Part shown: positions 1-64,000 of the stretch, piece after piece | Numbering within the stretch: the first letter of the stretch is position 1 | Layout of the letters: the number at the start of each line of letters is the position of its first letter | NCBI RefSeq assembly: GCF_000302535.1 | Contig: NC_018708.1 | Coordinates: 558,001 to 622,000, forward strand | Reading direction: 5' to 3' | DNA from: Acidovorax sp. KKS102 | GTDB lineage: Bacteria; Pseudomonadota; Gammaproteobacteria; Burkholderiales; Burkholderiaceae_C | Length of the DNA: 64,000 bases | Translations under genes and position numbers: made by a program | The notes under the pieces: model-generated | The model's input: only the letters and a program-made list of their open reading frames with translations | What the model was told of the DNA's origin: nothing | The model's database searches: none

Positions 1-522
1 CGCGCCGTCGCGCACAAAAATTCGGTCACGCTGTACCTGTGTGCCAGGGCATAACTGGGCGAGCAGATCGCAGGCATTGATGTGGGTCGTCGCCTTGCAC
101 CCTTCCAGCAGCCCTGCAGCGGCCAGCGCAAAGGCGCCCGTGCAGACGCTGGCCACCCGCCGTGACCGCTGCGCAGCCTGGGCCAGCCACGCCCCCGCGC
201 CGTCCTCGTAGATCGCGCGGCGCAGGGCGTCCTCCTCACCACCCGCCACGATCAGTGTGTCGATCGAACCGCCCATGGCCTGCATGGGGACGGTGTCGGC
301 CACCGCAAATCCCGCACTGGTGCGCACGGCGCCTCCACGTGGTGAAGCCATGTGAACCCGGTAGGCCCCCGGCACAGCGAGGGTGGCCTTGCTGAATGCA
401 CTGGCGGGTGCCGCAATGTCGATGGCCTCCACCCCTTCAAAGGCCAGCAGGACCACTTCGCGGCAAGGGGCGTGGGCAGCGGCCTTGGCAGGAACTGCGG
501 CGGATTTGGCATGGCGGGGCAT
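1..522 (-). CDS. GlxA-type regulator, DJ-1/PfpI domain (3' end outside window)
   Basis: The frame runs open from an ATG at 522 to the window edge, giving the first 174 residues. They form a DJ-1/PfpI (class I glutamine amidotransferase-like) domain: a VVLLAFEGVEAIDIAAP start strand, a VAGGEEDALR turn and the nucleophile-elbow-like SVCTGAFALAAAGLLEG. In the GlxA family this domain precedes an AraC-type helix-turn-helix, which would lie beyond the left edge; that the protein is a DNA-binding regulator is therefore inference. It is divergent from the exported DJ-1-like gene at 624 with about 100 bp between, so the pair may share a promoter region. A DJ-1-only protein cannot be excluded. Confidence 0.75.
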   Translation of the reverse strand, partial: MPRHAKSAAVPAKAAAHAPCREVVLLAFEGVEAIDIAAPASAFSKATLAVPGAYRVHMASPRGGAVRTSAGFAVADTVPMQAMGGSIDTLIVAGGEEDALRRAIYEDGAGAWLAQAAQRSRRVASVCTGAFALAAAGLLEGCKATTHINACDLLAQLCPGTQVQRDRIFVRDGA

Positions 523-623
523 CGTGATGCAACCTAAGCTGGAGCCGGTGAACGAGGTGAATAGTGGATGTCAACAGGAGGCGGGGCGTGGCGATATTGT
601 GGCGTTGGATGGAGGTGGTGATC

Positions 624-1748
624 ATGGGGCTCGTAGCAATGGCAGCGTGGACTGCAGGTGCGACCTCGGGGTTCGCGCAGCCTATGGAGGCGCACCAGGG
701 TGCCCGGGCCGCTGCGCCTTTCGCGCTGGCCCTGCGCCCCCCGCCGGCCGGGGGCACCGCCCCCGTGATTGCCGTGCTGGCATTGAACGAGGGGACGGAA
801 ACCACAGACTTCCTGGTTCCCCATGCCGTGCTGCAGCTGGCCCAGGTGGGCGTGGTGGAGGCCGTGGCCTCACGCGCAGGCGCGGTCACCTTGATGCCCG
901 CGCTGCAAGTGGAGGTGCCACGCAGCTTCGCGGCCTTTGATTCCGTGTATCCGCAGGGGGCAGACATCGTGGTGGTGCCTGCTCTGCACACCGAAGACGA
1001 CCCGGCGGTACTGGCGTGGCTACAGGCCCAGGCGGCCAAAGGGGCTGTGGTGGTCGGTATCTGCAGCGGGGCCAGGGTGTTGGGCCGGGCGGGGTTGCTG
1101 GAGGGGCGCCGCTTTGCGGGGCACTGGTATGACCGCAGCACTTTGCTGCGGCGCCACGCGGGCGCGGTGCATGTACCCGGGCAGCGCTATGTGGCCGATG
1201 GGCCGGTGGTGACCACCACGGGGGTGTCCGCGTCTTTGCCCGTGTCGCTGGCTTTGGTCGAGACGCTGGCGGGTGCCGAGCGGGCGCGTGCTGTTGCGAC
1301 CGCACTGGGCATGCCATCCTGGGGCCCTGCACACCGCAGCGAACGGTTCGGTCTGTCGCTTGCGCATGTGGGGACCCTCTCGGTCAACACCCTGCTGTTC
1401 TGGCGGCATGAGCGCATCGACATCCCCGTGGTGGATGGGGTGGACGATGTGGCGCTGGCCCTGGCGGCAGATGCGTGGTCGCGCACCTACCGCTCTCGCG
1501 CTGAGGCGGTGAACGCCCTCGCCAGCCCCGTGCACCTGCGCAGCGGCTTGTTGCTGCGGGCTGCACCGCCTGATGCGTCGGCGACCACGGTCTTGCTGGA
1601 CAGGGACATGCAGCCCGCCTGTGTGCTGGACCACAGCCTGCAGATGATCGGTCAGCGTTACGGGGCGGCTACGCGCCAGTGGGTCGCTACACAACTGGAA
1701 TACGAAGACCCCGAGGTGCGCTGTGGGGCAGCGGGCCCGTCTCCGTGA
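624..1748 (+). CDS. Exported DJ-1/PfpI family protein
   Basis: A protein of about 374 residues. The first 20 or so (MGLVAMAAWTAGATSGFAQP) look like a signal peptide. Residues about 45-215 form a DJ-1/PfpI fold with ADIVVVPALHTEDDP and the elbow VVGICSGARVLGRAGLLEG, so the candidate nucleophile cysteine is present. The remaining 150 residues have no motif I recognise. The ATG at 624 is preferred because GGAGGT lies 7 bases upstream; GTG 564 and ATG 609 are in frame but lack this. The substrate is unknown. Divergence from a GlxA-type regulator that also carries a DJ-1 domain suggests a functional pair. Confidence 0.75.
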   Translation: MGLVAMAAWTAGATSGFAQPMEAHQGARAAAPFALALRPPPAGGTAPVIAVLALNEGTETTDFLVPHAVLQLAQVGVVEAVASRAGAVTLMPALQVEVPRSFAAFDSVYPQGADIVVVPALHTEDDPAVLAWLQAQAAKGAVVVGICSGARVLGRAGLLEGRRFAGHWYDRSTLLRRHAGAVHVPGQRYVADGPVVTTTGVSASLPVSLALVETLAGAERARAVATALGMPSWGPAHRSERFGLSLAHVGTLSVNTLLFWRHERIDIPVVDGVDDVALALAADAWSRTYRSRAEAVNALASPVHLRSGLLLRAAPPDASATTVLLDRDMQPACVLDHSLQMIGQRYGAATRQWVATQLEYEDPEVRCGAAGPSP

Positions 1749-1799
1749 TTGACTACTCTCTACGCGCCTGGGGCTGGGGTACCCAGGCTACTGCGGTTG

Positions 1800-2288
1800 T
1801 TATCCGCCTTTGTCGGCGTTGACCCACCCCAGGTCCAGCGGCCGGTCCTCGAATTCGGTGTTCAGGACCACGGTGCTCGTGGTGCGCGCCACGCCGGGAA
1901 TCGCCTTGATCTGGTAGAGCACGTCCTCCAGTCCGCGCGCGTGCGTGGTGCGGATCTTGGCCAGGAAGTCGTGCTCGCCAGCCACGCTGTGCAATTCTTC
2001 CACCTGAGGGATAGCGCGCAGGCGCGGCGCAATGTCACGGCAGTGCGCGCCGCCATCGTTGCGGATCGCCACAAACGCGGTGAAGTTCAGCCCGACACGC
2101 TCCGGGTCCACGCTGATCGAAAACCGGCGGATCACGCCCTTGTCCAGCAGCTTCTTCACGCGCTCGTGCACGGCAGCGGTGGACAGTCCCACCTCGGCGC
2201 CTACATCGGCGTACGAACGTCGGCCATCTGCGCCCAGTGCCGAAATAATTCTGGCGTCCATGTCATCTGTCTGAATATTTGCTTGCAT
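1800..2288 (-). CDS. Lrp/AsnC family transcriptional regulator
   Basis: 162 residues, the usual Lrp/AsnC length. An N-terminal winged helix (LSTAAVHERVKKLLDKGVIRR region) is followed by an AsnC/RAM ligand-binding domain with VEELHSVAGEHDFLAKI and a final beta strand. The family forms octamers and senses amino acids. It is divergent from an EamA exporter at 2359; local Lrp-like regulators commonly control a neighbouring amino-acid or metabolite exporter, which is inferred here. The AT-rich 70-bp spacer holds a small dyad, AAACC-TTGC-GGTTT (2317-2330), a candidate binding site. Confidence 0.9.
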   Translation of the reverse strand: MQANIQTDDMDARIISALGADGRRSYADVGAEVGLSTAAVHERVKKLLDKGVIRRFSISVDPERVGLNFTAFVAIRNDGGAHCRDIAPRLRAIPQVEELHSVAGEHDFLAKIRTTHARGLEDVLYQIKAIPGVARTTSTVVLNTEFEDRPLDLGWVNADKGG

Positions 2289-2358
2289 AGCCGCTTGTTT
2301 TTGGTAAAAATTCCGAAAACCTTGCGGTTTCCATAAATTATTCGGTCAGGTGGAGAAT

Positions 2359-3327
2359 ATGCCGACAATTTTCAATGTGCAAGCCCGAGCACAACGCAAC
2401 GGGGCGGTGGCCATGGCACTGCTGCTGGTCTACATCGTCTGGGGCACTACCTATTTCGCCATTGGTATTGCGCTGCAGAGCATGCCGCCACTGCTGATGA
2501 ATGCCATCCGTTTTTTGTGCGCCGGTAGCGTGATGCTAGTGATTGCGTTGTGGCAAGGCCATGCATTGCCCACGTGGGTGCAATGGCGCAACTCGGCGGT
2601 GGTGGGCGGCTGCATGGTGTTTTTGGCCATGAATCTGATGGGCTTTGCGCAAAAGCTTGGCATCGGCTCGGGCCTGATGGCCACGGTGGTCACCACCATG
2701 CCCATGTGGCTGGCTTTGTGGTCGCGCTGGGGCGGCGAGCGCGTGCCGTTCACCAGCTGGATCGGCCTGGCGCTGGGCGTGGTGGGAGCCCTGCTGCTGG
2801 CGCTGGAGGGCGATTTTTCAGCCACCTGGCTCGGTGCGCTGCTGGCCTTTGGTGCGCCGCTGGCCTGGAGTGTCGGTTCGTATGCCTCCCGCAAGCTGTC
2901 GCTGCCCGCGCCCGCCATGGCATCGGCCGCGCAGTGGTTTGCGGGGGGCGCCATGGGGCTGGTGGTGGCGTTGTGGTTCGAGCCTTTGGGCGCCCTGGGC
3001 CAGGTCACTGCCAAGTCGTGGGCGGCGTGGGTCTACCTGTTGGTGTTTGGCACGCTGGTAGCGCTCAATGCGTACCTGTGGCTGCTGCAGAACACTTCCG
3101 CAGCGCTGGCAGGCAGCTATTCGTTCGTGAACCCTGCGGTGGCTTTGCTGGTGGGCGTGGCGCTGGGGGGCGAATTGCTGACGGGCTGGGTGTTTGCCGC
3201 ACTGCCGTTGATTGGGGCAGCGCTGGCATTCATTCTTTACGGGCAAGCGCTGCAGAGGTGGCTGGAAAAGCTCAGTCCGGGATTACAGCGGTTGCTTCAA
3301 TCTCGATCTTCGCGCGCTCTTCCATGA
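2359..3327 (+). CDS. EamA/DMT-family exporter (YedA-like)
   Basis: About 322 residues with ten hydrophobic segments in two five-helix EamA repeats. The first begins LLLVYIVWGTTYFAIGIAL, typical of drug/metabolite transporters of the RhtA/YedA type; the second carries NPAVALLVGVALGGE. Likely an inner-membrane efflux carrier for amino acids or related metabolites; the substrate is not readable. The ATG at 2359 is chosen because AGGTGGAG sits just upstream; a GTG at 2350 is in frame but lies inside that Shine-Dalgarno. Its 3' end overlaps the convergent ridA gene by 56 bp. Confidence 0.85.
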   Translation: MPTIFNVQARAQRNGAVAMALLLVYIVWGTTYFAIGIALQSMPPLLMNAIRFLCAGSVMLVIALWQGHALPTWVQWRNSAVVGGCMVFLAMNLMGFAQKLGIGSGLMATVVTTMPMWLALWSRWGGERVPFTSWIGLALGVVGALLLALEGDFSATWLGALLAFGAPLAWSVGSYASRKLSLPAPAMASAAQWFAGGAMGLVVALWFEPLGALGQVTAKSWAAWVYLLVFGTLVALNAYLWLLQNTSAALAGSYSFVNPAVALLVGVALGGELLTGWVFAALPLIGAALAFILYGQALQRWLEKLSPGLQRLLQSRSSRALP

Positions 3328-3676
3328 GCCCCGCCACTTGCACGCAGGCCATGGCCGGAAAGTTCTTGCCCAGCACCTCGCGGTAGACCGCGCCCAGCTC
3401 CTTCAGGCGGCTGTTGTATTCGTTGCGGTCGGTCACGTACCAGGTCAGCCGCACCAGGTGTTCGGGGCCTGCGCCACCGGCTTCCAGCACCGCCCGCACG
3501 TTCAGCAGCGTCTGCTTGGTCTGGGCAATGAAGTCGTCGCTCTCAAACTGCTGCTGCGCGTTCCAGCCGATCTGGCCGCCGGTAAAGACCATGGTGCCGC
3601 GTGCGGCCACGCCGTTGGCGTAGCCCTTGGGGGTGACCCAGCCTTCGGGCTGCAAAAGGGTGTTTTTCATCGTCAT
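3272..3676 (-). CDS. ridA: RidA (YjgF/YER057c/UK114) family enamine/imine deaminase
   Basis: A 134-residue RidA-family protein with a GTMVFTGGQIGW strand, the LLNVRAVLEAGGAGPEHLVRLTWYVTD block and the C-terminal ACVQVAGLMEERAKIEIEA. RidA proteins form trimers and hydrolyse reactive enamines and imines. The ATG at 3676 overlaps the stop of the upstream CoA-ligase gene (ATGA), so the two are probably translated together; ATG 3670 is an alternative start. As last gene of the 2-aminobenzoate-type cluster it may speed loss of the amino group from the enamine product of the monooxygenase/reductase. That role is inference. Confidence 0.9.
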   Translation of the reverse strand: MTMKNTLLQPEGWVTPKGYANGVAARGTMVFTGGQIGWNAQQQFESDDFIAQTKQTLLNVRAVLEAGGAGPEHLVRLTWYVTDRNEYNSRLKELGAVYREVLGKNFPAMACVQVAGLMEERAKIEIEATAVIPD

Positions 3677-5340
3677 GTTGTTTTTGTGGAAGTGGGCGAT
3701 GCGGCGGAGGGTGATGCGCCCGCACCCTGGCGCAGCTTGAAGCGCTGCAGCTTGCCGGTTTCGGTGCGGGGCAGTGCGGTCACAAACTCCACCACGCGTG
3801 GGTATTTGAACGGAGCGATGGTGGCCTTCACATGGTCCTGCAGCGTCTTGACCATGGCGGCGTCGCCCGTGTGCCCGGGCTTCAAGACGCAGATGGCCTT
3901 GACCACCATGCCGCGCTCTTCGTCGGGCACGCCGATCACCCCGCACTCGGCCACGGCCGGGTGGCGCAGCAGGGCGTCTTCGACCTCCGGGCCGCCCACG
4001 TTGTAGCCGGCGGTGATGATCATGTCGTCGTCGCGCGCCTGGTAGAAGAAGTAGCCGTCGGCGTCTTGCGTGAAGGCGTCGCCGGGGTAGTTCCAGCCGT
4101 CCTTCACGTACTTGGCCTGGCGGGGGTCGTCGAGGTACTTGCAGCCCGTGGGGCCTATCACTGCGAGCTTGCCCACCGTGCCGCGTGGCACCTCGTGGCC
4201 GTCGTCGTCCACCACCTTGGCGGTGTATCCGGGTACCACCTTGCCGATGGCGCCGCGCCGGCTCTCACCGCCGGGCGAGGAAATGAAGATGTGGAACATT
4301 TCGGTGGCGCCAATGCCGTCCGTCATGTCGAGGCCGGTCGCCTCCTTCCACAGCTGGCGCGTGGCGTCCGGCAGGCCTTCGCCCGCGCTCACGCTGGTGC
4401 GCAGCTGCGGCAGACCCATCTGCTTGGCGAACGGCGCCATCTGCCGGTAGAACGTGGGGGCGGTGTAGCAGATGGTCACGCCCGCTTCGCGCATCAGCCG
4501 CACCATGGTTTCGGGCGTGTAGGGCTGGTCGGGGAAGTACACGCTGGCACCCGCCCACATGGGGAACACGAGCAAGCCACCGAGGCCAAAGGTGAACGCC
4601 AGCGGTGGCGAGCCCGCCACGATGTCGTCGGGTGTGGCCTTGAGCACATGGCGCGGCCAGGCCTCGCAGCCCGCCAGCACATCGCGGTGCGTGTGCACGG
4701 CGGCCTTGGGGGCGCCGGTGGTGCCTGAGGTGAAGGCCATCAGCGCGATGTCGTCTGCGGAGGTGGGGCAGGGCGGCGTGGTGCCGGGCTTGCCCTGCGC
4801 GCGCTGCAGCAGGTCGGCTGCATCCGTCGCGGTGTGAAAGGGCACGATGGTGGCCAGTACTGGGTGCTGGGTTTGTGCCGTCTGCAGCTCCGCCAGCAGG
4901 CGGCCGTCGCACAGCGCCAGCGTGGGCTGGGCGCGGTCGATGATGCTGCCAAGCTCCACCGCGCGCAGAAGCGGCATGGTGGCTACCGCAATCAGCCCGG
5001 CGTAGACCGTGCCCAGCCAGGCCAGCGCCATCTCCACCGTGTTGCCGCCGCGCAGCAGCACGCGGTTGCCGGGCACCAGGCCGTGGTCCTGCGTGAGCAC
5101 CTCGGCAATGCGCGCGGCTTCGGTGCGGGCGTCGCGGTAGGTGTAGGTGCGGTGCGGGCCGCGCAGCAGGGGGCGGTCGATGTGGCCAGCACGCTCGGCC
5201 TGGTCGAACAGCGCTTGCACCAGATTGGCCTGGTCTGCGATCTGTAGCTCGGGCAGGTCGTAGCGCAGCGTGGGCCAGGCCTCAGGCGGTGGCAGACGGT
5301 CGTGCACGAAATGGTCGGGCTGGGCGAAGGGGGCTTTCAT
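3673..5340 (-). CDS. Benzoate/2-aminobenzoate-CoA ligase-like AMP-binding enzyme
   Basis: A 555-residue ANL-superfamily ligase. The P-loop MAFTSGTTGAPKAAVHTHRD is near residue 195, GATEMFHIFISSPGGE carries the adenine-binding motif, and YPGDAFTQDADGYFFYQARDDDMI contains the hinge aspartate; the catalytic C-terminal lysine is in ETGKLQRFKLR. It would activate an aromatic acid with ATP and CoA. Resemblance to benzoate-CoA ligases plus the adjacent bifunctional flavoprotein point to 2-aminobenzoate (anthranilate), with benzoate or salicylate as alternatives. Four bases separate it from the upstream dehydrogenase gene and it overlaps ridA by 4 bp. Confidence 0.85.
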   Translation of the reverse strand: MKAPFAQPDHFVHDRLPPPEAWPTLRYDLPELQIADQANLVQALFDQAERAGHIDRPLLRGPHRTYTYRDARTEAARIAEVLTQDHGLVPGNRVLLRGGNTVEMALAWLGTVYAGLIAVATMPLLRAVELGSIIDRAQPTLALCDGRLLAELQTAQTQHPVLATIVPFHTATDAADLLQRAQGKPGTTPPCPTSADDIALMAFTSGTTGAPKAAVHTHRDVLAGCEAWPRHVLKATPDDIVAGSPPLAFTFGLGGLLVFPMWAGASVYFPDQPYTPETMVRLMREAGVTICYTAPTFYRQMAPFAKQMGLPQLRTSVSAGEGLPDATRQLWKEATGLDMTDGIGATEMFHIFISSPGGESRRGAIGKVVPGYTAKVVDDDGHEVPRGTVGKLAVIGPTGCKYLDDPRQAKYVKDGWNYPGDAFTQDADGYFFYQARDDDMIITAGYNVGGPEVEDALLRHPAVAECGVIGVPDEERGMVVKAICVLKPGHTGDAAMVKTLQDHVKATIAPFKYPRVVEFVTALPRTETGKLQRFKLRQGAGASPSAASPTSTKTT

Positions 5341-5344
5341 GCGT

Positions 5345-6541
5345 TTACTCCTGCAGAGCGGCCTTGCCGATGATCAGTTGCTGCACCTCGGTCGCGCCTT
5401 CGTAGATGCGCAGCGAGCGGATGTCGCGGTACAGCGACTCGACCTTGCTGCCCACTTCCACACCGCGCCCGCCGTGCAGCTGCAGCGCCATGTCGATCAC
5501 GCGCTGGGCGTTTTCGGTGGCGGTCATCTTGGCCATGGCTGCTTCTGCGGTGACGCGCGCCTGGCCGGTGTCGCGCAGCCAGGCCGCGCGGTAGGTGAGC
5601 AGCGCGGCGCTGTCCACCAGTGCGGCCATCTCGCCGATCTTGGCTTGCGTGAGCTGAAAGTCGGCGAGCGTCTGGCCAAACATGCGGCGTTGGCGCGCGT
5701 GGTGCACGGCCTCGGCCAGCGCGCGGCGCGCCATGCCCAGCGCAGCGGCGGCGACCGACGCGCGGAAGATGTCCAGCGTGCGCATGGCCAGCTTGAAGCC
5801 GCCGTTTTCTTCGCCCAGCAGCGCCGCGGCAGGCACGTTGCAGTTGGTGAATTGCAGCGTCGCCAGCGGGTGAGGCGCCATCACATGGATGTGGCGCGAG
5901 GCATCCAGCCCTGGCGCGTTCGCATCGACGATGAAGGCGCTGATGCCGCGCGTGCCGCCTCTCGGGTTGGTCTTGGCGAACACGCAGTAGAAGTCGGCGA
6001 TACCGCCGTTGCTGATCCAGGTTTTGGTCCCATTCAAGCAAAAAGTGCCTGTAGCGCTAGTGGAATCTGTGCTGGAAGCTATGGTTTGCATAGCGCCTAC
6101 ATCGGAGCCCGCCTCGGGCTCGCTGAGCGCAAACGCCGCAATCAGCTCGCCACGCGCCACACCTTGCAGGTAGTGCGCCTGCTGCGCAGGGCTGCCCGCC
6201 AGCGTGATCGCACCGCTGCCCAGCCCCTGCATCGCAAACGCAAAGTCCGCCAGCGGCGAGTGGTAGGCCAGGGTCTCGCGCAGCAGCACCAGCGCGCGCG
6301 AGTCCAGTGCGGGCAGCGCGCCGCCGTGCGCTGAGGGCACGCAGTAGCGCAGCCAGCCGCCCGCGCCCAGTCGTTTCACCCAGTCGCGGCAAGCGGCGCG
6401 GTCATCGGTTTCATCGACCTCTTGCGCGGCCGCCCAGGGCACCAGGCCCTCGGCCAGCGTGCGGTGGGCGTCGTCGAAGAAGGGCAGGGCCAGGTGCGCC
6501 GTGGAGGGCGGGCAAGGGGCGGGGGGCGTGGCGATGTGCAT
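5345..6541 (-). CDS. Acyl-CoA dehydrogenase
   Basis: 398 residues with the standard order: helical N-domain, [16 protein letters not shown] flavin-binding segment, [22 protein letters not shown], and the C-terminal [12 protein letters not shown] and [15 protein letters not shown]. An FAD enzyme for alpha,beta-oxidation of acyl-CoAs, here probably acting on the ring-reduced or ring-opened thioester of the cluster. Between GAMQ and LNGTKTW the family usually has a short loop; here a 51-bp dispersed repeat (6032-6082) has been inserted in frame and encodes a Ser/Thr-rich stretch including STSATG. The enzyme appears otherwise intact. No strong Shine-Dalgarno precedes the ATG at 6541. Confidence 0.9.
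6032..6082 (-). repeat. Dispersed AGCGCT palindromic repeat inside the acyl-CoA dehydrogenase gene
   Basis: On the minus strand this 51-bp core runs from ATAGCT to TTGAAT. It aligns with the copy inside the kinase gene at 42875-42925 at 42 of 51 positions by hand count, and with intergenic copies near 14.7, 16.3, 26.7, 41.0, 47.0 and 48.6 kb. It encodes [17 protein letters not shown] within the dehydrogenase. The other coding copy is in the same orientation and frame. Confidence 0.8.
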
Positions 6542-6546
6542 GGCTA

Positions 6547-6705
6547 GAAGGTGTGAATGAGCCCGGCGTGGCCGAGCAGACAGCGAAAACGCGGCCGATC
6601 TAGGCGTAAAGCGCAGCCATAGCGTGTGCTATGGCGAGCATTTGCAACGACGAGCGGGTGTGTTTTGGCGGGATGAGCGGGCATGGTGGGTTCGTTCACA
6701 CCTTC
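6547..6705. mobile_element. MITE-like element, about 159 bp
   Basis: The spacer between the acyl-CoA dehydrogenase and enoyl-CoA hydratase genes is bounded by 18-bp terminal inverted repeats: GAAGGTGTGAATGAGCCC at the left, and at 6688-6705 its reverse complement with two mismatches. The triplet CTA flanks both ends (6544-6546 and 6706-6708), as a 3-bp target duplication would. The interior has a perfect hairpin GCCATAGC-GTGT-GCTATGGC (6616-6635) and no credible reading frame. The right CTA is part of the hydratase stop codon. Confidence 0.55.
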
Positions 6706-7560
6706 CTAGTCCCCCTGGAACACGGGCTTTTGCTTGGCGGCGAAGGCTTCGTAGGCGCGGCGGAAGTCTTCGGTCTGCATGCAAATGGCCTGGGCCTGCG
6801 CCTCGGCCTCGATGGCCTGCTCGATGGTCATGCTCCATTCCTGGCTTAGCATGGTCTTGGTCATGCCGTGGGCAAAGGTGGGGCCGTCGGCCAGCGCGCG
6901 CGCCGTGGCCTGCACGTTGGCCAGCAGGTCGGCGCTTTCATACAGGTCGTTGAAGAATCCCCAGGCCAGTCCTTCGTGCGCGGTCATGGCGCGGCCGGTG
7001 AACAGCAGCTCGCTAGCGCGGCCCTGGCCGATCATGCGGGGCAGCAGCGCGCAAGCGCCCATGTCGGCGCCTGCCAAGCCCACGCGGGTGAACAGGAACG
7101 CGGTCTTGGTCGCCTCGGTGCCATAGCGCATGTCGCAGGCCAGCGCCATCATCGCGCCCGCACCGGCGCAGATGCCGTCGATGGCGCCTAGCACGGGTTG
7201 TGGACAGGCGCGCATGGCCTTGACCAGATCACCGGTCATACGTGTGAACTCCAGCAGTTCGGGCATGGTCATGGTGGTCAGCGGTCCGATGATCTCGTGC
7301 ACGTCGCCACCCGAGCAAAAGTTGCCGCCCGCACCGGTGACCACGATGGCCTTCACGTCGGTGGCAAAGCGCAGCGCGTAGAAAAAGTCGCGCAGCTCGG
7401 CATAGCTCTGAAAGGTCAGAGGGTTCTTGCGGTCTGGCCGGTTGAGCGTGACGGTGCCCACGCCGTCGGCAAAGCTCCAGGCGAAGTGCTCAGCCACGTA
7501 GCTGGCCTGCGGGTTGAACTGCTCGCGCATGGGGTTGCTCGCCCCGATGTAGTGCTTCAT
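6706..7560 (-). CDS. Enoyl-CoA hydratase/isomerase family protein
   Basis: 284 residues of the crotonase fold. The oxyanion-hole segments are [15 protein letters not shown] and [37 protein letters not shown] follows with the region that carries catalytic acidic residues in hydratases. It probably hydrates, isomerises or hydrolyses an enoyl-CoA formed after ring reduction. The ATG at 7560 overlaps the MarR gene stop (ATGA), so the two are probably coupled; a longer frame upstream reads over the MarR gene and is rejected as start. Confidence 0.9.
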
Positions 7561-8048
7561 TCGGCTGTCTCCAAAGAGTTGTTCTGGTTGTGTTCCTTGA
7601 CCTTGCCCAGCAGGCGGTACAAGGTGGCGATGTCGCGCTCGCCCAGCGTGGCGAAGGCTTCGACGATCCATTGCTCGTGCTGGCGCGCCATGGTGTTGAA
7701 CTGCTCGCGGCCCTGGGGTGTGAGGCGCACCAGGTAGGCGCGACGGTCACCTTCCACGTCCATGCGCTCCACCAGCCCTTCGGCCACGAGCTGGTCGGTG
7801 ATGCCGGTGATGTTGCCGCTCGTCACCATCATGCGGCGCGAGAGTTCCTTCATCTTCATGCCGTCCGGCGCGCGCTCCAGCTGTGCCATCAGGTCAAAGC
7901 GCGGCAGCGTGGTGTCGAACTGCGCGCGCAGGTGGCTGCGCACCTGCTTTTCGATGAGCTGGGTGCAGGTGAGCAGGCGCAGCCACAGGCGCAGGGCCTC
8001 GGGGTGTTCGCTGGGGGCGGCGCCGTGCAGGCGGGCTTCGAGGTCCAT
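7557..8048 (-). CDS. MarR family transcriptional regulator of the aromatic-CoA cluster
   Basis: 163 residues with the MarR winged helix: [22 protein letters not shown], then [20 protein letters not shown] as recognition helix and [17 protein letters not shown] as wing. MarR proteins in CoA-dependent aromatic clusters (BadR type) usually sense the aromatic acyl-CoA. The gene lies inside the operon it probably controls, 6 bases after the monooxygenase stop and overlapping the hydratase start. A candidate operator is at 10413-10426. Confidence 0.9.
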
Positions 8049-8054
8049 GGGGGT

Positions 8055-10403
8055 TTACTCGATGGCTGCGGGTTTGCTGGATTCCTGCGCCGGTGCGGCC
8101 ATCTGCTTTTGCTTGGCAATCTCGCGCAGCATCTGGTCGCGGCCGCTGTGGTATTGCACCGGCCAGTCGGTGTGCGCTGCGGCCACGGGGCTCAATTGCG
8201 CGGCGGCGTGCAAAGTCCAGGCCGGGTCGGCCAGGTGGGGGCGGGCGATGGCGCACAGGTCAGCCCGACCGGCTGCAACGATGCTGTTGGCATGGTCGGC
8301 CTCGGTGATCGCGCCCACGGCCATGGTGGCAATACCCACCTCGTTGCGGATGCGGTCGGCAAACGGCGTCTGGTACATGCGGCCGTACACCGGGCGGGAG
8401 TTGCGCGTGGTCTGGCCTGAGGACACGTCGATCAGGTCCGCGCCAGCGGCCTTGAACAGGCGCGCGATGGCAATGGCGTCGTCGGCGGTGTTGCCTTGGC
8501 CTTCCTGCAGCCAGTCGTGCGCCGAGATGCGCACGGAGAGCGGCTTGTCGGCGGGCCACACGGCGCGCAGCGCGGTCAGCACCTCCAGCGGGTAGCGGCA
8601 GCGGTTCTCCAGGCTGCCGCCGTATTCGTCTGTGCGCTGGTTGGTGGCGGGGCTGATGAAGCTGGCCAGCAGGTAGCCGTGTGCGCAGTGCAGCTCCAGC
8701 CAGTCAAAGCCGCAGGCCACGGCGCGGCGGGCGCTGTCCACAAAGGCGGCGGTCACGCGGTCCATGTCGGCATGGATCATGGCGGCAGGCGTCTGGTTCT
8801 GTGCACCATAGGCGATGGGGCTGGCGGCCAGCAGCGGCCAGTTGCCGGTCTCCAGCGGCTCGTCCGTGCCCTCCCACCCCACGCGCGCGGAGCCCTTGGG
8901 GCCGCTGTGGCCCAGCTGCAGGCCGATCTTGGCCGTGCTGCTGCCGTGCACAAAGTTCACGATGCGCGCAAAGGCGGCTTGCTGGGCGTCGTTCCACAGC
9001 CCCGGGCAGGCGGGGGTGATGCGGCCCTCGGACGTGGGGCTGGTCATCTCCACCATCACCAGGGCAGCGCCGCCCAGGGCGCGCGCGCCCAGGTGCACGA
9101 GGTGGAAGTCCTGCGGCACGCCCTCGAGCGCGCTGTAGGTGGCCATGGGCGAGACGACGATGCGGTTCTTGAGCGTGAGGCCTTTGAGCGTGAAAGGCGT
9201 GAGCATGGGCGGAATCGCCGCTTTGCCGCCTGCGAGCCAGGCCTCGTAGCCCTCCAGCCATGCCGCATCGCGCAGCCGCAGGTTCTCGTGGCTGATGCGC
9301 TGGCTGCGCGTGAGCAGCGAATACGTGAACTGCTCGATGGGCATGCCGGTGTAGCGCGCCACGTTTTCAAACCATTCGGTGCTGTTGCGTGCGGCGTTCT
9401 GGATCTTGAGCACCTCCACGCTGCGGCGCGCCTCGTAGTGCTGCAGCACCTCATCGATGGGCAAGCCGGTCGCAAACTCATTGGCCAGGTCGATGGCATC
9501 TTCCAGCGCCAGCTTGGTGCCGCTGCCGATGGAGAAATGCGCTGTGTGCGCGGCATCGCCCATCAGCACGATAGGCACCTGCTTGCCGCCAATCGCTTCG
9601 CGGTGCACCCAGGTGTTGCAGATCACACGCGGAAAACGAATCCAGTTGGCAGAGCCGCGCAGGTGCGTGGCGTTGCTGATGAGGGCGTTGCCGTCCAGGT
9701 ACTTCGCGAAGAGCTTTTCGCAAAACGCAATCGCCTCGGGCTGCTCCATGGCGTCCAGGCCATGGGCCTTCCACACGGCCTCGGGCGTCTCGACGATGAA
9801 GGTGGAGGTGTCGGCGTCGAACTGGTAGGCGTGGGCCTGGAACCAGCCATGCTCAGTCTGTTCGAACGCGAAGGTGAAAGCGTCGAACTTCTTCTTGGTG
9901 CCCAGCCACACGAAGCGGCACTGGCGCAGGTCGATGTCGGGTTGGTAAACGCTGGCGTAACGGGTGCGGATGCGGCTGTTGAGGCCGTCGCTGGCGATGA
10001 CCAGGTCGGCGTGGTACTGCGCGGCGAGCGCCTGGTCGTCGGCCACGTCGGTCTCGAACACCAGCTCCACGCCCAGCTCCAGGCACCGGTCCTGCAGGAT
10101 GTTGAGCAACCGCTTGCGGCCGATGCCGCAAAAGCCGTGGCCGGTGGAGCGCACGCTGCGCCCCTTGAAGAACACCTCGATGTCGTCCCAGTGGTTGAAC
10201 GCATCGCCGATGAGCGCGGCCGTGGGTGCGTCGGCGGCCTGCAGGTTGGCCAGCGTCTGGTCGGACAGCACCACGCCCCAGCCGAAGGTGTCAAACGGTC
10301 GGTTGCGCTCGACCACCGTGATGCGGTGGGCGGGGTTCTGCTGCTTCATCAGCAGGGCGAAATAGAGACCGGCGGGCCCGCCGCCAATGCAGAGGATGTT
10401 CAT
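8055..10403 (-). CDS. 2-aminobenzoyl-CoA monooxygenase/reductase-like (salicylyl-CoA 5-hydroxylase/oxidoreductase)
   Basis: 782 residues made of two enzymes. Residues 1 to about 390 are a FAD aromatic-ring hydroxylase of the salicylyl-CoA 5-hydroxylase type, with [15 protein letters not shown] at the very start and [20 protein letters not shown] as second FAD motif. From about 400 on, an Old Yellow Enzyme-type FMN domain follows ([40 protein letters not shown]). This fusion and length match the anthraniloyl-CoA monooxygenase/reductase of Azoarcus evansii, which hydroxylates and then reduces the ring. The ATG at 10403 is chosen because the FAD strand begins there; upstream sequence in the same frame is not FAD-domain-like. 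First gene of a six-gene minus-strand operon. Confidence 0.88.
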
Positions 10404-10412
10404 GTCAAAATA

Positions 10413-10426
10413 GTTTAGACCTAAAC
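10413..10426. promoter_or_regulatory. Candidate MarR operator
   Basis: GTTTAG-AC-CTAAAC is a perfect 6-bp-arm palindrome 10 to 23 bases upstream of the monooxygenase/reductase start. Its position, AT-rich character and arm length suit a MarR-family operator, and the operon encodes a MarR protein. No second copy was found within the cluster. Confidence 0.55.
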
Positions 10427-10522
10427 AAAATGCTGTCAATGGGGTTGCTCCCTGCCGCCAGAGCGTGCCGCCGCTGTAGGACAGACTCTGAAAAGCCGGG
10501 CTGCGTGTTGACGCGCTGCAGC

Positions 10523-12190
10523 ATGACTTCAAGAATCCTTGGCATGAAGCATTTGCTGCATACCCTGGAGGGGCGGCTGGCGACCCTGCCGGTGCCCATG
10601 GCGGTGGAGCTGCCGGCGGGCCAGCACCTGGGCGCGTCCGACCCGGCGGTGGTGCTGCGCTTTCGGGACCGCATGGCGCTGGTCGCGCTGGCCTCCGGCG
10701 ATATCGGTCATGTCGGGGCCGCCATCGTCGAGGGGCGCGTGGCGCTGGAGGGCGGCATGCGTGATTTGATGGCCGCAGCCACCGGCCTGCTGACCCGCGA
10801 CCCCGCACGCGACCAGCACCACGGCTGGTGGCGCAGGGTGCTGGGGCGCGCGCGGTCCATGGCAGCACACACGCTGGCGCATGACGCGCGGCAGGTGCAA
10901 TTCCACTACGACCTGTCGGATGACTTCTATGCGCTGTGGCTGGACCCGCGCCGCGTGTATTCGTGCGCCTACTACCAGTCACCCGAACTTACCCTGGCCC
11001 AGGCGCAGGAGGCCAAGCTCGAGCACATCTGCCGCAAGCTGCAGTTGCATCCGGGCGACCGGTTCCTGGACATTGGGGCGGGCTGGGGCGGCCTGCTGCT
11101 GTGGGCGGCCGAACATTACGGGGTGGACGCAACCGGCATTACGTTATCGCGCAACCAGCATGCGCATGTGCTGCGGCTCATCCACGACCGAGGGCTAGGA
11201 GGACGGGTGCGCGTGCAGTTGGTGGACTATCGCGAGTTGCACGTGGACCAGCCCTTTGACAAGATCGCCTCGGTGGGCATGTTCGAGCACGTAGGGCGTG
11301 CGCACATGGGCCGCTACTTCAACACTGTGGCGCGTCTGCTGCGCCCGGGCGGGCTGGTGCTGAACCATGGCATCACCGCCGGGGGCGTGGACAACGCGCA
11401 GCTGGGCGCCGGCATGGGCGACTTCATCGAGCAGTACATCTTCCCGGGCGGTGAGCTGCTGCATGTGAGCACGGTGCTGCAGGACCTGGCCCGCGCGGGC
11501 CTGGAGATGGTGGATACCGAGAACCTGCGCCCGCATTACGCGCGCACGCTGTGGGCATGGTCCGATGGCCTTGAAGCCCGATTGCCGGCAGCCCGTGGGG
11601 TGCTGTCCGCTCAAGCGGGCGCCGAGCAGGCGGATAAGGTCTTGCGTGCCTACCGCTTGTACCTCGCGGGCAGTGCTCTCGGCTTTGAACGAGGCTGGAT
11701 GGCGCTGCACCAGATGCTGGCCATCAAGCCGGATGGCGATACCGCCAAGGGCGCTGTACCCGGCGCACAATCGAGTTATCCCTTCACCCGCGACCATATG
11801 TACGCGGCCCGTAAGACCCGCTTTGAAACTCTCTCTAAAACCCTCTCTGACAACCTTTCTGACAGGCCTTTGACCATGCTCTACAAGTTCAAATCCCGCG
11901 CCACTGCCGACCTCATCATGCTCGAACCCCAGGGGCGCCAGATCGTGACCCTCATCGGCAAGACCCCCGGCACCAGCGGCATCGTTACCGCTGCGCAAAT
12001 CCCTGCCGCCATCGCTGCGCTGGAGGCCGCCGTCATCGCCGACGAGGCCCAGCCCGAAGCCCAGGAAAACGATGAATCCGCCGCTGAGGAGCGCCACGAC
12101 GTGGTGCGCCTGCGCCAGCGCGCAGCGCCCTTCATTGAAATGCTCAAGCGCAGTGCGGCGGCAGATGTGGACGTGGTGTGGGGTGTATGA
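10523..12190 (+). CDS. Cyclopropane-fatty-acid-synthase-like methyltransferase fused to DUF1840
   Basis: About 555 residues in one uninterrupted frame. The first 420 or so are a SAM-dependent methyltransferase of the cyclopropane fatty acid synthase family: [38 protein letters not shown] as SAM-binding motif [19 protein letters not shown], and the C-terminal [10 protein letters not shown] linker of imperfect 12-bp repeats follows (11819-11866), then a complete DUF1840 domain starting [16 protein letters not shown]. The usual arrangement, as far as I know, is two separate genes, so this is either a true fusion or a lost stop codon. ATG 10523 or 10544 ([10 protein letters not shown]) is the start; neither has a strong Shine-Dalgarno. 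Confidence 0.75.
11819..11866 (+). repeat. Four imperfect 12-bp tandem repeats in the fusion linker
   Basis: Four consecutive 12-base units encode [12 protein letters not shown] and LSDR. The last three units differ from each other by only a few bases (CTCTCTAAAACC, CTCTCTGACAAC, CTTTCTGACAGG). They join the methyltransferase to the DUF1840 domain. Confidence 0.6.
11876..12190 (+). other. DUF1840 domain with possible internal start
   Basis: An in-frame ATG at 11876 would give a 104-residue DUF1840 protein, close to the usual free-standing size. Only a weak AGG lies upstream. The domain ends [16 protein letters not shown] and contains [18 protein letters not shown]; its function is unknown. 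It may be made as part of the fusion, by internal initiation, or both. Confidence 0.45.
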
Positions 12191-12332
12191 CCTGAGGGCA
12201 GGCGGGTTCGCAACTCACACAACGCGCAATGCGCACTTCGCGACGAAAGTGCGTTGCCAGTCCCATCCACCCACCCTCAGTAATCCGTAACAGGCCACGC
12301 TGCGATCTTCGCCACTGCAGTGGCGGCCGCCG

Positions 12333-13424
12333 TCAGTCCACCTTGGCGCCCGAGGTCTTTACCACCTGCGCCCACTTCTTGTGCTCGTTGTCGATGTGCT
12401 TGGCAAATTCTGCGGGCGTGTTGCCGCCGGGGATCGCGCCCTGGGCCAGCAGCCGCTCCTTCATGGCGGGGGTTGCCAGTGACTTGGCGACTTCCTGCTG
12501 GATGCGGTTGACGATGTCGGTGGGCGTGCCGGCAGGAGCCAGCAGGCCGAACCACGAACTGGCCTCGTAGCCCTTGAGCGTGGGGCCGCCCGCCTGTTCC
12601 ACCGTAGGCACATCGGGCAAGGCGCCCGAGCGCTCGGAGCTGGTCACGGCCAGCGCGGTGAGTTTGCCGGCCTTGATCTGCGCCATGGACGAGGGCAGGT
12701 TGTCGAACATCACGTCCGCGTTGCCCGCCACCATGTCCATCAGTGCCGGGCCGGAGCCCCGGTAGGGCAGGTGCAGCATGAAGGTGCCGGTCATGCTCTT
12801 GAACAGCTCGCCGGCCAGGTGGATCGACGTGCCGTTGCCGCTGGAGGCCATGTTCATCTTGCCGGGGTTGGCCTTGGCCACGCGGATGAAATCCTGCACG
12901 TTGTGAATGCCCTGGGCCTTTGCCTTGTCAGCGTTCATCACCATCACGTTGGGCACGGCCGCCACCAGCGTGATAGGCACAAAGTCCTTGATGGGGTCGT
13001 AGGGCAGCTTGGCGTACAGCGCGCGGTTGATGCCGTGGGTGCCCACGGTGCCCATCAGCAGCGTGTAGCCGTCGCCGGGAGACTTGGCCACCAACTCTGC
13101 ACCCACGTTGCCGCCCGCGCCCGCGCGGTTGTCCACAATGAACTGCTGCCCGAACGCTTTGGACAGCTCGGGCGCCATGGCGCGGGCCAGGATGTCGGTG
13201 GTGCCACCGGGCGCAAAGGGCACCACGATGCGTACCGGCTTGGTGGGCCATGCGCCCTGGGCGCGCGCCATGGTGGGCAGCAGCGCCGCCGCGCAGGCTA
13301 GCGCAACGGTGCTGGCGGCCAGGGCCATCACCTGGCGACGGCGCGCGTGGAGTGGATGCGCAGCAGTTGTGGCATCCGATGAGCCGGATGAGCGCGTGGG
13401 GGCGTGGAGGGGAGTGCGTGCCAT
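12333..13424 (-). CDS. Bug-family (tripartite tricarboxylate transporter) substrate-binding protein
   Basis: About 363 residues. After a positively charged N-region with [12 protein letters not shown] and a hydrophobic stretch ending MARAQ, the mature part starts [20 protein letters not shown], the signature opening of Bug receptors. Further family features are [20 protein letters not shown], the [20 protein letters not shown] ligand loop and [16 protein letters not shown]. Bug proteins bind small carboxylates in the periplasm; no TctA/TctB membrane partner is nearby, so it is an orphan receptor. ATG 13424 is preferred over a TTG at 13433 because AAGGA lies upstream. Confidence 0.88.
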
Positions 13425-13586
13425 GGAGATCAATCCTTGATGTCGGGGAGAAGAGAAAGGTCTGCTGGGGTTCTACGCGCGTTGGCGCAGTGGGGGCAGA
13501 TGGATAACCCCAATCCTGGTGGCGCAGGGCATCTGCAGCCCGCAATATCGCGCGCACGGTCCGTTCAACAGCCCACCCGCGCCCAT

Positions 13587-13624
13587 GAAAAAAGCCGCAA
13601 CACGTCGTGCGACGTGGCGGCTTT
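13587..13624 (-). terminator. Rho-independent terminator
   Basis: On the minus strand, AAAGCCGC and CACGTC arms around a GCAC loop form a long hairpin with a 2-base bulge, followed by TTTTTT. It lies 48 bases past the Bug gene stop at 13673 and should end that transcript. Confidence 0.75.
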
Positions 13625-13672
13625 GGGGAGGTGCTGGCAGGGCTGCGTTCAGAGCCCTACCGGGTGGATGGA

Positions 13673-14656
13673 TCAGTCCGCGTAGGTGCCTGCGGCCTTG
13701 ATGACGGCGCCCCACTTGTCGATCTCGGCGGCCACAAACTTCTTGTGCTCAGGGCCTTCAATGCGCTTGTCGGTGATGACCACGGCGCCCAGGGCTTCCT
13801 GCTTCTTGATGAACTCTGGGTCCTTCAGAGCGGCCTTGAGCGCTTCGTTGATCTTCTTTTGCACATCGGCTGGCGTGCCCTTGGGGGCGTACAGGCCGTG
13901 CCAGATGCTCACGTTGAAATCCTTCAGGCCCGATTCCGCCAGGGTGGGCAGGTCCTTGAGCGCGGGGGTGGTGAGGCGCTTGGCGGTGGTCACGGCATAG
14001 GCTTTGACCTTCTTGCCTTCGATCTGGCTCGTGGTGTTGGTGGTCTGGTCACACAGCAGATCGATCTGGCCGCCGATCAGGTCGGTGATGGCAGGGGCCG
14101 TGCCCTTGTAGGGCACATCGGTCATGTCCGTTTGCAGCGCGGACTTGAACATCAGGCCGCACAGGTGCGACGCAGCGCCCAGGCCGGCGTTGCCCAGGTT
14201 GATCTTGCCCTTGTTCTGCTGGATCCAGGCCGTCAACTCCTTGAAGTTGTTGGCAGGCATCGTGGGGCGAGCAATCAGCGTCATTGGCACTTCGTTGACC
14301 ATGCCCAGGTATTCAAAGTCGTTGGGCACGCTGAAGGACAGCTTGCGGTACAGCGCGGGCATGGTGGACATGCCGATGTGGTTGAGCAGCAGCGTGTAGC
14401 CGTCCGGGTTGGCGCGGGCCACGCGGGCGGCACCGATAGAGCTGCCGGCACCGGCGGTGTTGTCCACCACCACGGTGCCCAGCGGCTTGCGCAGTGCTTC
14501 GGCCAGGTCGCGGGCCACGCGGTCGGTGGGGCCGCCGGCCGCAAAGGGCACCACGAGTGTGATCGTCTTGTCCTTGGCGGGGAAGTCCTGCGCGTGGGCG
14601 CCAAAGGCGGCCACTGCAGCGGCAGCGACGAGGGCGAGTTTCAGCGTTGTTTTCAT
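13673..14656 (-). CDS. Bug-family substrate-binding protein
   Basis: 327 residues with signal peptide (MKTTLKLALVAAAAVAAFGAHAQ written in part: cleavage expected after AHA) and the Bug core: TLVVPFAAGGPTDRVARDLA, VDNTAGAGSSIGAARVARAN, TDVPYKGTAPAITDLIGGQI and VSIWHGLYAPKGTPADVQKK. AGGAG sits 7 bases before the ATG at 14656. It is not close in sequence to the Bug protein at 12333, so this is not a recent duplication. The hairpin terminator at 13587 ends the unit. Ligand unknown; the adjacent CoA-ligase gene may hint at an aromatic or other organic acid. Confidence 0.88.
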   Translation of the reverse strand: MKTTLKLALVAAAAVAAFGAHAQDFPAKDKTITLVVPFAAGGPTDRVARDLAEALRKPLGTVVVDNTAGAGSSIGAARVARANPDGYTLLLNHIGMSTMPALYRKLSFSVPNDFEYLGMVNEVPMTLIARPTMPANNFKELTAWIQQNKGKINLGNAGLGAASHLCGLMFKSALQTDMTDVPYKGTAPAITDLIGGQIDLLCDQTTNTTSQIEGKKVKAYAVTTAKRLTTPALKDLPTLAESGLKDFNVSIWHGLYAPKGTPADVQKKINEALKAALKDPEFIKKQEALGAVVITDKRIEGPEHKKFVAAEIDKWGAVIKAAGTYAD

Positions 14657-15034
14657 GGGTGCTCCTGTAAATGACGGGCCATGATAGCGAGGGGCATTTC
14701 CGCCAACATTGCGGATAGTACGTAGCACACAGGCCGCATGGTTTTTAAGCCAAATAGCCCGGTAGCGCTTGTATTTATTGCCATGAATGCTACTCAATAG
14801 ATAGCAAATGTTAGGGTAAACACTGCGGTGCCCCCGTGTGCGAAATGGCCTTGTTTTGCGCTGTCGCAAGGCCGGATGCCCTGTCTGATCGATTGATGTG
14901 CACACACATCTTTTGCGTGCCGTACGCGCACTGCCCGTGCGCTCAGGCCTGCGCAGCGAGATTTTCAACAGGCGCCCAAGTCGCCTGCCAGTGCGCGCAT
15001 GCGCACATTCAGGCGGGCGTAACTGCTGAAAGAG
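14657..15034. other. Intergenic region, 378 bp
   Basis: It holds the Bug gene promoter region at its left and a degenerate copy of the AGCGCT repeat at 14741-14807. The rest, 14810-15034, has no reading frame with convincing codon use and no clear hairpin plus T-run. Confidence 0.5.
14741..14807 (-). repeat. Dispersed AGCGCT repeat, intergenic copy
   Basis: Contains AAGCCAAATAGCCCGGTAGC followed by GCTTG, then GAATGCTACTCAATAGATAGC, matching the order of blocks in the copies at 26.7 and 42.9 kb. It is more degraded than those and its central palindrome is poor. Confidence 0.6.
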
Positions 15035-16282
15035 CTATTTGTAGCTGCGCGCGTCTTCGATCACCTTGCCATCGTTGGGCAGTGTGCCGGGGGGCACCAT
15101 CTGCACCTCGCCGCGCAGCTTGGTCACTTCGCGGATCGCGTCGCTGAGCTGGTGGGCCAGGCCCTCGGCGGTCTCGGTGGTTTCGACCTGCAGCACCATC
15201 TGGTCGTTGGCCATTTCGCCGCTGACCACAAGCCGGGCGCGCTGAACCTGCGGAAAGCGACGCGCAATGGTGGCGATCTGCCCAGGGTGCACAAACATGC
15301 CGCGCACCTTGGTCGTCTGGTCGGCCCGGCCCATCCAGCCCTTGATGCGCGTATTGGTGCGACCGGTGGGGCACTGGCCGGGCAGCACGGCGGACAGGTC
15401 GCCGGTGCCAAAGCGGACCAGCGGGTAGTCGGGGTTGAGCGTGGTGATGACCAGCTCGCCCACTTCGCCCTCGGGCACCGGGTCACCGGTGCCGGGGCGC
15501 ACGATCTCGACAATCACGCCTTCATCCAGCACAAGGCCTTCGCGTGCCGAGGTTTCATACGCAATCAGGCCCAGGTCTGCCGTGGCATAGCACTGGTAGC
15601 CCGCGATGCCGCGCTCGGCAAACCAGTCGCGCAGCGAGGGCGGAAACGCCTCGCCCGACACCAGCGCTTTGGTGACGGTGGGCAGGCCCACGCCCATCTC
15701 GGCGGCCTTCTCGACAATGATTTTCAGAAAGCTGGGCGTGCCGATGTAGCCCGCCGGTTTCAGCTCGGCCATGGCCTGCACCTGCTGCTCGGTCTGGCCG
15801 GTGCCGCCGGGGAACACGGTGCAGCCCAGAGCGTGAGCGCCGGTCTCCATCATCGAACCTGCAGGCACAAAGTGGTAGCTGAAGCTGTTGTGGATCAGCT
15901 CTCCGCTGCGAAAGCCCGCCGCGTGGATCGCGCGCGCCATGCGCCAGTAGTCACGCCGCGTGCCCTCGGGCTCGTAGATGGTGCCGGGGCTGGCGAACAC
16001 GCGGGTCATGCCGGGTCCGAAGTTCAGCGCGCTGAAGCCGCCAAACACATTGGCAGCGCGGCCCGCCTGCTGCCGCTCCAGCAGCTCGTACTTGCGCGTG
16101 ACGGGCAGTTGCGCCAGCGCCGCGCGGCTGGTGACGGCCGATGCATCCACGCCCGCCAGGATGCTGGCAAAGGCGGGCGACGTCTTCTGGGCATGGGCGA
16201 TCTGCTGCGGCAGCGCCGCCATCAAGGCCGCTTCGCGCTCGGCGGGGCTGCGCGTTTCCAGGGCGTCATAGAACGTGCTCAT
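15035..16282 (-). CDS. Phenylacetate-CoA ligase-like (PaaK-type) AMP-binding enzyme
   Basis: 415 residues, the length of PaaK-type ligases. It has FASPGTIYEPEGTRRDYWRM in the P-loop region, CYATADLGLIAYETSAREGL in the adenine motif region, LVRFGTGDLSAV for the ribose aspartate and IKGWMGRADQTTKVRGMFVHP for the hinge. It would activate an aryl- or arylacetic-type acid to its CoA thioester. AGGAAA precedes the ATG. It lies just after livF in the same direction, so the transporter and this ligase probably import and activate the same compound; the identity of that acid is not readable. Confidence 0.85.
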   Translation of the reverse strand: MSTFYDALETRSPAEREAALMAALPQQIAHAQKTSPAFASILAGVDASAVTSRAALAQLPVTRKYELLERQQAGRAANVFGGFSALNFGPGMTRVFASPGTIYEPEGTRRDYWRMARAIHAAGFRSGELIHNSFSYHFVPAGSMMETGAHALGCTVFPGGTGQTEQQVQAMAELKPAGYIGTPSFLKIIVEKAAEMGVGLPTVTKALVSGEAFPPSLRDWFAERGIAGYQCYATADLGLIAYETSAREGLVLDEGVIVEIVRPGTGDPVPEGEVGELVITTLNPDYPLVRFGTGDLSAVLPGQCPTGRTNTRIKGWMGRADQTTKVRGMFVHPGQIATIARRFPQVQRARLVVSGEMANDQMVLQVETTETAEGLAHQLSDAIREVTKLRGEVQMVPPGTLPNDGKVIEDARSYK

Positions 16283-16309
16283 GCCTGGGTTTCCTTGTGA
16301 GGTGGTGGT

Positions 16310-16367
16310 TTTGAATGAAATCGGCCTCTAGCGCTTATCCATAAAGCGCAAGCGGCTATGAAATTAA
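16310..16367 (-). repeat. Dispersed AGCGCT repeat, intergenic copy
   Basis: TTTTGAATGAAATCGGCCTC, then TAGCGCTTATCCATAAAGCG and CAAGCGGCTATGAAATTA. The TAGCGCTTAT-CC-ATAAAGCGC part is a near palindrome. It lies just upstream of the PaaK-type ligase gene. Confidence 0.75.
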
Positions 16368-16438
16368 GAGTGAATTCGTCAGAGGTCAGAAAAAGAACAC
16401 TGCACTGGCAGCCCGCGCTGCCGAAGGCCAGCGCCACC

Positions 16439-16510
16439 GCGCAAGGGCCGCCCCGCCGCGCTGGTGGCGTCCCCCTCGGGGGAAGGCGCCGAAGGCGACA
16501 CAGGGGGGCT
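16439..16510. repeat. GC-rich hairpin repeat, copy 1
   Basis: Starts with a 26-bp block that recurs exactly at 17447-17472 (from GCGCAAGGGCC to CGCGCTGG). It then has CCCCCTCGGGGG and GGCGCCGAAGGCGAC, both strongly self-complementary. It ends directly at the livF stop codon. Confidence 0.65.
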
Positions 16511-16511
16511 T

Positions 16512-17324
16512 TCAAGCAAGCCAGCGCTTGCGCCGCTTGTAGCTCTTTACGTCCTTGAAACTCTTGCGCTCGCCGCCGCCCACGCCCAGGTAGAACTCCT
16601 TGACGTCCTCGTTGTTGGCCAGGTCGCTGGCAGCGCCGTCCATCACCACGCGGCCACTTTCCATGATGTAGCCGTAGTCCGAATACTTCAGCGCCATGTT
16701 GGTGTTCTGCTCGGCCAGCAGGAAGGTGACCTTCTCCTTGGTGTTCAGGTCCTTCACGATGTTGAACACCTCCTCCACGATCTGCGGTGCCAAGCCCATG
16801 GAGGGCTCGTCCAGCAACACCATGCTGGGGTTGGCCATGAGTGCGCGGCCGATGGCGCACATCTGCTGCTCGCCGCCCGAGGTGTAGGCCGCCTGCGAGG
16901 TGCGGCGCGTCTTGAGGCGTGGAAAGTAGTTGTAGACCTTCTCCAGGTTGGCCGCGATCTCGGCCTTGCTGGTGCGGGTGTAGCTGCCCGTCATCAGGTT
17001 CTCTTCAATGGTCAGGTGGGCAAAGCAGTGACGTCCCTCCATCACCTGCACCACACCGCGCTGCACCAGGTCGGCGGGCGAGAGGTTCTCGATGCGCTCG
17101 CCACGCAGCTCGATGCTGCCCTTGGTCACCTCGCCCCGCTCACCCTGCAGCAGGTTGGAGATGGCGCGCAAGGTCGTCGTCTTGCCCGCCCCGTTGCCCC
17201 CCAGGATGGCCACGATGGAGCCTTCGCGCACCTGCAGCGAGACGCCCTTGAGCACCAGGATCACGTGGTTGTAGATGACTTCGATGCCGTTGACGTTGAG
17301 AACGATGTTGCTGTTGGAGTCCAT
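16512..17324 (-). CDS. livF: Branched-chain amino-acid-type ABC transporter ATPase (LivF)
   Basis: 270 residues with Walker A GGNGAGKTTTL, a TSGGEQQMCAIGRAL signature (SGGEQQ in place of LSGGQ), Walker B SMVLLDEPSMGLAP and an H-loop position occupied by Q in LLAEQNTN, as in LivF proteins. It has a basic C-terminal tail with KSYKRRKRW. AGGAAGG precedes the ATG at 17324. Partner of LivG in a HAAT-type importer; in this operon of CoA ligases the cargo is more likely an organic acid than leucine. Confidence 0.92.
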   Translation of the reverse strand: MDSNSNIVLNVNGIEVIYNHVILVLKGVSLQVREGSIVAILGGNGAGKTTTLRAISNLLQGERGEVTKGSIELRGERIENLSPADLVQRGVVQVMEGRHCFAHLTIEENLMTGSYTRTSKAEIAANLEKVYNYFPRLKTRRTSQAAYTSGGEQQMCAIGRALMANPSMVLLDEPSMGLAPQIVEEVFNIVKDLNTKEKVTFLLAEQNTNMALKYSDYGYIMESGRVVMDGAASDLANNEDVKEFYLGVGGGERKSFKDVKSYKRRKRWLA

Positions 17325-17446
17325 GGTCTTGCCTTCCTGTACCAATCCAAAAGGCTGTGGGTCAACCCTTTGGATTGGCGGCTGCCAAAAAAAGCAACCG
17401 CTGTTCACTGGCCGTAAAAACTGTCGCGGCCTTAGCGAGGAACGCC

Positions 17447-17541
17447 GCGCAAGGGCCGCCCCGCCGCGCTGGCGTTGTCCCCCTTCCCGCAGCGCGAAGC
17501 GCTAAGAGAGAAGGGGGAAGCGGCAAAGCCGCTCAGGGGGA
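17447..17541. repeat. GC-rich hairpin repeat, copy 2
   Basis: Shares its first 26 bases with the copy at 16439. The rest has CCCCCTTC and GAAGGGGG arms around a second small hairpin (AGCGC-GAA-GCGCT), then GCGGC-AAA-GCCGC. It fills the livK-livF spacer and could slow transcription or protect the mRNA end. Confidence 0.65.
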
Positions 17542-17546
17542 TGTAC

Positions 17547-18875
17547 TTAGCTCTGGCAGTCCGCTGCGTCGCGGCGCGTCATCTTCTTGTCGGCCAGGTA
17601 CTTGTCCGCACCGGCCTTGACCATGGGCTTCAGGATCTGCTCGTCGGCCTGGTACCAGTCAGACGAGAAGTTCCACTTCTTGCCGTCCCAGGTGTGCACG
17701 CGCGCCCAGGTGGAGCCCATGTGGTCGGCGCAGCTGGTAGACAGGGGGCGCATCACGTCCTTGAAGCCCAGCGCATCGAGCTTCTTCTGGTCGAGGGCCA
17801 GGTTTTCCATGCCCCAGCGCACTTGCTCTCCGGTCATGACCTTGCCCTTGCCAAAACGCTCTTGCGCGCGGCGCACGGCTTCCACAGCCAGCATCTGGAT
17901 GATCACGCCGCGGGTGTAAAGCACCGAGCCCACTTCGTCCTTGGGACCCGTGCCCTGGCCCTTGTCGTGCACGTGCTTCAGGATGTCCTGGATTACTTTG
18001 GACTGGGTGCCGTAGCCGTTCAGAGCCAGCGCGTTGTAGCCCTTAGCGCCTTCGCCCACGTCACGCACATCGGGCTCGGCACCGGCCCACCACACGCCAT
18101 ACATCTTGTCGCGGGGATAGCCAGTGGCCTGGGCTTCCTTCAGGGCGGTGGAGTTCATCACGCCCCAGCCCCACAGCAGCACATAGTCAGGGCGGCTCTG
18201 GCGCACTTGCAGCCAAGTGGCTTTCTGTTCCACACCGGGCGCGGTCACGGGCAGCATCTGCAGCTCAAAGCCGTGCATCTTGGCGCGCTCTTGCAGCACG
18301 GGGATGGGCTCCTTGCCGAAGGGGCTGTCGTGGTAGACCAGCGCAATCTTCTTGCCCTTGAGCTTGTCCAGGCCGCCATTGGCCTTGCCCAGGTGCTGGA
18401 TCAGGATGTCAGCGCCCGTCCAGTAGCTGCCCATGAACGGGAAGTTCCACTTGAAGGCCTGACCGTCCTGCGCCACCGACAGGCCGTAGCCCAGCGTCAT
18501 CAGCGGGATCTTGTCCACGGGGGCTTTTTCGGTCAGCGCAAACGTGATGCCGGTGGCCTGGGGGTCGAACAGCGAGACGCCGGGGCGGCTCTTCAGGCGC
18601 TCGTAGCACTCCACGCCACGGTCGGTGGCGTAGCCCGTTTCGCATTCTTCAAAAGTGAGCTTCACCCCATTGATGCCCCCGTCGCGGGCGTTGATCATCT
18701 TGATGTAGTCCTGCTTGCCGTTGGCCCATGGCACACCGTTCGGTGCGTAGGGGCCCGTGCGGTACGACAGCAGCGGGAAGAACTGCTCCTTGGCTTGTGC
18801 GAAGGCGCTCGTCGTGATGGACGAGGCACCGGCAGCAACCACCGCAGCGGCGATCACGATTTTCGAAAGCTTCAT
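17547..18875 (-). CDS. livK: Liv/HAAT-type ABC transporter substrate-binding protein
   Basis: 442 residues, at the long end for LivJ/K-type receptors. A signal peptide (MKLSKIVIAAAVVAAGASS region, ending SAFAQA) is followed by FFPLLSYRTGPYAPNGVPWA, the periplasmic-binding fold, and ALVYHDSPFGKEPIPVLQER in the hinge area. AAGGAGA precedes the ATG. It sits between livM and livF of the same operon and is the probable receptor. Similar receptors often serve aromatic or fatty acids rather than amino acids; that is inference. Confidence 0.88.
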   Translation of the reverse strand: MKLSKIVIAAAVVAAGASSITTSAFAQAKEQFFPLLSYRTGPYAPNGVPWANGKQDYIKMINARDGGINGVKLTFEECETGYATDRGVECYERLKSRPGVSLFDPQATGITFALTEKAPVDKIPLMTLGYGLSVAQDGQAFKWNFPFMGSYWTGADILIQHLGKANGGLDKLKGKKIALVYHDSPFGKEPIPVLQERAKMHGFELQMLPVTAPGVEQKATWLQVRQSRPDYVLLWGWGVMNSTALKEAQATGYPRDKMYGVWWAGAEPDVRDVGEGAKGYNALALNGYGTQSKVIQDILKHVHDKGQGTGPKDEVGSVLYTRGVIIQMLAVEAVRRAQERFGKGKVMTGEQVRWGMENLALDQKKLDALGFKDVMRPLSTSCADHMGSTWARVHTWDGKKWNFSSDWYQADEQILKPMVKAGADKYLADKKMTRRDAADCQS

Positions 18876-19001
18876 GGATGTCTCCTTTGGATGAATGTGT
18901 TGAAGCACGGGAAAAAACACGACAGACAGACAGTTAACGCGGCAATGCAACAGACTCGTATCGGGACTTGCGAGTAAGGGGTTTCCTGCAGCGCCGCTTG
19001 A

Positions 19002-20078
19002 TCAGTGCGGGAAGGGCCACAGGCGCAGCTTCTGCTTGGCGGTGGACCAGAGCTTGGCCAGGCCATGGGGCTCGACGATGAGGAACCACACGATCAGCGC
19101 ACCGAAGATCATCAGCTCGGCATGCGACACGCCCGCGGTGGACACCTCGATGCCAAACAGCCCCATGAAAGCCGGCAGGAACTGGTTGAGCACGATGGGC
19201 AACACCACGATGAAGGCCGCGCCAAAGAAGCCGCCCATGATCGAACCCAGCCCGCCGATGATCACCATGAACAGCAGGCGGAAGGACACTTCCACCGAGA
19301 ACGCCGCAGGCTCCCAGGCGCCCAGGTGCACAAAGGCCCACAGCGCGCCGGCCATGCCCACAATGAAGGAGCTGACGGCAAACGCGCTGAGCTTGGCGTA
19401 CATGGGGCGAATGCCGATGACGGCGGCGGCCACGTCCATGTCGCGGATGGCCATCCACTCGCGGCCAATCGCGCCGCGCACCAGGTTCTTGGCCAGCAGG
19501 GCCACCACCACCAGAATGGCCAGGCAGAACAGGTATTTGCTCGTGGCGCTTTCGATGGGCATGCCCAGCACCTGCAAGTTGGTGACCGACACCGAGCCCG
19601 AGTCGGAGTTGTTGGTGAACCACTTGATGCGCAGGAACATCCAGTCGCTGAAGAACTGCGCGGCCAGCGTGGCCACTGCCAGGTACAGGCCCTTGACGCG
19701 CAGGCTAGGCAGCCCGAACAGGATGCCGAAGAACGTGGCGCACAGGCCACCCAGGATGAGCGCCGGAATTAGCGGCATGCCCGGAAAGCGCACGAAGAAG
19801 TTGTAAGCGCCGTAAGCCCCCACGGCCATGAAGGCACCCGAGCCCAGCGAGATCTGCCCGCAGTAGCCCACCAGAATATTCACCCCCAAGGCTGCCAGCG
19901 CCATGATGACGAAGGGGATCAGGATGGCGCGGAAGATGTAGTCGCTGGCCAGCATGGGCACGGCGATGAAGGCGATGGCCAGGATGATGCCGATGGCAAG
20001 GCGGTCCTGCGCGATCGGGAAGATCTGCTGGTCGGCGCGGTAGCTGGTCTTGAACTGGCCGTTTTCGCGGTAGAGCAT
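19002..20078 (-). CDS. livM: Liv-type ABC transporter permease (LivM)
   Basis: 358 residues, all-helical. The conserved LivM block begins ALGVNILVGYCGQISLGSGA and continues PALILGGLCATFFGILFGLP. GREWMAIRDMDVAAAVIG is the EAA-like ATPase-contact loop, and LLFMVIIGGLGSIMGGFFGA is typical. CAGGAGA precedes the ATG at 20078. It is separated from livH by 153 bp holding three hairpins, unlike the tight spacing elsewhere in the operon. Confidence 0.92.
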   Translation of the reverse strand: MLYRENGQFKTSYRADQQIFPIAQDRLAIGIILAIAFIAVPMLASDYIFRAILIPFVIMALAALGVNILVGYCGQISLGSGAFMAVGAYGAYNFFVRFPGMPLIPALILGGLCATFFGILFGLPSLRVKGLYLAVATLAAQFFSDWMFLRIKWFTNNSDSGSVSVTNLQVLGMPIESATSKYLFCLAILVVVALLAKNLVRGAIGREWMAIRDMDVAAAVIGIRPMYAKLSAFAVSSFIVGMAGALWAFVHLGAWEPAAFSVEVSFRLLFMVIIGGLGSIMGGFFGAAFIVVLPIVLNQFLPAFMGLFGIEVSTAGVSHAELMIFGALIVWFLIVEPHGLAKLWSTAKQKLRLWPFPH

Positions 20079-20148
20079 GGTGTGTCTCCTGTGTTCTTGT
20101 TGTTATGGGTTAAGTGCGATCAAGGATCTTTTGCACGGGGGCGCACCT

Positions 20149-20253
20149 GCGGTGCCACGCGGAGCCTGCGGCACCGCTGACAACGCGCTGCGCGCGTTGT
20201 GCCTCCTTCGAAAAATTATTGGTCTCGTATTTCATACGCGATCAATAATTTTT
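20149..20253 (-). terminator. Three hairpins between livH and livM; likely attenuator
   Basis: From 3' to 5' of the plus strand: a long A/T-rich hairpin with arms AAAAATTATTG (20211-20221) and CAATAATTTTT (20243-20253) around CGTAT/ATACG, spanning the livH stop codon and giving a T-run on the minus strand; CAACGCG-CTG-CGCGCGTTG (20181-20199); and GCGGTGCC/GGCACCGC (20149-20177). The first resembles an intrinsic terminator inside the operon and may reduce livM and downstream expression or set mRNA stability. Confidence 0.5.
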
Positions 20254-21161
20254 TCCCCAAACAAGCCTTGAGGCCTGAAGAGAAGGAACACCAGCGCCAG
20301 CACATACGCAAACCAGATCTCGATGCCCCCGCCCACATACGGGCCAAGGTACACCTCCGACAGCTTCTCGCCCACGCCGATGATGAGCCCGCCGATGATG
20401 GCGCCGGGCACCGAAGTCAGGCCGCCCAGGATCACCACCGGCAGCGCACGCAGCGCCACCGTAGTCAGCGAGAACTGCACGCCCAGCTTGCTGCCCCAGA
20501 TCATTCCGGCCACCAGGGCCACGACACCCGCCACGCACCACACGATCACCCAGATGCGGTTGAGCGGAATGCCGATGGACTGGGCCGCCTGGTGGTCGTC
20601 GGCCACAGCGCGCAGGGCGCGGCCGGTGGAGGTCTTCTGGAAAAACACCGACAGCAGGGCCACCAGTGCAGCGGCGATGGCGGCGGCGATCACGTCTTCC
20701 TTGTTGATCAGGATGCCGCCCTGGAACATGGACTCCAGCGCAAAGATCGGGTCCTTGGGCATGCCCACGTCGATCTTGTAGATGTTGCTGCCGAACAGCG
20801 TCTGGCCCAGGCCTTCCATGAAGTAGGTGATGCCCAGCGTGGCCATGAGCAGCGTGGCGCCCTCCTGGTTCACCAGATGGCGCAGCACCAGCTTTTCAAT
20901 CAGCCAGGCCACCACGAACATGATGGCGCCGGCAATTACAAAGGCGGCCAGGTTGGCCACGATGGGGTTCGTGATGCCGGTCCACTGCGGAATCCATTCG
21001 GCAAAGCGGGCCATGGCCAGGGCTGCGAACAGCACCATGGCGCCCTGCGCAAAGTTGAACACGCCCGAAGCCTTGTAGATCAGCACAAAGCCCAGCGCCA
21101 CCAGCGAATACAGCATGCCGGCCATGAGGCCGCCGATCAGTGTTTCGAGAAAGAATGCCAT
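20232..21161 (-). CDS. livH: Liv-type ABC transporter permease (LivH)
   Basis: 309 residues with the LivH opening FLETLIGGLMAGMLYSLVAL, FVLIYKASGVFNFAQGAMVL, and AVADDHQAAQSIGIPLNRIW as the ATPase-contact loop. LPVVILGGLTSVPGAIIGGL is near the C terminus. CAGGAGA precedes the ATG. Fifteen bases separate it from livG upstream. Inner-membrane half of the importer with LivM. Confidence 0.93.
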   Translation of the reverse strand: MAFFLETLIGGLMAGMLYSLVALGFVLIYKASGVFNFAQGAMVLFAALAMARFAEWIPQWTGITNPIVANLAAFVIAGAIMFVVAWLIEKLVLRHLVNQEGATLLMATLGITYFMEGLGQTLFGSNIYKIDVGMPKDPIFALESMFQGGILINKEDVIAAAIAAALVALLSVFFQKTSTGRALRAVADDHQAAQSIGIPLNRIWVIVWCVAGVVALVAGMIWGSKLGVQFSLTTVALRALPVVILGGLTSVPGAIIGGLIIGVGEKLSEVYLGPYVGGGIEIWFAYVLALVFLLFRPQGLFGEKIIDRV

Positions 21162-21176
21162 GTTGTCGTCTCCTGA

Positions 21177-22001
21177 TCAGTGCGAGGTGCCGAGGTAGGC
21201 ACTGATCACGTCTTCGTTGCTGCGCACTTCGTCGGGCGTGCCGTCGCCGATCTTCTTGCCGTAGTCCAGCACCACCACGCGGTCGCTGATGTCCATCACC
21301 ACGCCCATGTCGTGCTCGATGAGCACGATGGTGGTGCCGAACTCGTCGTTCACGTCCAGGATGAAGCGGCACATGTCCTGCTTCTCTTCCACGTTCATGC
21401 CGGCCATGGGTTCATCGAGCAGCAGCACCTGCGGCTCCATGGCCAGGGCCCGGCCCAGGTCCACGCGCTTTTGCAGGCCGTAGGGCAGCTGGCCCACGGG
21501 GGTCTTGCGGTAGGCCTGGATTTCGAGGAAGTCGATGATGTGTTCGACGTATTCGCGGTGGCGGATTTCCTCGCGCTCGGCCGGGCCGATGCGCAGCGCC
21601 TGCATCAGCAGGTTGCTTTTGATCTTGAGGTTGCGGCCGGTCATGATGTTGTCGATCACGCTCATGCCTTTGAACAACGCCAGGTTCTGGAAGGTGCGCG
21701 CCACGCCCATCTCGGCCACCTGGCGCGAGTTCATGTGGTCAAACGTCTTGCCCCGGAAGGTGATGGAGCCTTCGGACGGTGTGTACACGCCGTTGATGCA
21801 GTTGAGCATGGAGCTTTTGCCCGCACCATTGGGGCCGATGATGGCGCGGATCTCGTGCTCTTTCACATTGAAAGAGATGTCGGTGAGTGCCTTCACCCCG
21901 CCAAACCGGAGGCTGATGTTCTTGACGTCGAGGATGACGTCGCCGATCTTTTTGGTGGTCATGGTGGGGGGCTTCTCCAGCGGGTAGAGCGCGGGTTTCA
22001 T
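21177..22001 (-). CDS. livG: Liv-type ABC transporter ATPase (LivG)
   Basis: 274 residues: DVKNISLRFGGVKALTDISF, Walker A GPNGAGKSSML, VARTFQNLALFKGMSVIDN (Q-loop), signature QLPYGLQKRVDLGRAL (a variant of LSGGQ usual for LivG), Walker B QVLLLDEPMAGMN and H-loop LIEHDMGVVM. The ATG at 22001 overlaps the upstream CoA-ligase stop (ATGA), so the ligase and transporter are probably translationally coupled. Confidence 0.92.
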   Translation of the reverse strand: MKPALYPLEKPPTMTTKKIGDVILDVKNISLRFGGVKALTDISFNVKEHEIRAIIGPNGAGKSSMLNCINGVYTPSEGSITFRGKTFDHMNSRQVAEMGVARTFQNLALFKGMSVIDNIMTGRNLKIKSNLLMQALRIGPAEREEIRHREYVEHIIDFLEIQAYRKTPVGQLPYGLQKRVDLGRALAMEPQVLLLDEPMAGMNVEEKQDMCRFILDVNDEFGTTIVLIEHDMGVVMDISDRVVVLDYGKKIGDGTPDEVRSNEDVISAYLGTSH

Positions 22002-23944
22002 GCGGCGGTCTTGACGGGGGTGAAGGTCTTGGCGTCCGAGATCTTGAGCGTGGCGCTCACGCTGCCGGTGCGGCCGTCCTCGAACTTGACCTGGGTCTCG
22101 ATGTACTGCTCGGTGCGGCCTGCGTACAGCGCATCGACGAGCACGCCGTACTTCTCGGCAATGAAGCCCCGGCGGACCTTGTTGGTGCGGGTGAGTTCGC
22201 CGTCGTCAGCGTCCAGCTCCTTGTGCAGCACCAGGAAGCGGCTCACCTGGCTGCCAGCCAGCATGCTGTCGCCCGCCAGGTCGGCGTTCACCTTCTCGAT
22301 GCATTCGCGGATCAGTTCGTACACCTCGGGCTTTTGCGCCAGGTCGGTGTAGCCGGCGTAGGGCAGGTTGCGGCGCTCGGCCCAGTTGCCCACGGCGTCA
22401 AAGTCGATGTTGACCATCACGCACACCTTCTCGCGCTTGTCGCCCAGGGCTACCACTTCCTTGATGTGCGGGAAGAACTTGAGCTTGTTCTCCACATACT
22501 TGGGCGCAAACATGGCACCGTCGTTGGCACCGCCCATGATGCGGCCCACGTCCTTGACGCGGTCGATGATCTTGAGGTGGCCGTGCGCATCCAGAAAGCC
22601 TGCGTCGCTGGTGTGGTACCAGCCGTCGGCCGTCAGCACCTCGGCCGTGGCGGCGGGGTTCTTGTAGTACTCCTTGAGGAGCCCGGCCGACTTGACCATG
22701 ATCTCGCCGTTGTCGGCCACCTTGATCTGCACGCCACGAATCGGCACGCCCACCGTGTCGGCGCGGGCCTGGTTGTCGGGCTGCAGGCACACGAACACAG
22801 CGGTTTCGGTGGAGCCGTAGAGCTGTTTGAGGTTGATGCCGATGGAGCGGTAGAAGGTGAACAGGTCCGGGCCAATGGCCTCGCCCGCCGTGTAGGCCAC
22901 CCGCACGCGGCTGAAACCCAGGTTGTTGCGCAGCGGGCCGTACACCAGCACATTGCCCAGCGCGTACTTGATGCGGTCCAGCGTCCCCACGGGCTCGCCG
23001 TCCATCAGGGCTGGGCCCACGCGCTTGGCCACGCGCATGCAGGCCTCGAACATCTTGCGCTTCAAGGCGCCTGCGTCTTCCATGCGGATCATCACGCTGG
23101 TGAGCAGGCCTTCAAAAATGCGCGGCGGCGCAAAGTAGTAGGTGGGGCCTACTTCCTTGAGGTCGATGGTCACGGTGCTGGCCGACTCGGGGCAGTTGAC
23201 CACGTAGCCGCAAGCCAGCCACTGGGCGTAGCTGAAGATGTTCTGGCCGATCCAGGCGGGTGGCAGGTAGGCCAGCACTTCTTCGCTGCTGGTGAGCTTG
23301 TCAAATTCGGCGCCCGCGCTGGCGCGGTCCAGCAACGTGCTGTGGGTGTGCACCACGCCCTTGGGGTTGCCCGTGGTGCCCGAGGTGAAGAACATCGCGG
23401 CCACGTCGCCGGGCTGGGCCTTGGCCACCTCGGCCTTGAACCAGCCGGGGTTCTTTGCCGCAAAGGCCTTGCCGGACTCGATCAGGGCGTCCAGCGAGGC
23501 CAGGCCGGGCTCCGAGTAGTTGCGCAGGCCGCGCGGGTCGTCAAAGTAGATGTTGGAAATCTGCGGGCACTGCTCGCGGATTTCGAGCAGCTTGTCCACC
23601 TGCTCCTGATCTTCCACCAGGCAAAAGCGCACCTCGGCGTTGTTCAGCGGGAAGATGCATTCGGCTGCCACCGCGTCCTGGTACAGCGGCACGGGGATGG
23701 CACCCAGCGACTGCGCGGCCAGCATGGTGGCGTACAGGCGGGGGCGGTTGGCTCCCACCACCACCATGTGCTCGTGGCGCTTCAGGCCCGCCAGGTGCAG
23801 GCCGGCGGCCACCTGTTCCACCAGGCGCACCAGGTCTGCCCAGCTGTGGGTTTGCCAGATGCCATATTCTTTTTCGCGCAGGGCCGGGGCCTCGGGGCGC
23901 TCGGCGGCGTGCTTGAGCAGCAGTTGCGGGAACGTGGTCAACAT
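21998..23944 (-). CDS. Long-chain-type AMP-dependent acyl-CoA synthetase
   Basis: 648 residues, the size of long-chain ACS family members. P-loop MFFTSGTTGNPKGVVHTHST lies near residue 190; QLYGSTETAVFVCLQ and DGWYHTSDAGFLDAHGHLKI follow, then IIDRVKDVGRIMGG. The ligase may trap the imported acid as a CoA thioester. AGGAA precedes ATG 23944; the frame continues upstream but that part has poor codon use and overlaps the promoter region. First gene of the ligase-liv operon, with the 18-bp dyad at 24047 about 100 bases upstream. Confidence 0.88.
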   Translation of the reverse strand: MLTTFPQLLLKHAAERPEAPALREKEYGIWQTHSWADLVRLVEQVAAGLHLAGLKRHEHMVVVGANRPRLYATMLAAQSLGAIPVPLYQDAVAAECIFPLNNAEVRFCLVEDQEQVDKLLEIREQCPQISNIYFDDPRGLRNYSEPGLASLDALIESGKAFAAKNPGWFKAEVAKAQPGDVAAMFFTSGTTGNPKGVVHTHSTLLDRASAGAEFDKLTSSEEVLAYLPPAWIGQNIFSYAQWLACGYVVNCPESASTVTIDLKEVGPTYYFAPPRIFEGLLTSVMIRMEDAGALKRKMFEACMRVAKRVGPALMDGEPVGTLDRIKYALGNVLVYGPLRNNLGFSRVRVAYTAGEAIGPDLFTFYRSIGINLKQLYGSTETAVFVCLQPDNQARADTVGVPIRGVQIKVADNGEIMVKSAGLLKEYYKNPAATAEVLTADGWYHTSDAGFLDAHGHLKIIDRVKDVGRIMGGANDGAMFAPKYVENKLKFFPHIKEVVALGDKREKVCVMVNIDFDAVGNWAERRNLPYAGYTDLAQKPEVYELIRECIEKVNADLAGDSMLAGSQVSRFLVLHKELDADDGELTRTNKVRRGFIAEKYGVLVDALYAGRTEQYIETQVKFEDGRTGSVSATLKISDAKTFTPVKTAA

Positions 23945-24046
23945 TGCAGGTTCCTGAAAGTGAGAAGGTGTCAGCCCGGTGACTGCCGGGCGCGCAAGCT
24001 TGTGATTGCGCGATGGGGGAATGCTAGGACCCACTTTGACGCCATC

Positions 24047-24064
24047 TTGTCTTGCCGACGACAA
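24047..24064. promoter_or_regulatory. Crp/Fnr-like dyad, copy 1
   Basis: TTGTC-TTGCCGAC-GACAA. The half-sites and the central CGAC-GACAATT are shared with 28111-28128, next to a Crp/Fnr-type regulator gene. It lies in the spacer between the divergent acyl-CoA synthetase and gspA genes, so it could act on either or both. Confidence 0.5.
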
Positions 24065-24125
24065 TTTAGGGGTAACTCCCGGGTGGGTAAAACCCTGCCC
24101 ACGGGCGGGCGGTATCCTCCGGGGC

Positions 24126-25883
24126 ATGTACGCCCCGTTCTTCGGCCTTCAGCACCCGCCGTTCTCCATTGCCCCTGACCCCCGCTACCTGTTCATGAGC
24201 GAGCGGCACCGCGAGGCGCTGGCGCACCTGCTGTACGGCCTGGATGCGGGCGGCGGTTTTGTGCTGCTGACGGGCGAGGTGGGTGCGGGCAAGACCACGG
24301 TCTGCCGCTGCTTTCTGGAGCAGATCCCGTCGCACTGCAACGTGGCCTACATCTTCAACCCCAAGCTCACGGTGGGCGAGCTGCTGCGGTCCATTTGCGA
24401 CGAATTTGGCGTGCCGCACCAGCCCTCGGTGGCCGGGGTGGAAACGGTCAAGGATTACATCGACCCGCTCAATGCCTCGCTGCTTGCGGCGCATGGCGCC
24501 GGGCGCAACACGGTGCTGATCATTGACGAGGCGCAGAACCTGTCGGCCGACGTGCTGGAGCAGCTGCGCCTCTTGACCAACCTGGAAACCAGCGAACGCA
24601 AGCTGCTGCAGATCATCCTCATCGGCCAGCCCGAGCTGCGCACCATGGTGGCCAGCCCCGCGCTGGAGCAACTGGCGCAGCGCGTGATTGCGCGCTTTCA
24701 CCTCGATGCGCTGAGCGCGCAGGAGACCCAGCAATACATCGCCCACCGCCTGGCCGTGGCAGGCCTGCAAGGGCCGCTGCCCTTCAGCCGCAGCGCCCTG
24801 CGACGGGTGCATGCGCTGTCGCGCGGCATTCCCCGGCGCATCAACCTGCTGTGCGACCGGGCGCTGCTGGGCGCCTACGCGGCCGGGGTGCGCGAAGTCA
24901 GTGCCCGCATCGTCCAGCGTGCGGCGGCTGAGGTGTTTGATGCACCCGCGTCGGCCGCTGCTGCACGCAGCGCCCGGGGCCAGTGGCCCCGCTGGGCGGT
25001 GGCGGGCCTGGGCGTGGCGGCGGGTGCCGCGCTGGTGGCGGGCGGCTGGGCCCTGGGGGCCTGGCCGCAATGGTCTCGGCAGGGCGTCGTGTCATCCACC
25101 GCGCCTGCGGGCGCCACGGCCAGCAAAACATCTGCCAGCGCGCCATTCAGCGCCCCACCCCGCAGTGCTGCCAGCGCGGCAGTAGTTACAACGCCCACGG
25201 CGCCTGCGGCAGGGGCTTCGGCCCCGCGCGTCGCGGCGCCGGTGGCCATGTCGGACCTGCAGCAGTTTGTGGCCGCACTGCCCGCCAGCGACACCGCCGC
25301 CTGGCAGGCGCTGGCATCGGCCTGGGGCGCCAGCGTGGCCGATGGCGCCGATGCCTGCGCCGCATTGCCGCGCGACGGCCTGCGTTGCTACCGCAACCGC
25401 CGCGCGGGCCTGAACCTGGTGCGGCAGATTGACCGCCCGGTGCTGCTCACGCTGTTCCCGTCTGAAGAGGGCGATGTGGCGGTGTCGGCCGTGCTGCGCC
25501 GTCTGGACGGCGACATGGCCACGCTCGAAGGCGCGGGCCGCACGGTGCGTGTGCCCGTGGCCGAGCTGGCGCAGGTGTGGCGCGGCGACATGGCCACGCT
25601 GTGGCGCACGCCGCCCGACATGCCCGACAAGGGCGACCTGGCGGAGACCCCCGCCGGCGCCGCCTGGCTGGACCAGCAGCTGGCGACGGCTGCGGCCGGT
25701 GGCTCGCGCGCTGGCGCACCGGTGGCGGGCCGTGCGGCCACGCCGGCCCAGCGCCAGGCACGCATCCAGCGCTTCCAGCTGGCCCAGGGGGTGACCCCGG
25801 ACGGCCGGGCGGGGCCCTTGACCCTCATGTTGCTCAACCGTGTCAACGGCGTGAGCGAACCGCGCTTGCGCACCGGAGGCTGA
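24126..25883 (+). CDS. gspA: GspA/ExeA-type secretion ATPase with peptidoglycan-binding C terminus
   Basis: 585 residues. An AAA ATPase occupies the first 270: PFFGLQHPPFSIAPDPRYLF, Walker A LTGEVGAGKTTVCR, Walker B VLIIDEAQNL, and SRGIPRRINLLCDRALLGAY. A transmembrane helix lies near residues 300-320, then an Ala/Pro-rich stretch, and a peptidoglycan-binding-like domain ends the protein (RIQRFQLAQGVTPDGRAGPL). In Aeromonas ExeA with ExeB helps insert the type II secretin through the cell wall. Followed after 5 bases by gspB; no other type II secretion genes are in the window. Confidence 0.88.
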   Translation: MYAPFFGLQHPPFSIAPDPRYLFMSERHREALAHLLYGLDAGGGFVLLTGEVGAGKTTVCRCFLEQIPSHCNVAYIFNPKLTVGELLRSICDEFGVPHQPSVAGVETVKDYIDPLNASLLAAHGAGRNTVLIIDEAQNLSADVLEQLRLLTNLETSERKLLQIILIGQPELRTMVASPALEQLAQRVIARFHLDALSAQETQQYIAHRLAVAGLQGPLPFSRSALRRVHALSRGIPRRINLLCDRALLGAYAAGVREVSARIVQRAAAEVFDAPASAAAARSARGQWPRWAVAGLGVAAGAALVAGGWALGAWPQWSRQGVVSSTAPAGATASKTSASAPFSAPPRSAASAAVVTTPTAPAAGASAPRVAAPVAMSDLQQFVAALPASDTAAWQALASAWGASVADGADACAALPRDGLRCYRNRRAGLNLVRQIDRPVLLTLFPSEEGDVAVSAVLRRLDGDMATLEGAGRTVRVPVAELAQVWRGDMATLWRTPPDMPDKGDLAETPAGAAWLDQQLATAAAGGSRAGAPVAGRAATPAQRQARIQRFQLAQGVTPDGRAGPLTLMLLNRVNGVSEPRLRTGG

Positions 25884-25888
25884 ACCCA

Positions 25889-26686
25889 GTGTCTTACATC
25901 CTTGATGCGCTGCGGCGCGCAGAAGCTGAGCGCGGCCGTGGCGCCGTGCCCGGCATCCATACCCCGGCGGTGCCCGTGCCGGGTGCCATGCCGGTGGCCG
26001 GGCGGTCGGCCATCAGCCCGGTGCTGGTGGCTGTGGCGGTGGCTGCTGTGGCCGCCGTGGCGGCCGGCGGCACCTGGTGGTTCTTGCAGCGGCCGGTGCC
26101 TGCGGGCGCCGTCGTGGTGGCTGCAGCGCCTGCTACCCCTGCTGTAGTGACACCGGCCATGCCTGCGGTGGCGCCCTCAGCGCCAGCGGCTACCGTAGCC
26201 ACGCCGGAACCGGCCCCTGCCGCTGCGCCAGCGGTGACGCCCCCTCCGGCACCAGCGCCCCGCGCGGCGGCACCGCAGCGGGAGCGGCCCGCGCCCAGCT
26301 CCTCCGTGGCGCCGCGCTCTCCCACCGCAGACCCCGAGCGGCCGCGCCCTGCTGCGCCCGCCCCGCGCGAGCGCACGCCCGCCGCGCCCGCGCCGCGTGC
26401 CGCAGATTTAGCAGCGGCCAATCCCGCTCCTGCCGCAGCCCCGGCCGCCACGGGCACCGTGTTTGCGCAGGCGGATCTGCCCGAGGCCGTGCGGGCACAG
26501 CTGCCGTCACTCAAGATTTCTGGGGTCACCTATTCCAGCAACCCGTTGTACCGCATGGCCATCGTCAACGGCCAGGTGTTGCACGAGGGCGACCCGGCCG
26601 GGCCGGGCCTGCTGCTGGAGAAGATCGAGCCCGGCCGCACCATCTGGTCGTTCAAGGGCTACCGGTACGGGCTGGTGTCGCAATAG
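25889..26686 (+). CDS. gspB: GspB/ExeB-type secretion assembly protein
   Basis: 265 residues starting SYILDALRRAEAERGRG, the typical GspB N terminus, with GTG as start codon and GGAGG 12 bases upstream. One transmembrane helix near residues 35-58, a long Ala/Pro-rich periplasmic linker, and a C-terminal domain with LPSLKISGVTYSSNPLYRMA and GDPAGPGLLLEKIEPGRTIW, which is the PulB/GspB fold. Probably partners GspA in the inner membrane. Confidence 0.88.
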   Translation: MSYILDALRRAEAERGRGAVPGIHTPAVPVPGAMPVAGRSAISPVLVAVAVAAVAAVAAGGTWWFLQRPVPAGAVVVAAAPATPAVVTPAMPAVAPSAPAATVATPEPAPAAAPAVTPPPAPAPRAAAPQRERPAPSSSVAPRSPTADPERPRPAAPAPRERTPAAPAPRAADLAAANPAPAAAPAATGTVFAQADLPEAVRAQLPSLKISGVTYSSNPLYRMAIVNGQVLHEGDPAGPGLLLEKIEPGRTIWSFKGYRYGLVSQ

Positions 26687-26690
26687 CAGC

Positions 26691-26757
26691 AATTTGGGTG
26701 AAATCGGCCGGTAGCGCTAGTGCAATATGCGCTGATAGCTATCTGATTTATAGCAAT
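26691..26757 (-). repeat. Dispersed AGCGCT repeat, intergenic copy
   Basis: AATTTGGGTGAAATCGGCC, GGTAGCGCTAGTGCAATATG and CGCTGATAGCTATCTGATTT. On the minus strand it matches the coding copy at 42875-42925 closely. It starts 4 bases after the gspB stop codon and could double as a 3' hairpin. Confidence 0.8.
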
Positions 26758-26820
26758 TGCATGGGCGGCCCCGCCGCAGCGCGCCCCTGTCATCAGCGTG
26801 CCACCGGCGGGCCCTTCGGG

Positions 26821-28032
26821 CTATCGCAAGAACCGCCCATCGCGTCCCACCAGCGTGAGTTCGACAAAGCGCGAGGCGTTGCGGTCCGGGGTGCTGGCGC
26901 TGATCTCGAACCCGCCCAGGTCCCACTTTTTCAGGTTCCAGGTGGCGTCGATGAAGGCTGCGCGGGTGGGGTTGCGGCCTGCGCGCTGCAAGGCCTCGGC
27001 AAACACGCGGGCGTTGATGTAGCCCTCCAGCGCCAGATGCGAAGGCTCGGCCGTGGCGCCCGAGGCCTTCCAGGCGGCCTGGAACTCGCGCACCACGGGC
27101 ATCACCACGTTGGAGGGCAGGGGCACCACCTGCGAAATCGCCATGCCCGTGGCGTCCGCACCCAGGGCCTTGACGGTGGCCGGGGTGCCCATGACCGACA
27201 GCGCATACAGCGTCACGCCCCGCTTGAGCGCGCGGAACGCCTTCACAAACTCCAGCGTGGGCTTGCCTGCGAGGCCAATCACGATGGCCTCCAGGTTGCC
27301 GCCCGCCAGCTTGGCGGCGGCGCTGCCCGCGTCCGAGGCATTGTTCTCGACTGTCACCGTGACGGCCTCGGGCAGCTTGAGCCGGTCCATCGACTGCTTG
27401 GCGGCGTTGAACACCTCTTTGCCGAACGAGTTGTTCTGGTAGACGATGCCAATGCGCTGGATGCCGATGGTGGACAGGTGCTGCACCAGCTTCTCGGCCT
27501 CGTCGGCATAGCTGGCGCGGATGTTGAACACGTTGCGGGCGTTCTTGGTGCGGCTGAGCTGCGCGCCGGTGAAGGGCGCAAAAAACGGGATGCCGCTCTC
27601 GATCACCTTGGGCAGCATGGCGTCGATCATGGGCGTGCCCATGCAGTTGAACAGCGCAAAGTACCCAGGGTCGGCCAGAAACTGCTCCACATTGGCCAGC
27701 GCCTTGGGCACGTCGTAGGTGTCGTCCTGGGTGACAAGTTCAATGGCCTTGCCGTGCACGCCGCCGCGCGCGTTGATGCCCGCAAACGCGGCCTTGGCGC
27801 CCTGGTGCATGGCCGAGCCCAGATCGCCCAGCGGGCCAGTGAGGGCGGTGGACTGCGCGATCTTGATCGCGCCTTCCTGCGCGCGGGCTGCGCCGCTCCA
27901 GCCCAGCCCGGGCAGGCCCACGGCCGCTGCGGTGGCGGCTGCGGCGGCCAGCACCTGGCGGCGGGCCAGGGGGCGCGGCGTGGTGGGCGTGGGGTGGAGG
28001 GGGCGTGCGGTGGTGGAAGATGGTTGGGTCAT
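26821..28032 (-). CDS. Liv/HAAT-type ABC transporter substrate-binding protein
   Basis: 403 residues. The signal region carries RPLARRQVLAAAAATAAAVG, compatible with Tat or Sec export, cleaved near GAARA. The mature start IKIAQSTALTGPLGDLGSAM, the GIVYQNNSFGKEVFNAAKQS hinge and GLAGKPTLEFVKAF match the LivJ/K fold. GAGGAGA precedes the ATG at 28032. No permease is adjacent, but the dyad shared with the ligase-liv operon suggests it could feed that transporter. Divergent from the Crp/Fnr gene. Confidence 0.85.
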   Translation of the reverse strand: MTQPSSTTARPLHPTPTTPRPLARRQVLAAAAATAAAVGLPGLGWSGAARAQEGAIKIAQSTALTGPLGDLGSAMHQGAKAAFAGINARGGVHGKAIELVTQDDTYDVPKALANVEQFLADPGYFALFNCMGTPMIDAMLPKVIESGIPFFAPFTGAQLSRTKNARNVFNIRASYADEAEKLVQHLSTIGIQRIGIVYQNNSFGKEVFNAAKQSMDRLKLPEAVTVTVENNASDAGSAAAKLAGGNLEAIVIGLAGKPTLEFVKAFRALKRGVTLYALSVMGTPATVKALGADATGMAISQVVPLPSNVVMPVVREFQAAWKASGATAEPSHLALEGYINARVFAEALQRAGRNPTRAAFIDATWNLKKWDLGGFEISASTPDRNASRFVELTLVGRDGRFLR

Positions 28033-28110
28033 GGTGCTTGTCTCCTCGGGGCGCCCTCCGTAGGTGGCAGGGGCGCGAGGCGACATCATCCCGTCACGAT
28101 TGGCATTTTT

Positions 28111-28128
28111 TTGTCGGTCTGACGACAA
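28111..28128. promoter_or_regulatory. Crp/Fnr-like dyad, copy 2
   Basis: TTGTCG-GTCTGA-CGACAA, perfect 6-bp arms with the 6-base spacing typical of Crp-type sites. It sits between the divergent receptor gene (start 28032) and the Crp/Fnr gene (start 28198), where an autoregulatory site would be expected. Confidence 0.6.
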
Positions 28129-28197
28129 TTGGGGTCGTGGTATTCCCGCATGCCCAGGCGGCTGCGGGGCGCCCTTTTTCGTGAGAACCTTTGCGCC

Positions 28198-28923
28198 ATG
28201 GACCCACGCACCCACCAGGACTTGTCGCTGCACCAGCGGCGCCGTTCGCCCACGCCGCAGGAGCTGGAAGGCATTCCCTGGCTCCCCCTGCTGCTGCCCG
28301 CCGAGCGGGAGCGCGCGGTGGCCTCCCTGCTGGTGGGGGATGCCAAACCGGGCGACTATGTGTGCCGCGTCGGGCGCCCGGTGACCTACTGGTTTGGGGT
28401 GGTGGAGGGCCTGCTCAAGATGAGCACCGACAACGCCCAGGGGCAGACCATGACTTATGCAGGCCTGCCGCCCGGCGGCTGGTTTGGCGAGGGCACGACC
28501 ATCAAGCGCGAGCCCTACCGCTACAACATCCAGGCCCTGCGCAAGAGCGTGGTGGCGGGGCTGCCCATCGACAGCTTTCACTGGCTGCTGGACCACTCCA
28601 TCGGCTTCAACCGGTTCGTGATGAACCAGCTGAACGAGCGCCTGGGCCAGTTCATCGCCGCCCGCGAAATCGACCGCCTGAACAACCCCGATGTGCGCGT
28701 GGCGCGCAGTCTCGCCTCGCTGTTCAACCCGGTGCTGTACCCGGGCGTGGGCGAGGTGCTGCGCATCACGCAGCAGGAACTGGCCTATTTGGTGGGACTG
28801 TCACGCCAGAGGGTGAACGAGGCGCTGTCCGCGCTGGAGGCGCAAGGGGCCATTCGTGTGGAGTACGGCGGCCTGCGCGTGCTGGACCTGGCCGCGCTGC
28901 GGTCCAGCGTGACCGCCCCCTGA
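28198..28923 (+). CDS. Crp/Fnr family transcriptional regulator
   Basis: 241 residues. A cyclic-nucleotide-binding-type beta-roll (about residues 35-140, with VGRPVTYWFGVVEGLLKMS and GGWFGEGTTIKREPYRYNIQ) is followed by the dimer helix and a C-terminal winged helix whose recognition helix is ELAYLVGLSRQRVNEALSAL. No cysteine cluster for an iron-sulfur centre, so it is not Fnr proper; the effector is unknown. Start ATG 28198 is chosen as it gives normal family length; an ATG at 28129 would add 23 residues without similarity. Confidence 0.88.
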   Translation: MDPRTHQDLSLHQRRRSPTPQELEGIPWLPLLLPAERERAVASLLVGDAKPGDYVCRVGRPVTYWFGVVEGLLKMSTDNAQGQTMTYAGLPPGGWFGEGTTIKREPYRYNIQALRKSVVAGLPIDSFHWLLDHSIGFNRFVMNQLNERLGQFIAAREIDRLNNPDVRVARSLASLFNPVLYPGVGEVLRITQQELAYLVGLSRQRVNEALSALEAQGAIRVEYGGLRVLDLAALRSSVTAP

Positions 28924-28972
28924 GGCGCTGTGCGCTTGCCCTCCGGGAGCGTACGCCCGTGGGAGAGTCCCG

Positions 28973-30688
28973 TCAGCTGCGCGGCAGTGCAGGAGCGCGT
29001 GACGGGGCCGAGGCCAGTGGGCGTGGGGCTGTGGTGCGTGTGGGCGCCGGCACCGCCGCCGGTGCTGCGGCGGGGCTGGCGGTACCCCAGCTGTCTTCGT
29101 CGCCGCCGTCGTTGCGCGAGAGGCGGAAGGTGCCCACCATCTGCGTCAGGCGCCCCGCCTGGTCCTTGAGGCTGTCGGCAGCGGCCGCGCCTTCTTCCAC
29201 CAGCGCCGCGTTCTGCTGGGTCATTTCTTCCAGTGCGCCCACCGACTGGCTCACATGGCCGATGCGCTGGCTTTGCTCCTGCGTGGCAGCCGTGATCTCG
29301 CCCATGATGTCGGACACACGGCGCACCGACTGCACCAGTTCTTCAATGGTCTTGCCGGCGTGGTTGACGAGCGTGCTGCCTTCTTGCACCTGGTCCACGC
29401 TGGTGCCGATCAGGGCCTTGATCTCGCGCGCCGCCTGGGCCGAGCGGCCCGCGAGGTTGCGCACCTCGCCCGCCACCACCGCAAAGCCTCGGCCCTGCTC
29501 ACCGGCACGGGCGGCTTCCACGGCGGCGTTCAGCGCCAGGATGTTGGTCTGGAACGCGATACCGTCGATCACGCTGATGATGTCGGCGATCTTGCGCGAG
29601 CTGGCGCTGATGGTGTCCATGGTGCGCACCACCTGGCCCATCACCTCGCCGCCGCGTGTGGCCGCATCGGACGCGGTGGACGCGAGCTGGTTGGCCTGGC
29701 GGGCCGAGTCGGCGCTTTGCGACACCGTGCCGGTCAGGTCCACCAGCGAGCTGGCCGCGCTTTGCAGGTTGTGCGAGGTCTGCTCGGTGCGCTGGCTCAG
29801 GTCCAGGTTGCCCGAGGCCACCTCGGAGCTGGCCACCAGGATGGAGTCGGCGGTCTGCCCGATTTCGCCCACCAGGGTGCGCAGGCGTTCTTGCATGGCG
29901 GCAATGGCTTCGAGCAGGCGGCCGGTTTCGTCGTGAATGCGCACTTCGACCTGCGAGGTGAGGTCGCCGCGCGCAATGCGCTCGGCCACCACCACCGCAC
30001 GGCCAATGGGGGCGGTGATGCTGGCCGTGATGCGCCAGGCGATCAGCGCGCCCAGGCCAATGGCCAGCAGCACCAGCAGCCCACCCACCACGCGGGCGCT
30101 GCTCTGGGTTTGCTCTGCCGAGGCCGTGGCTTCGGCATTCAGGGTGTTTTGCAGCTCGATCAGCTCGCGCAACTTGGCGCGCCAGGCGGTTTCGGCGGGG
30201 GCCACGCGGGTCATCAGCGCCAGCGTGGCGCTCACGGTGTCGCCGTCGTCAGCGGCCTTGATGGCGCTGTCGAGTTCGGGGCGGGTCTTGCCGCCCAGGG
30301 CCTGCACCTCGCCCAGCAGCTTGAGCTCTGCGGGGGTGGCCTTGGCGGGGGTGAGCAGCTCGGACAACGCGGCTTCTTGCGCGGCGTATTCCTTGAGCGT
30401 CTTGCCCACGGCCACGATCTGCTCGCGCGCCTGCTTGGGGTCGATGTCGTTGAGCATGGCGGCAGAGCGGCTCTGGATGCCGATGGCGCTCACGCTCTCC
30501 AGCATGCCGTTGACCAGCTTGGCCTTGTTGGCGCCCACGCCGGTGATCTGGGTCATCTGATCGTGCACCTTGCCCACGGACAGCTGCCCTACCGCTGCCA
30601 CGGCCACCAGCAGCACCAGCATGCAGCCAAACCCCAGGCTCAGCCGGCTGGAGATCGACAGGGATTTGAGGGTCGAAGCAGCCGACAT
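28973..30688 (-). CDS. Methyl-accepting chemotaxis protein
   Basis: 571 residues in the Tsr/Tar-like layout: helix TM1 at about 15-38, a 150-residue periplasmic four-helix-type ligand domain, TM2 near 195-215 and HAMP ([20 protein letters not shown]). The long signalling coiled coil has the invariant hairpin tip [20 protein letters not shown] and [17 protein letters not shown]. The tail is Ala/Pro-rich and ends ALPRS; the NWETF-type CheR/CheB tether is absent. The ligand is not predictable. Tail-to-tail with the Crp/Fnr gene, 50 bp apart. Confidence 0.95.
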
Positions 30689-31093
30689 GGGGGTCCTTGG
30701 GTATCGAAAAGGATCAAAGCGTGATCAAACGGGGGCCTCTGCGCAAAGCAATAACGGTGCCCACCGGCCGCCGCGCGTCCGTTGAACGGGCGCGGGAGTC
30801 GGTGCAGTGTAGGCAATAACAACAAAATGTGTCATGAGCGTTGAGGATGGTCCCATGCCCGATCTGCATAGCCGTGTTTGTTACAAATACCTCGCCGTAC
30901 GACCCTGGTGCACTGGCGCCAAAGTGCAACAGAAGGTGGCGCTGAAATTATTCGACAAACCGTCGCAGGCGTCGGTAATGAATGCCTGTGTTGCTATCAA
31001 AAACAAAGTGAATGTGGTGCTTGGGGTTTGCCCTTGCCCACGCCACGGGCGCTACCAATCAGGTATAAACCTGTAACACTTGCGAGGTCTTTC
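30689..31093. other. Intergenic region, 405 bp
   Basis: Divergent promoter region for the chemotaxis receptor and the DUF4394 lipoprotein gene. Base composition is lower in GC than the genes around it. A plus-strand frame at 30834-31076 (80 codons) has no similarity and atypical codon use. GTTGCTATCAAAAACAAAG near 30990 faintly resembles the end of the AGCGCT repeat. No T-run terminator or other element was recognised. Confidence 0.45.
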
Positions 31094-31987
31094 ATGCATC
31101 CGTTTTTTCCCTCCTCCACGCTGCGCACCACCCTCGCTGCAGCCGCCTTGGCCGTGCTGGCTGGCTGTGCGGCGCCCCGGCCCGATACCGGCTTGCGCGA
31201 AACGCTGGTGGCCGTGACGGCCTCGCACGAACTCATCACCTTCCACGCAGCACAGCCTGACCGCATCCTGGAGCGGCGCCCAGTGACGGGCCTGGCGCCT
31301 GGCGAGCGGCTGGTGGGCATCGACTTCCGCGTGGCCAAGGGCGTGCTCTATGCGTTATCGCAAGCGGGCCGCCTCTATACCCTCGACATCCCCACCGGCG
31401 CGTTGCGGCCCGTGGGTTCCGCGCCCGCTGCGCTGGCGCTGCAAGGGACGGTGTTCGGCTTTGATTTCAACCCGGCGGCTGACCGCATCCGGGTGGTGTC
31501 CAACACGGGCCAGAACTTGCGCCTGCACCCCGACACCGGGGCGGTGGTCGATGGGGATGCCACCGTGGAAGGTGTGCAGCCTGATCCCAGCCTGCGCTAC
31601 GCCTGGGGCGACGTCAACGCCCGCCGCAGGCCCGACATTGCCGGTGCCGCCTATACCTACAACCCCAACGACAGCAAGATCACCACCAACTACGCGATCG
31701 ACCGCGCGCTGGGTGTGCTGGTGATGCAGGGCTCGCGCGAGGGCACCCAGCCGGTGGTGTCGCCCAACGCCGGGCAGCTGCGCACCGTGGGCCCGCTGGG
31801 GCTCGGGTCGCTCACGGATGTGAGCTTTGACATTGCCGACGTGGGCAACACCGCCCTGATTGCCGTGCGCACAGCCGCCGACACCCAGACCCGCCTGCAC
31901 CAGGTGGACCTGGCCACTGGCGCCACCCGCCCTCTGGGCGTGGTGGGCGATGGCGCGCCCCTGGTGGGCCTGGCGATCGAACCATGA
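31094..31987 (+). CDS. DUF4394 domain lipoprotein
   Basis: About 297 residues. A signal peptide ends in a lipobox (LAVLAGC), so the mature protein should be lipid-anchored. The rest is a DUF4394 beta-propeller-like domain: ITFHAAQPDRILERRPVTGL, YALSQAGRLYTLDIPTGAL and FGFDFNPAADRIRVVSNTGQ. GAGG lies 8 bases upstream of the ATG. It overlaps the cupredoxin gene by 4 bp. Function of the family is unknown; extracytoplasmic position with a copper-type protein suggests an envelope role. Confidence 0.85.
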   Translation: MHPFFPSSTLRTTLAAAALAVLAGCAAPRPDTGLRETLVAVTASHELITFHAAQPDRILERRPVTGLAPGERLVGIDFRVAKGVLYALSQAGRLYTLDIPTGALRPVGSAPAALALQGTVFGFDFNPAADRIRVVSNTGQNLRLHPDTGAVVDGDATVEGVQPDPSLRYAWGDVNARRRPDIAGAAYTYNPNDSKITTNYAIDRALGVLVMQGSREGTQPVVSPNAGQLRTVGPLGLGSLTDVSFDIADVGNTALIAVRTAADTQTRLHQVDLATGATRPLGVVGDGAPLVGLAIEP

Positions 31988-32628
31988 GGCTGGCCGGCCC
32001 GCCGACGCTGCAGCCCGCCAGGTTGGCCCGGTGGGCAGCGCTTGCTGCGCTGGTACTGCTGGCTGGCGGCGCGCAGGCGGGCACGGTGCAGGTCGATGTG
32101 TCCGACGCTGCGGGCAAGCCGCTGGCCGATGCCGTGGTCTTTCTGGATTCGGCCGAGGCCCGCAAGCAGGTCAAGCCGCTCGCTGGCGTGGAGATGGCGC
32201 AGGAGAAGCGGCAGTTCGTGCCCGGTGTGCTGGTGGTGCCGGTGGGCACCGAGGTGCGGTTTCCCAACCACGACACCGTGCGGCACCACGTGTACTCGTT
32301 CTCGTCCGCCAAGAAGTTCGAACTCAAGCTCTACAGCGGCACGCCGTCCAACCCCGTGCTTTTTGACAAATCCGGCGTGGTCACGCTGGGCTGCAATATC
32401 CACGACCAGATGGTGGGATGGGTGCTGGTGGTGGATACACCGTACTACGCCCGCACCCCTGCGGCCACGGGCAAGGCGCAGCTCGACAACGTGCCGCCCG
32501 GCACCTACACGCTGCGCACCTGGCACGCCCGCCTGCCGGTGGGCGCCCCGGCCCTGGAGCAGGCACTGACCGTGCCGGCCACAGGAGCGGCCACGGCGGC
32601 GGTGCGCATGACGGGGTTGCAGCCTTGA
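31984..32628 (+). CDS. Exported cupredoxin-like protein (methylamine-utilisation type)
   Basis: 214 residues with a signal peptide (LARWAALAALVLLAGGAQA). The centre has plastocyanin-like copper-site motifs: VRFPNHDTVRHHVYSFS supplies a histidine, GCNIHDQMVGWVLV supplies Cys-His-Met, the type 1 copper set. A beta-sandwich of carboxypeptidase-regulatory type (NVPPGTYTLRTWHARLP) follows. Probably a periplasmic electron-transfer or copper-binding protein. ATGA overlap with the gene before and TTGA overlap with the gene after indicate one operon. Confidence 0.82.
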   Translation: MRLAGPPTLQPARLARWAALAALVLLAGGAQAGTVQVDVSDAAGKPLADAVVFLDSAEARKQVKPLAGVEMAQEKRQFVPGVLVVPVGTEVRFPNHDTVRHHVYSFSSAKKFELKLYSGTPSNPVLFDKSGVVTLGCNIHDQMVGWVLVVDTPYYARTPAATGKAQLDNVPPGTYTLRTWHARLPVGAPALEQALTVPATGAATAAVRMTGLQP

Positions 32629-34961
32629 CGCGGCTGCGCCTGGCCCGGCGCAGCCTGATCCTGCGGTTGGTGGGGTTGTCGTTGCTGCTGCTGCTCATCG
32701 TGCAGGCGGCGGGGTTTGCTGTGGTGCGAGCCTCCATCGACCGCAATGCACGTGCCCAGATCGCGCGCGCCCTGGACCTGGATGAAAACATCTGGCGCCG
32801 CCTGCTGGACCAGAACGCGGAGCAACTGCGCCAGGGCTCGGCCCTGCTGGCGGCGGACTACGGGTTTCGTTCGGCGGTCAACTCGGGCGACGAGGAAACC
32901 ATCCAGTCGGTGCTCGAAAACCACGGCAGCCGCATCGGCGCGGCCGTGACGGCGCTGCTGGGCACCGACCTCACGCTGCGTGCGGTCAGCCTCACGGGCA
33001 GCATGGACCAGTTTCCGGCCACGCTGCAGCAGGTGGTGCCGCGCCTCGCGCAGCAGCCCCAGGGCAGCCAGATCGCGGTGATGGAAGGCATTCCCTACCA
33101 GTTCGTGATGGTGCCCATGCGGGCGCCGGTGGTCATTGGTTGGGTGTTGATGGGCTTTCGCATCGACCAGTCGCGTGCCGACGAAATGCGCCAGCTCCTG
33201 TCGGTGCATGTGGCCCTGATGGTCAAGGCCCCCGGGGGCGCAATGACCCTGCCGGTCAGCACCCTGCCCAAGGACGCACAGGCCTTGCTGCTGGCCAGCG
33301 GCGGCGCGGCGGGCGAGCTGCAGACGGCCGAGGGCACCTTGCTGGCGCGCTCCAGCCCGCTCGACAGCGTGGGGGGCGAGGTGCACTCGCTGCTGCTGCG
33401 GTCGGTGGACGAGGTGGTAGCCCCCTACCGGCAGCTGCAGGTGCTGCTGGCCATCATCACCGTGGCGGGTGTGCTGCTGTTTGCCGTGGGTACGGGCCTG
33501 GTGGCGCAACGGCTTGCCACGCCGCTGCGCTCCTTGCTCGCAGCCACACAGCGGCTGTCGCGCGGCGAATACGACGTACCGCTGGAGCACACCGACCGCA
33601 CGGACGAGATCGGCAACCTGGCGCGCTCGTTCGACCACATGCGCGTGGACATTGGTGCCCAGCAGACCGAGATCCGCCGCCTGGCCTACTGGGACCGCCT
33701 GACAGGCCTGCCCAACCGGGAGCGCTTTCGCGACGCCGTGGTGCAGGCCATTGCCGGCAGTGCCAGCACGCCGCAGCCCCTGGCCGTGCTCACGCTGGAC
33801 CTGGACCGCTTCAAGCATGTGAACGACGTGCTGGGCTATGCCTTTGGCGACCGCCTGCTGCAGGCCGTGGCCGAGCGCCTGAGCCAGCAGGTGCGCTCGC
33901 CTGACGACATGGTGGCGCGCCTGGGAGGCAATGAGTTCGCCATCCTGCTGCAGCGCGCCGATGCGGCGGACGCGCACGACGTGGCCCAGCGCATCAACCA
34001 GTCGTTCGAGCTACCGCTGGCCTTTGAGGACCAGACGGTGGACCTGAGCGCAGGCATTGGCTTTGCCTGCTGGCCGGGCGATGCGGGCGACGCCGACACG
34101 CTGCTCAGCCGTTCTGAAATTGCCATGTACGCCGCCAAGCGCCAACTCAGCGGGGCCCTGCAGTACGACGCGGCGTTTGACTCGTCCAGCGCGCAGACCC
34201 TTTCGCTGCTGACCGAGCTGCGCCACGCCGTGGAGCACCATGAGCTGCGTCTGTACCTGCAGCCCAAGGTGCCCTTGCACGGGCAGCCGGGCTTGGCGGC
34301 CGAGGCGCTGGTGCGCTGGCAGCACCCGCAGCGCGGGCTGGTGCCGCCCATGCAGTTCATCCCGTTTGCCGAGCAGACCGGGTTTGTGCGCCACCTCACG
34401 CTGTGGATGTTTGAAGAAGTCGCGCGCCTGCTGGCCGACCCACGCACCCAGGGCCTGCCGCTCAGGGTGTCGGTCAACCTCTCCACGCGCGACCTGCTCG
34501 ACCCCGAGCTGAGCCACCGGCTGGCCGACATCCTGGTGCGCCATGGGGTGCCAGCCAGTGCCTTCTGCCTGGAGATCACCGAAAGCGCGATCATGGACGA
34601 CCCCCAGCGCGCCGAGGCCATGCTCAACCGCCTGTCGGAGCAGGGCTTCAAGCTGTCCATCGACGATTTCGGCACGGGGTATTCGTCGCTAGCCTACCTC
34701 AAGCGCCTGCCGGTCGATGAACTCAAGATCGACAAATCGTTTGTGATGGGCATGGAAACGGGTGAGGACGACGCGATGATCGTGCGCTCCACCATCGACC
34801 TCGCGCACAACCTGGGGCTCACGGTGGTGGCCGAAGGCGTGGAGACTGCCGCCATCCAGGATCGCCTGCGTGCGCTGGCCTGCGACGAGGCGCAGGGGTA
34901 CCACATCGCGCGGCCCCTGCCGGTGGATGATTTCCTCGCCTGGCAGGCGCGCCAGGAGTAG
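32625..34961 (+). CDS. Membrane-bound GGDEF-EAL protein with degenerate GGNEF
   Basis: About 778 residues. TM1 (LILRLVGLSLLLLLIVQAAG), a periplasmic double-CACHE-like region with GSMDQFPATLQQV, TM2 near 275-295, HAMP, then GGDEF and EAL domains. The cyclase site reads RLGGNEFAILL, with N replacing the acidic residue, so cyclase activity is doubtful. The EAL half keeps AEALVRW, ITESAIMDD and DDFGTGYSSLAYLKRLP, so c-di-GMP hydrolysis is likely. The start is taken as TTG 32625 in a TTGA overlap with the cupredoxin stop; in-frame codons further upstream lie within that gene. Coupling suggests the sensor domain monitors something linked to the cupredoxin. Confidence 0.88.
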   Translation: MTRLRLARRSLILRLVGLSLLLLLIVQAAGFAVVRASIDRNARAQIARALDLDENIWRRLLDQNAEQLRQGSALLAADYGFRSAVNSGDEETIQSVLENHGSRIGAAVTALLGTDLTLRAVSLTGSMDQFPATLQQVVPRLAQQPQGSQIAVMEGIPYQFVMVPMRAPVVIGWVLMGFRIDQSRADEMRQLLSVHVALMVKAPGGAMTLPVSTLPKDAQALLLASGGAAGELQTAEGTLLARSSPLDSVGGEVHSLLLRSVDEVVAPYRQLQVLLAIITVAGVLLFAVGTGLVAQRLATPLRSLLAATQRLSRGEYDVPLEHTDRTDEIGNLARSFDHMRVDIGAQQTEIRRLAYWDRLTGLPNRERFRDAVVQAIAGSASTPQPLAVLTLDLDRFKHVNDVLGYAFGDRLLQAVAERLSQQVRSPDDMVARLGGNEFAILLQRADAADAHDVAQRINQSFELPLAFEDQTVDLSAGIGFACWPGDAGDADTLLSRSEIAMYAAKRQLSGALQYDAAFDSSSAQTLSLLTELRHAVEHHELRLYLQPKVPLHGQPGLAAEALVRWQHPQRGLVPPMQFIPFAEQTGFVRHLTLWMFEEVARLLADPRTQGLPLRVSVNLSTRDLLDPELSHRLADILVRHGVPASAFCLEITESAIMDDPQRAEAMLNRLSEQGFKLSIDDFGTGYSSLAYLKRLPVDELKIDKSFVMGMETGEDDAMIVRSTIDLAHNLGLTVVAEGVETAAIQDRLRALACDEAQGYHIARPLPVDDFLAWQARQE

Positions 34962-35024
34962 CTGGCAGCAGGCCGCCGCCTCTCTGTTTGGGGGCTAAGC
35001 AGTCCACAGGCGAAAATACCCGCA

Positions 35025-36140
35025 ATGTCTTCCTCCTCCTCTCGCCCACCTGCGGGCCCTGCCGCCGCTCCCGCCTCCGACGTTGGCGGCCCATCGTCTT
35101 CTGCGCCAGCCGCCGGTCGGCCCGTGCTGCGCCGCCCGACCCTGACGGCCAAGCCCGCCACTGCTCGGCCTGCTTCTGCACGGCCTGCCCCGCCGCCCCG
35201 GGCGCCACGGCCGGCCCGCGCTCCTGCGCCCTCCAACTACCGCGTGGCCTCGGGCGCTTTTGTGGCCCCGGTGCGCCAGGTGCCTGCGCCGGCGACGGGC
35301 ACCGTGGGCGGCTTGCCCACCTCGCGCTTGAACAAGCGCATGGCCGAGTTGGGCCTGTGCTCGCGCCGCGAGGCCGACGACTGGGTGGAGCAGGGCTGGG
35401 TCAAGGTCAACGGCGTGGTGGCCACCATGGGCCAGCAGGTCACGGCGGCCGACCGCATCGAGGTGGACAAGATTGCCCAGGGTTTCCAGGAGCAGCGCGT
35501 CACCATCCTGTTGAACAAGCCCATTGGCTATGTGAGCGGCCAGGCCGAGGACGGCCACACGCCCGCCGTGGCGCTGATCAACCCCCGCACCCACTGGCGC
35601 GAGGACCCCAGCCGCAACCGTTTCTCGCCGCCCCAGCTGCGGGGCCTGGCGCCCTGCGGGCGGCTCGATATCGACTCCGTAGGCCTCCTGGTGCTGACGC
35701 AGGACGGCCGCGTGGCCCGGCAGATCATTGGCGAGGACTCCGTGATGGAAAAGGAGTACCTGGTGCGCGTGGTCTACCAGGCCCCGGGCCAGGCGGCGCC
35801 CCGCCATCCCGGGGAGCGCTCCGCGCCGCTTCAAGAAATCAACGAGCGTGACCCCGTCAGCACCAATGTGCAGGCGGTGTTTCCCAAAGAGCTGCTGGAG
35901 CGCCTGCGCCACGGCCTGAGCCTGGACGGCGAGCCGCTCAAGCCCGCCAAGGTGGATTGGCAGAACCCCGAGCAGCTGCGTTTTGTGCTCACCGAGGGCA
36001 AAAAGCGCCAGATCCGCCGCATGTGCGAGCTGGTGGGGCTCAAGGTGGTGGGCCTCAAGCGCATCCGCATCGGCCGCGTGACCCTGGGCAACCTGCCCGT
36101 GGGCCAGTGGCGTTACCTGTCGCCCAACGAACGGTTCTGA
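35025..36140 (+). CDS. RluB/RluF-type pseudouridine synthase
   Basis: 371 residues. The first 95 are an Ala/Pro/Arg-rich low-complexity extension common in beta-proteobacterial homologues. An S4 RNA-binding domain follows (RLNKRMAELGLCSRREADDW). The RsuA/RluB/RluF-type catalytic domain has LLNKPIGYVSGQ and GRLDIDSVGLLVLTQDG, where the aspartate of GRLD is catalytic, and LTEGKKRQIRRMCELVGL at the end. Should modify a uridine in 23S rRNA; which site cannot be told from sequence alone. Confidence 0.88.
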   Translation: MSSSSSRPPAGPAAAPASDVGGPSSSAPAAGRPVLRRPTLTAKPATARPASARPAPPPRAPRPARAPAPSNYRVASGAFVAPVRQVPAPATGTVGGLPTSRLNKRMAELGLCSRREADDWVEQGWVKVNGVVATMGQQVTAADRIEVDKIAQGFQEQRVTILLNKPIGYVSGQAEDGHTPAVALINPRTHWREDPSRNRFSPPQLRGLAPCGRLDIDSVGLLVLTQDGRVARQIIGEDSVMEKEYLVRVVYQAPGQAAPRHPGERSAPLQEINERDPVSTNVQAVFPKELLERLRHGLSLDGEPLKPAKVDWQNPEQLRFVLTEGKKRQIRRMCELVGLKVVGLKRIRIGRVTLGNLPVGQWRYLSPNERF

Positions 36141-36156
36141 GAGCCCCGGGCTCCCT

Positions 36157-36427
36157 AGAGCCTGTTCAAAGTCTTTTTGGAGATCGCATTGGAGTGCAAT
36201 CGGGATGAGTGGATGCCTCGGATGCGCCGCATGGGCTCATGCCCATGCAAGCAGCCGGGGCGTTCAATCGCCCGATTTCACTCCAACCCTTCGGGCAAGT
36301 GCCTTGCCGGGCGGTCTGCGGCGTTGCGGCGCTTGCCGATAGCACGGGCTATCGGCGGCGCACCGCGCCTTGCATCCCATCCCGGCAAGGTACTTGTGCG
36401 GCTCCAAAAAGACTTTGAACAGGCTCT
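36157..36427. mobile_element. MITE-like element with perfect 25-bp terminal inverted repeats
   Basis: The arms 36157-36181 (starting AGAGCCTGTTCAAAGTC) and 36403-36427 are exact reverse complements. Between them are 221 bp with no gene, holding a hairpin GCCGATAGC-ACGG-GCTATCGGC (36335-36356) that resembles the one in the element at 6547. The unit fills the spacer between the pseudouridine synthase and hydrolase genes. A similar arm, GAGGCTGTTCAAAG, occurs alone at 37784 after the hydrolase gene. Confidence 0.65.
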
Positions 36428-36456
36428 TTAAACCATTTCTGAACGGAGCCCCTCTC

Positions 36457-37779
36457 ATGCCCCCTCCTTCCGCGCCTCGGCTGCGCAAGCCTGCTGCTTC
36501 CACCCCAGCGGGCGACGGCGCCAAGGCGGCGACGGCCAGCCCGCTGCGCCAGTTGCGCGCCTCCGACCTGCGCGCTGTGGCGCGCCTGGCCACGCAGGCC
36601 ACTACCGGCATCAGCCGGGTGGCCGAGGGGGTGCACCAGTCGGTGCTGGACACGCTGGGGCTGCCGGGCGGCGCCGAGCCGGGTCGCGCGCGGGGGCTGA
36701 CCGGGCTGGTGTACCAGAGCATCCGGGGGGTGACGCAGTTGGTGGATGCGGGCCTGCAGGCCGGTCTGGCGCGGCTGGAGCCGTTTTTTGCTCCAACCAC
36801 GTCGACCGGCGAGGTGCATTGGGAGCGCGAGGCGGTCATTGCCGCGCTGAATGGCGTGATGGGCGACCGCCTGCAGCGCGACGGCAATCCGCTGTGCACG
36901 CCCATGGGCTGGTACCAGCAGGGGCGGCCGCTCAACCTGCAGGCGCTGGCCGCCCCGGGCGCCGCCACCGGCAAGCTGCTGGTGCTGGTGCATGGCCTGT
37001 GCATGAACGACCTGCAGTGGCTGCGCCACGGCCATGACCATGGCGCCCATCTGGCCGAGGCCCTGGGCTACACCCCCGTGTACCTGCGCTACAACACGGG
37101 CCAGCACACCTCCACCAACGGGGCCGAGCTGTCGGCCCTGCTCACATCCCTGGTGGCTTCATGGCCCGTGCCGGTGACGGAGCTGTCCATCCTGGCCCAC
37201 AGCATGGGCGGGCTGGTGGCGCGCAGCGCCTGCCACCAGGCGGCCCAGGCAGCCCAGGCAGCCCAGGCAACTGCGGGCGCCAGCGGGTGGCTACCCCTGC
37301 TGCGCCACCTGGTCTTTCTGGGCACCCCGCACCACGGCGCCCCTTTGGAGCGTGCGGGGCACTGGGTGGACGTGCTGCTGGGCAGTAATGCCTATTCGCG
37401 CCCGTTTGCGCGCCTGGCCCAGCTGCGCAGCGCGGGCATCACCGACCTGCGCTACGGCCATGTGCTGGAGTCCGACTGGCTGGGGCGGGACCGCTTTCGC
37501 AAAAGCCCCGACCAGCGCACCCCGGTGCCGCTGCCTGCCGGAGTGGCATGCCACGCGGTGGCGGCCACCCTGGCTGCGCAGCGCAGCCCGGTGGGCGAGC
37601 GGCTGGTGGGGGACGGGTTGGTGCCCTTGCACAGCGCGCTGGGCATCCACGATGATCCTGCCAGGACGCTGGGGTTTGCCAAGGCCCGGCAGGCGGTGTT
37701 TTACCGCCTGGGCCACCTGGACCTGCTGGCAGATGCGGGCGTGGCCCGGCAACTGCAGGACTGGATGCAGGACCATTGA
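36457..37779 (+). CDS. Alpha/beta hydrolase (lipase-like)
   Basis: 440 residues. The first 150 are helical without a recognised domain. The hydrolase core follows: LLVLVHGLCMNDLQWLRHGH (oxyanion), nucleophile elbow LAHSMGGLVAR near residue 247, LGTPHHGAPLE, VGDGLVPLHSALG with a candidate acid, and YRLGHLDLLAD with a candidate histidine. Resembles triacylglycerol-lipase/PGAP1-like esterases. No signal peptide, so cytoplasmic. GGAG precedes the ATG. The gene is flanked by a MITE-like element 5' and a lone arm of the same element 3'. Confidence 0.82.
   Translation: MPPPSAPRLRKPAASTPAGDGAKAATASPLRQLRASDLRAVARLATQATTGISRVAEGVHQSVLDTLGLPGGAEPGRARGLTGLVYQSIRGVTQLVDAGLQAGLARLEPFFAPTTSTGEVHWEREAVIAALNGVMGDRLQRDGNPLCTPMGWYQQGRPLNLQALAAPGAATGKLLVLVHGLCMNDLQWLRHGHDHGAHLAEALGYTPVYLRYNTGQHTSTNGAELSALLTSLVASWPVPVTELSILAHSMGGLVARSACHQAAQAAQAAQATAGASGWLPLLRHLVFLGTPHHGAPLERAGHWVDVLLGSNAYSRPFARLAQLRSAGITDLRYGHVLESDWLGRDRFRKSPDQRTPVPLPAGVACHAVAATLAAQRSPVGERLVGDGLVPLHSALGIHDDPARTLGFAKARQAVFYRLGHLDLLADAGVARQLQDWMQDH
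37240..37266 (+). repeat. Three 9-bp tandem repeats in the hydrolase gene
   Basis: GCGGCCCAG-GCAGCCCAG-GCAGCCCAG encodes repeated Ala-Ala-Gln shortly after the nucleophile elbow. Copy number could vary without a frameshift. Confidence 0.65.
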
Positions 37780-37894
37780 CCAAGAGGCTGTTCAAAGAGT
37801 ACCCCGGCGGCCTGCTTTTTGACGCAAGCGGTGCTTGCCAGGGGCCCGGGCGCGGCTACCATGTCGCGGTGCGCCACATAACAAGGAGAATTGA

Positions 37895-38830
37895 GTGAGT
37901 GATGCGAAATACCGCCTGGTGACCCGCAGTGACTTTGACGGCCTGGTCTGCGCGGTGCTGCTCAATGAGCTGAACCTGATCGACGAGATCACCTTCGTCC
38001 ATCCCAAGGATATGCAGGACGGCAAGGTGCCCATCACCAGCCGTGACATCACCACCAACCTGCCCTATGTGCCGGGTGCGCACCTGGTGTTCGACCACCA
38101 CGAGTCTGAAACCATCCGCAACTCGGGCCGCCGCGACGAGAACCACATCATCGAGGCCCACGCCCCCTCGGCAGCGCGCGTGGTTTACAACTACTACGGT
38201 GGCAAGGCGGCCTTCCCCCGCATCACCGACGAGATGATGGCCGCCGTGGACCAGGCCGACTCGGCCCAGTACTCGCGCGAGGACATCCTCAACCCCCAAG
38301 GCTGGGTGCTGCTCAACTACCTGATGGACTCGCGCACGGGCCTGGGGCGTTTTCGGGAGTTCCGCATCAGCAATTACGCGCTGATGATGGACCTGATCCA
38401 GTACTGCCGCGACCACACCATCGACGAGATCCTGGCCCTGCCCGACGTGCAGGAGCGCGTGCAGCTCTACCGCGAGCACGCCCCCAAGGCCCAGGCCCAG
38501 CTGCAAAGCTGCGCCATCCGCATTGCCAACCTGGTGGTGCTGGACCTGCGCGACGAGGAAACGATCTGGGCCACCAACCGGTTCATGATCTACGCGCTGT
38601 TCCCCCAGTGCAACATTTCCATCCATGTGATGTGGGGGCTGCAAAAGCAGAACACGGTGTTTGCCACCGGCAAGTCCATCCTGGACCGCAGTAGCAAGAC
38701 CCATGTGGGCAACCTGATGCTGGAGTTTGGCGGCGGCGGCCATGCGGCAGCAGGCACCTGCCAGGTCGCCAACGACAAGGCCGACGCCATGCTCAAGACG
38801 CTGATCGAGCGCATCACCACCGACGGTTGA
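37895..38830 (+). CDS. DHH-family phosphoesterase
   Basis: 311 residues. It begins RLVTRSDFDGLVCAVLLNEL, the first metal-binding motif, with VFDHHESE as the DHH motif and EFGGGGHAAAGTC as the DHHA1 motif. The family includes oligoribonuclease-like NrnA, RecJ and exopolyphosphatases. A GTG start at 37895 follows AAGGAG. The substrate is uncertain; nanoRNA or a phosphate ester is likely. It ends upstream of the strong terminator at 38903. Confidence 0.85.
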   Translation: MSDAKYRLVTRSDFDGLVCAVLLNELNLIDEITFVHPKDMQDGKVPITSRDITTNLPYVPGAHLVFDHHESETIRNSGRRDENHIIEAHAPSAARVVYNYYGGKAAFPRITDEMMAAVDQADSAQYSREDILNPQGWVLLNYLMDSRTGLGRFREFRISNYALMMDLIQYCRDHTIDEILALPDVQERVQLYREHAPKAQAQLQSCAIRIANLVVLDLRDEETIWATNRFMIYALFPQCNISIHVMWGLQKQNTVFATGKSILDRSSKTHVGNLMLEFGGGGHAAAGTCQVANDKADAMLKTLIERITTDG

Positions 38831-38902
38831 AACCGTCGCTCCCGGCGGGGTGGCGGTCCGCCGCCCACGCGGGGCCCTTGAAAACCGGGCGCATGCCCCT
38901 AC

Positions 38903-38936
38903 ATCACGCCTGCTGGTTCGGCAGGCGTGATTTTTT
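38903..38936 (+). terminator. Rho-independent terminator
   Basis: Perfect 11-bp stem ATCACGCCTGC/GCAGGCGTGAT with a 7-base loop and TTTTTT directly after, 72 bases past the DHH gene stop and 57 bases before htpG. Confidence 0.88.
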
Positions 38937-38992
38937 GTGCCGATTCCATTCGCATTCGTTCAGACCGATTTCCATAGAGAGAGAACCCCTCC

Positions 38993-40972
<1,980 letters not shown>

Positions 40973-40980
40973 GTTGGGTA

Positions 40981-41038
40981 CTTTTTGAGTAAAAACGAGC
41001 GCAAGCGCTAGTGCCATAAGCGCTGGCTGCTATCAAAA
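40981..41038 (-). repeat. Dispersed AGCGCT repeat, intergenic copy
   Basis: AACGAGCGCAAGCGCTAGTG followed by CCATAAGCGCTGGCTGCTAT. It starts 8 bases past the htpG stop and lies directly before the terminator hairpin. Confidence 0.7.
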
Positions 41039-41039
41039 T

Positions 41040-41080
41040 AAGAAACCCCGGTGGTGCCTGGCGCCATCGGGGTTTCTTTA
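41040..41080. terminator. Bidirectional terminator between htpG and the 41158 gene
   Basis: Stem AAGAAACCCCG/CGGGGTTTCTT with an inner GGTG/CGCC-rich loop. T-rich sequence follows on both strands, so it can serve htpG (plus) and the small gene ending at 41158 (minus). Confidence 0.82.
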
Positions 41081-41157
41081 TTGGGAGTGGAGGCTGGCGT
41101 GTGCTGTTATCCGGTTTTCCCGTCCTGCAGGGGCGTTCGGAGGTCCGTGACTGCCCC

Positions 41158-41466
41158 TCACACCTCGGGCTCTGCCAGCTCCAGGATGCGTGCGTGGACC
41201 TGGTTGCGCTCAGCCGGGTCGGCATCGATCAGGGCCTTGAGCGCGCCTTCGGGCAGTTGCATGCCCTTGCGCCGGTCGTCCTTGACCGGCATGTTTCGCC
41301 AGCCCGACAACACCAGCCAGTCCCACAGCTCAGCGGGCAGCGGGTGCGTGACCAGCATCTTGACCGGCCCCCGCAGGATGAGTACCCCCACCGGAGGCAG
41401 CGAGCCCACCGGGGCAGGGCGGCGGGGCTGGCGGATGGACAGGGCGTTGCGAATCCAGTCTTTCAT
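41158..41466 (-). CDS. Small conserved-looking protein of unknown function
   Basis: 102 residues from ATG 41466: MKDWIRNALSIRQPRRP, then GVLILRGPVKMLVTHPLPAE, a Trp-rich ELWDWLVLSGWRNMP and an acidic C-terminal half (LIDADPAERNQVHARILELA). Codon use matches the neighbours. I do not recognise the family. No signal peptide or membrane segment. It lies 57 bp downstream of an orphan response-regulator gene in the same direction and could be in its transcript. No good Shine-Dalgarno supports the start, and ATG 41514 is an alternative. Confidence 0.6.
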   Translation of the reverse strand: MKDWIRNALSIRQPRRPAPVGSLPPVGVLILRGPVKMLVTHPLPAELWDWLVLSGWRNMPVKDDRRKGMQLPEGALKALIDADPAERNQVHARILELAEPEV

Positions 41467-41523
41467 GGGGGCAGTGCAAAGGGTGGATGGCGGCAGCATA
41501 GCCCAGCGCCGCACGCAACGCCA

Positions 41524-42291
41524 TCAGCTTGTTTCCATTTGAGGCAGGAGGTCACTTCGCTCTGTGAAGCGCTCGGTGCTGTGCGCCCCAGCCCCCTGCG
41601 GCGGCTGCAGCGGCACCGCATCCAGCCGGTACCCCACCCCATACACCGCCGTGATCGTGTAGCCGTTGGCCTCGGTCAACTCCAGCTTGCTGCGCAGCCG
41701 GGACATGTGGGTGTCCAGGGAGCGCGAGGGGGTGTCGGTGGCGTCGCCCCACACTGCCTCGCGCAGATGGGTGCGGGACAGCAGGCGGCCTGCGTTGCGG
41801 AACAGGAACAGCGCGAGTTCGTATTCGCGGTGCTTGAGTCCAATGGCCTCGCCGTGGAGTTGCAGGGTGCGTTGTTCCGCGTCAAAGCGGTACGCACCAA
41901 AGTCCAGCCGGGCACCCATGGACTGGGGGAACGCCCGGCGCAGCAGGGCGGTGGTGCGGGCCACCAGCTCGCCCATGCGCAGGGGCTTGCTCATGAAGTC
42001 GTCGGCGCCGCGCGACAGGGCCTCGACCACATCGCGTTCATCGTTGCGGCGGGTGATGAACAGGATGGGCGGCAGCATGCCGTGGGTGTTGCGCACGGTC
42101 TGCACCACGTCCGTCCCTTCCATGTCGGGCAGGTGCCAGTCCACCAGCAGGAGGTCGAAGGTTTCCTGGCGCAGCGCCTGCAGCAGGCTGGTGCCGTCGG
42201 CGAAGGTGTGGCACACGTGCTGGTGGCATTCCAGGGTGCCCTTGATCTGCTCCAGCAGGAGAAGGTCGTCGTCAAGGACTGCGATGCGCAT
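41524..42291 (-). CDS. OmpR-type response regulator (orphan)
   Basis: 255 residues: receiver domain with acidic pocket D7-D9, phospho-acceptor D51 in LLLVDWHLPD, FITRRNDERDVVEALSRGAD and SKPLRMGELVARTTALLRR; then an OmpR/PhoB winged helix (LKHREYELALFLFRNAGRLL, DTHMSRLRSKLELTEANGYT and VYGVGYRLD). The last 25 residues are a low-similarity tail. No histidine kinase gene is adjacent, so its partner must be encoded elsewhere. Confidence 0.92.
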   Translation of the reverse strand: MRIAVLDDDLLLLEQIKGTLECHQHVCHTFADGTSLLQALRQETFDLLLVDWHLPDMEGTDVVQTVRNTHGMLPPILFITRRNDERDVVEALSRGADDFMSKPLRMGELVARTTALLRRAFPQSMGARLDFGAYRFDAEQRTLQLHGEAIGLKHREYELALFLFRNAGRLLSRTHLREAVWGDATDTPSRSLDTHMSRLRSKLELTEANGYTITAVYGVGYRLDAVPLQPPQGAGAHSTERFTERSDLLPQMETS

Positions 42292-42330
42292 GGGGATGGG
42301 CTCTGGGGGCTGACACCCCGGTGGATCAAC

Positions 42331-42355
42331 AAAACGCTCCCCTCAAAAGGGAGCG
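42331..42355 (-). terminator. Rho-independent terminator on the minus strand
   Basis: On the minus strand CGCTCCC-TTTTGAG-GGGAGCG is followed by TTTTGTTG. It lies about 100 bases beyond the srkA stop and before the response-regulator start at 42291, so it separates the two transcripts. Confidence 0.7.
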
Positions 42356-42451
42356 CTTTGATGTTGCCCCACATCGGCCCGCTGTGCGCGCGGTTTGACA
42401 ATCGTTTGCAATGCTCCGGTGCCCGCGCGGGCCGGGCTGGGCAAGGCCTGC

Positions 42452-43501
42452 TCAGGCCACCAGCGGCTCTTCCTGCATGGCCTCGATCTGCTCGATCAGC
42501 ATGTCCACCTGCCCGCGCCAGTAGTCGCTGCTGCCAAACCACGGGAAGTTGGCGGGGAAGATCGGGTCCTGCCATCGGCGCGCGAGCCAGGCGCTGTAGT
42601 GGATGAGGCGCAAGGTGCGCAGCGGCTCGATGAGCGCCAGCTCGCGGCGGTCGAAGCTGCGGAACTGTTCGTAGCCGTCGATCAACGCACCGAGCTGGTG
42701 GGTGCGCTGGCGCCGGTCGCCCGACAGCAGCATCCACAAATCCTGCACGGCCGGGCCCATGCGCGCGTCGTCCAGGTCCACAAAGTGCGGGCCACCGCGG
42801 CCCCATTCATCCAGCGGGGTCCAGAGGATGTTGCCGGGGTGGCAGTCGCCGTGCAGGCGGATCTGGGTGGCATCATTCAAGCCAAATTGGCCTGTGGCGC
42901 TGGTGGAATATGCGCTGGTAGCTATTAAATCGAGAGCTTTGTCGCACTGGGTCTTCCAGGCGGCTTGCATGTCGAGCGGGATGATCTCGTTCATCAGCAG
43001 CCAGTCGCGCGATGCCGTGCCAAAGGTGGCCTGGTCCAGCGTGGGCCGGTGTGCAAAGGGCTGGGCGGCGCCCACGGTGTGGATGCGGGCCAGAAAGCGG
43101 CCGATCCATTCCAGCACCTCAAAGTCGTCCAGCTCGGGCTGGCGCCCGCCACGCCATGGGCTGACGGAGAACGCAAAGCCATCGTGCTGGTGCAGGGTGG
43201 TGCCGTTCAGCACCAGCGGGCCCACGGCGGGCACCTCGGCCGCCATCAGCTCGGCGGCAAAGGCGTGTTCTTCGAGGATCTGCGCTTCGCTCCAGCGGCC
43301 GGGGCGGTAGAACTTGGCCACCACGCGCTCGCCGTCTTCCAGCGTGACCTGGTACACCCGGTTTTCGTACGACGACAGTGCCATGAGGCGGCCGTCGCCA
43401 TACAGGCCCACGCTGGCCAGCGCGTCCAGCACCTGGTCGGGGGTGAGGCGGGCGTAGGGGTGCTGGTCGGCGGGCGGATGGTCTGGGTGCGGTACGGTCA
43501 T
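42452..43501 (-). CDS. srkA: SrkA/RdoA-type stress-response serine/threonine kinase
   Basis: 349 residues of the YihE/SrkA family (aminoglycoside phosphotransferase-like fold). It has SYENRVYQVTLEDGERVVAK for ATP binding, RLHGDCHPGNIL for the catalytic loop and FVDLDDARMGP for the metal-binding loop. SrkA counters stress-linked cell death in E. coli. Just before RLHGDC the protein contains IATSAYSTSATGQFGLN, encoded by the dispersed repeat at 42875-42925. Catalytic residues are intact, so it is probably active. Confidence 0.92.
   Translation of the reverse strand: MTVPHPDHPPADQHPYARLTPDQVLDALASVGLYGDGRLMALSSYENRVYQVTLEDGERVVAKFYRPGRWSEAQILEEHAFAAELMAAEVPAVGPLVLNGTTLHQHDGFAFSVSPWRGGRQPELDDFEVLEWIGRFLARIHTVGAAQPFAHRPTLDQATFGTASRDWLLMNEIIPLDMQAAWKTQCDKALDLIATSAYSTSATGQFGLNDATQIRLHGDCHPGNILWTPLDEWGRGGPHFVDLDDARMGPAVQDLWMLLSGDRRQRTHQLGALIDGYEQFRSFDRRELALIEPLRTLRLIHYSAWLARRWQDPIFPANFPWFGSSDYWRGQVDMLIEQIEAMQEEPLVA
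42875..42925 (-). repeat. Dispersed AGCGCT repeat inside the srkA gene
   Basis: On the minus strand the core runs from ATAGCT to TTGAAT, 51 bp, in frame. It encodes IATSAYSTSATGQFGLN; 12 of 17 residues are identical to the peptide from the copy at 6032-6082. Located directly before the catalytic loop-coding region. Confidence 0.82.
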
Positions 43502-43558
43502 GCCCGATTGTCGCCGCCTGCCTGCGGATGCCGCCCACGCCGCGCGCGCGGCGCAGCG

Positions 43559-44653
43559 TCAGCCCGGCAGCAGGGTGGCGATATGCCCCGCGCGCGGGTC
43601 GCCGCTGCCTGCCAGCACGCTGGCAAACAGCGCCTGCGTGGCCTGGGGCCCCGCGTGGTGCTGCACCACCAGCCAGGGCTGCGGCCCCGACGACACGGCG
43701 GTGCTGAACTGGTTCCAGGCTGCCACCAGCCGGTCGTTCAGGCCCTGCGCGCCCCAGTCGGTATGGCGCTTCTTGACCTGGGCGGGGGCAAAGAACATCA
43801 CTGGGCGCGGGCCGGGCAACTGGCCTGCGCCACCCAGGTCCTGCACGTGGCTGGCGCCCACCGAGCAGCTGTAGGCCAGGCCCGTGAAGTGGGCGTGGAT
43901 GCGCTGGCGCAGGCCCACGCTGCCCGCAAAGTCGATGTAGACGCTGGGCGTCGCGCCGTCGATCTGGTCCAGTGCGTCGTAGGTGACCACGCGGCTGTAG
44001 CAGCCCAGGCTTTCGCAAAACGCCACATTGCCGGGCGAGGTGAGGCCGATGACCTCGATGCCCTCGCGCTGCGCAAGCTGGAAGGCGGTGCCGTAGGCGG
44101 TTTTGCTCGACGCGCTGGACAGCAGCATGCGCCGGGCGCCAAAGAACTGCTGGTCGGCCAGAAAGTCGTCGATGAGCCACGAGGTGATGAACAGTGGCCG
44201 CAGCAGCGCCTGCACGTCCTCGTTGTCGGCGCGATACAGCCCGTCGGTGCTGGTGCGCAGGTAGTGGTTGTAGACCGCATGCAGGCCCGCGCGGTGCGGG
44301 GCGTCGTCGCTGAAGCCCGTGGGGTTGACACGCTGGGGCGACAGCACGGCCTGGCTGGCCATGGGCCAGTAGCCATACAGCCGCTCGCCCACGGCCACGG
44401 CCGGGTGCAGCGACTGCACCACGGTGCCAAAGCCCCACACGGGCACGATGCCCCAGCCGGCCTCGCCGGTGGGGAAGAACTGCCAGTAGTTCAGCATGTC
44501 GCCCAGCGCGGCGTAGGTGATGTTGTTGGCCGTGAGGGCAAAGGACTCGACCCGCACGCGGACCTGGCCCTCGACCAGCGGGGTGTCGTCGGTGGTCAAC
44601 AGGCGGGTGGTGGCCAGCTGGTCCTGGCGCACGAGAAGGGTGGTGGTGCTCAT
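43559..44653 (-). CDS. DUF2855 family protein
   Basis: 364 residues of DUF2855, a family related to medium-chain dehydrogenases: VRVRVESFALTANNITYAAL and GWGIVPVWGFGTVV at the N terminus, ARRMLLSSASSKTAYGTAFQ where a dinucleotide-binding strand is expected, then VIGLTSPGNVAFCESLGCY and YIDFAGSVGLRQRIHAHF. The classic GxGxxG is not present. Enzymatic activity unknown. A 57-bp gap separates it from srkA downstream in the same direction. Confidence 0.88.
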   Translation of the reverse strand: MSTTTLLVRQDQLATTRLLTTDDTPLVEGQVRVRVESFALTANNITYAALGDMLNYWQFFPTGEAGWGIVPVWGFGTVVQSLHPAVAVGERLYGYWPMASQAVLSPQRVNPTGFSDDAPHRAGLHAVYNHYLRTSTDGLYRADNEDVQALLRPLFITSWLIDDFLADQQFFGARRMLLSSASSKTAYGTAFQLAQREGIEVIGLTSPGNVAFCESLGCYSRVVTYDALDQIDGATPSVYIDFAGSVGLRQRIHAHFTGLAYSCSVGASHVQDLGGAGQLPGPRPVMFFAPAQVKKRHTDWGAQGLNDRLVAAWNQFSTAVSSGPQPWLVVQHHAGPQATQALFASVLAGSGDPRAGHIATLLPG

Positions 44654-44766
44654 GCCGCGACGCTAAACCAAAGCGTGCCCGCGCTCAAGCAGCGCGCGCC
44701 GCCTGGGCGACAGGTGCGCGGCGTGGCGGTGCGCCGGAGTGCCGGAGTGCCGGAATGCTGACGGGC

Positions 44767-46206
44767 TCAGTCCGCCGTGGGCTGGGCCAGTTGCTCGAAA
44801 GGCAGCGCCTGCTTGACCAGGATGACGGTGCAGGGCGCATCGCGCGCCACGCGCATGGGCACCGTGGCAAAAAAGCGCTGGGTTTGCAGCCCGTGGGTGG
44901 CGGCGCCCAGGATCATCATGCTCACGTGGTTGCTGGCCGCATAGCGCACCAGCGCCTGGGCGACGTCGCCCGCTTCGAGGACGTGGTAGCTCACGGCATG
45001 GCCGGTCAGGTCCAGCCCCTGGGCCCACTGGCGCAGGCGGGCCATGTGCTGGCGGTGCAGCGTGGTCTCGCTGCGCTCGCTGTCGCTGGTGCTGCTGGCG
45101 CCGGGCGACACCACCGTCACGCAGGCCAGCCGGGCGCCGGGGCGGATTCCCAATGATCGACCCACGGCCTGGCGCAGCGAGTACAGCGTGGCGTCTGTCA
45201 CGTCGGCATGGGGCACGGCCACCATCAGGATGGGCGTGTCCTCGATCTGCTGCGAGGGCAGGGGGCTGGGCGTGTAGTGCATGCCCGCCGCGCGCAGCCA
45301 GCGGCGCAGGTGGGTGCGCAGCGGCGTGCGCTCTGTGCGCTCGCCGCGTTCGGTGATGAGCACCTGCTCGGGGTTGGACAGGTCAAACGCCAGGTGCGCG
45401 GCCGAGGGGTAGCGGCTTGCGGCCTCGGGCTCCAGGCAGCGCAGGATGACCTCTTGCAGCCAGGGCGGAATGTCGGCGCGGTGCTTGCGCGGCGGCGCGG
45501 GCGTCATCCACAGGCGCTGGCGCATGCCGCCGCTGGTGGTGGGGGCGCCAAAGGGCAGCTCACCCGTGGCCAGCTCGTACAGCATCACGCCGATGGCAAA
45601 GATATCGCTGCGCGGGTCGCCGCGCACGCCTACCACCTGTTCGGGCGCGATCCAGGCGGGCGAGCCCACGGCCTGGCGCATCTCTTCAGCCAGCAGGTCG
45701 GGGTAGTGGGCGTGGCACGAGAGGCCAAAGTCCAGCAGCACGGCCGTGCCATCGTCTTTGATGAGCACGTTGGCGGGTTTGAGGTCCAGGTGGCAGACGT
45801 TCTGCTGGTGCAGGCTGTGCGCCGCATGGGCCGTGGCCGCGCCCAGGCGTGCGATGGTTGCTGTGTCGCAGCGGCCAGGCCCTTCGTCCAGCCAGTGCTG
45901 CAGCGTCTGGCCGGGGATGTATTCCATCACCAGGTAAGGCAGCCGCACCAGGTCGCCCGCCGCCACAAAACGCGGCACATGCGGGCCGCTGAGCACGGGC
46001 AGGATCTGCAGCTCCACCTCGAAGCTCACGATGTTCTCGGCCCCGTCGCCCGCCGTCATGCGCGGGATCTTCATCGCCATGGCAAAGCCGGGGCTGCGGT
46101 CGGCCTGCGCGTATTCCACCGCGTAGATGTGGGCCATGCCACCCGCGTGGATGCAGTCCACCACGCGGAAGCCGTCGATCTCGGTGCCAGGCTCCAGCAG
46201 CTTCAT
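44767..46206 (-). CDS. Serine/threonine protein kinase fused to a universal-stress domain
   Basis: 479 residues. Residues 1 to about 285 are a Hanks-type kinase: [15 protein letters not shown] glycine loop, AMAMKIPR lysine, [16 protein letters not shown] catalytic loop (HLD in place of HRD), [15 protein letters not shown] motif, [13 protein letters not shown]. The C-terminal 150 residues form a UspA-like domain ([50 protein letters not shown]). No transmembrane helix between, so soluble. The ATG at 46206 lies one base past the stop of the metallophosphatase gene, a tight coupling. Together they look like a kinase/phosphatase signalling pair. Confidence 0.9.
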
Positions 46207-46207
46207 G

Positions 46208-46966
46208 TCACTGGCCTTTTTCGAGCCGGTCGGCGTAGAAGCCGGGCAGGCCCGCCGCGCGAATGGCGGCGGCGGCGGCCAGGTGGTCATACGGCACGCG
46301 GTAGAAGGTGATCTGCTTGGCCGTGTCGTCAAACAGCGCGTACATGGCGCGTGCATCGCCATCGCGTGGCTGGCCCACGGAGCCCACAATGCCCAGCCAC
46401 TGGCGGTGCGTGGGCACGGGCACCGGCACGCCGGGCTCGGGCGCAAAGCGCATGAGCTTGGCCGTGGGCGTGAGGAAATACAGCACCTGCTCATGCACAT
46501 GGCCGCAGAACACGTAGCGGATGGCGGGGTCGATGCCTTGCGCGGCGGTCATGCTGCGCTCTGCCGCGTTGGAGTCTTCCACATACCGCCATTGCGCGGG
46601 CATGTCGGCACTGGCGTGCACCAGCAAGGCGCTGCTGCCCAGCCGCGCGGTGAGTGGCAGCGACTGCAAAAAGGCGATATGGCTGTTGCCGAGCTGGTCG
46701 TGCGTCCACTGCGCGCCCAGCTCGCTGCGGTTGCGTGGGTTGGCGGGGGGCGCCAGGGCCATGGCGTCGTGGTTGCCCAGCACGCACAGGGCACCTTGCT
46801 GGGCCAGGTCGCGCACTTGCTCCACCACGGCCACGGGCTCGCCGCCGTAGCCCACCAGGTCGCCCAGCAGCGCAAATTGTTCGGCGCCGTGGGCGCGGGC
46901 GTGTGTCAGGCAGGCGTCCAGGGCCTGGCGGTTGGCGTGGATGTCGGACAGCAGGGCGATTTTCAT
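46208..46966 (-). CDS. Calcineurin-like metallophosphoesterase
   Basis: 252 residues: [20 protein letters not shown] (D-x-H), [13 protein letters not shown] (GDxVGYG), [10 protein letters not shown] (GNHD), [10 protein letters not shown] and [13 protein letters not shown] (GHxH), plus a [20 protein letters not shown] block. This pattern is the YfcE/protein-phosphatase-like subgroup. It is followed after one base by the kinase-USP gene and may remove the phosphates that kinase adds; substrate not proven. Confidence 0.9.
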
Positions 46967-47035
46967 GGGGTTGTCTCCAACCCCATCATCGCGCGCGTCG
47001 CTGAATGCCAGCTTGCAGGCAGGCGGTGCCTGCGT

Positions 47036-47100
47036 GGTTTCAAAGCAAAAATAGCTGCGAGCGCTTGTGGATCAAGCGCTCGCAGCTATGGTTTTGGTAG
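47036..47100 (-). repeat. Dispersed AGCGCT repeat acting as likely terminator of the ohr operon
   Basis: Perfect 17-bp arms ATAGCTGCGAGCGCTTG/CAAGCGCTCGCAGCTAT around a 5-base loop (47051-47089). On the minus strand the hairpin is followed by TTTTTG. It sits directly after the DUF1304 stop codon, so this copy has the form of an intrinsic terminator. Confidence 0.8.
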
Positions 47101-47101
47101 C

Positions 47102-47488
47102 TCAGAGGCTGCGCTGTGTGGTGGCTGGTTTGTCCAGCGCCAGCACCAGGCCCAGCGCAATGATCGCGGGCAGTGCCTGGCTGAAGAAGATCTTGGGCGC
47201 TGCGGTGGCGGCGCCAAACACCCCGGCCACGATCACGCAGGCCAGAAAGAAGATCTTGAACACCCGGTTGCCGGTGAACAACCCAAAGAACAGGCCCGCT
47301 GCCAGAAAACCGTTGTACAGCCCCTGGTTGGCCGCCAGCGTGGTGGTGGCGTCGGCGAACTCCTGGGTCAGGTTGAAGGTCTTCATGCCCTGTGGCTTGT
47401 TCCAGAAGAACATTTCGAGCACGAGGATGTACACATGCTCGATGGCCACCAGGGCCACCGCGATGCGGGGAAGCAGCTGGCGGCCCAT
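47102..47488 (-). CDS. DUF1304 membrane protein
   Basis: 128 residues with four hydrophobic helices. Family features: [40 protein letters not shown] and [20 protein letters not shown]. Inner-membrane protein of unknown function. ATG 47488 is preferred to GTG 47491. It starts 3 bases after the ohr stop, so it belongs to the peroxide-stress operon; DUF1304 genes next to organic-peroxide genes suggest a linked role, which is inference. Confidence 0.85.
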
Positions 47489-47491
47489 CAC

Positions 47492-47908
47492 TTACACCAG
47501 CGTGATGGTCACGTCGATGTTGCCGCGCGTGGCGTTGGAGTAGGGGCAGACCTGGTGGGCTGCGTCCACCAGCTTCTGGGCGGTTTCCTTGTCCAGGCCG
47601 GGCAGGCTGATGTTCAGGCGGGCGGCGATGCCGTAGGCGTTCGGGATGGGGCCCAGGTCCACTTCGGCGTCAATGGACACGTCTTGCGGCACGGGGATGC
47701 CGATCTTGCCGCCCACAGCCTTCATCGCGCCGATGAAGCAGGCTGCGTAGCCGGAGGCAAACAGCTGCTCGGGGTTGGTGCCGGTGCCGGAGGTGCCGGG
47801 CGAGGACAGCTTGACGTCCAGGCGGCCGTCATCGGTCTTGGCGGCGCCATCGCGGCCACCGGTCACGTGCGACTTGGCGGTGTACAGGACTTTTTCGAGC
47901 TTGGTCAT
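47492..47908 (-). CDS. ohr: Organic hydroperoxide resistance protein Ohr
   Basis: 138 residues, standard Ohr length. Both redox cysteines are present: [11 protein letters not shown] (peroxidatic, near 60) and [13 protein letters not shown] (resolving, near 124). An early Arg-containing [15 protein letters not shown] region matches the family. It reduces organic and fatty-acid hydroperoxides with lipoylated proteins as electron donors. 83 bp after ohrR with no strong dyad in the gap, so probably co-transcribed from the ohrR promoter. Confidence 0.96.
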
Positions 47909-47991
47909 GGTGTCTTCCTTGCGGTTGTTGCCCACGGTGGGCGGTGGAGGGAATCGGTTCTGGCGGTGTCGTTGCGTATTTCTGCAGGCCG

Positions 47992-48456
47992 TCAGCGTTG
48001 CTCGCTGAGCCGGTCTCGCAACTGCTTGAGTTCAATGGTCAGGGCGGTCAGCTCGGCAACCGAGCATTGGCTGCTTTGCAGCACACACTGCGGAATGGCC
48101 TCGGCCTGGTCGCGCAGCGCGCGGCCCTCGGCCGTGAGGGTGATGCGCACGCGGCGCTCGTCCTGCACATCGCGCAGCCGGGCGATCTGGCCCTGCGCCT
48201 CCAGGCGCTTGAGCAGCGGCGTGAGCGTGCCGGAGTCGAGAAACAGGCGCTCGCCCAGCTCGGACACGGTCACGCCGTCCTGTTCCCACAGCACCAGCAT
48301 CACGAGGTACTGCGGGTAGGTCAGGCCGATGCGGTCGAGCAGGGGCTTGTACAGCTTGGTCATTGCCAGCGAGGCGGAATACAGCGCAAAGCAGACCTGG
48401 TTGTCCAGCCGCAGGATGGCGGGGCTGGGAGTGTGGGGCGTGCTGTGGCTGGGCAT
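47992..48456 (-). CDS. ohrR: OhrR, MarR-family organic-peroxide sensor
   Basis: 154 residues. [20 protein letters not shown] holds the sensing cysteine at position 22, the same place as in Xanthomonas OhrR; a second cysteine pair ([12 protein letters not shown]) near the C terminus fits a two-cysteine mechanism. The winged helix has [20 protein letters not shown] and [20 protein letters not shown]. The ATG 48456 gives the usual length; GTG/ATG codons upstream overlap the operator. Autorepression through the dyad at 48476 is likely. Confidence 0.94.
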
Positions 48457-48475
48457 GGGGTGAATTGTGGGTGCA

Positions 48476-48499
48476 AATTCAATTGTGTGCAATTGAATT
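48476..48499. promoter_or_regulatory. OhrR operator
   Basis: Perfect inverted repeat AATTCAATTG-TGTG-CAATTGAATT, 20 bases upstream of the ohrR start. It contains CAATTGAATTG and AATTCAATTG, each like the CAATT-N-AATTG core of known OhrR boxes, so two overlapping sites are possible. Confidence 0.8.
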
Positions 48500-48630
48500 G
48501 TGAAAAACTTTGTTAATGGGCGGGATTGTGCGGGTCGGGGAGCAGAGCAGCGCCATCGGTGCTATTCGCGCGTCCCGCTGGCGCTGGCGCTGGCGCAGGC
48601 GGGGGCGCCGTGCCCCCGTTACTCTTCGGA

Positions 48631-48699
48631 AAATGCTATCAATAGCAGAGCTGCTGGCGCATGAATCATCTGCGCTAGCGGTCGATTTGGCTTGAAATT
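48631..48699 (+). repeat. Dispersed AGCGCT repeat, intergenic copy in opposite orientation
   Basis: AATGCTATCAATAGCAGAGC, GCGCATGAATCATCTGCGCT and GGTCGATTTGGCTTGAAATT. The order of blocks is that of the minus-strand copies, so this one is inverted relative to them. A GC hairpin GGGGGC/GCCCCC (48601-48617) is next to it. Confidence 0.7.
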
Positions 48700-48739
48700 T
48701 GACGCATGGCGGTTCGGGCGACGACGAACCACCAGGCCC

Positions 48740-49558
48740 TCAGCGCCCGCTGAACTGCGCGGGCCGGCGCTCGACAAAAGCACGCACGCCTTCGGCCGCG
48801 TCTTCGCTGTTGGCCAGTTGCTTTTGCACGGGGATGAACTCTGCCACAGCCGCCGCCTGGCCTTGCTCGATGGCCTTGAGCACGTTGAGCCGCGTGGCGA
48901 CCACGGCCAGAGGCGCCTGGGCTTCGATGCGCTGGGCAATATGCAGCGCTTCCTGCAGCTCCTGGCCAGTCGGCACCACTTTTTGCACAAAGTTCAGCCG
49001 GTACGCCTCGGCGCTGCCGAACTCATCGGCCGTCAGCAGGTGCAGCAGCGCATTGCCCGTGCCCGCGCGCTCGGCCATGCGCAATGTGGCGCCGCCCGTG
49101 GCCATGATGCCGCGCTGCACCTCCATTTGGGAGAAGCGGCAGTTGTCAGCAGCCACCACGATGTCGGCCCCCAGCATCAGCTCGATGCCCACCGTGAAGC
49201 AGATGCCCTTGACCGCCACCACCATGGGCTTGGTGCGGCGCCGGTAGCCAGGGAGGCCGTAGTCGTGCGGCTCCACCAGGCCTTCGGGGATGGCCTTTTC
49301 GCCGCGCTGCATGTAGGCGCTCACAGCGGGCAGGTCGAGCCCGGCGGTGAAATGGTCGCCAAACGCATGCAGCACGCCCACACGCAGGGCGGGGTCGTCG
49401 TCGAGTCGGGTGTAGGCCTCGGCCAGCTGGCGGAACATGGGCGGCGTCCAACCATTGCGCTTGGCCGGGCGATTGATGCCGATCAGCAGCACATGGCCGA
49501 TGACCTGGGTGTCGATGCAGCCTTCGGGCGGGGGCGTGGTGGGGGTGATGTGTGTCAT
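48740..49558 (-). CDS. Enoyl-CoA hydratase/isomerase family protein
   Basis: 272 residues. The crotonase fold shows GHVLLIGINRPAKRNGWTPP, HAFGDHFTAGLDLPAVSAYM for the first oxyanion strand and GICFTVGIELMLGADIVVAA for the second; FSQMEVQRGIMATGGATLRM follows. The catalytic Glu pair of bona fide hydratases is only partly recognisable, so isomerase or another activity is possible. It lies 80 bp downstream of the 3-hydroxyacyl-CoA dehydrogenase in the same direction; both fit beta-oxidation. Confidence 0.88.
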   Translation of the reverse strand: MTHITPTTPPPEGCIDTQVIGHVLLIGINRPAKRNGWTPPMFRQLAEAYTRLDDDPALRVGVLHAFGDHFTAGLDLPAVSAYMQRGEKAIPEGLVEPHDYGLPGYRRRTKPMVVAVKGICFTVGIELMLGADIVVAADNCRFSQMEVQRGIMATGGATLRMAERAGTGNALLHLLTADEFGSAEAYRLNFVQKVVPTGQELQEALHIAQRIEAQAPLAVVATRLNVLKAIEQGQAAAVAEFIPVQKQLANSEDAAEGVRAFVERRPAQFSGR

Positions 49559-49639
49559 GGGCGCAGGTCTCCTGGCCCATGATTGAAAACGCAATGGAAA
49601 CTGCGCGCCGTCCCCCGTGGGACAGCGCGCTGAAGGCCG

Positions 49640-50488
49640 TCAGTAGGTGTAGACGCCTTGCCCGGTCTTGCGGCCCAGGCGGCCGGCGGCCACCATTTCC
49701 TTGAGCAGCGGGCAGGGGCGGTACTTGCTGTCGCCAAACTCGGTCAGGTACACGTCCATCACGGCCAGGCACACATCCAGGCCAATCATGTCGGCCAGCG
49801 CCAGCGGGCCGATGGGCTGGTTGCAGCCCAGCTTCATGCCGGCGTCGATGTCCTCGGGCGTGGCCAGGCCTTCGGCCAGCACAAAGAAGGCCTCGTTGAT
49901 CATGGGCACCAGGATGCGGTTGACTACAAAGCCGGGCGCGTTCTTCACGGTGATGGGGCTCTTGCCCAGCGCCTCGGCCAGCGCCTTCACGGCGTCGTGG
50001 GTCGCGTCGCTGGTCTGCAGGCCACGGATGATCTCCACCAGCGCCATCATGGGCACGGGGTTGAAGAAGTGCATGCCGATGAAGCGGTCTGCGCGGCTGG
50101 TGGCGGCGGCCAGCTTGGTGATGGAGATCGAAGAGGTGTTCGAGGCAATGATCACCTCGGGCGCCACGATGGCGTCCACCTGCTTGAGGATCTTGAGCTT
50201 GAGTTCGTAGTTTTCGGTGGCGGCCTCGATCACCAATTGCGCGGCCTTCAGGTCGTCGTAGCTGGTGGAAGTCTTGATGCGCGCCAGGGCGGCCGCCTTG
50301 TCGGCTTCGCTGATCTTTTCCTTCTTGATCAGGCGGTCCAGGCTGCCAGCCACGGTGGCCAGGCCTTTTTGCACTGCAGCATCCGAGATGTCGACCATCA
50401 CCACGTTGATGCCCGACACCGCACAGGCCTGTGCAATGCCGTTGCCCATGGTGCCTGCGCCGATGATGCCTACGGTCTGAATCGTCAT
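49640..50488 (-). CDS. 3-hydroxybutyryl/3-hydroxyacyl-CoA dehydrogenase
   Basis: 282 residues, standard for HbdA/PaaH-type enzymes. NAD-binding GIIGAGTMGNGIAQACAVSG begins at residue 7, with VVMVDISD as the acidic end of strand 2, IIASNTSSISITKLA, GMHFFNPVPMMALVEIIRG with the catalytic His, and NAPGFVVNRILVPMINEAFF. It oxidises (S)-3-hydroxyacyl-CoA. ATG 50488 gives the canonical start; ATG 50506 adds six residues. A dyad at 50540 lies in its promoter region. Confidence 0.94.
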   Translation of the reverse strand: MTIQTVGIIGAGTMGNGIAQACAVSGINVVMVDISDAAVQKGLATVAGSLDRLIKKEKISEADKAAALARIKTSTSYDDLKAAQLVIEAATENYELKLKILKQVDAIVAPEVIIASNTSSISITKLAAATSRADRFIGMHFFNPVPMMALVEIIRGLQTSDATHDAVKALAEALGKSPITVKNAPGFVVNRILVPMINEAFFVLAEGLATPEDIDAGMKLGCNQPIGPLALADMIGLDVCLAVMDVYLTEFGDSKYRPCPLLKEMVAAGRLGRKTGQGVYTY

Positions 50489-50539
50489 ATAGAGAGCCCT
50501 CTTCAAAGTGAAACGGATGGACGGAATGGTAAGGGGAAT

Positions 50540-50564
50540 CGCACGACCGTTCGGTTATCGTGCG
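50540..50564. promoter_or_regulatory. Dyad between the dehydrogenase and GMC oxidoreductase genes
   Basis: CGCACGA (50540-50546) and TCGTGCG (50558-50564) frame an inner ACCGTTCGGT palindrome. Nested symmetry of this kind is typical of TetR-family operators. It is located between divergent promoters, 52 bases upstream of the dehydrogenase ATG and 53 upstream of the oxidoreductase ATG. No TetR gene is in the window. Confidence 0.5.
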
Positions 50565-50617
50565 TCAAACCTGAACCAACAAGCCGCTGCGCAGCATGGC
50601 GGAGGAGACACCACAAC

Positions 50618-52207
50618 ATGTTCGACTACATCGTGATCGGCGGCGGCTCGGCAGGCTCCGTGCTGGCTGGCCGCCTGACTGAGAACCCCGCCGTGCGCGT
50701 GTGCCTGCTGGAGGCGGGGCCTGCCGACAACAGCGTGCTCATCCACTGCCCGGCCGGGCTGGCCGTGATGGCCAAGTTCGAGCTGAACGGCTGGGGCTTC
50801 AACACCACACCACAGGCGGCGCTGAACAACCGGCGCGGCTACCAGCCACGCGGCAAGGTGCTGGGGGGCTCCAGCTCGATCAACGCCATGGTCTACATCC
50901 GGGGCCAGCATGCCGACTACGACCACTGGGCCGCGCAGGGCAACCCGGGCTGGGGCTGGGAGGATGTGAAGCCGTACTTTCTGCGCGCCGAGAACAACGA
51001 GCGCGGTGCCAACGACTGGCACGGCCGGGGCGGCCCCTTCAACGTGGCGGACCTGCGTGCGCCCAACCGGTTCAGCCAGTATTTCACCGACGCCGGTGTG
51101 CAGGCCGGGCACCCGCACAACACCGACTTCAATGGCGCCACGCAGGAAGGCGTGGGCCTGTACCAGGTCACGCACAAGAATGGCGAGCGCCACAGCGCGG
51201 CCAAGGGCTACCTCACGCCGCACCTGGCGCGGCCCAACCTGCAGGTCATCACCGGCGCGCATGCCACGCGCATCCTGTTCGACGGCACGCGCGCCGTGGG
51301 TGTGGAATATCGCCAGGGTGGCGCGATCCAGCAGGTGCGCGCCGGGCGCGAGGTTCTGCTGAGTGCGGGCGCGCTGCTGTCGCCGCAGCTGCTGATGCTG
51401 TCGGGCGTGGGGCCTGCCGCGCATTTGCAGCAACACGGCATCCCGGTGCTGCACGACCTGCCCGGCGTGGGCCAGCACCTGCATGACCACCCCGATGTGG
51501 TGCAGGTACTGGACGCCCCTGAGCTCAAGGACCTGTTCGGCCTGTCACTGTCGGGCATGGCGCAGACGCTGCGCGGCATCGTCGAATGGCGCAAGCACCG
51601 CACCGGCATGCTGACCACCAACTTTGCCGAGGCGGGCGGCTTTATCAAGAGCGACCCGTCAGAGGCTGCGCCCGATCTGCAACTGCACTTTGTGATCGGC
51701 AAGCTGGTGGACCACGGCCGCAAGACGGTGTTCGGCCACGGCTACTCGGCCCATGTGTGCCTGCTGCAGCCCAAGAGCCGGGGCTCGGTCACGCTGGCCA
51801 GCCGCGACCCCATGGCCTTGCCACAGGTGGACCCGAACTTCCTGGCCGATCCCGACGACATGGCGCGCATGGTGCGTGGCTTCAAGCGTACGCGCGAGAT
51901 CCTGATGCAACCGGCGCTCGCGAAGTTCGGCGCCAAGGAGCTGGCGGCCTCGGCCAGTGCGCGCACCGACGCGGAGATCGAGCAGTTCATCCGCCAGTAC
52001 GCCGACACCATCTACCACCCCGTGGGCACCTGCCGCATGGGGCCTGGGCCCATGGACGTGGTGGATGCCGAACTGCGCGTGCATGGCCTCGCCGGCCTGC
52101 GTGTGGTGGACGCGTCCATCATGCCGCGCATCGTGAGCGGCAACACCAATGCGCCCACGGTGATGATTGCGGAGAAGGCGGTGGACCTGCTGCGCGCCGC
52201 GCCGTGA
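50618..52207 (+). CDS. GMC-family FAD oxidoreductase (choline dehydrogenase-like)
   Basis: 529 residues. FAD motif YIVIGGGSAGSVLAGRLTEN at the N terminus, GKVLGGSSSINAMVYIRG (GMC signature 1), LLSAGALLSPQLLMLSGVGP (signature 2) and YHPVGTCRMGPG with the catalytic His, DASIMPRIVSGNTNAPTVMI at the end. It oxidises an alcohol; the substrate may be choline, a long-chain or an aromatic alcohol. GGAGGA precedes ATG 50618; the long open frame upstream overlaps the dehydrogenase in antisense and is not coding. Confidence 0.92.
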   Translation: MFDYIVIGGGSAGSVLAGRLTENPAVRVCLLEAGPADNSVLIHCPAGLAVMAKFELNGWGFNTTPQAALNNRRGYQPRGKVLGGSSSINAMVYIRGQHADYDHWAAQGNPGWGWEDVKPYFLRAENNERGANDWHGRGGPFNVADLRAPNRFSQYFTDAGVQAGHPHNTDFNGATQEGVGLYQVTHKNGERHSAAKGYLTPHLARPNLQVITGAHATRILFDGTRAVGVEYRQGGAIQQVRAGREVLLSAGALLSPQLLMLSGVGPAAHLQQHGIPVLHDLPGVGQHLHDHPDVVQVLDAPELKDLFGLSLSGMAQTLRGIVEWRKHRTGMLTTNFAEAGGFIKSDPSEAAPDLQLHFVIGKLVDHGRKTVFGHGYSAHVCLLQPKSRGSVTLASRDPMALPQVDPNFLADPDDMARMVRGFKRTREILMQPALAKFGAKELAASASARTDAEIEQFIRQYADTIYHPVGTCRMGPGPMDVVDAELRVHGLAGLRVVDASIMPRIVSGNTNAPTVMIAEKAVDLLRAAP

Positions 52208-52395
52208 ACGATTTCACGTTTGGCGCCCGGAACGCGATTTTTAAGGTTTTCAAAGGGTCTGTTTAAGGAGTTTTTAACAGGCAAAAACGCGGCGAATTTC
52301 TAGACTTCTCGGCATGGAAGCGGGTGCATGGTGCACCCGGCCCGGCGCCCAAAAAAAGGCGCTGAAAGAGCCCAACGAGGCCATGAAAGAACGTG

Positions 52396-53133
52396 ATGAA
52401 GATTGATGCCCGCGAAATTGCCGCACTGACCCAAGCCCAACCCGCCGCCCCCCGCATGGACATGTACGCCAGCATCCACAAGGCGCTGCGCGCCTTTATG
52501 GCCGACACGCTGCTGGGCCTGGGCCGCATGGATGTGGACGACGACCTGGAGTTTGCCCAGACCTGCGACCGCGTGATGCAGCTGCTGGACCTTTGCCGCG
52601 CGCACCTGCACCACGAGAACCAGTTTGTGCACGCCGCCATGGAGGCGCGCCAGCCCGGCTCCAGCCAGAGCATTGCGGGTGAACATGTGGAGCACGAACA
52701 GGCCATCACGGCCCTGGCCGACGGGGTGAACCACCTGATGGCCTGCGCCAAGCCCGCACGCCCGGCCGCCACCCTGGCCCTGTACCGCCAGCTGGCCCTG
52801 TTTGTGGCGCACAACTTCGAGCACATGCACGAAGAGGAGACGGCCCACAACCGCGTGCTCTGGCAGTGCTACACCGACGCCGAACTGGCGGGCGTGCACG
52901 ACGCGCTGGTGGCCTCGATCCCCCCGCACGAAATGATGGTGGTGGCCCGCTGGATGGTGCCCTACATGTCGCCGGCCGAGCGAACGGCCATGCTGTCGGA
53001 CATGCAGCAGCATGCGCCTGCTCCTGTGTTGGCTGCAGTGCTGGCGCAAGTGCAGCCGCACCTCACGCAGCCCGAATGGACCAAGCTGATGCGCAGCCTG
53101 GGCCTGCCGGTGGTGCCCGGCCTGGTGCATTGA
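52396..53133 (+). CDS. Hemerythrin-like domain protein
   Basis: 245 residues. The first 165 form a four-helix bundle with hemerythrin-type iron ligands: YASIHKALRAF, LHHENQFVHAAME, EHVEHEQAIT and FEHMHEEETAHN (H-x-x-x-E pairs). The C-terminal 80 residues (EMMVVARWMVPYMSPAERTA, APVLAAVLAQVQPHL) form extra helices seen in some bacterial family members. Probably binds a di-iron centre and may sense or handle O2 or NO. It is convergent with the GAF/split-barrel operon, 3 bp between the stops. Confidence 0.85.
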   Translation: MKIDAREIAALTQAQPAAPRMDMYASIHKALRAFMADTLLGLGRMDVDDDLEFAQTCDRVMQLLDLCRAHLHHENQFVHAAMEARQPGSSQSIAGEHVEHEQAITALADGVNHLMACAKPARPAATLALYRQLALFVAHNFEHMHEEETAHNRVLWQCYTDAELAGVHDALVASIPPHEMMVVARWMVPYMSPAERTAMLSDMQQHAPAPVLAAVLAQVQPHLTQPEWTKLMRSLGLPVVPGLVH

Positions 53134-53136
53134 GGT

Positions 53137-54489
53137 TCAAGCGTCTTCCAGCACCACGGGGCGCAGCACGCACAGCCGAAAGCGCCCGCGCCCCGTTTTT
53201 TCGATGTGGATGTGTGGGCAGTTCTCTTGCAGGCGGCGCTGCAGCAACAGCAGGCGGGCCTCCAGGTTGTCGGCCACATCGGGCAGGCGCAGGGCGGGGT
53301 CCAGCCGCAGTTCGCGGTTGGTGAAGTCCACGCGCCCGGTGTGCTGGTGGTCGCGCAGCAGCTTCCACACGATGGCACCCGCCACGCCCTTGATCAGGTA
53401 GTCGTCGTTGATGAACACGCTGTCGTTGGCCGCAAAGTGGCGCACCCGCAGCGCGCTGCCGCTCACCGGCGGGGCCGCTGTCGGAGTAGGCAGCGGCTCG
53501 GGCGCATCGGGCGCGGCCTGCAGCAGATCGATGGCGGCGGCCAGCTGGCCCGCAATGGCCACCAGCAGGTCTTCATCCTCGAAGCCAAAGCGCATGTCCT
53601 CGGGGCTCTCGGCGAACAGCACACCCAGCAGGCGCCCGGCCGACAGCAGCGGAACCGCCACCTGGCTGTGCGGCTCGGGCAGGCCGGGGTAGGGGATGTC
53701 CAGGCCGCGCAACGAGGGTGCATCGGGTGTGGCATGCGCGTCCATGCTTTCGCGGATGGCATGGCTGTACAGGGCGGCGTGCGTCATGTGGCTGATGCGC
53801 ACCGGCGTGCGCTCGCGCGCAGCCATGCCGATCACTCCCTGGCCCAGCCGGATTTCGGAACCCACGCCCGATGTGGCATAGCCGCAGCTGGCCACCGTGT
53901 AGAGCTGCTGGGCGCTGGCGTCCAGCATCAGCACCATGGCGTGCTGGATGCCCAGCTTGTCCTGCAGGCCCTGCAGCGCGCCTTGCAGCAACTCGTCCAG
54001 CCCCGAGCAGCGCGCGATGCTCTCGCTGCACAGACGCAGCGTGTGCAGCAAACCGGAACGCGGCGCCGGTGCCGGCAGGCCTTCGCCCGCCACCGATTCG
54101 ATGCGCTCCACAGCGTAGATGTCGGCCCCTTTGAGTTCAAACACCTCGGCCATGCCCGCATGCGACGCAATGCCCGCCAGCTGCGCGCGCATGCTCTCGA
54201 ACACCGGGCCACTGTCCTCGGTGCGTTCGTACAGCAGGTGCAGGCGGTAGAAGTGGGCGGTGACTGGGTCCAGCACCAACACCGACGCGCGCGGGTTGCG
54301 CAGGATGTTCTGGCGGGTCTTGTTGAAGAACTGGAACGACAGTGCCACATGCGCCGCATCCACATAGACCACCTGCGAGATGTAGGCCACGTTGGGTGTG
54401 CCGTCAGGGTCGCAGGTCGCCATGATGGCGGGAATCGCCCCTTCCAGGCAGGGGCGGATGCTGTGCAGGGACGGCGCTGCGGTGCTCAT
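53137..54489 (-). CDS. Flavin split-barrel, GAF and winged-helix protein
   Basis: 450 residues in three parts. Residues about 10-145: PNPOx-like flavin split barrel (IPAIMATCDPDGTPNVAYIS, LSFQFFNKTRQNILRNPRAS). Residues about 165-330: GAF domain (LGIQHAMVLMLDASAQQLYT, GQGVIGMAARERTPVRISHM, VAVPLLSAGRLLGVLFAESP). The C-terminal 90 residues look like a winged helix (NDDYLIKGVAGAIVWKLLRD, DFTNRELRLDPALRLPDVAD). This order suggests a redox- or ligand-sensing regulator; DNA binding is inference. It overlaps the preceding gene by 4 bp. Confidence 0.72.
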   Translation of the reverse strand: MSTAAPSLHSIRPCLEGAIPAIMATCDPDGTPNVAYISQVVYVDAAHVALSFQFFNKTRQNILRNPRASVLVLDPVTAHFYRLHLLYERTEDSGPVFESMRAQLAGIASHAGMAEVFELKGADIYAVERIESVAGEGLPAPAPRSGLLHTLRLCSESIARCSGLDELLQGALQGLQDKLGIQHAMVLMLDASAQQLYTVASCGYATSGVGSEIRLGQGVIGMAARERTPVRISHMTHAALYSHAIRESMDAHATPDAPSLRGLDIPYPGLPEPHSQVAVPLLSAGRLLGVLFAESPEDMRFGFEDEDLLVAIAGQLAAAIDLLQAAPDAPEPLPTPTAAPPVSGSALRVRHFAANDSVFINDDYLIKGVAGAIVWKLLRDHQHTGRVDFTNRELRLDPALRLPDVADNLEARLLLLQRRLQENCPHIHIEKTGRGRFRLCVLRPVVLEDA

Positions 54490-55001
54490 GGCTGCGGTAC
54501 GGGTGGTGTGGGTGGTGCGGGCGGCGCACACAGCTCCGCGCCTGCGCGTGGGCCTGGGGTCTGGTCGAACGCGCTGGTGGGGGTGAATGTCACTGCCACC
54601 ACATCCTGCAGCGGTGCAGCCAGCATGGCGCCCACATACTGCGGCCCATAACCCACCCGGCCCACCTCCTGCACCATGGACTGGAGGTAGGCCTGCAACA
54701 CCGGCAGGTCGCCATCAGTGGCCGGACGCTGCGTGGCCCGGCGGGCTTTGAGCTGCAGCGTCTGGTGGGTGGACGGCACGCTGAACACCACGGCAATCTC
54801 TCCGGTGTGCGCAATGTCCTGCAGCAACTGTTCGGACTGGCTGCGCCGCAGGTACACCGTGACCTCCCGCCCATCGCTGCTGATGCGACTGCCCACGGCC
54901 CGCATGATGCTCGGCCGCAGGGCCGCATCGCGTGACGCCACGATGGCCGACACGCCCTTGGCCACCATGGCGATATGGCTGGGGCCGAGCAGCACGGTCA
55001 T
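54486..55001 (-). CDS. PNPOx-like flavin split-barrel protein
   Basis: 171 residues. VLLGPSHIAMVAKGVSAIVA and VGSRISSDGREVTVYLRRSQ followed by IAVVFSVPSTHQTLQLKARR resemble the pyridoxamine 5'-phosphate oxidase-like flavin/heme-binding barrel. A Pro/Ala-rich tail ends the protein. Cofactor and substrate are unknown. Its ATG overlaps the ABC-2 permease stop and its stop overlaps the next ATG (ATGA at both ends), so all three genes are very likely one translational unit. Confidence 0.75.
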   Translation of the reverse strand: MTVLLGPSHIAMVAKGVSAIVASRDAALRPSIMRAVGSRISSDGREVTVYLRRSQSEQLLQDIAHTGEIAVVFSVPSTHQTLQLKARRATQRPATDGDLPVLQAYLQSMVQEVGRVGYGPQYVGAMLAAPLQDVVAVTFTPTSAFDQTPGPRAGAELCAPPAPPTPPVPQP

Positions 55002-55849
55002 GCCTTGAAGCGCTTGCGGGTCAGGGCCAGGGCCACCCAGAAGGCCACCACCGTGGTCACCACCAGCACCAGGCCATGGCGCAGGGGGTGAGCGGGCCAC
55101 TGGTCCATGAACAACGGGCGCACCAGCTCGACCGCGTTGGTCAGCGGCAGCCAGTCGGAGATGGCGCGCACGATAGGCGGCAGCTGCTCGCGTGGGAAGA
55201 ACACGCCCGAGAGAAACATCATGGGCGTGAGCACCAGCGTGAAGTAGTAGGTAAAAAAGTCATACCCCTTGGCCAGCGCATTGAAGATGAGCGCGATGCT
55301 GGAAAACATGATGCCCACGAACAGCAGCACCGGCCAGGCCACCAGCAGCTTAGGGCTGTGGCTGATCCCCAGGGCCAGCATCACACCCAGGATGGCCGTC
55401 ACGGTGAAAAGCGCCTTGAACGCTGCCCACAGCATCTCGGCCAGCACCACGTCGTCCAGGCTCACGGGCGCGTTCATGATGCCGTCCCAGGTCTTTTGCA
55501 CATGCATGCGCGAGAAGGCCGAGTACAGCGCTTCAAAGCTGGCCGCGTTCATGGCGCTCATGCAGATGGAGCCGCTGGCCAGGAACAGGATGTAGGGCAC
55601 CTTGGTGTCGCCCGCTGCGCCACCCACACTCACTTGCCCCACCAGGGCCCCCATGCCGTAGCCAAAGGCCACCAGCCACATCAGCGGCTCGGCAATGTTG
55701 CCCACCAGGCTGGGGATGGCCAGCTTGCGCCAGACCAGCAGGTTGCGCAGGAACACGGGCCACCAGCGTACGGACAGGCTGGGCGGGCGCCACACCGACG
55801 GCGGAGGCGGGGCCACAGAGGCCACGGAGGACGGGGTAACGGTTTGCAT
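54998..55849 (-). CDS. ABC-2 type permease (NodJ-like) without adjacent ATPase
   Basis: 283 residues with six transmembrane helices. Family features: LAIPSLVGNIAEPLMWLVAF, YILFLASGSICMSAMNAASF and PMMFLSGVFFPREQLPPIVR. ABC-2 permeases export polysaccharides, lipids or drugs and need a separate ATPase; none is adjacent, since the gene upstream is divergent (PAS kinase) and the next genes encode flavin-barrel proteins. An ATPase elsewhere is presumably used. Confidence 0.88.
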   Translation of the reverse strand: MQTVTPSSVASVAPPPPSVWRPPSLSVRWWPVFLRNLLVWRKLAIPSLVGNIAEPLMWLVAFGYGMGALVGQVSVGGAAGDTKVPYILFLASGSICMSAMNAASFEALYSAFSRMHVQKTWDGIMNAPVSLDDVVLAEMLWAAFKALFTVTAILGVMLALGISHSPKLLVAWPVLLFVGIMFSSIALIFNALAKGYDFFTYYFTLVLTPMMFLSGVFFPREQLPPIVRAISDWLPLTNAVELVRPLFMDQWPAHPLRHGLVLVVTTVVAFWVALALTRKRFKA

Positions 55850-55947
55850 CCGCTTATTGTGCGATGTTGGAGAGCGGACGCACAGCCCCTGGCGCGCCTG
55901 CGGGGAGCTTCCGGCCGGCTGGGCACGTCCATTGCTTGGGTGCTGCC

Positions 55948-57156
55948 ATGCCCACCCATGTCCTGAACCTGCCCGCCGGTGCCAGTGCCCTCTGGCAGAA
56001 CCGCCTGGGGCTGCTGCTGGAGTCCACGGGCGAGGGGGTGTTTGGCATTGATCTGGCGGGCAACTGCGTGTTCATCAACCGGGCGGGCGCGCAGATGCTG
56101 GGCTTTGCGGCCGATGAGGTGATGGGGCGCAACATGCACGCGCTCACCCACCACAGCCACCCCGACGGCAGCCCGTATGCGGACGGCGACTGCCCCATCT
56201 TCAATGCGTTCCGCCAGGGCCTGCCCTGCCGTGTGGACACCGAGGTGTTCTGGCGCCGCGATGGCTCGGCGTTTGCCGTGGAGTATTCGAGCCACCCGAT
56301 TCTGGAAGGTGACCAGGTGCAGGGTGCCGTGATCGCCTTTGTCGACATCACCAGCCGCAAACGCGCCGCCGACGAGCTGCAGCGCGCGCACGATGAGCTG
56401 GCCCGCGCCAACGATGAGTTAGAGCGCCGAGTGGCAGCGCGCACACAAGAGCTGTCGCAGGCGCTGGCGCAGCTGCGCGAGCTGTCGGCCTACTCGGAGC
56501 AGGTGCGCGAAGACGAACGCACCCGCATCGCCCGCGAAGTGCACGACGAGCTGGGCAGCCTGCTGGTGGCGCTGAAGATGGATGTCAACTGGCTGCACAA
56601 GCGCCTGGGCGAGCAAGGCGAGCGCACGCCCGAGGCCGCGGGCGACATGCGCACCCAGATGCGCTGCAAGTGCCAGAACATGAGCCGCCTGATCGAAAAC
56701 GCCGTGGACAACGTGGGCCGCATCATCACCGACCTGCGCCCCAGCATCCTGGACCACCAGGGGCTATGGGCGGCGCTGGAGTGGCAGGCACAGGAGTTCG
56801 TGCAGTCGGCCGAACTGGAGCTGGCGTGGCAGATGGAGGTGCCTGCCACCTTGCACTTGCCCGAGCCTGCAGCCATCGCTGTGTTCCGCATCTTCCAGGA
56901 GATGCTGAGCAATGTGGGCCGCCACGCGCAGGCCAGCGCCATCGACATTGCCATCGACGTGCAGGACGAGATGCTGCAACTGCGCGTGCGCGACAACGGC
57001 GTGGGCGCCACCCGCCAGGCCCTTGAGGCGCCCACCGCCTATGGCGTGATGGGCATGCGCGAGCGGGCACGGCAGCTTGGGGGCCGGTTGAGCATCACCA
57101 GCGAGCCGGGGCAGGGCTCGTGCCTGCAATTGCTGATTCCTCTGGAGCTGTCATGA
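55948..57156 (+). CDS. PAS-domain histidine kinase, NarL-type partner
   Basis: 402 residues, soluble. PAS domain at residues 20-135 (LLESTGEGVFGIDLAGNCVF, EVMGRNMHALTHHSHPDG, YADGDCPIFNAFRQG), then a coiled coil and a HisKA_3 dimerisation domain with the phosphoacceptor His in RTRIAREVHDELGSLLVALK. The ATPase domain follows (FRIFQEMLSNVGRHAQA, LRVRDNGVGATRQAL, GVMGMRERARQLGGRLSI). No membrane segment, so the cue is intracellular. Stop and the next start overlap (ATGA), linking it to the response regulator and, by position, to the cyanate genes. Confidence 0.92.
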   Translation: MPTHVLNLPAGASALWQNRLGLLLESTGEGVFGIDLAGNCVFINRAGAQMLGFAADEVMGRNMHALTHHSHPDGSPYADGDCPIFNAFRQGLPCRVDTEVFWRRDGSAFAVEYSSHPILEGDQVQGAVIAFVDITSRKRAADELQRAHDELARANDELERRVAARTQELSQALAQLRELSAYSEQVREDERTRIAREVHDELGSLLVALKMDVNWLHKRLGEQGERTPEAAGDMRTQMRCKCQNMSRLIENAVDNVGRIITDLRPSILDHQGLWAALEWQAQEFVQSAELELAWQMEVPATLHLPEPAAIAVFRIFQEMLSNVGRHAQASAIDIAIDVQDEMLQLRVRDNGVGATRQALEAPTAYGVMGMRERARQLGGRLSITSEPGQGSCLQLLIPLELS

Positions 57157-57848
57157 ATTCCGTGGTTCGAGTGTTGATCGGTGATGACCACCGCATCGTG
57201 CGGGAGGGGCTCAAGCAGGTGCTGGGCGACCCGGCCAATGGCGTGCCCGAGATCACTGTGGTCGCCGAGGCCACCCAGGGCAACGAGGTGCTGGAGCTGG
57301 TCGCCGCCCTGCAAGGGCCCACGGGAACACCGGGGCTGGACCTGGTGCTGCTGGACATCGCCATGCCGGGCATGGACGGCCTCGAAGTGCTGCAGGCGCT
57401 GCGCAAGGCCTGGCCTGCGTTGCCGGTGCTGATGCTCAGCACCTACCCCGAGCGGCAATACGCGGTGCGCTGCATCCAGATGGGCGCGGCGGGCTACCTG
57501 CACAAAAGCGCCGACCCCGACGACATGGTGGCCGCCGTGCGCAAGGTGGCGGCAGGCGGGCGCTACTTGACCGAGGCCACGGCGCAAGCCCTGGCGGGCG
57601 CCGTGGAGCGCACCGGGGTGGTGCGCGCCGCCCAGCAGGGCGCGCCCGCTGGAGTAGACGCGCTCTCCTATCGAGAGCACCAGGTGTTCCGTCTGCTCAC
57701 GGCCGGGCAGAGCGTGAGCGAAATTGGTGCGCAGCTCAAGCTCGCGCCCAACACGGTGAGCACCTACCGCGCCCGCATCCTCGAAAAGACCGGCGCGCGC
57801 AACGATGTGGAGCTTGCGCTGCTGGCGCGTGGCGCACCGGCAGAGTGA
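57153..57848 (+). CDS. NarL/FixJ-type response regulator
   Basis: 231 residues: receiver domain with DD at 11-12 and phospho-acceptor D68 in LVLLDIAMPGMDGLEVLQAL, a KSADPDDMVAAVRKVAAGG switch region, then a LuxR-type helix-turn-helix (LSYREHQVFRLLTAGQSVSE, IGAQLKLAPNTVSTYRARIL). It is the partner of the preceding PAS kinase and lies 146 bp upstream of the cyanate transporter operon, which it probably controls through the dyads at 57851-57890. Confidence 0.93.
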   Translation: MNSVVRVLIGDDHRIVREGLKQVLGDPANGVPEITVVAEATQGNEVLELVAALQGPTGTPGLDLVLLDIAMPGMDGLEVLQALRKAWPALPVLMLSTYPERQYAVRCIQMGAAGYLHKSADPDDMVAAVRKVAAGGRYLTEATAQALAGAVERTGVVRAAQQGAPAGVDALSYREHQVFRLLTAGQSVSEIGAQLKLAPNTVSTYRARILEKTGARNDVELALLARGAPAE

Positions 57849-57850
57849 AT

Positions 57851-57890
57851 TCGGTGCGTTGCACGACCGATTTGTAGTGCTGGCCCTACA
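57851..57890. promoter_or_regulatory. Two dyads upstream of the cyanate operon
   Basis: TCGGT and ACCGA (57851-57870) enclose GTGC-GTT-GCAC. TGTAG and CTACA (57873-57890) follow at once. Paired dyads immediately 5' of the operon suit a LuxR-type response regulator, and the one encoded just upstream is the obvious candidate. Confidence 0.45.
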
Positions 57891-57945
57891 CGCTGTAGAC
57901 ACCACACCCACGAATTCATGACAGCGGGTCGACACCGGCAAAAAC

Positions 57946-57960
57946 TGGCCCGCGCTTTGC
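57946..57960 (+). promoter_or_regulatory. Possible sigma-54 promoter
   Basis: TGGCCCGCGCTTTGC has GG and GC separated by 10 bases, the spacing of -24/-12 promoters; consensus is TGGCAC-N5-TTGC, so one base differs in the first half. It would place the start about 23 bases before the ATG at 57995. Nitrogen-source genes are often sigma-54 dependent. Confidence 0.4.
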
Positions 57961-57994
57961 GTAACGCCTGGCACCAACTTCTTCGAGGTGTGCC

Positions 57995-59401
57995 ATGTCC
58001 GAATTCTTCTCGCCCTACGATGCCGACCGCCCGTTGATGCTGAAATGCAGCTGTGGCCGCGACCACACGGTGGCCGACCACCATGCCGAGGTCTCGGCCG
58101 ATGCCGCCGCAGCCACCCTTCGCCAGCGCAGCGAGACCCGCGAGTTCGAGCTCTACAACAACGAGTTCATCGAGGCCACGCTGGTCAAGGCGCTGTTTCC
58201 GCAAGACGCAGTGCGCCGCCGCTTCATCAAGGCCGTGGGCAAGGGCACAGCCATGGCGGCCATCGCCAGCGTGTTGCCGGTGGCTAGCCTGCAGGCCATG
58301 GCGCAAGAGAAGCAGGGCGCACTGGAGAAGACCAATCTCAAGATCGGCTTCATTCCGATCACCTGCGCTACGCCGCTGATCATGGCCCACCCGCTGGGCT
58401 TCTACAGCAAGCAGGGCCTGAATGTCGAAGTCACCAAGACGGCAGGTTGGGCGCTGATCCGCGACAAGATGATCAACAAGGAGTACGACGCCACGCACTT
58501 CCTGAGCCCGATGCCGCTGGCGATTTCCATGGGCCTGGGCTCCAACGCCACCCCCATGAATGTGGCCACCATCCAGAACGTGAACGGCCAGGCCATCACG
58601 CTCAGCCTCAAGCACAAGGACAACCGCGACCCGAAGAACTGGAAGGGCTTCAAGTTTGCGATCCCCTTCGAGTACAGCATGCACAACTTCCTGCTGCGCT
58701 ACTACTTGGCCGAGGGGGGCCTGAACCCCGACACCGATGTGCAGCTGCGCGTGGTGCCACCGGCCGAGATGGTGGCCAACCTGCGCGCGGGCAATATCGA
58801 CGGCTTCCTGGGCCCCGATCCGTTCAACCAGCGCGCCGTGTTCGAGGAGGTCGGCTTCATCCACCTGCTCACCAAGGACCTGTGGAACGGCCACCCCTGC
58901 TGCGCCTTCGGCACCAGCACCGAGTTCATCCAGAAGAACCCCAACACCTTTGCCGCGCTGTATCGCGCGGTGCTCACCTCGGCCGCCATGGCGCGCGACC
59001 CCAAGAACCGCGAGCTGATCGCCAAGGTGATTGCGCCCCAGGCCTACCTGAACCAGCCCGAGGCCGTGATCAATCAGGTGCTCACCGGCAAGTTCGCCGA
59101 TGGGCTGGGCAAGATCCAGAACGTGCCCGACCGCGCCGACTTCGACCCCATGCCCTGGCAAAGCATGGCCGTGTGGATGCTCACGCAGATGCAGCGCTGG
59201 GGCTACATCAAGGGCGATGTGGACTACAAGCAGATTGCCGAAAAGGTGTTCCTCATCACCGACGCGAAAAAGCAGATGAAGGCGCTGGAACAGAAGGTGC
59301 CCGACGGCGCGTACCCCAAGTTCAAGATCATGGGTCGCGAGTTCGATGCGGCGAAGGCGGCCGAGTACGCCAAGAGCTTCCCCATCCGCAAGGCGGCATG
59401 A
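57995..59401 (+). CDS. NrtA/CmpA-type ABC transporter substrate-binding protein (cyanate/nitrate)
   Basis: 468 residues. The Tat-like signal RRRFIKAVGKGTAMAAIASV starts only near residue 73, after an unusual N-terminal extension with LKCSCGRDHTVADHH. The mature part is NrtA-like: LKIGFIPITCATPLIMAHPL, KFAIPFEYSMHNFLLRYYLA, NIDGFLGPDPFNQRAVFEEV and GHPCCAFGTSTEFIQKNPN. Cyanase in the same operon makes cyanate the most likely ligand, with nitrate or bicarbonate as alternatives. Possible sigma-54 promoter upstream. Confidence 0.88.
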   Translation: MSEFFSPYDADRPLMLKCSCGRDHTVADHHAEVSADAAAATLRQRSETREFELYNNEFIEATLVKALFPQDAVRRRFIKAVGKGTAMAAIASVLPVASLQAMAQEKQGALEKTNLKIGFIPITCATPLIMAHPLGFYSKQGLNVEVTKTAGWALIRDKMINKEYDATHFLSPMPLAISMGLGSNATPMNVATIQNVNGQAITLSLKHKDNRDPKNWKGFKFAIPFEYSMHNFLLRYYLAEGGLNPDTDVQLRVVPPAEMVANLRAGNIDGFLGPDPFNQRAVFEEVGFIHLLTKDLWNGHPCCAFGTSTEFIQKNPNTFAALYRAVLTSAAMARDPKNRELIAKVIAPQAYLNQPEAVINQVLTGKFADGLGKIQNVPDRADFDPMPWQSMAVWMLTQMQRWGYIKGDVDYKQIAEKVFLITDAKKQMKALEQKVPDGAYPKFKIMGREFDAAKAAEYAKSFPIRKAA

Positions 59402-59402
59402 C

Positions 59403-60269
59403 ATGACTGCCGCCAAGAACCTCAACCTGCGCGCGGGCCTGCTGTCCGTGCTCATCTTTCTCACGCTGCTGGGCATCTGGTACGTGGCCACGTCGTCCTC
59501 GGGCGCTGGCGGCGGCACGGCGGGCATGACGGCCGAGCAGATCGAGTACGCCAAGATGATGGGCAAGGACCCGGGCGCATCCAAGAGCGGTGGCTTTCCC
59601 ACGCTGGGTGCGATGGGCAGCACCGTGTGGGGCCATCTGTCCAACCCGTTCTACGACAACGGACCCAACGACAAGGGCATCGCCATCCAGCTGGCGCACT
59701 CGCTGGGCCGCGTGGCTCTGGGCTTTGGCCTGGCCTGTCTGGTGGCGATCCCGCTCGGTTTCATCATCGGCATGTCGCCGCTGCTGCGCCGCGCGTTCGA
59801 CCCCTTCATCCAGGTGCTCAAGCCCATCAGCCCGCTGGCGTGGATGCCGCTCGCGCTCTACACCATCAAGGACTCATCCATCTCGGGCATCTTCGTGATC
59901 TTCATCTGCTCGGTGTGGCCCATGCTGGTGAACACGGCGTTTGGCGTGGCATCGGTCAAGCGCGAGTGGCTCAACGTGTCGGCCACGCTGCAGGTCAACC
60001 CGCTGCGCAAGGCCTTCCTGGTGATCTTGCCCGCCGCAGCGCCCACCATCCTCACGGGCATGCGCATCAGCATGGGCATCGCCTGGCTGGTGATCGTGGC
60101 GGCCGAGATGCTGGTGGGCGGCACGGGGATTGGCTACTTCGTTTGGAACGAGTGGAACAACCTGTCGCTCACCAACGTGATCTTTGCCATCCTGGTGATT
60201 GGCGTGGTGGGCATGTTGCTCGACCTGGCCTTCGGCCAGCTGCAGAAGGTGGTGACCTATGTGGAGTGA
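59403..60269 (+). CDS. NrtB/CynB-type ABC transporter permease
   Basis: 288 residues. TM1 is LLSVLIFLTLLGIWYVATSS; a periplasmic loop with a poorly conserved glycine-rich insert follows. The permease core has LGRVALGFGLACLVAIPLGF, PISPLAWMPLALYTIKDSSI and the EAA loop ATLQVNPLRKAFLVILPAAA. One base separates it from the receptor stop; it overlaps the ATPase gene by 11 bp. Confidence 0.92.
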   Translation: MTAAKNLNLRAGLLSVLIFLTLLGIWYVATSSSGAGGGTAGMTAEQIEYAKMMGKDPGASKSGGFPTLGAMGSTVWGHLSNPFYDNGPNDKGIAIQLAHSLGRVALGFGLACLVAIPLGFIIGMSPLLRRAFDPFIQVLKPISPLAWMPLALYTIKDSSISGIFVIFICSVWPMLVNTAFGVASVKREWLNVSATLQVNPLRKAFLVILPAAAPTILTGMRISMGIAWLVIVAAEMLVGGTGIGYFVWNEWNNLSLTNVIFAILVIGVVGMLLDLAFGQLQKVVTYVE

Positions 60270-61143
60270 TGTTGCCCAGCGCCCGGCTGTTCCAGCCCCT
60301 CTTGCCACTGACGCCACCGACGCCCCGCAACGAAAGGCCTCTGCCGTGACCCAAGGCTTCCTCCAGATCGACCGGCTGAGCAAAGCCTTTGTGCCCGCCA
60401 AGCCCGTGTTTGCTGATGTGTCGTTCACGCTCGACAAGGGCGAGTTCGTCTGCATCATCGGCCACTCGGGCTGTGGCAAGACCACCATCCTGAACGTGCT
60501 GGCGGGGCTCGATACTGCCACCTCGGGCACCGTCATCATGGACGGACGCGAAGTGGCCGGGCCCAGCCTGGACCGGGGCGTGGTGTTTCAGAGCCATGCG
60601 CTTATGCCCTGGCTCACGGTGCGCCAGAACATCGCGTTTGCCGTGAAGTCGCGCTGGCCCGACTGGAAGAAGGCCCAGGTGGATGCGCATGTGGAGAAGT
60701 TCGTGGCGCTGGTGGGCCTGAGCCCTGCCATCGACAAGAAGCCATCGCAGCTGTCGGGCGGCATGAAGCAGCGCGTGGGCATTGCGCGCGCGTTCTCCAT
60801 CCAGCCCAAGATGCTGCTGTTGGATGAGCCCTTTGGCGCACTCGATGCGCTCACGCGCGGCACCATCCAGGACGAGCTGATGACCATCGTGCGCCAGACG
60901 CAGCAGACGGTCTTCATGATCACGCACGATGTGGACGAAGCCATTTTGCTGGCTGACCGCATCCTGCTGATGAGCAACGGCAACGAGACGCCCGAGGGCT
61001 ATCGCCCCGGTGGCATCGCCGAGGTGGTGGTGAACCCGCTGCCGCGCGAACGCACGCGCACCAGCCTGCACCACCTGGACGGCTACTACGCGCTGCGCAA
61101 CCACATCGTGGACTTCCTGGTCACCCGAGCCAAAGCCCACTGA
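60259..61143 (+). CDS. NrtD/CynD-type ABC transporter ATPase
   Basis: 294 residues: Walker A IIGHSGCGKTTILN, VVFQSHALMPWLTVRQN (Q-loop), signature QLSGGMKQRVGIARAF, Walker B KMLLLDEPFGALDAL and H-loop MITHDVDEAIL. The C-terminal tail ends LRNHIVDFLVTRAKAH, without the regulatory domain of NrtC. The ATG 60259 overlaps nrtB-like; a GTG at 60346-60348 before TQGFLQIDRL is an alternative start. Confidence 0.92.
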   Translation: MWSDVAQRPAVPAPLATDATDAPQRKASAVTQGFLQIDRLSKAFVPAKPVFADVSFTLDKGEFVCIIGHSGCGKTTILNVLAGLDTATSGTVIMDGREVAGPSLDRGVVFQSHALMPWLTVRQNIAFAVKSRWPDWKKAQVDAHVEKFVALVGLSPAIDKKPSQLSGGMKQRVGIARAFSIQPKMLLLDEPFGALDALTRGTIQDELMTIVRQTQQTVFMITHDVDEAILLADRILLMSNGNETPEGYRPGGIAEVVVNPLPRERTRTSLHHLDGYYALRNHIVDFLVTRAKAH

Positions 61144-61256
61144 TTTATTGAATAACCAAGCCCTGACTTGTCACCCCTTGTGGGTGGCAGGGACGGCTGC
61201 ACCCTGAAGTTTCTGTTCCCCGTTCCAAAACCCATCCAACCGAAGGAGCCATCACC

Positions 61257-61700
61257 ATGAACCGCAACGACGTTACCGAAAAGATCATCAGCACCAAGGT
61301 CGCCAAGGGCCTGCAATGGGAGGCCATTGCCAAGAAGGTCGGCCAGTCCAAGGAATGGACCACCGCCCTGTGCCTGGGGCAGATGACCGCCACGCCCGAG
61401 CAGGCCAAGATCGTGGGCAAGATTTTTGGCCTCACGGCCGAGGAGCAGAAGTGGCTGCAAGTGGTGCCTTACAAGGGCTCGCTGCCCACGCCCGTGCCCA
61501 CGGACCCGCTGATCTACCGCTGGTACGAGGTGGTGAGCGTGTACGGCACCACCATCAAGGAACTGATCCACGAAGAGTTTGGCGACGGCATCATGAGCGC
61601 CATCGACTTCAGCATGGACATACAGCGCGAGGCCAACCCCAATGGCGACCGTGTCAACGTAGTGTTGTCCGGCAAGTTCCTGCCCTACAAGCAGTACTGA
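61257..61700 (+). CDS. cynS: Cyanate hydratase (cyanase)
   Basis: 147 residues, slightly shorter than E. coli CynS. The catalytic triad is present: R88 and E91 in IYRWYEVVSVYG, and S114 in GIMSAIDFSMDI, at the same spacing as Arg96, Glu99 and Ser122 of E. coli. It converts cyanate and bicarbonate to ammonia and carbon dioxide. AAGGAG lies 6 bases upstream of the ATG. No carbonic anhydrase (CynT) gene is next to it. Confidence 0.96.
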   Translation: MNRNDVTEKIISTKVAKGLQWEAIAKKVGQSKEWTTALCLGQMTATPEQAKIVGKIFGLTAEEQKWLQVVPYKGSLPTPVPTDPLIYRWYEVVSVYGTTIKELIHEEFGDGIMSAIDFSMDIQREANPNGDRVNVVLSGKFLPYKQY

Positions 61701-61722
61701 AATTGGGCCCAGGCTGTGTTCG

Positions 61723-62493
61723 TCACAGCACTTTGACGGCGCGGCCGATGAACTGGATGGGCCCCGTGGGTTTGCCAATCGGCGAGCCCGTCGGCGGCTC
61801 CAGCGTCAGCTCGAACAACTGGTTGGGCTGCAGCGGCGGCAGCTTGTCCAGCGGGATCTGCAGCGGCTGACCGGGCTGCACCAGGCCCAGCGACACGGGG
61901 CCGCTCCAGCCGTCGGCCTTGGTCCAGAACTCCAGGGCCTTGTCGGCCGGTACTTCGGCCACACCCAGCGGAATCAGGCTGATCTGCCGGGGCGAGCTGG
62001 CTTGCACCACCCAGCCCGGGGCCTTGTCCTGCGGCGCGACCAGCACCACCATGAACTGTGGCGGCGCGGCCACTGGGGCGGTGCGTGTGACGAGCACTGC
62101 CGCGAGTACCGCTGCCATGGCAAAGCCCGAGCCGGCGAGGGCACGCCACAGGCCCAGGTGGTCCCACCAGCGCACGGATGGCTTGCGCTCGGTTTTTGCG
62201 CGGGGTTGGGTGGTAACGGACGTCGCAGCCGGCTGTGCGCTGGTGGCCTGCAGCGACTGGTCGATGCGCGCCCACAAGGCAGCGGGCGGCGCGATGGGCT
62301 CCGCCAGCTGGGTCAGCGGCAGCAGGCGGGCTTCCCATTCGGCCACCGCCTGTTGCAATGCCTTGTCACCTGGCAGGCGTTGCTGCACGCCCTGGCGTTC
62401 GGCGGCGGGCATGGTGCCCAGCACGTACTCACCAGCCAGCACGCTCAGGTCTTCCGGCAAGGGCGTAGGCGGTGTGTTGCGCTGGTCGGTCAT
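61723..62493 (-). CDS. RskA-type anti-sigma factor
   Basis: 256 residues. The N-terminal zinc-less anti-sigma domain (LSVLAGEYVLGTMPAAERQG, AVAEWEARLLPLTQLAEPI), a single transmembrane helix (LAGSGFAMAAVLAAVLVTRT) and an extracytoplasmic RskA domain (VVLVAPQDKAPGWVVQAS, ALEFWTKADGWSGPVSLG, LFELTLEPPTGSPIGKPTG). It holds the co-encoded ECF sigma factor at the membrane. ATGA overlap with the sigma gene indicates coupled synthesis. It ends 22 bp from the convergent cynS stop. Confidence 0.9.
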   Translation of the reverse strand: MTDQRNTPPTPLPEDLSVLAGEYVLGTMPAAERQGVQQRLPGDKALQQAVAEWEARLLPLTQLAEPIAPPAALWARIDQSLQATSAQPAATSVTTQPRAKTERKPSVRWWDHLGLWRALAGSGFAMAAVLAAVLVTRTAPVAAPPQFMVVLVAPQDKAPGWVVQASSPRQISLIPLGVAEVPADKALEFWTKADGWSGPVSLGLVQPGQPLQIPLDKLPPLQPNQLFELTLEPPTGSPIGKPTGPIQFIGRAVKVL

Positions 62494-63056
62494 GCCATGC
62501 ACTCCCGCAGCGATACCAGGCTGCGCCGAATCCACGCCTTGACGGTGCCCAGCGGCGCGCCGAGGCGCTCCGCAATTTCGCCGTGCGAGCAGCCGTCCAC
62601 GTAGGCGTGTAACACGCAGTTGCGGCGCGCGGGGTCCAGGGCCTCCAGGCAATGCTGCAGGCGGCCCAGGCTGGCGTTCAGCGCAAAGGTTTCCTCGACC
62701 TCGTGGTGGGCCTGCACAGACATGTCGGCCTCCAGGGCTTGGGTGGTGGTGTCGTCCACATCAACGTGGCGGCCCGCGTCGCGCACGGCGTTCAGGGCCA
62801 GGTTGCGCACCACGCTGTAGATCCAGCCGCGTGCGCTGCCACGGGACGTGTCGTAGCTGGCGGCGCGGGTCCAGATGTTCACGCAGGCATCGTGCACGAT
62901 GTCCTCGGCCAGCGCGCGCTGGCGCACGATGCGCAGCGCCACGCCCAATAGCCGCGCGCCCTCCTGTTGGTACAGGCGGTGCATGGCCTGCCGGTCGCCG
63001 GCCGCGCAGGCGGCCAGAGCGGCTTCGTAGTCAAAATCGCCAGGGGTGTCGGGCAC
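62490..63056 (-). CDS. ECF sigma-70 factor (SigK/RpoE type)
   Basis: 188 residues. Region 2 (AMHRLYQQEGARLLGVALRI, ALAEDIVHDACVNIWTRAAS, GSARGWIYSVVRNLALNAVR) and region 4 (CVLHAYVDGCSHGEIAERLG, APLGTVKAWIRRSLVSLREC) are present and spaced as in group 4 sigma factors. It is paired with the RskA-type anti-sigma factor by an ATGA overlap. Probable targets include the DUF3455 lipoprotein upstream, which is inference. Confidence 0.94.
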   Translation of the reverse strand: MPDTPGDFDYEAALAACAAGDRQAMHRLYQQEGARLLGVALRIVRQRALAEDIVHDACVNIWTRAASYDTSRGSARGWIYSVVRNLALNAVRDAGRHVDVDDTTTQALEADMSVQAHHEVEETFALNASLGRLQHCLEALDPARRNCVLHAYVDGCSHGEIAERLGAPLGTVKAWIRRSLVSLRECMA

Positions 63057-63164
63057 GGTGTGCGGGCAGCGGGGCAGTGGCTAAAGGGTGGGCGCATCGT
63101 AGCCGCAAACCCGTCACCGCCCCGGTGGTAGCCCCCGCTGCGCAGGGGATTGCGTGCGCGTGGT

Positions 63165-63743
63165 TTACGCGGCCTTCCAGAAGATGTAGTCGGCCTGGTA
63201 CTTCACGATCTGGCGCTCGCCCTTGTTGGCGGTGGTGCAGGCGGCAGCCGGTGCCACGCCGCCCTTCAAGGCCACACGCTGGATGAAGGTCACGCCGGTC
63301 ATGGCGCCGGAGCCCATGGCGGGGTTGGCCTTGACGAGCTGGTAGGGCAGGTTGCCAGCGCCCGATGGCGCCACGGCCAGCTGGGTGGCTGTCAGCTTGG
63401 AACCGTCGTTCGACTCCCAGGTAGCGGGCGGGCCGTAGTAGGTGCCGACCTGCTTGCCGCTGCGGTCATTCAGCACGGCCTTGGGGCCCACAAACACCCA
63501 TTCGGTCTGGCCCGGCATGTTGGCCTTGTCGCGGCATTCGTAGGTAATCTCGCCCACCCCCACGGTTTCCATCGCCACCTTGTTGCCTGCCGGAACCTTG
63601 ATGCTGTCGGGCAGGCTGTCCTGCGAGTACATGGATTTGGAAGGCGACGACATCATCGAGCCGCAGGCGCTCAGCAGCACGGCGGCGGCAACGGCACCCG
63701 CCAGGGGCAGCAGGCGGGAGATGGGAGACGTGTGGATGGTCAT
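63165..63743 (-). CDS. DUF3455 lipoprotein
   Basis: 192 residues from ATG 63743. The signal peptide ends in LLSAC, a lipobox. Mature part: LPDSIKVPAGNKVAMETVGV, GEITYECRDKANMPGQTEWV, YGPPATWESNDGSKLTATQL, ending YQADYIFWKAA, all DUF3455 hallmarks. Function unknown. Such genes frequently sit with ECF sigma/anti-sigma genes in this group, so it may be a regulon member. It is 108 bp upstream of the sigma gene start in the same direction. Confidence 0.88.
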   Translation of the reverse strand: MTIHTSPISRLLPLAGAVAAAVLLSACGSMMSSPSKSMYSQDSLPDSIKVPAGNKVAMETVGVGEITYECRDKANMPGQTEWVFVGPKAVLNDRSGKQVGTYYGPPATWESNDGSKLTATQLAVAPSGAGNLPYQLVKANPAMGSGAMTGVTFIQRVALKGGVAPAAACTTANKGERQIVKYQADYIFWKAA

Positions 63744-63898
63744 GGCGTTTCTCTCTGGTCTATGGGTTGATAGGACAGCAGCAACAAGTTGCGCTGCTGG
63801 AGGTACTACCCACGAAAACGCCGTTTGGATGCAGGAGATGCAAAAAAATATGTCTGATGCCTGCCCCGGGCAGGGCCGCCGCCTGGGCGGAGGCTGCC

Positions 63899-64000
63899 TC
63901 AATGCAGGGTCAACGGCCGGCTGGTGGTCTTGACGCGCACCACCGCCGCCCGGTGCTCATAGGGTGCCGCCGGCTGGCCCAGGATGGCGGCCGCCAGCGT
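63899..64000 (-). CDS. C-terminal fragment of an unidentified gene (5' part outside window)
   Basis: On the minus strand, 33 codons read from the window edge to a TGA at 63901-63899, with strong GC at third positions: the end reads LGQPAAPYEHRAAVVRVKT and then TSRPLTLH. Too short to identify. Confidence 0.4.
   Translation of the reverse strand, partial: TLAAAILGQPAAPYEHRAAVVRVKTTSRPLTLH

Follow-up and report, generated by a model that had tools for sequence, protein, structure and literature searches.

Dispersed palindromic repeats are usually regarded as parasites or spacers. The repeat treated here, a unit of about 68 bp present in a 64,000-nucleotide stretch of Acidovorax sp. KKS102 (the window), resembles several described systems in some respects and departs from each of them in others. 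The ERIC or RU-1 units of enterobacteria are likewise dispersed imperfect palindromes, mostly intergenic and in some cases in frame in annotated genes, and have been interpreted as mobile, MITE-like sequences (PMC2759123); their sequence and hosts, however, are different, and in our repeat the copies are fixed across species, form dialects and conserve rare codons within genes. Rickettsia palindromic elements (discussed in PMC3733652) also are palindromic repeats standing in frame in many unrelated genes, whereas our repeat lengthens its host proteins by 5-11 residues for an element of 22 residues, is mostly intergenic at 3' ends, and consists of old, fixed copies under constraint at the DNA level. 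An earlier note on the window had drawn this comparison; it holds as far as a dispersed palindrome lying in frame in unrelated genes is concerned, but not for active spread, the copies being vertically inherited and fixed in place.

The GTAG and CGTC REPs with their RAYT are palindromic, reach high copy numbers and are occasionally intragenic (PMC3733652), and a RAYT-like gene is present here as well; our repeat, in contrast, is about twice as long and occurs as single dispersed units, none of which lies beside the RAYT-like gene, and the REP survey (PMC3733652) does not cover Comamonadaceae. BRE (Hot et al. 2011, PMC3110155) are dispersed in Bordetella and Comamonadaceae, some wholly within coding sequences, but measure 75-91 bp at about 69% GC, stand in tandem and number 1-29 per genome, in comparison to 68 bp, 43-45% GC, single units and hundreds per genome here; the two are set apart by the published description of BRE, not by their letters (PMC3110155). 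Neisseriaceae uptake sequences combine a genome-wide motif with lineage dialects and with altered residues in coding copies (PMC3630211), but they are 10-12 bp long, have a known receptor and lack a comparable 3'-end bias. In the literature, where BRE, ERIC, REP and VeiPR1 were the leads considered, no description of our repeat's sequence or family was found, in line with the earlier note, which knew of none, and an Rfam search with the repeat gave no match. Nor have we met a description that unites fixed positions with lineage dialects extending into proteins and with disappearance of the family alongside erasure of its copies in genes.

The repeat family and its copies in the window

Eight copies lie in the window, two in genes and six between genes. 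Together with the two host genes they are:

5345-6541, minus strand: acyl-CoA dehydrogenase gene, 398 aa (Pfam Acyl-CoA_dh_N, _M, _1; relatives 5jsc/5idu)
6029-6096, plus strand: repeat copy in the acyl-CoA dehydrogenase gene (nhmmer E=3e-11; earlier-noted core 6032-6082)
14742-14772, plus strand: intergenic copy, partial or decayed (nhmmer E=6e-4, model 3-33)
16306-16373, plus strand: intergenic copy, with a minus-strand gene to its left whose 5' end is 26 nt off (nhmmer E=3e-15)
26689-26756, plus strand: intergenic copy, flanking genes convergent (nhmmer E=1e-15)
40980-41047, plus strand: intergenic copy, flanking genes convergent, stop codon 10 nt before (nhmmer E=8e-12)
42452-43501, minus strand: srkA/yihE-like kinase gene, 349 aa (Pfam APH; 1zyl YihE E=3e-94)
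42872-42939, plus strand: repeat copy in srkA (nhmmer E=5e-16; earlier-noted core 42875-42925)
47036-47103, plus strand: intergenic copy forming a perfect long hairpin and adjoining a stop codon (nhmmer E=1e-13; -44.5 kcal/mol)
48633-48700, minus strand: intergenic copy (nhmmer E=2e-12)

The earlier note had described a 51-bp core in the dehydrogenase gene and in srkA and had counted 42 of 51 identical bases between the two, a count which we confirm; the encoded peptides also are as quoted there (12/17 identical), and both cores share orientation and frame within minus-strand, Pfam-supported genes. At least six further copies between genes had been claimed, and six were recovered, at about 14742, 16308, 26691, 40982, 47038 and 48634 (the last on the minus strand). 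The 51-bp core is real, but it is part of a full unit of about 68 bp: copies from our genome and from Comamonadaceae contigs (Acidovorax, Simplicispira, Comamonas, Giesbergeria, Diaphorobacter, Extensimonas and others) align gap-free over 68 columns, with conservation dropping sharply on both sides. The unit runs from an A-tract through a GC-rich inverted repeat (AGCGC...GCGCT), AGCTAT and a second A-tract to TAGC. Separately from the repeat family, the window holds a 40-bp GC-rich direct repeat of 93% identity (16437-16476 and 17445-17484), the two copies of which lie about 1 kb apart with a gene (16512-17324) between them.

An nhmmer profile trained on 53 copies, with distinct copies counted at E<0.01, gave, in 464 kb of our genome, 93 raw matches at E<10 and 56 distinct copies, whereas a control of dinucleotide-model shuffles and reversed sequence gave 4 matches, the best no better than E=3. 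Three congeners contain 49-57 copies in 400 kb each, the sampled regions being syntenic and the congeners thus not independent. The density of about 12-14 copies per 100 kb corresponds to roughly 600 per genome, and a covariance-model search of the whole genome scored at least 150 places, all at E<1e-8. The repeat has a GC content of 43-45% against 64% in our genome sample, and copies within one genome are about 55% alike. In the GTDB family, matches at E<=0.01 occur in 60 of 151 genomes, in many of them by the dozen, while about 195 genomes of the order outside the family yielded just two single weak matches; the repeat family is largely confined to Comamonadaceae. Searches of plasmids and phages used the consensus and are too insensitive for comparing densities.

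The positions of these scored matches are compatible with a uniform spread and show no clear strand rule, on which ground a replication-strand or macrodomain signal was rejected. One stretch of 60 kb (G000:C1:654723-714630) is free of repeats, compared with a mean spacing of 8 kb; it has few called genes, and one ORF in it is about 1700 aa long.

Placement, age and persistence of the copies

According to a home-made gene caller, 47 of the 56 copies lie between genes or across a gene edge, and nine (about one in six) are in genes; these nine cases were checked against Pfam. The median distance from copy to stop codon is 18 nt. Divergent genes flank 37 of the 211 longer intergenic regions, but none of the 47 intergenic or edge copies (p=1e-4); divergent regions make up 20% of the intergenic length, and the depletion is apparent by length too (p=4e-5) and recurs in the congeners. 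Such a position just past stop codons and away from divergent regions is what would be expected of an element acting in RNA, as a terminator, a hairpin stabilising mRNA or a processing site where transcripts end, and some copies do fold strongly. However, orientation relative to transcription is unbiased (24/23; tandem genes 14/18), no consistent U-tract is found, and stem covariation does not exceed that of shuffles, RNAalifold recovering just the invariant GCGC core; moreover, an RNA element would be harmful or useless in coding sequence, yet the repeat is conserved there. We therefore hold an RNA-level element to be quite improbable for the family as a whole, while some copies may have a 3'-end function at the RNA level.

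The nine host genes, all Pfam-supported, encode acyl-CoA dehydrogenase, SrkA, a sensor kinase, a biotin carboxylase subunit, a DUF3025 protein, DapF, an RNA methyltransferase-like protein, GspD and CobS. In the biotin carboxylase subunit, the copy lies between the carboxylase C-terminal and biotinyl domains, in DapF between its two domains, in the RNA methyltransferase-like protein after the PUA domain and in GspD in the N-terminal signal region. The two sites in the window are variable loops, as the earlier note had supposed; the solved relative 5jsc lacks 5 residues at the dehydrogenase insert and 1zyl about 10 at the srkA insert. Exposure of these loops is judged from alignment to the solved relatives, the dehydrogenase as modelled by AlphaFold from its single sequence having a pLDDT of 38. 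Insertion in frame into unrelated genes, also proposed in the earlier note, stands, but the net gain of protein, 5-11 aa in the dehydrogenase and 7-10 aa in srkA, is far below the 22 aa of the element, which at its ends extends into codons that the ancestral protein already had. The orientation and frame shared by the two copies are explained by the few frames available: in a six-frame translation of the consensus and the copies few frames are commonly open, and the in-gene copies use mainly two; other in-gene copies are read in a frame different from that of these two.

The copies are old. That in the dehydrogenase is present in 17 checked congeners, every close one included, while G151 has lost the DNA signature and G153 the insert; that in srkA is present in nearly all congeners and in about 18 other genera. 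Neither was found in orthologues from other families of the order. The earlier note had named two findings that would speak against its reading, the same peptide in orthologues across distant families and the lack of a genome-wide excess of the core; what we find is an element restricted as described and a large excess, of 56 copies in 464 kb against none in shuffled or reversed DNA. As a further observation, srkA of G162, G161, G158 and G168 (L206, L212, L215, L220) keeps both A-tract ends (TTGATAGC, GGCCATTTTTC) and has lost the central inverted repeat.

At sites with both flanks mapped, the element is kept in 34 of 38 cases in G166, 21 of 24 in G159 and 33 of 37 in G163, on the same strand except in one case (in G163 every time). 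Orthologous copies are 70-87% alike, compared with about 55% within a genome, and the locus-specific ends of copies persist. From this persistence in place and the higher similarity of orthologues it follows that the family is passed on vertically and hardly moves at the time scale of congeners.

This bears on the reading as a mobile element of the REP or MITE type, moved by a transposase in trans (for example, a single-copy RAYT-like Y1 transposase), whose in-gene copies would be tolerated insertions. The repeat is indeed dispersed, palindromic and placed at 3' ends, and a PF01797 gene is found in 17 of 17 congeners tested and is usual in element-rich family members. But element-poor G151 and G153 have the gene too, as do many element-free genomes, and the copy nearest to our RAYT-like gene is 13.5 kb away; neither target duplications nor stable ends were seen, and the very few absences in the 400-kb samples of three congeners, mostly decayed copies or unclear replacements, include no clean empty site. 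We regard mobility of this kind as improbable; the RAYT-like gene may have been involved in the origin of the family, but its presence is insufficient to keep it. The gene itself (PF01797, single copy; G000:C1:960272-960976, positions 402271-402975 of our sample) lies upstream of a gltB-like gene and is followed downstream by a short GCTATCATTTTGATA hairpin similar to the repeat's right end.

Constraint on the DNA, dialects and genome-wide loss

A point absent from the earlier note is that the DNA of the repeat is conserved within genes independently of the protein. Between our genome and G163, columns 28, 50, 51 and 52 are identical in 35 of 35 orthologous pairs and several others nearly so, with the conservation of consensus columns somewhat inflated by a profile trained on the family itself; the adjacent 20-nt intergenic flanks of orthologous copies are 43-55% identical. 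ATA accounts for 0.7% of Ile codons in the genome, but stands at the insert in all 15 dehydrogenases with Ile there and in 16 of 19 scored orthologues of the kinase, and the codon following it is mostly GCT (6.9% of Ala codons). In all nine in-gene copies, codon adaptation is about 0.2 within the insert and about 0.7 (0.6-0.8) outside. A sequence so old should have ameliorated if the peptide alone were under selection; rare codons kept across species therefore argue for a constraint acting on the DNA, against codon usage.

The letters thus held differ between lineages. The species consensuses of our genome and of G166 favour A31/T40, those of G159 and G163 T31/A40; at column 26, G162 shows C in place of the G of the others, as do G161, G172 and G164 on weaker evidence from few copies, the statistics beyond the first four genomes resting on 6-16 copies per species. 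Orthologous pairs of our genome and G159 differ in the direction of the dialect in 29 of 29 cases (mean 15.3 bits, p=5e-5, leave-locus-out), and this includes the copies in genes (8/8); with G163 the count is 28 of 35, and with the close relative G166 orthologous copies show no dialect difference. Column 40 changes from T to A in 15 pairs and in the reverse direction in 1. The dialect reaches into the protein: at the dehydrogenase insert our genome encodes STDSTSA, G163 SAYPSSA and the C26 lineage SGGSG. Inversion of the loop was considered as driver of the changes and rejected, as 2 of 29 pairs with G159 look inverted and none in the other comparisons.

Within the genome, columns 31 and 40 vary together, for which an exchange of whole cores could be the cause, and after correction for the family consensus the retention of core columns between orthologues does not exceed that of neutral flanks, which leaves room for some conversion between copies. 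Both the 31/40 haplotypes and this modest retention would suit a functionless gene conversion among dispersed copies that keeps them alike and makes the dialects. Sequences of 68 bp that are about 55% alike are, however, too short and too diverged for usual homologous exchange, locus-specific ends survive, and the genome-wide erasure in two congeners would be left without explanation; as the sole cause, conversion seems to us very improbable indeed.

The erasure concerns the complete genomes of the congeners G151 and G153, with 3 and 4 genome-wide matches in comparison to at least 148-150 in the other complete congeners tested. In G151 the longer loop of the dehydrogenase persists, encoded by DNA that has turned GC-rich (ATAGCT has become ATGGCC), and of the srkA copy a remnant is left; G153 has lost both inserts. 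Joint erasure in the genome and in genes is what the loss of a common reader would predict, an argument drawn from two genomes, of which one carries 5% contamination. Furthermore, the family is entirely missing from G303, while at least 131 copies were counted in its congener G129.

A putative reader of the repeat

For copy number, location, age, constraint on the DNA, dialects and the loss in two congeners, we consider the most probable explanation to be a double-stranded DNA site that is kept by a co-evolving, putative sequence-specific trans-acting factor. The strongest couplings between columns are those of neighbours in the A-tracts, with AAA and TTT swapping as blocks, which would speak for a role of DNA shape; taken with the absence of covariation and the random orientation, it points to recognition of double-stranded DNA. 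Under this explanation, an ancient site of about 68 bp would be held in place by selection or drive at the DNA level, exerted by the factor, mostly just past stop codons and away from divergent promoter regions, and in a minority of cases in frame in genes, at turns or linkers tolerating extra residues. With a drifting preference of the factor, all copies of a lineage, those in coding sequence included, would drift to the dialect of that lineage; with its loss, copies would decay genome-wide and those in genes would gain normal codon usage or be deleted. That the reader is a protein we infer, and so its task: the preference for 3' ends suggests chromosome organisation or transcription boundaries, and nucleoid organisation or a 3'-end transcription boundary would be likeliest, with biased DNA uptake as a possible alternative.

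Uptake deserves separate mention as it would, on our analysis, yield much of the same pattern and is a serious rival, even if we judge it unlikely. A competence receptor would prefer DNA with the element, and transformation would homogenise copies in place and make dialects, much as the uptake sequences of Neisseriaceae have species dialects also in coding sequence with changed residues (PMC3630211); evolution in place, the dialects and the disappearance of the entire family from some congeners all fit, and the net insertions are short. Uptake sequences, though, are 10-12 bp long and number near 2000 per genome, compared with 68 bp and about 600 copies here, and our repeat strongly favours 3' ends over coding DNA. 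Returning to a factor that reads the site, the fullest form of our proposal, that a site of about 68 bp co-evolves with it across Comamonadaceae, forcing rare codons and dialect-matched residues on proteins, and that sites vanish where the factor is lost, has in our estimation about an even chance of being right.

The repeat also touches annotation. A class 1 integron DUF1010 cassette between dfrA12 and aadA2 contains a repeat copy within its ORF (NZ_MZ513635.1 54251-54541; L357:1411-1701), and near-identical DUF1010 cassettes are found in 1810 plasmid records. The cassette, which we take to be gcuF/orfF, may on account of this copy have originated in Comamonadaceae, and the repeat family could, as the cassette suggests, serve as a practical marker of Comamonadaceae DNA. 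Positions 1 to about 23 of Pfam DUF1010 (PF06231) resemble the translated repeat, and most of the best six-frame DUF1010 matches in our genome fall on repeat copies (for example, G000:C1:1738842-1738907, 2455639-2455716 and 4062951-4063079); the repeat would account for part of this Pfam family.

Ageing copies whose DNA letters, even within enzymes, withstand the pull of codon usage and change jointly from species to species make the question of a reader testable. If our reading is true, the sequence of a protein would here be set by a DNA signal.

Follow-up and report, generated by a model that had tools for sequence, protein, structure and literature searches.

The gene pair B-C of Acidovorax sp. 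KKS102 probably encodes a one-component regulator that acts in the manner of PhoB/OmpR and drives HEM, a hemerythrin-like gene facing it, from a box of tandem direct repeats. The window, by which we mean the whole 64,000-nucleotide stretch of DNA analyzed (NC_018708.1, positions 558,001 to 622,000), contains the following features, given in window coordinates.

52240-52283, plus strand: the box, made up of four 11-bp direct repeats that precede HEM, a putative C site
52301-52306, plus strand: TAGACT, a -10-like hexamer 17 bp after the box
52396-53133, plus strand: HEM, a hemerythrin-like diiron protein and the proposed C target (GTG at 52393 is also a possible start)
53137-54489, minus strand: C, 450 aa, with a split barrel, a GAF domain, and a winged-helix-like C-terminus
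54486-55001, minus strand: B, 171 aa, a small split-barrel protein
54998-55849, minus strand: a NodJ-type ABC-2 permease, 283 aa, accessory (TIGR01291, 217 bits)

The conserved gene set

A sequence-only reading of this DNA had proposed that the permease, B, and C are joined by ATGA overlaps and that a hemerythrin-like gene ends 3 bp away on the opposite strand. Both statements agree with the coordinates: the permease and B overlap at 54998-55001, B and C overlap at 54486-54489, and the HEM stop at 53133 leaves a 3-bp gap to the end of C at 53137. The neighborhood search with C that the same reading had called for found B, C, and HEM conserved together, but it did not place the permease in the core, as a NodJ match lies near C in only 18 of 60 loci.

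Loci containing C were collected from named contigs (29 loci), from a class sample (10 of 369 genomes, one partial), and from a family sample (35 of 200 genomes by reading, one partial); a phylum sample yielded the C-terminal domain in 9 of 398 genomes, five of them in other classes, and C was also found on plasmids (20 records), including those of Azospirillum and Sinorhizobium. The closest relatives of the window C are from Acidovorax and are 98-99% identical to it. Seventy-eight loci (71 plus L187-L193) were reduced to 60 groups, the 71 having been collapsed at 90% C identity; this tally omits L031 (broken C), L032 (a fragment), L179 (domain only), and the plasmid loci L244-L246. Clustering of neighboring ORFs mixed true genes with antisense frames and was used for dereplication only.

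B lies beside C in 59 of the 60 dereplicated loci, the exception (L178) being cut by a contig end, and the 4-nt overlap between them is present in 48 of the 59. HEM accompanies the pair in 41 of 60 groups, always on the opposite strand (41/41) and within 500 bp in 38, and a small c-type cytochrome gene is found in 11 of 60, one locus having both. The core is thus B-C with HEM or a small cytochrome c gene nearby. In the family sample, by hand counts, HEM was present in 31 of 35 genomes with C versus 19 of 165 without (Fisher p 4e-19 over the 200 genomes, each taken as independent); HEM can therefore exist without C.

Domains of B, C, and HEM

Two split barrels and a GAF domain had been proposed for these proteins, and each was supported. 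In C, Pfam places PNPOx_N at residues 11-117 and GAF_2 at 163-321, both over cut-off, with the N-terminus scoring 42 bits against PF01243 (cut-off 28.1), and the domain limits are approximately 8-133 for the split barrel, 147-325 for the GAF domain, and 346-450 for the winged-helix-like domain (DNA 53140-53454). Among 53 sequences, conservation is 3.13 bits per column in the barrel, 3.10 in the C-terminal unit, and 2.68 in the GAF domain. The AF2 model of C has a mean pLDDT of 73.5 and was built from a 16-row alignment. Its GAF domain finds its best structure match in PtsP (3trc; Z 21.8, rmsd 2.2 over 155 residues), and PtsP 3ci6 and NifA 9qq6 are further structure and sequence matches; these are the best matches of the domain, and C differs from PtsP and NifA in architecture. 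GAF matches also filled the Foldseek and VIA lists for whole C, the latter covering mainly residues 39-366.

The C barrel gives split hints as to its cofactor: PF01243 favors a flavin family, and the best PDB profile match is the heme-binding HutZ, a weak one (E 0.0018). B has no family match in Pfam or NCBIfam at E 1 and no convincing sequence relative in the PDB (best E 0.98); its AF2 model (mean pLDDT 91.8) has a split-barrel fold whose nearest structural match is HupZ (7kpz; Z 13.5, rmsd 2.9 over 122 residues), and B may serve as a partner barrel to C. Both proteins thus recall HutZ/HupZ and PNPOx-like split barrels, B through its fold and C through its N-terminal matches, but the C barrel is fused to a GAF and a winged-helix-like domain, and a second, separate barrel is present.

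The winged-helix-like C-terminus that had been proposed for C is upheld as a predicted topology, that of the AF2 model. Its order there is strand-strand-strand-helix-strand-helix-helix-strand-strand-strand, which is the order of PhoB/OmpR winged helices (Trans_reg_C, PF00486), and the domain was called PhoB/OmpR-like on this basis before the repeats described below were discovered. No Pfam match for the domain was found in C or in 18 C-terminal domains, and hhalign comparison with 25 Trans_reg_C (OmpR-type) domains of the same genome, using 18 and 63 sequences, gave no signal above column shuffles. The PDB held no convincing sequence relative (best E 0.22). Because there is no detectable sequence relation to Trans_reg_C, we describe C only as working like PhoB/OmpR. 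C also differs from these regulators in having no Response_reg match, and so no receiver domain, its input domains being instead a split barrel and a GAF domain. One family genome (G509) carries a free-standing version of the C-terminal domain (L179, up to position 7773), with neither B nor the remainder of C; the 15-kb stretch around it holds no box.

In HEM, residues H28, H70xxxE74, H97 (and H100), and H143xxxE147 are invariant in 14 of 14 aligned proteins and fit the H-HxxxE-H-HxxxE diiron pattern of hemerythrin-like domains, as given in PMC12022348. PF01814 matches 11 of the 14 alignment members when E values up to 10 are admitted (best 3.3e-8), the window HEM having no match, and a HEM profile finds FBXL5 (E 0.0011). 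HEM therefore resembles the hemerythrin-like domains of FBXL5 and BRUTUS in its diiron pattern, but unlike them it is a stand-alone bacterial protein that has an extra C-terminal region and no ligase part, and its gene carries a box tied to B-C.

Among the annotated plasmid records inspected, B is listed as "hypothetical protein" and C as "GAF domain-containing protein." No description of the B-C-HEM set or of the box was found in the literature searched, in which subscription journals were thinly covered, making this weak evidence of absence; the sole match for the barrel/GAF/hemerythrin set or its promoter was PMC5069765, on OsdR/DevR.

The repeat box and its association with C

At C loci, the region upstream of HEM carries four direct repeats with an 11-bp period and a unit of about yTTArGnAnTT, in which A at position 4 is present in 98% and G at position 6 in 70%. 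A TAGACT-like hexamer lies 17 bp past the box in 35 of 38 HEM boxes and is exactly TAGACT in 28. With a matrix trained on 140 units from family HEM promoters, the window included, the window box scores 35.6, as compared to a maximum of 13.5 in 1000 shuffles, and block-shuffled versions of 30 loci score at most 3.7. A scan of both strands of all collected C loci, with redundant ones retained (2.6 million positions), gave roughly one site scoring at least 18 per locus. Fifty of the 60 groups have such a box. It precedes HEM in 38 of the 41 groups with that gene and the cytochrome gene in 7 of the 10 that have a cytochrome and no HEM, and it is also found in 5 of the 9 with neither; the non-HEM sites all lay outside the training set of the matrix. 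Among these last five, at L168 the box precedes a small gene with sub-threshold COX1/DUF2871 matches, at L188 a gene for a membrane protein that resembles that of L168 and has no Pfam match, and at L171 and L174 apparent lipoprotein genes. At L163, which has no HEM gene, a box is found directly behind C (8845-8888); it is perhaps the remnant of a lost HEM.

The ten groups in which no box reached the threshold are L079, L080, L164, L172, L173, L176, L187, L190, L191, and L192. Among these, L164 has a site of 17.0 before its cytochrome gene, L176 likewise scores 17.0, and L190, L191, and L192 have paired repeats recognizable by eye or as two-unit matches. In alphaproteobacterial relatives, the site often takes the form of two repeat pairs 9-10 bp apart; such paired sites precede HEM in L193 and in Sinorhizobium (L245) and a flavin monooxygenase gene in L191, and L192 and L246 have weaker sites, upstream of a monooxygenase-like and a cupin gene, respectively.

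Other elements were noted around these promoters. A CRP-like palindrome, CGTGAACGATTTCACG, lies at 52203-52218 of the window, about 21 bp upstream of the box, and overlaps the stop of the upstream oxidoreductase gene; the GTGAA-n4-TTCAC dyad is present in 7 of 41 HEM upstream regions. The presumed HEM leader contains a stem-loop region (GGGTGCA-tgg-TGCACCC, 52321-52339; z -2.34 for the 90-nt leader), and other loci show inverted repeats of a similar kind. Upstream of B, inverted repeats did not rise above shuffles (3 versus a shuffle maximum of 4), so there is no sign of autoregulation.

The box co-occurs with C. Of 19 family genomes with HEM and no C (hand count), 18 were fetched, one of them being G509 with its free-standing domain, and none of the 20 HEM genes fetched from them is preceded by a box scoring at least 18, as compared to 38 of 41 groups with C (Fisher p 2.8e-13, genes taken as independent). 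In one close relative without C (L194 in G371), the HEM gene keeps TTCCTAGACT but only a decayed box, scoring 6.6, as if C had been lost. The 229 class genomes yielded 11 strong cytochrome matches. Six of the 7 found in genomes with C have the box, as compared to 0 of 4 in genomes without C (one with only 119 bp of upstream sequence). Five of the six boxed cytochromes belong to loci already counted above; the sixth (L256, G036:C99; score 30.3) is a second cytochrome copy on a different contig from B-C, so the regulator may act beyond its neighbor. A third copy in the same genome (L257), interrupted by a stop, has no box.

Searched as a pattern with up to 3 mismatches, which is also the number that the window site itself needs, the box gave a single match in the 5.2-Mb genome of the host strain, at the window box, and a reversed-pattern control gave none. 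Over the 200 family genomes, 32 had a match, which counting by hand divides into 16 of the 35 with C and 16 of the 165 without. Among the 16 with C, the match is at the C locus in 14 and beside HEM in 13; none of the 16 C-lacking genomes with a pattern match has a HEM match. Because the reversed pattern also matched in 21 of 200, the pattern alone is not specific, and single matches elsewhere mean little.

Proposed mechanism and alternatives

Loci that bear the box have the B-C protein pair in common, and it is simplest to suppose that the box is read by C together with B. We propose that input would enter through the split barrels of B and C, carrying flavin or heme, and through C's GAF domain; a redox-type signal is suggested by the kind of barrels and targets involved. 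C would then bind the tandem 11-bp repeats with its C-terminal domain, much as a PhoB/OmpR winged helix does. PhoB/OmpR-type domains bind direct repeats of the 11-bp kind, and the arrangement here, with tandem 11-bp direct repeats upstream of a -10 and tied to C in 50 of 60 groups, is that expected of an operator for this class. Bound C would presumably activate a promoter that has a TAGACT-like -10 and no evident -35; we infer activation because the repeats occupy the place of the -35 and stand at a fixed 17 bp from the hexamer. The predicted targets are HEM, facing C, as the one clear target in this genome, and in relatives the small cytochrome c gene, a flavin monooxygenase gene, or another neighbor. 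B-C appears to be a one-component regulator whose domain combination, operator, and targets are all new.

Alternatively, one could envision that the box is bound by a different regulator, such as an unlinked PhoB/OmpR-type response regulator, and that B-C, an enzyme or sensor, simply accompanies HEM. The host genome has 27 OmpR-type DNA-binding domain matches, domains of this type bind direct repeats, and C has no sequence relation to them, all of which would suit such an arrangement. However, the box precedes genes as unlike as those for HEM, cytochrome c, flavin monooxygenase, and others, which share B-C as a neighbor, and none of the 20 HEM genes and 4 cytochrome genes tested from genomes without C carries it, so we consider this explanation unlikely. 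We find it harder still to credit that the repeats are phased A/T tracts that bend DNA or an UP element contacted by the RNA polymerase alpha subunit. Their richness in T and A, their helical phasing, and their place just before a -10-like hexamer would fit this, but they have a defined unit core (the near-invariant A and the frequent G described above) with an 11-bp period, the alphaproteobacterial sites are arranged as two pairs 9-10 bp apart, and the 20 HEM genes fetched from C-lacking genomes do not have them.

The sequence-only reading had suggested that the permease, B, and C make up a membrane system that responds to redox state, O2, or NO and whose output is unknown. The ATGA overlaps among the three genes, found here and in close Acidovorax, are consistent with this, as is the occurrence of NodJ near C in 18 of 60 and of NodI in 15 of 60 dereplicated loci; however, these same frequencies make the NodIJ pair accessory, NodJ being absent from the fetched stretch in 42 of 60 groups, and no box scoring at least 18 lies before nodI or nodJ among the collected C loci. 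The permease does exceed the NodJ cut-off (TIGR01291, 217 versus 206.65 bits) and, as had been remarked, has no adjoining ATPase gene of its type. The best NodI-like gene of the genome is 21 kb away on the same strand (G000:634524-635432) and, at 367.6 bits, is below the nodI cut-off of 424, and the two other matches to the permease in the genome are weak and not near that gene. Gene order in relatives accounts for the seemingly missing ATPase: NodI immediately precedes the permease in L015, L016 (Polaromonas), L018, L025, and L024 (a partial case at the end of its contig), and in four loci from Acidovorax (L006, L012, L014, and L027) it lies upstream at a distance of 2.8-5.0 kb. The locus therefore resembles a NodIJ ABC-2 exporter in its permease and in the order of genes in several relatives, but differs in the distance and score of its own NodI-like gene. 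Between the permease and the displaced NodI, at 55948-61700 of the window, are divergent genes for a histidine kinase and a LuxR-type response regulator, followed by genes that by reading putatively encode substrate-binding, permease, and ATPase proteins and a cyanase. We thus conclude that the NodIJ transporter, present upstream of B-C in some of the Comamonadaceae, is not needed, the permease being mostly a bystander. A membrane system of the kind proposed is accordingly most improbable; the link to redox proteins has held, and the output is no longer unknown because the conserved promoter box points to HEM.

Returning to B-C as a regulator of HEM, we favor, with somewhat less assurance, the broader view that the pair is the founding member of a one-component regulator family that spans alpha-, beta-, and gammaproteobacteria and in which a heme or flavin barrel pair and a GAF domain would control a new type of winged helix that reads tandem TTAAG/TTAGG 11-bp repeats, each copy being dedicated to a neighboring redox protein (a diiron hemerythrin, a cytochrome c, or a flavin monooxygenase). 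If the regulatory role is correct, it would give the conserved pair B-C a function, a DNA site, and target genes, and would add an undescribed domain to the DNA-binding repertoire. Because in this genome a dedicated sensor appears to have HEM as its one clear target, it would also offer a direct handle on the role of bacterial hemerythrin-like proteins, and, should the family view hold, HEM would be a redox or oxygen effector under the control of its own private sensor.
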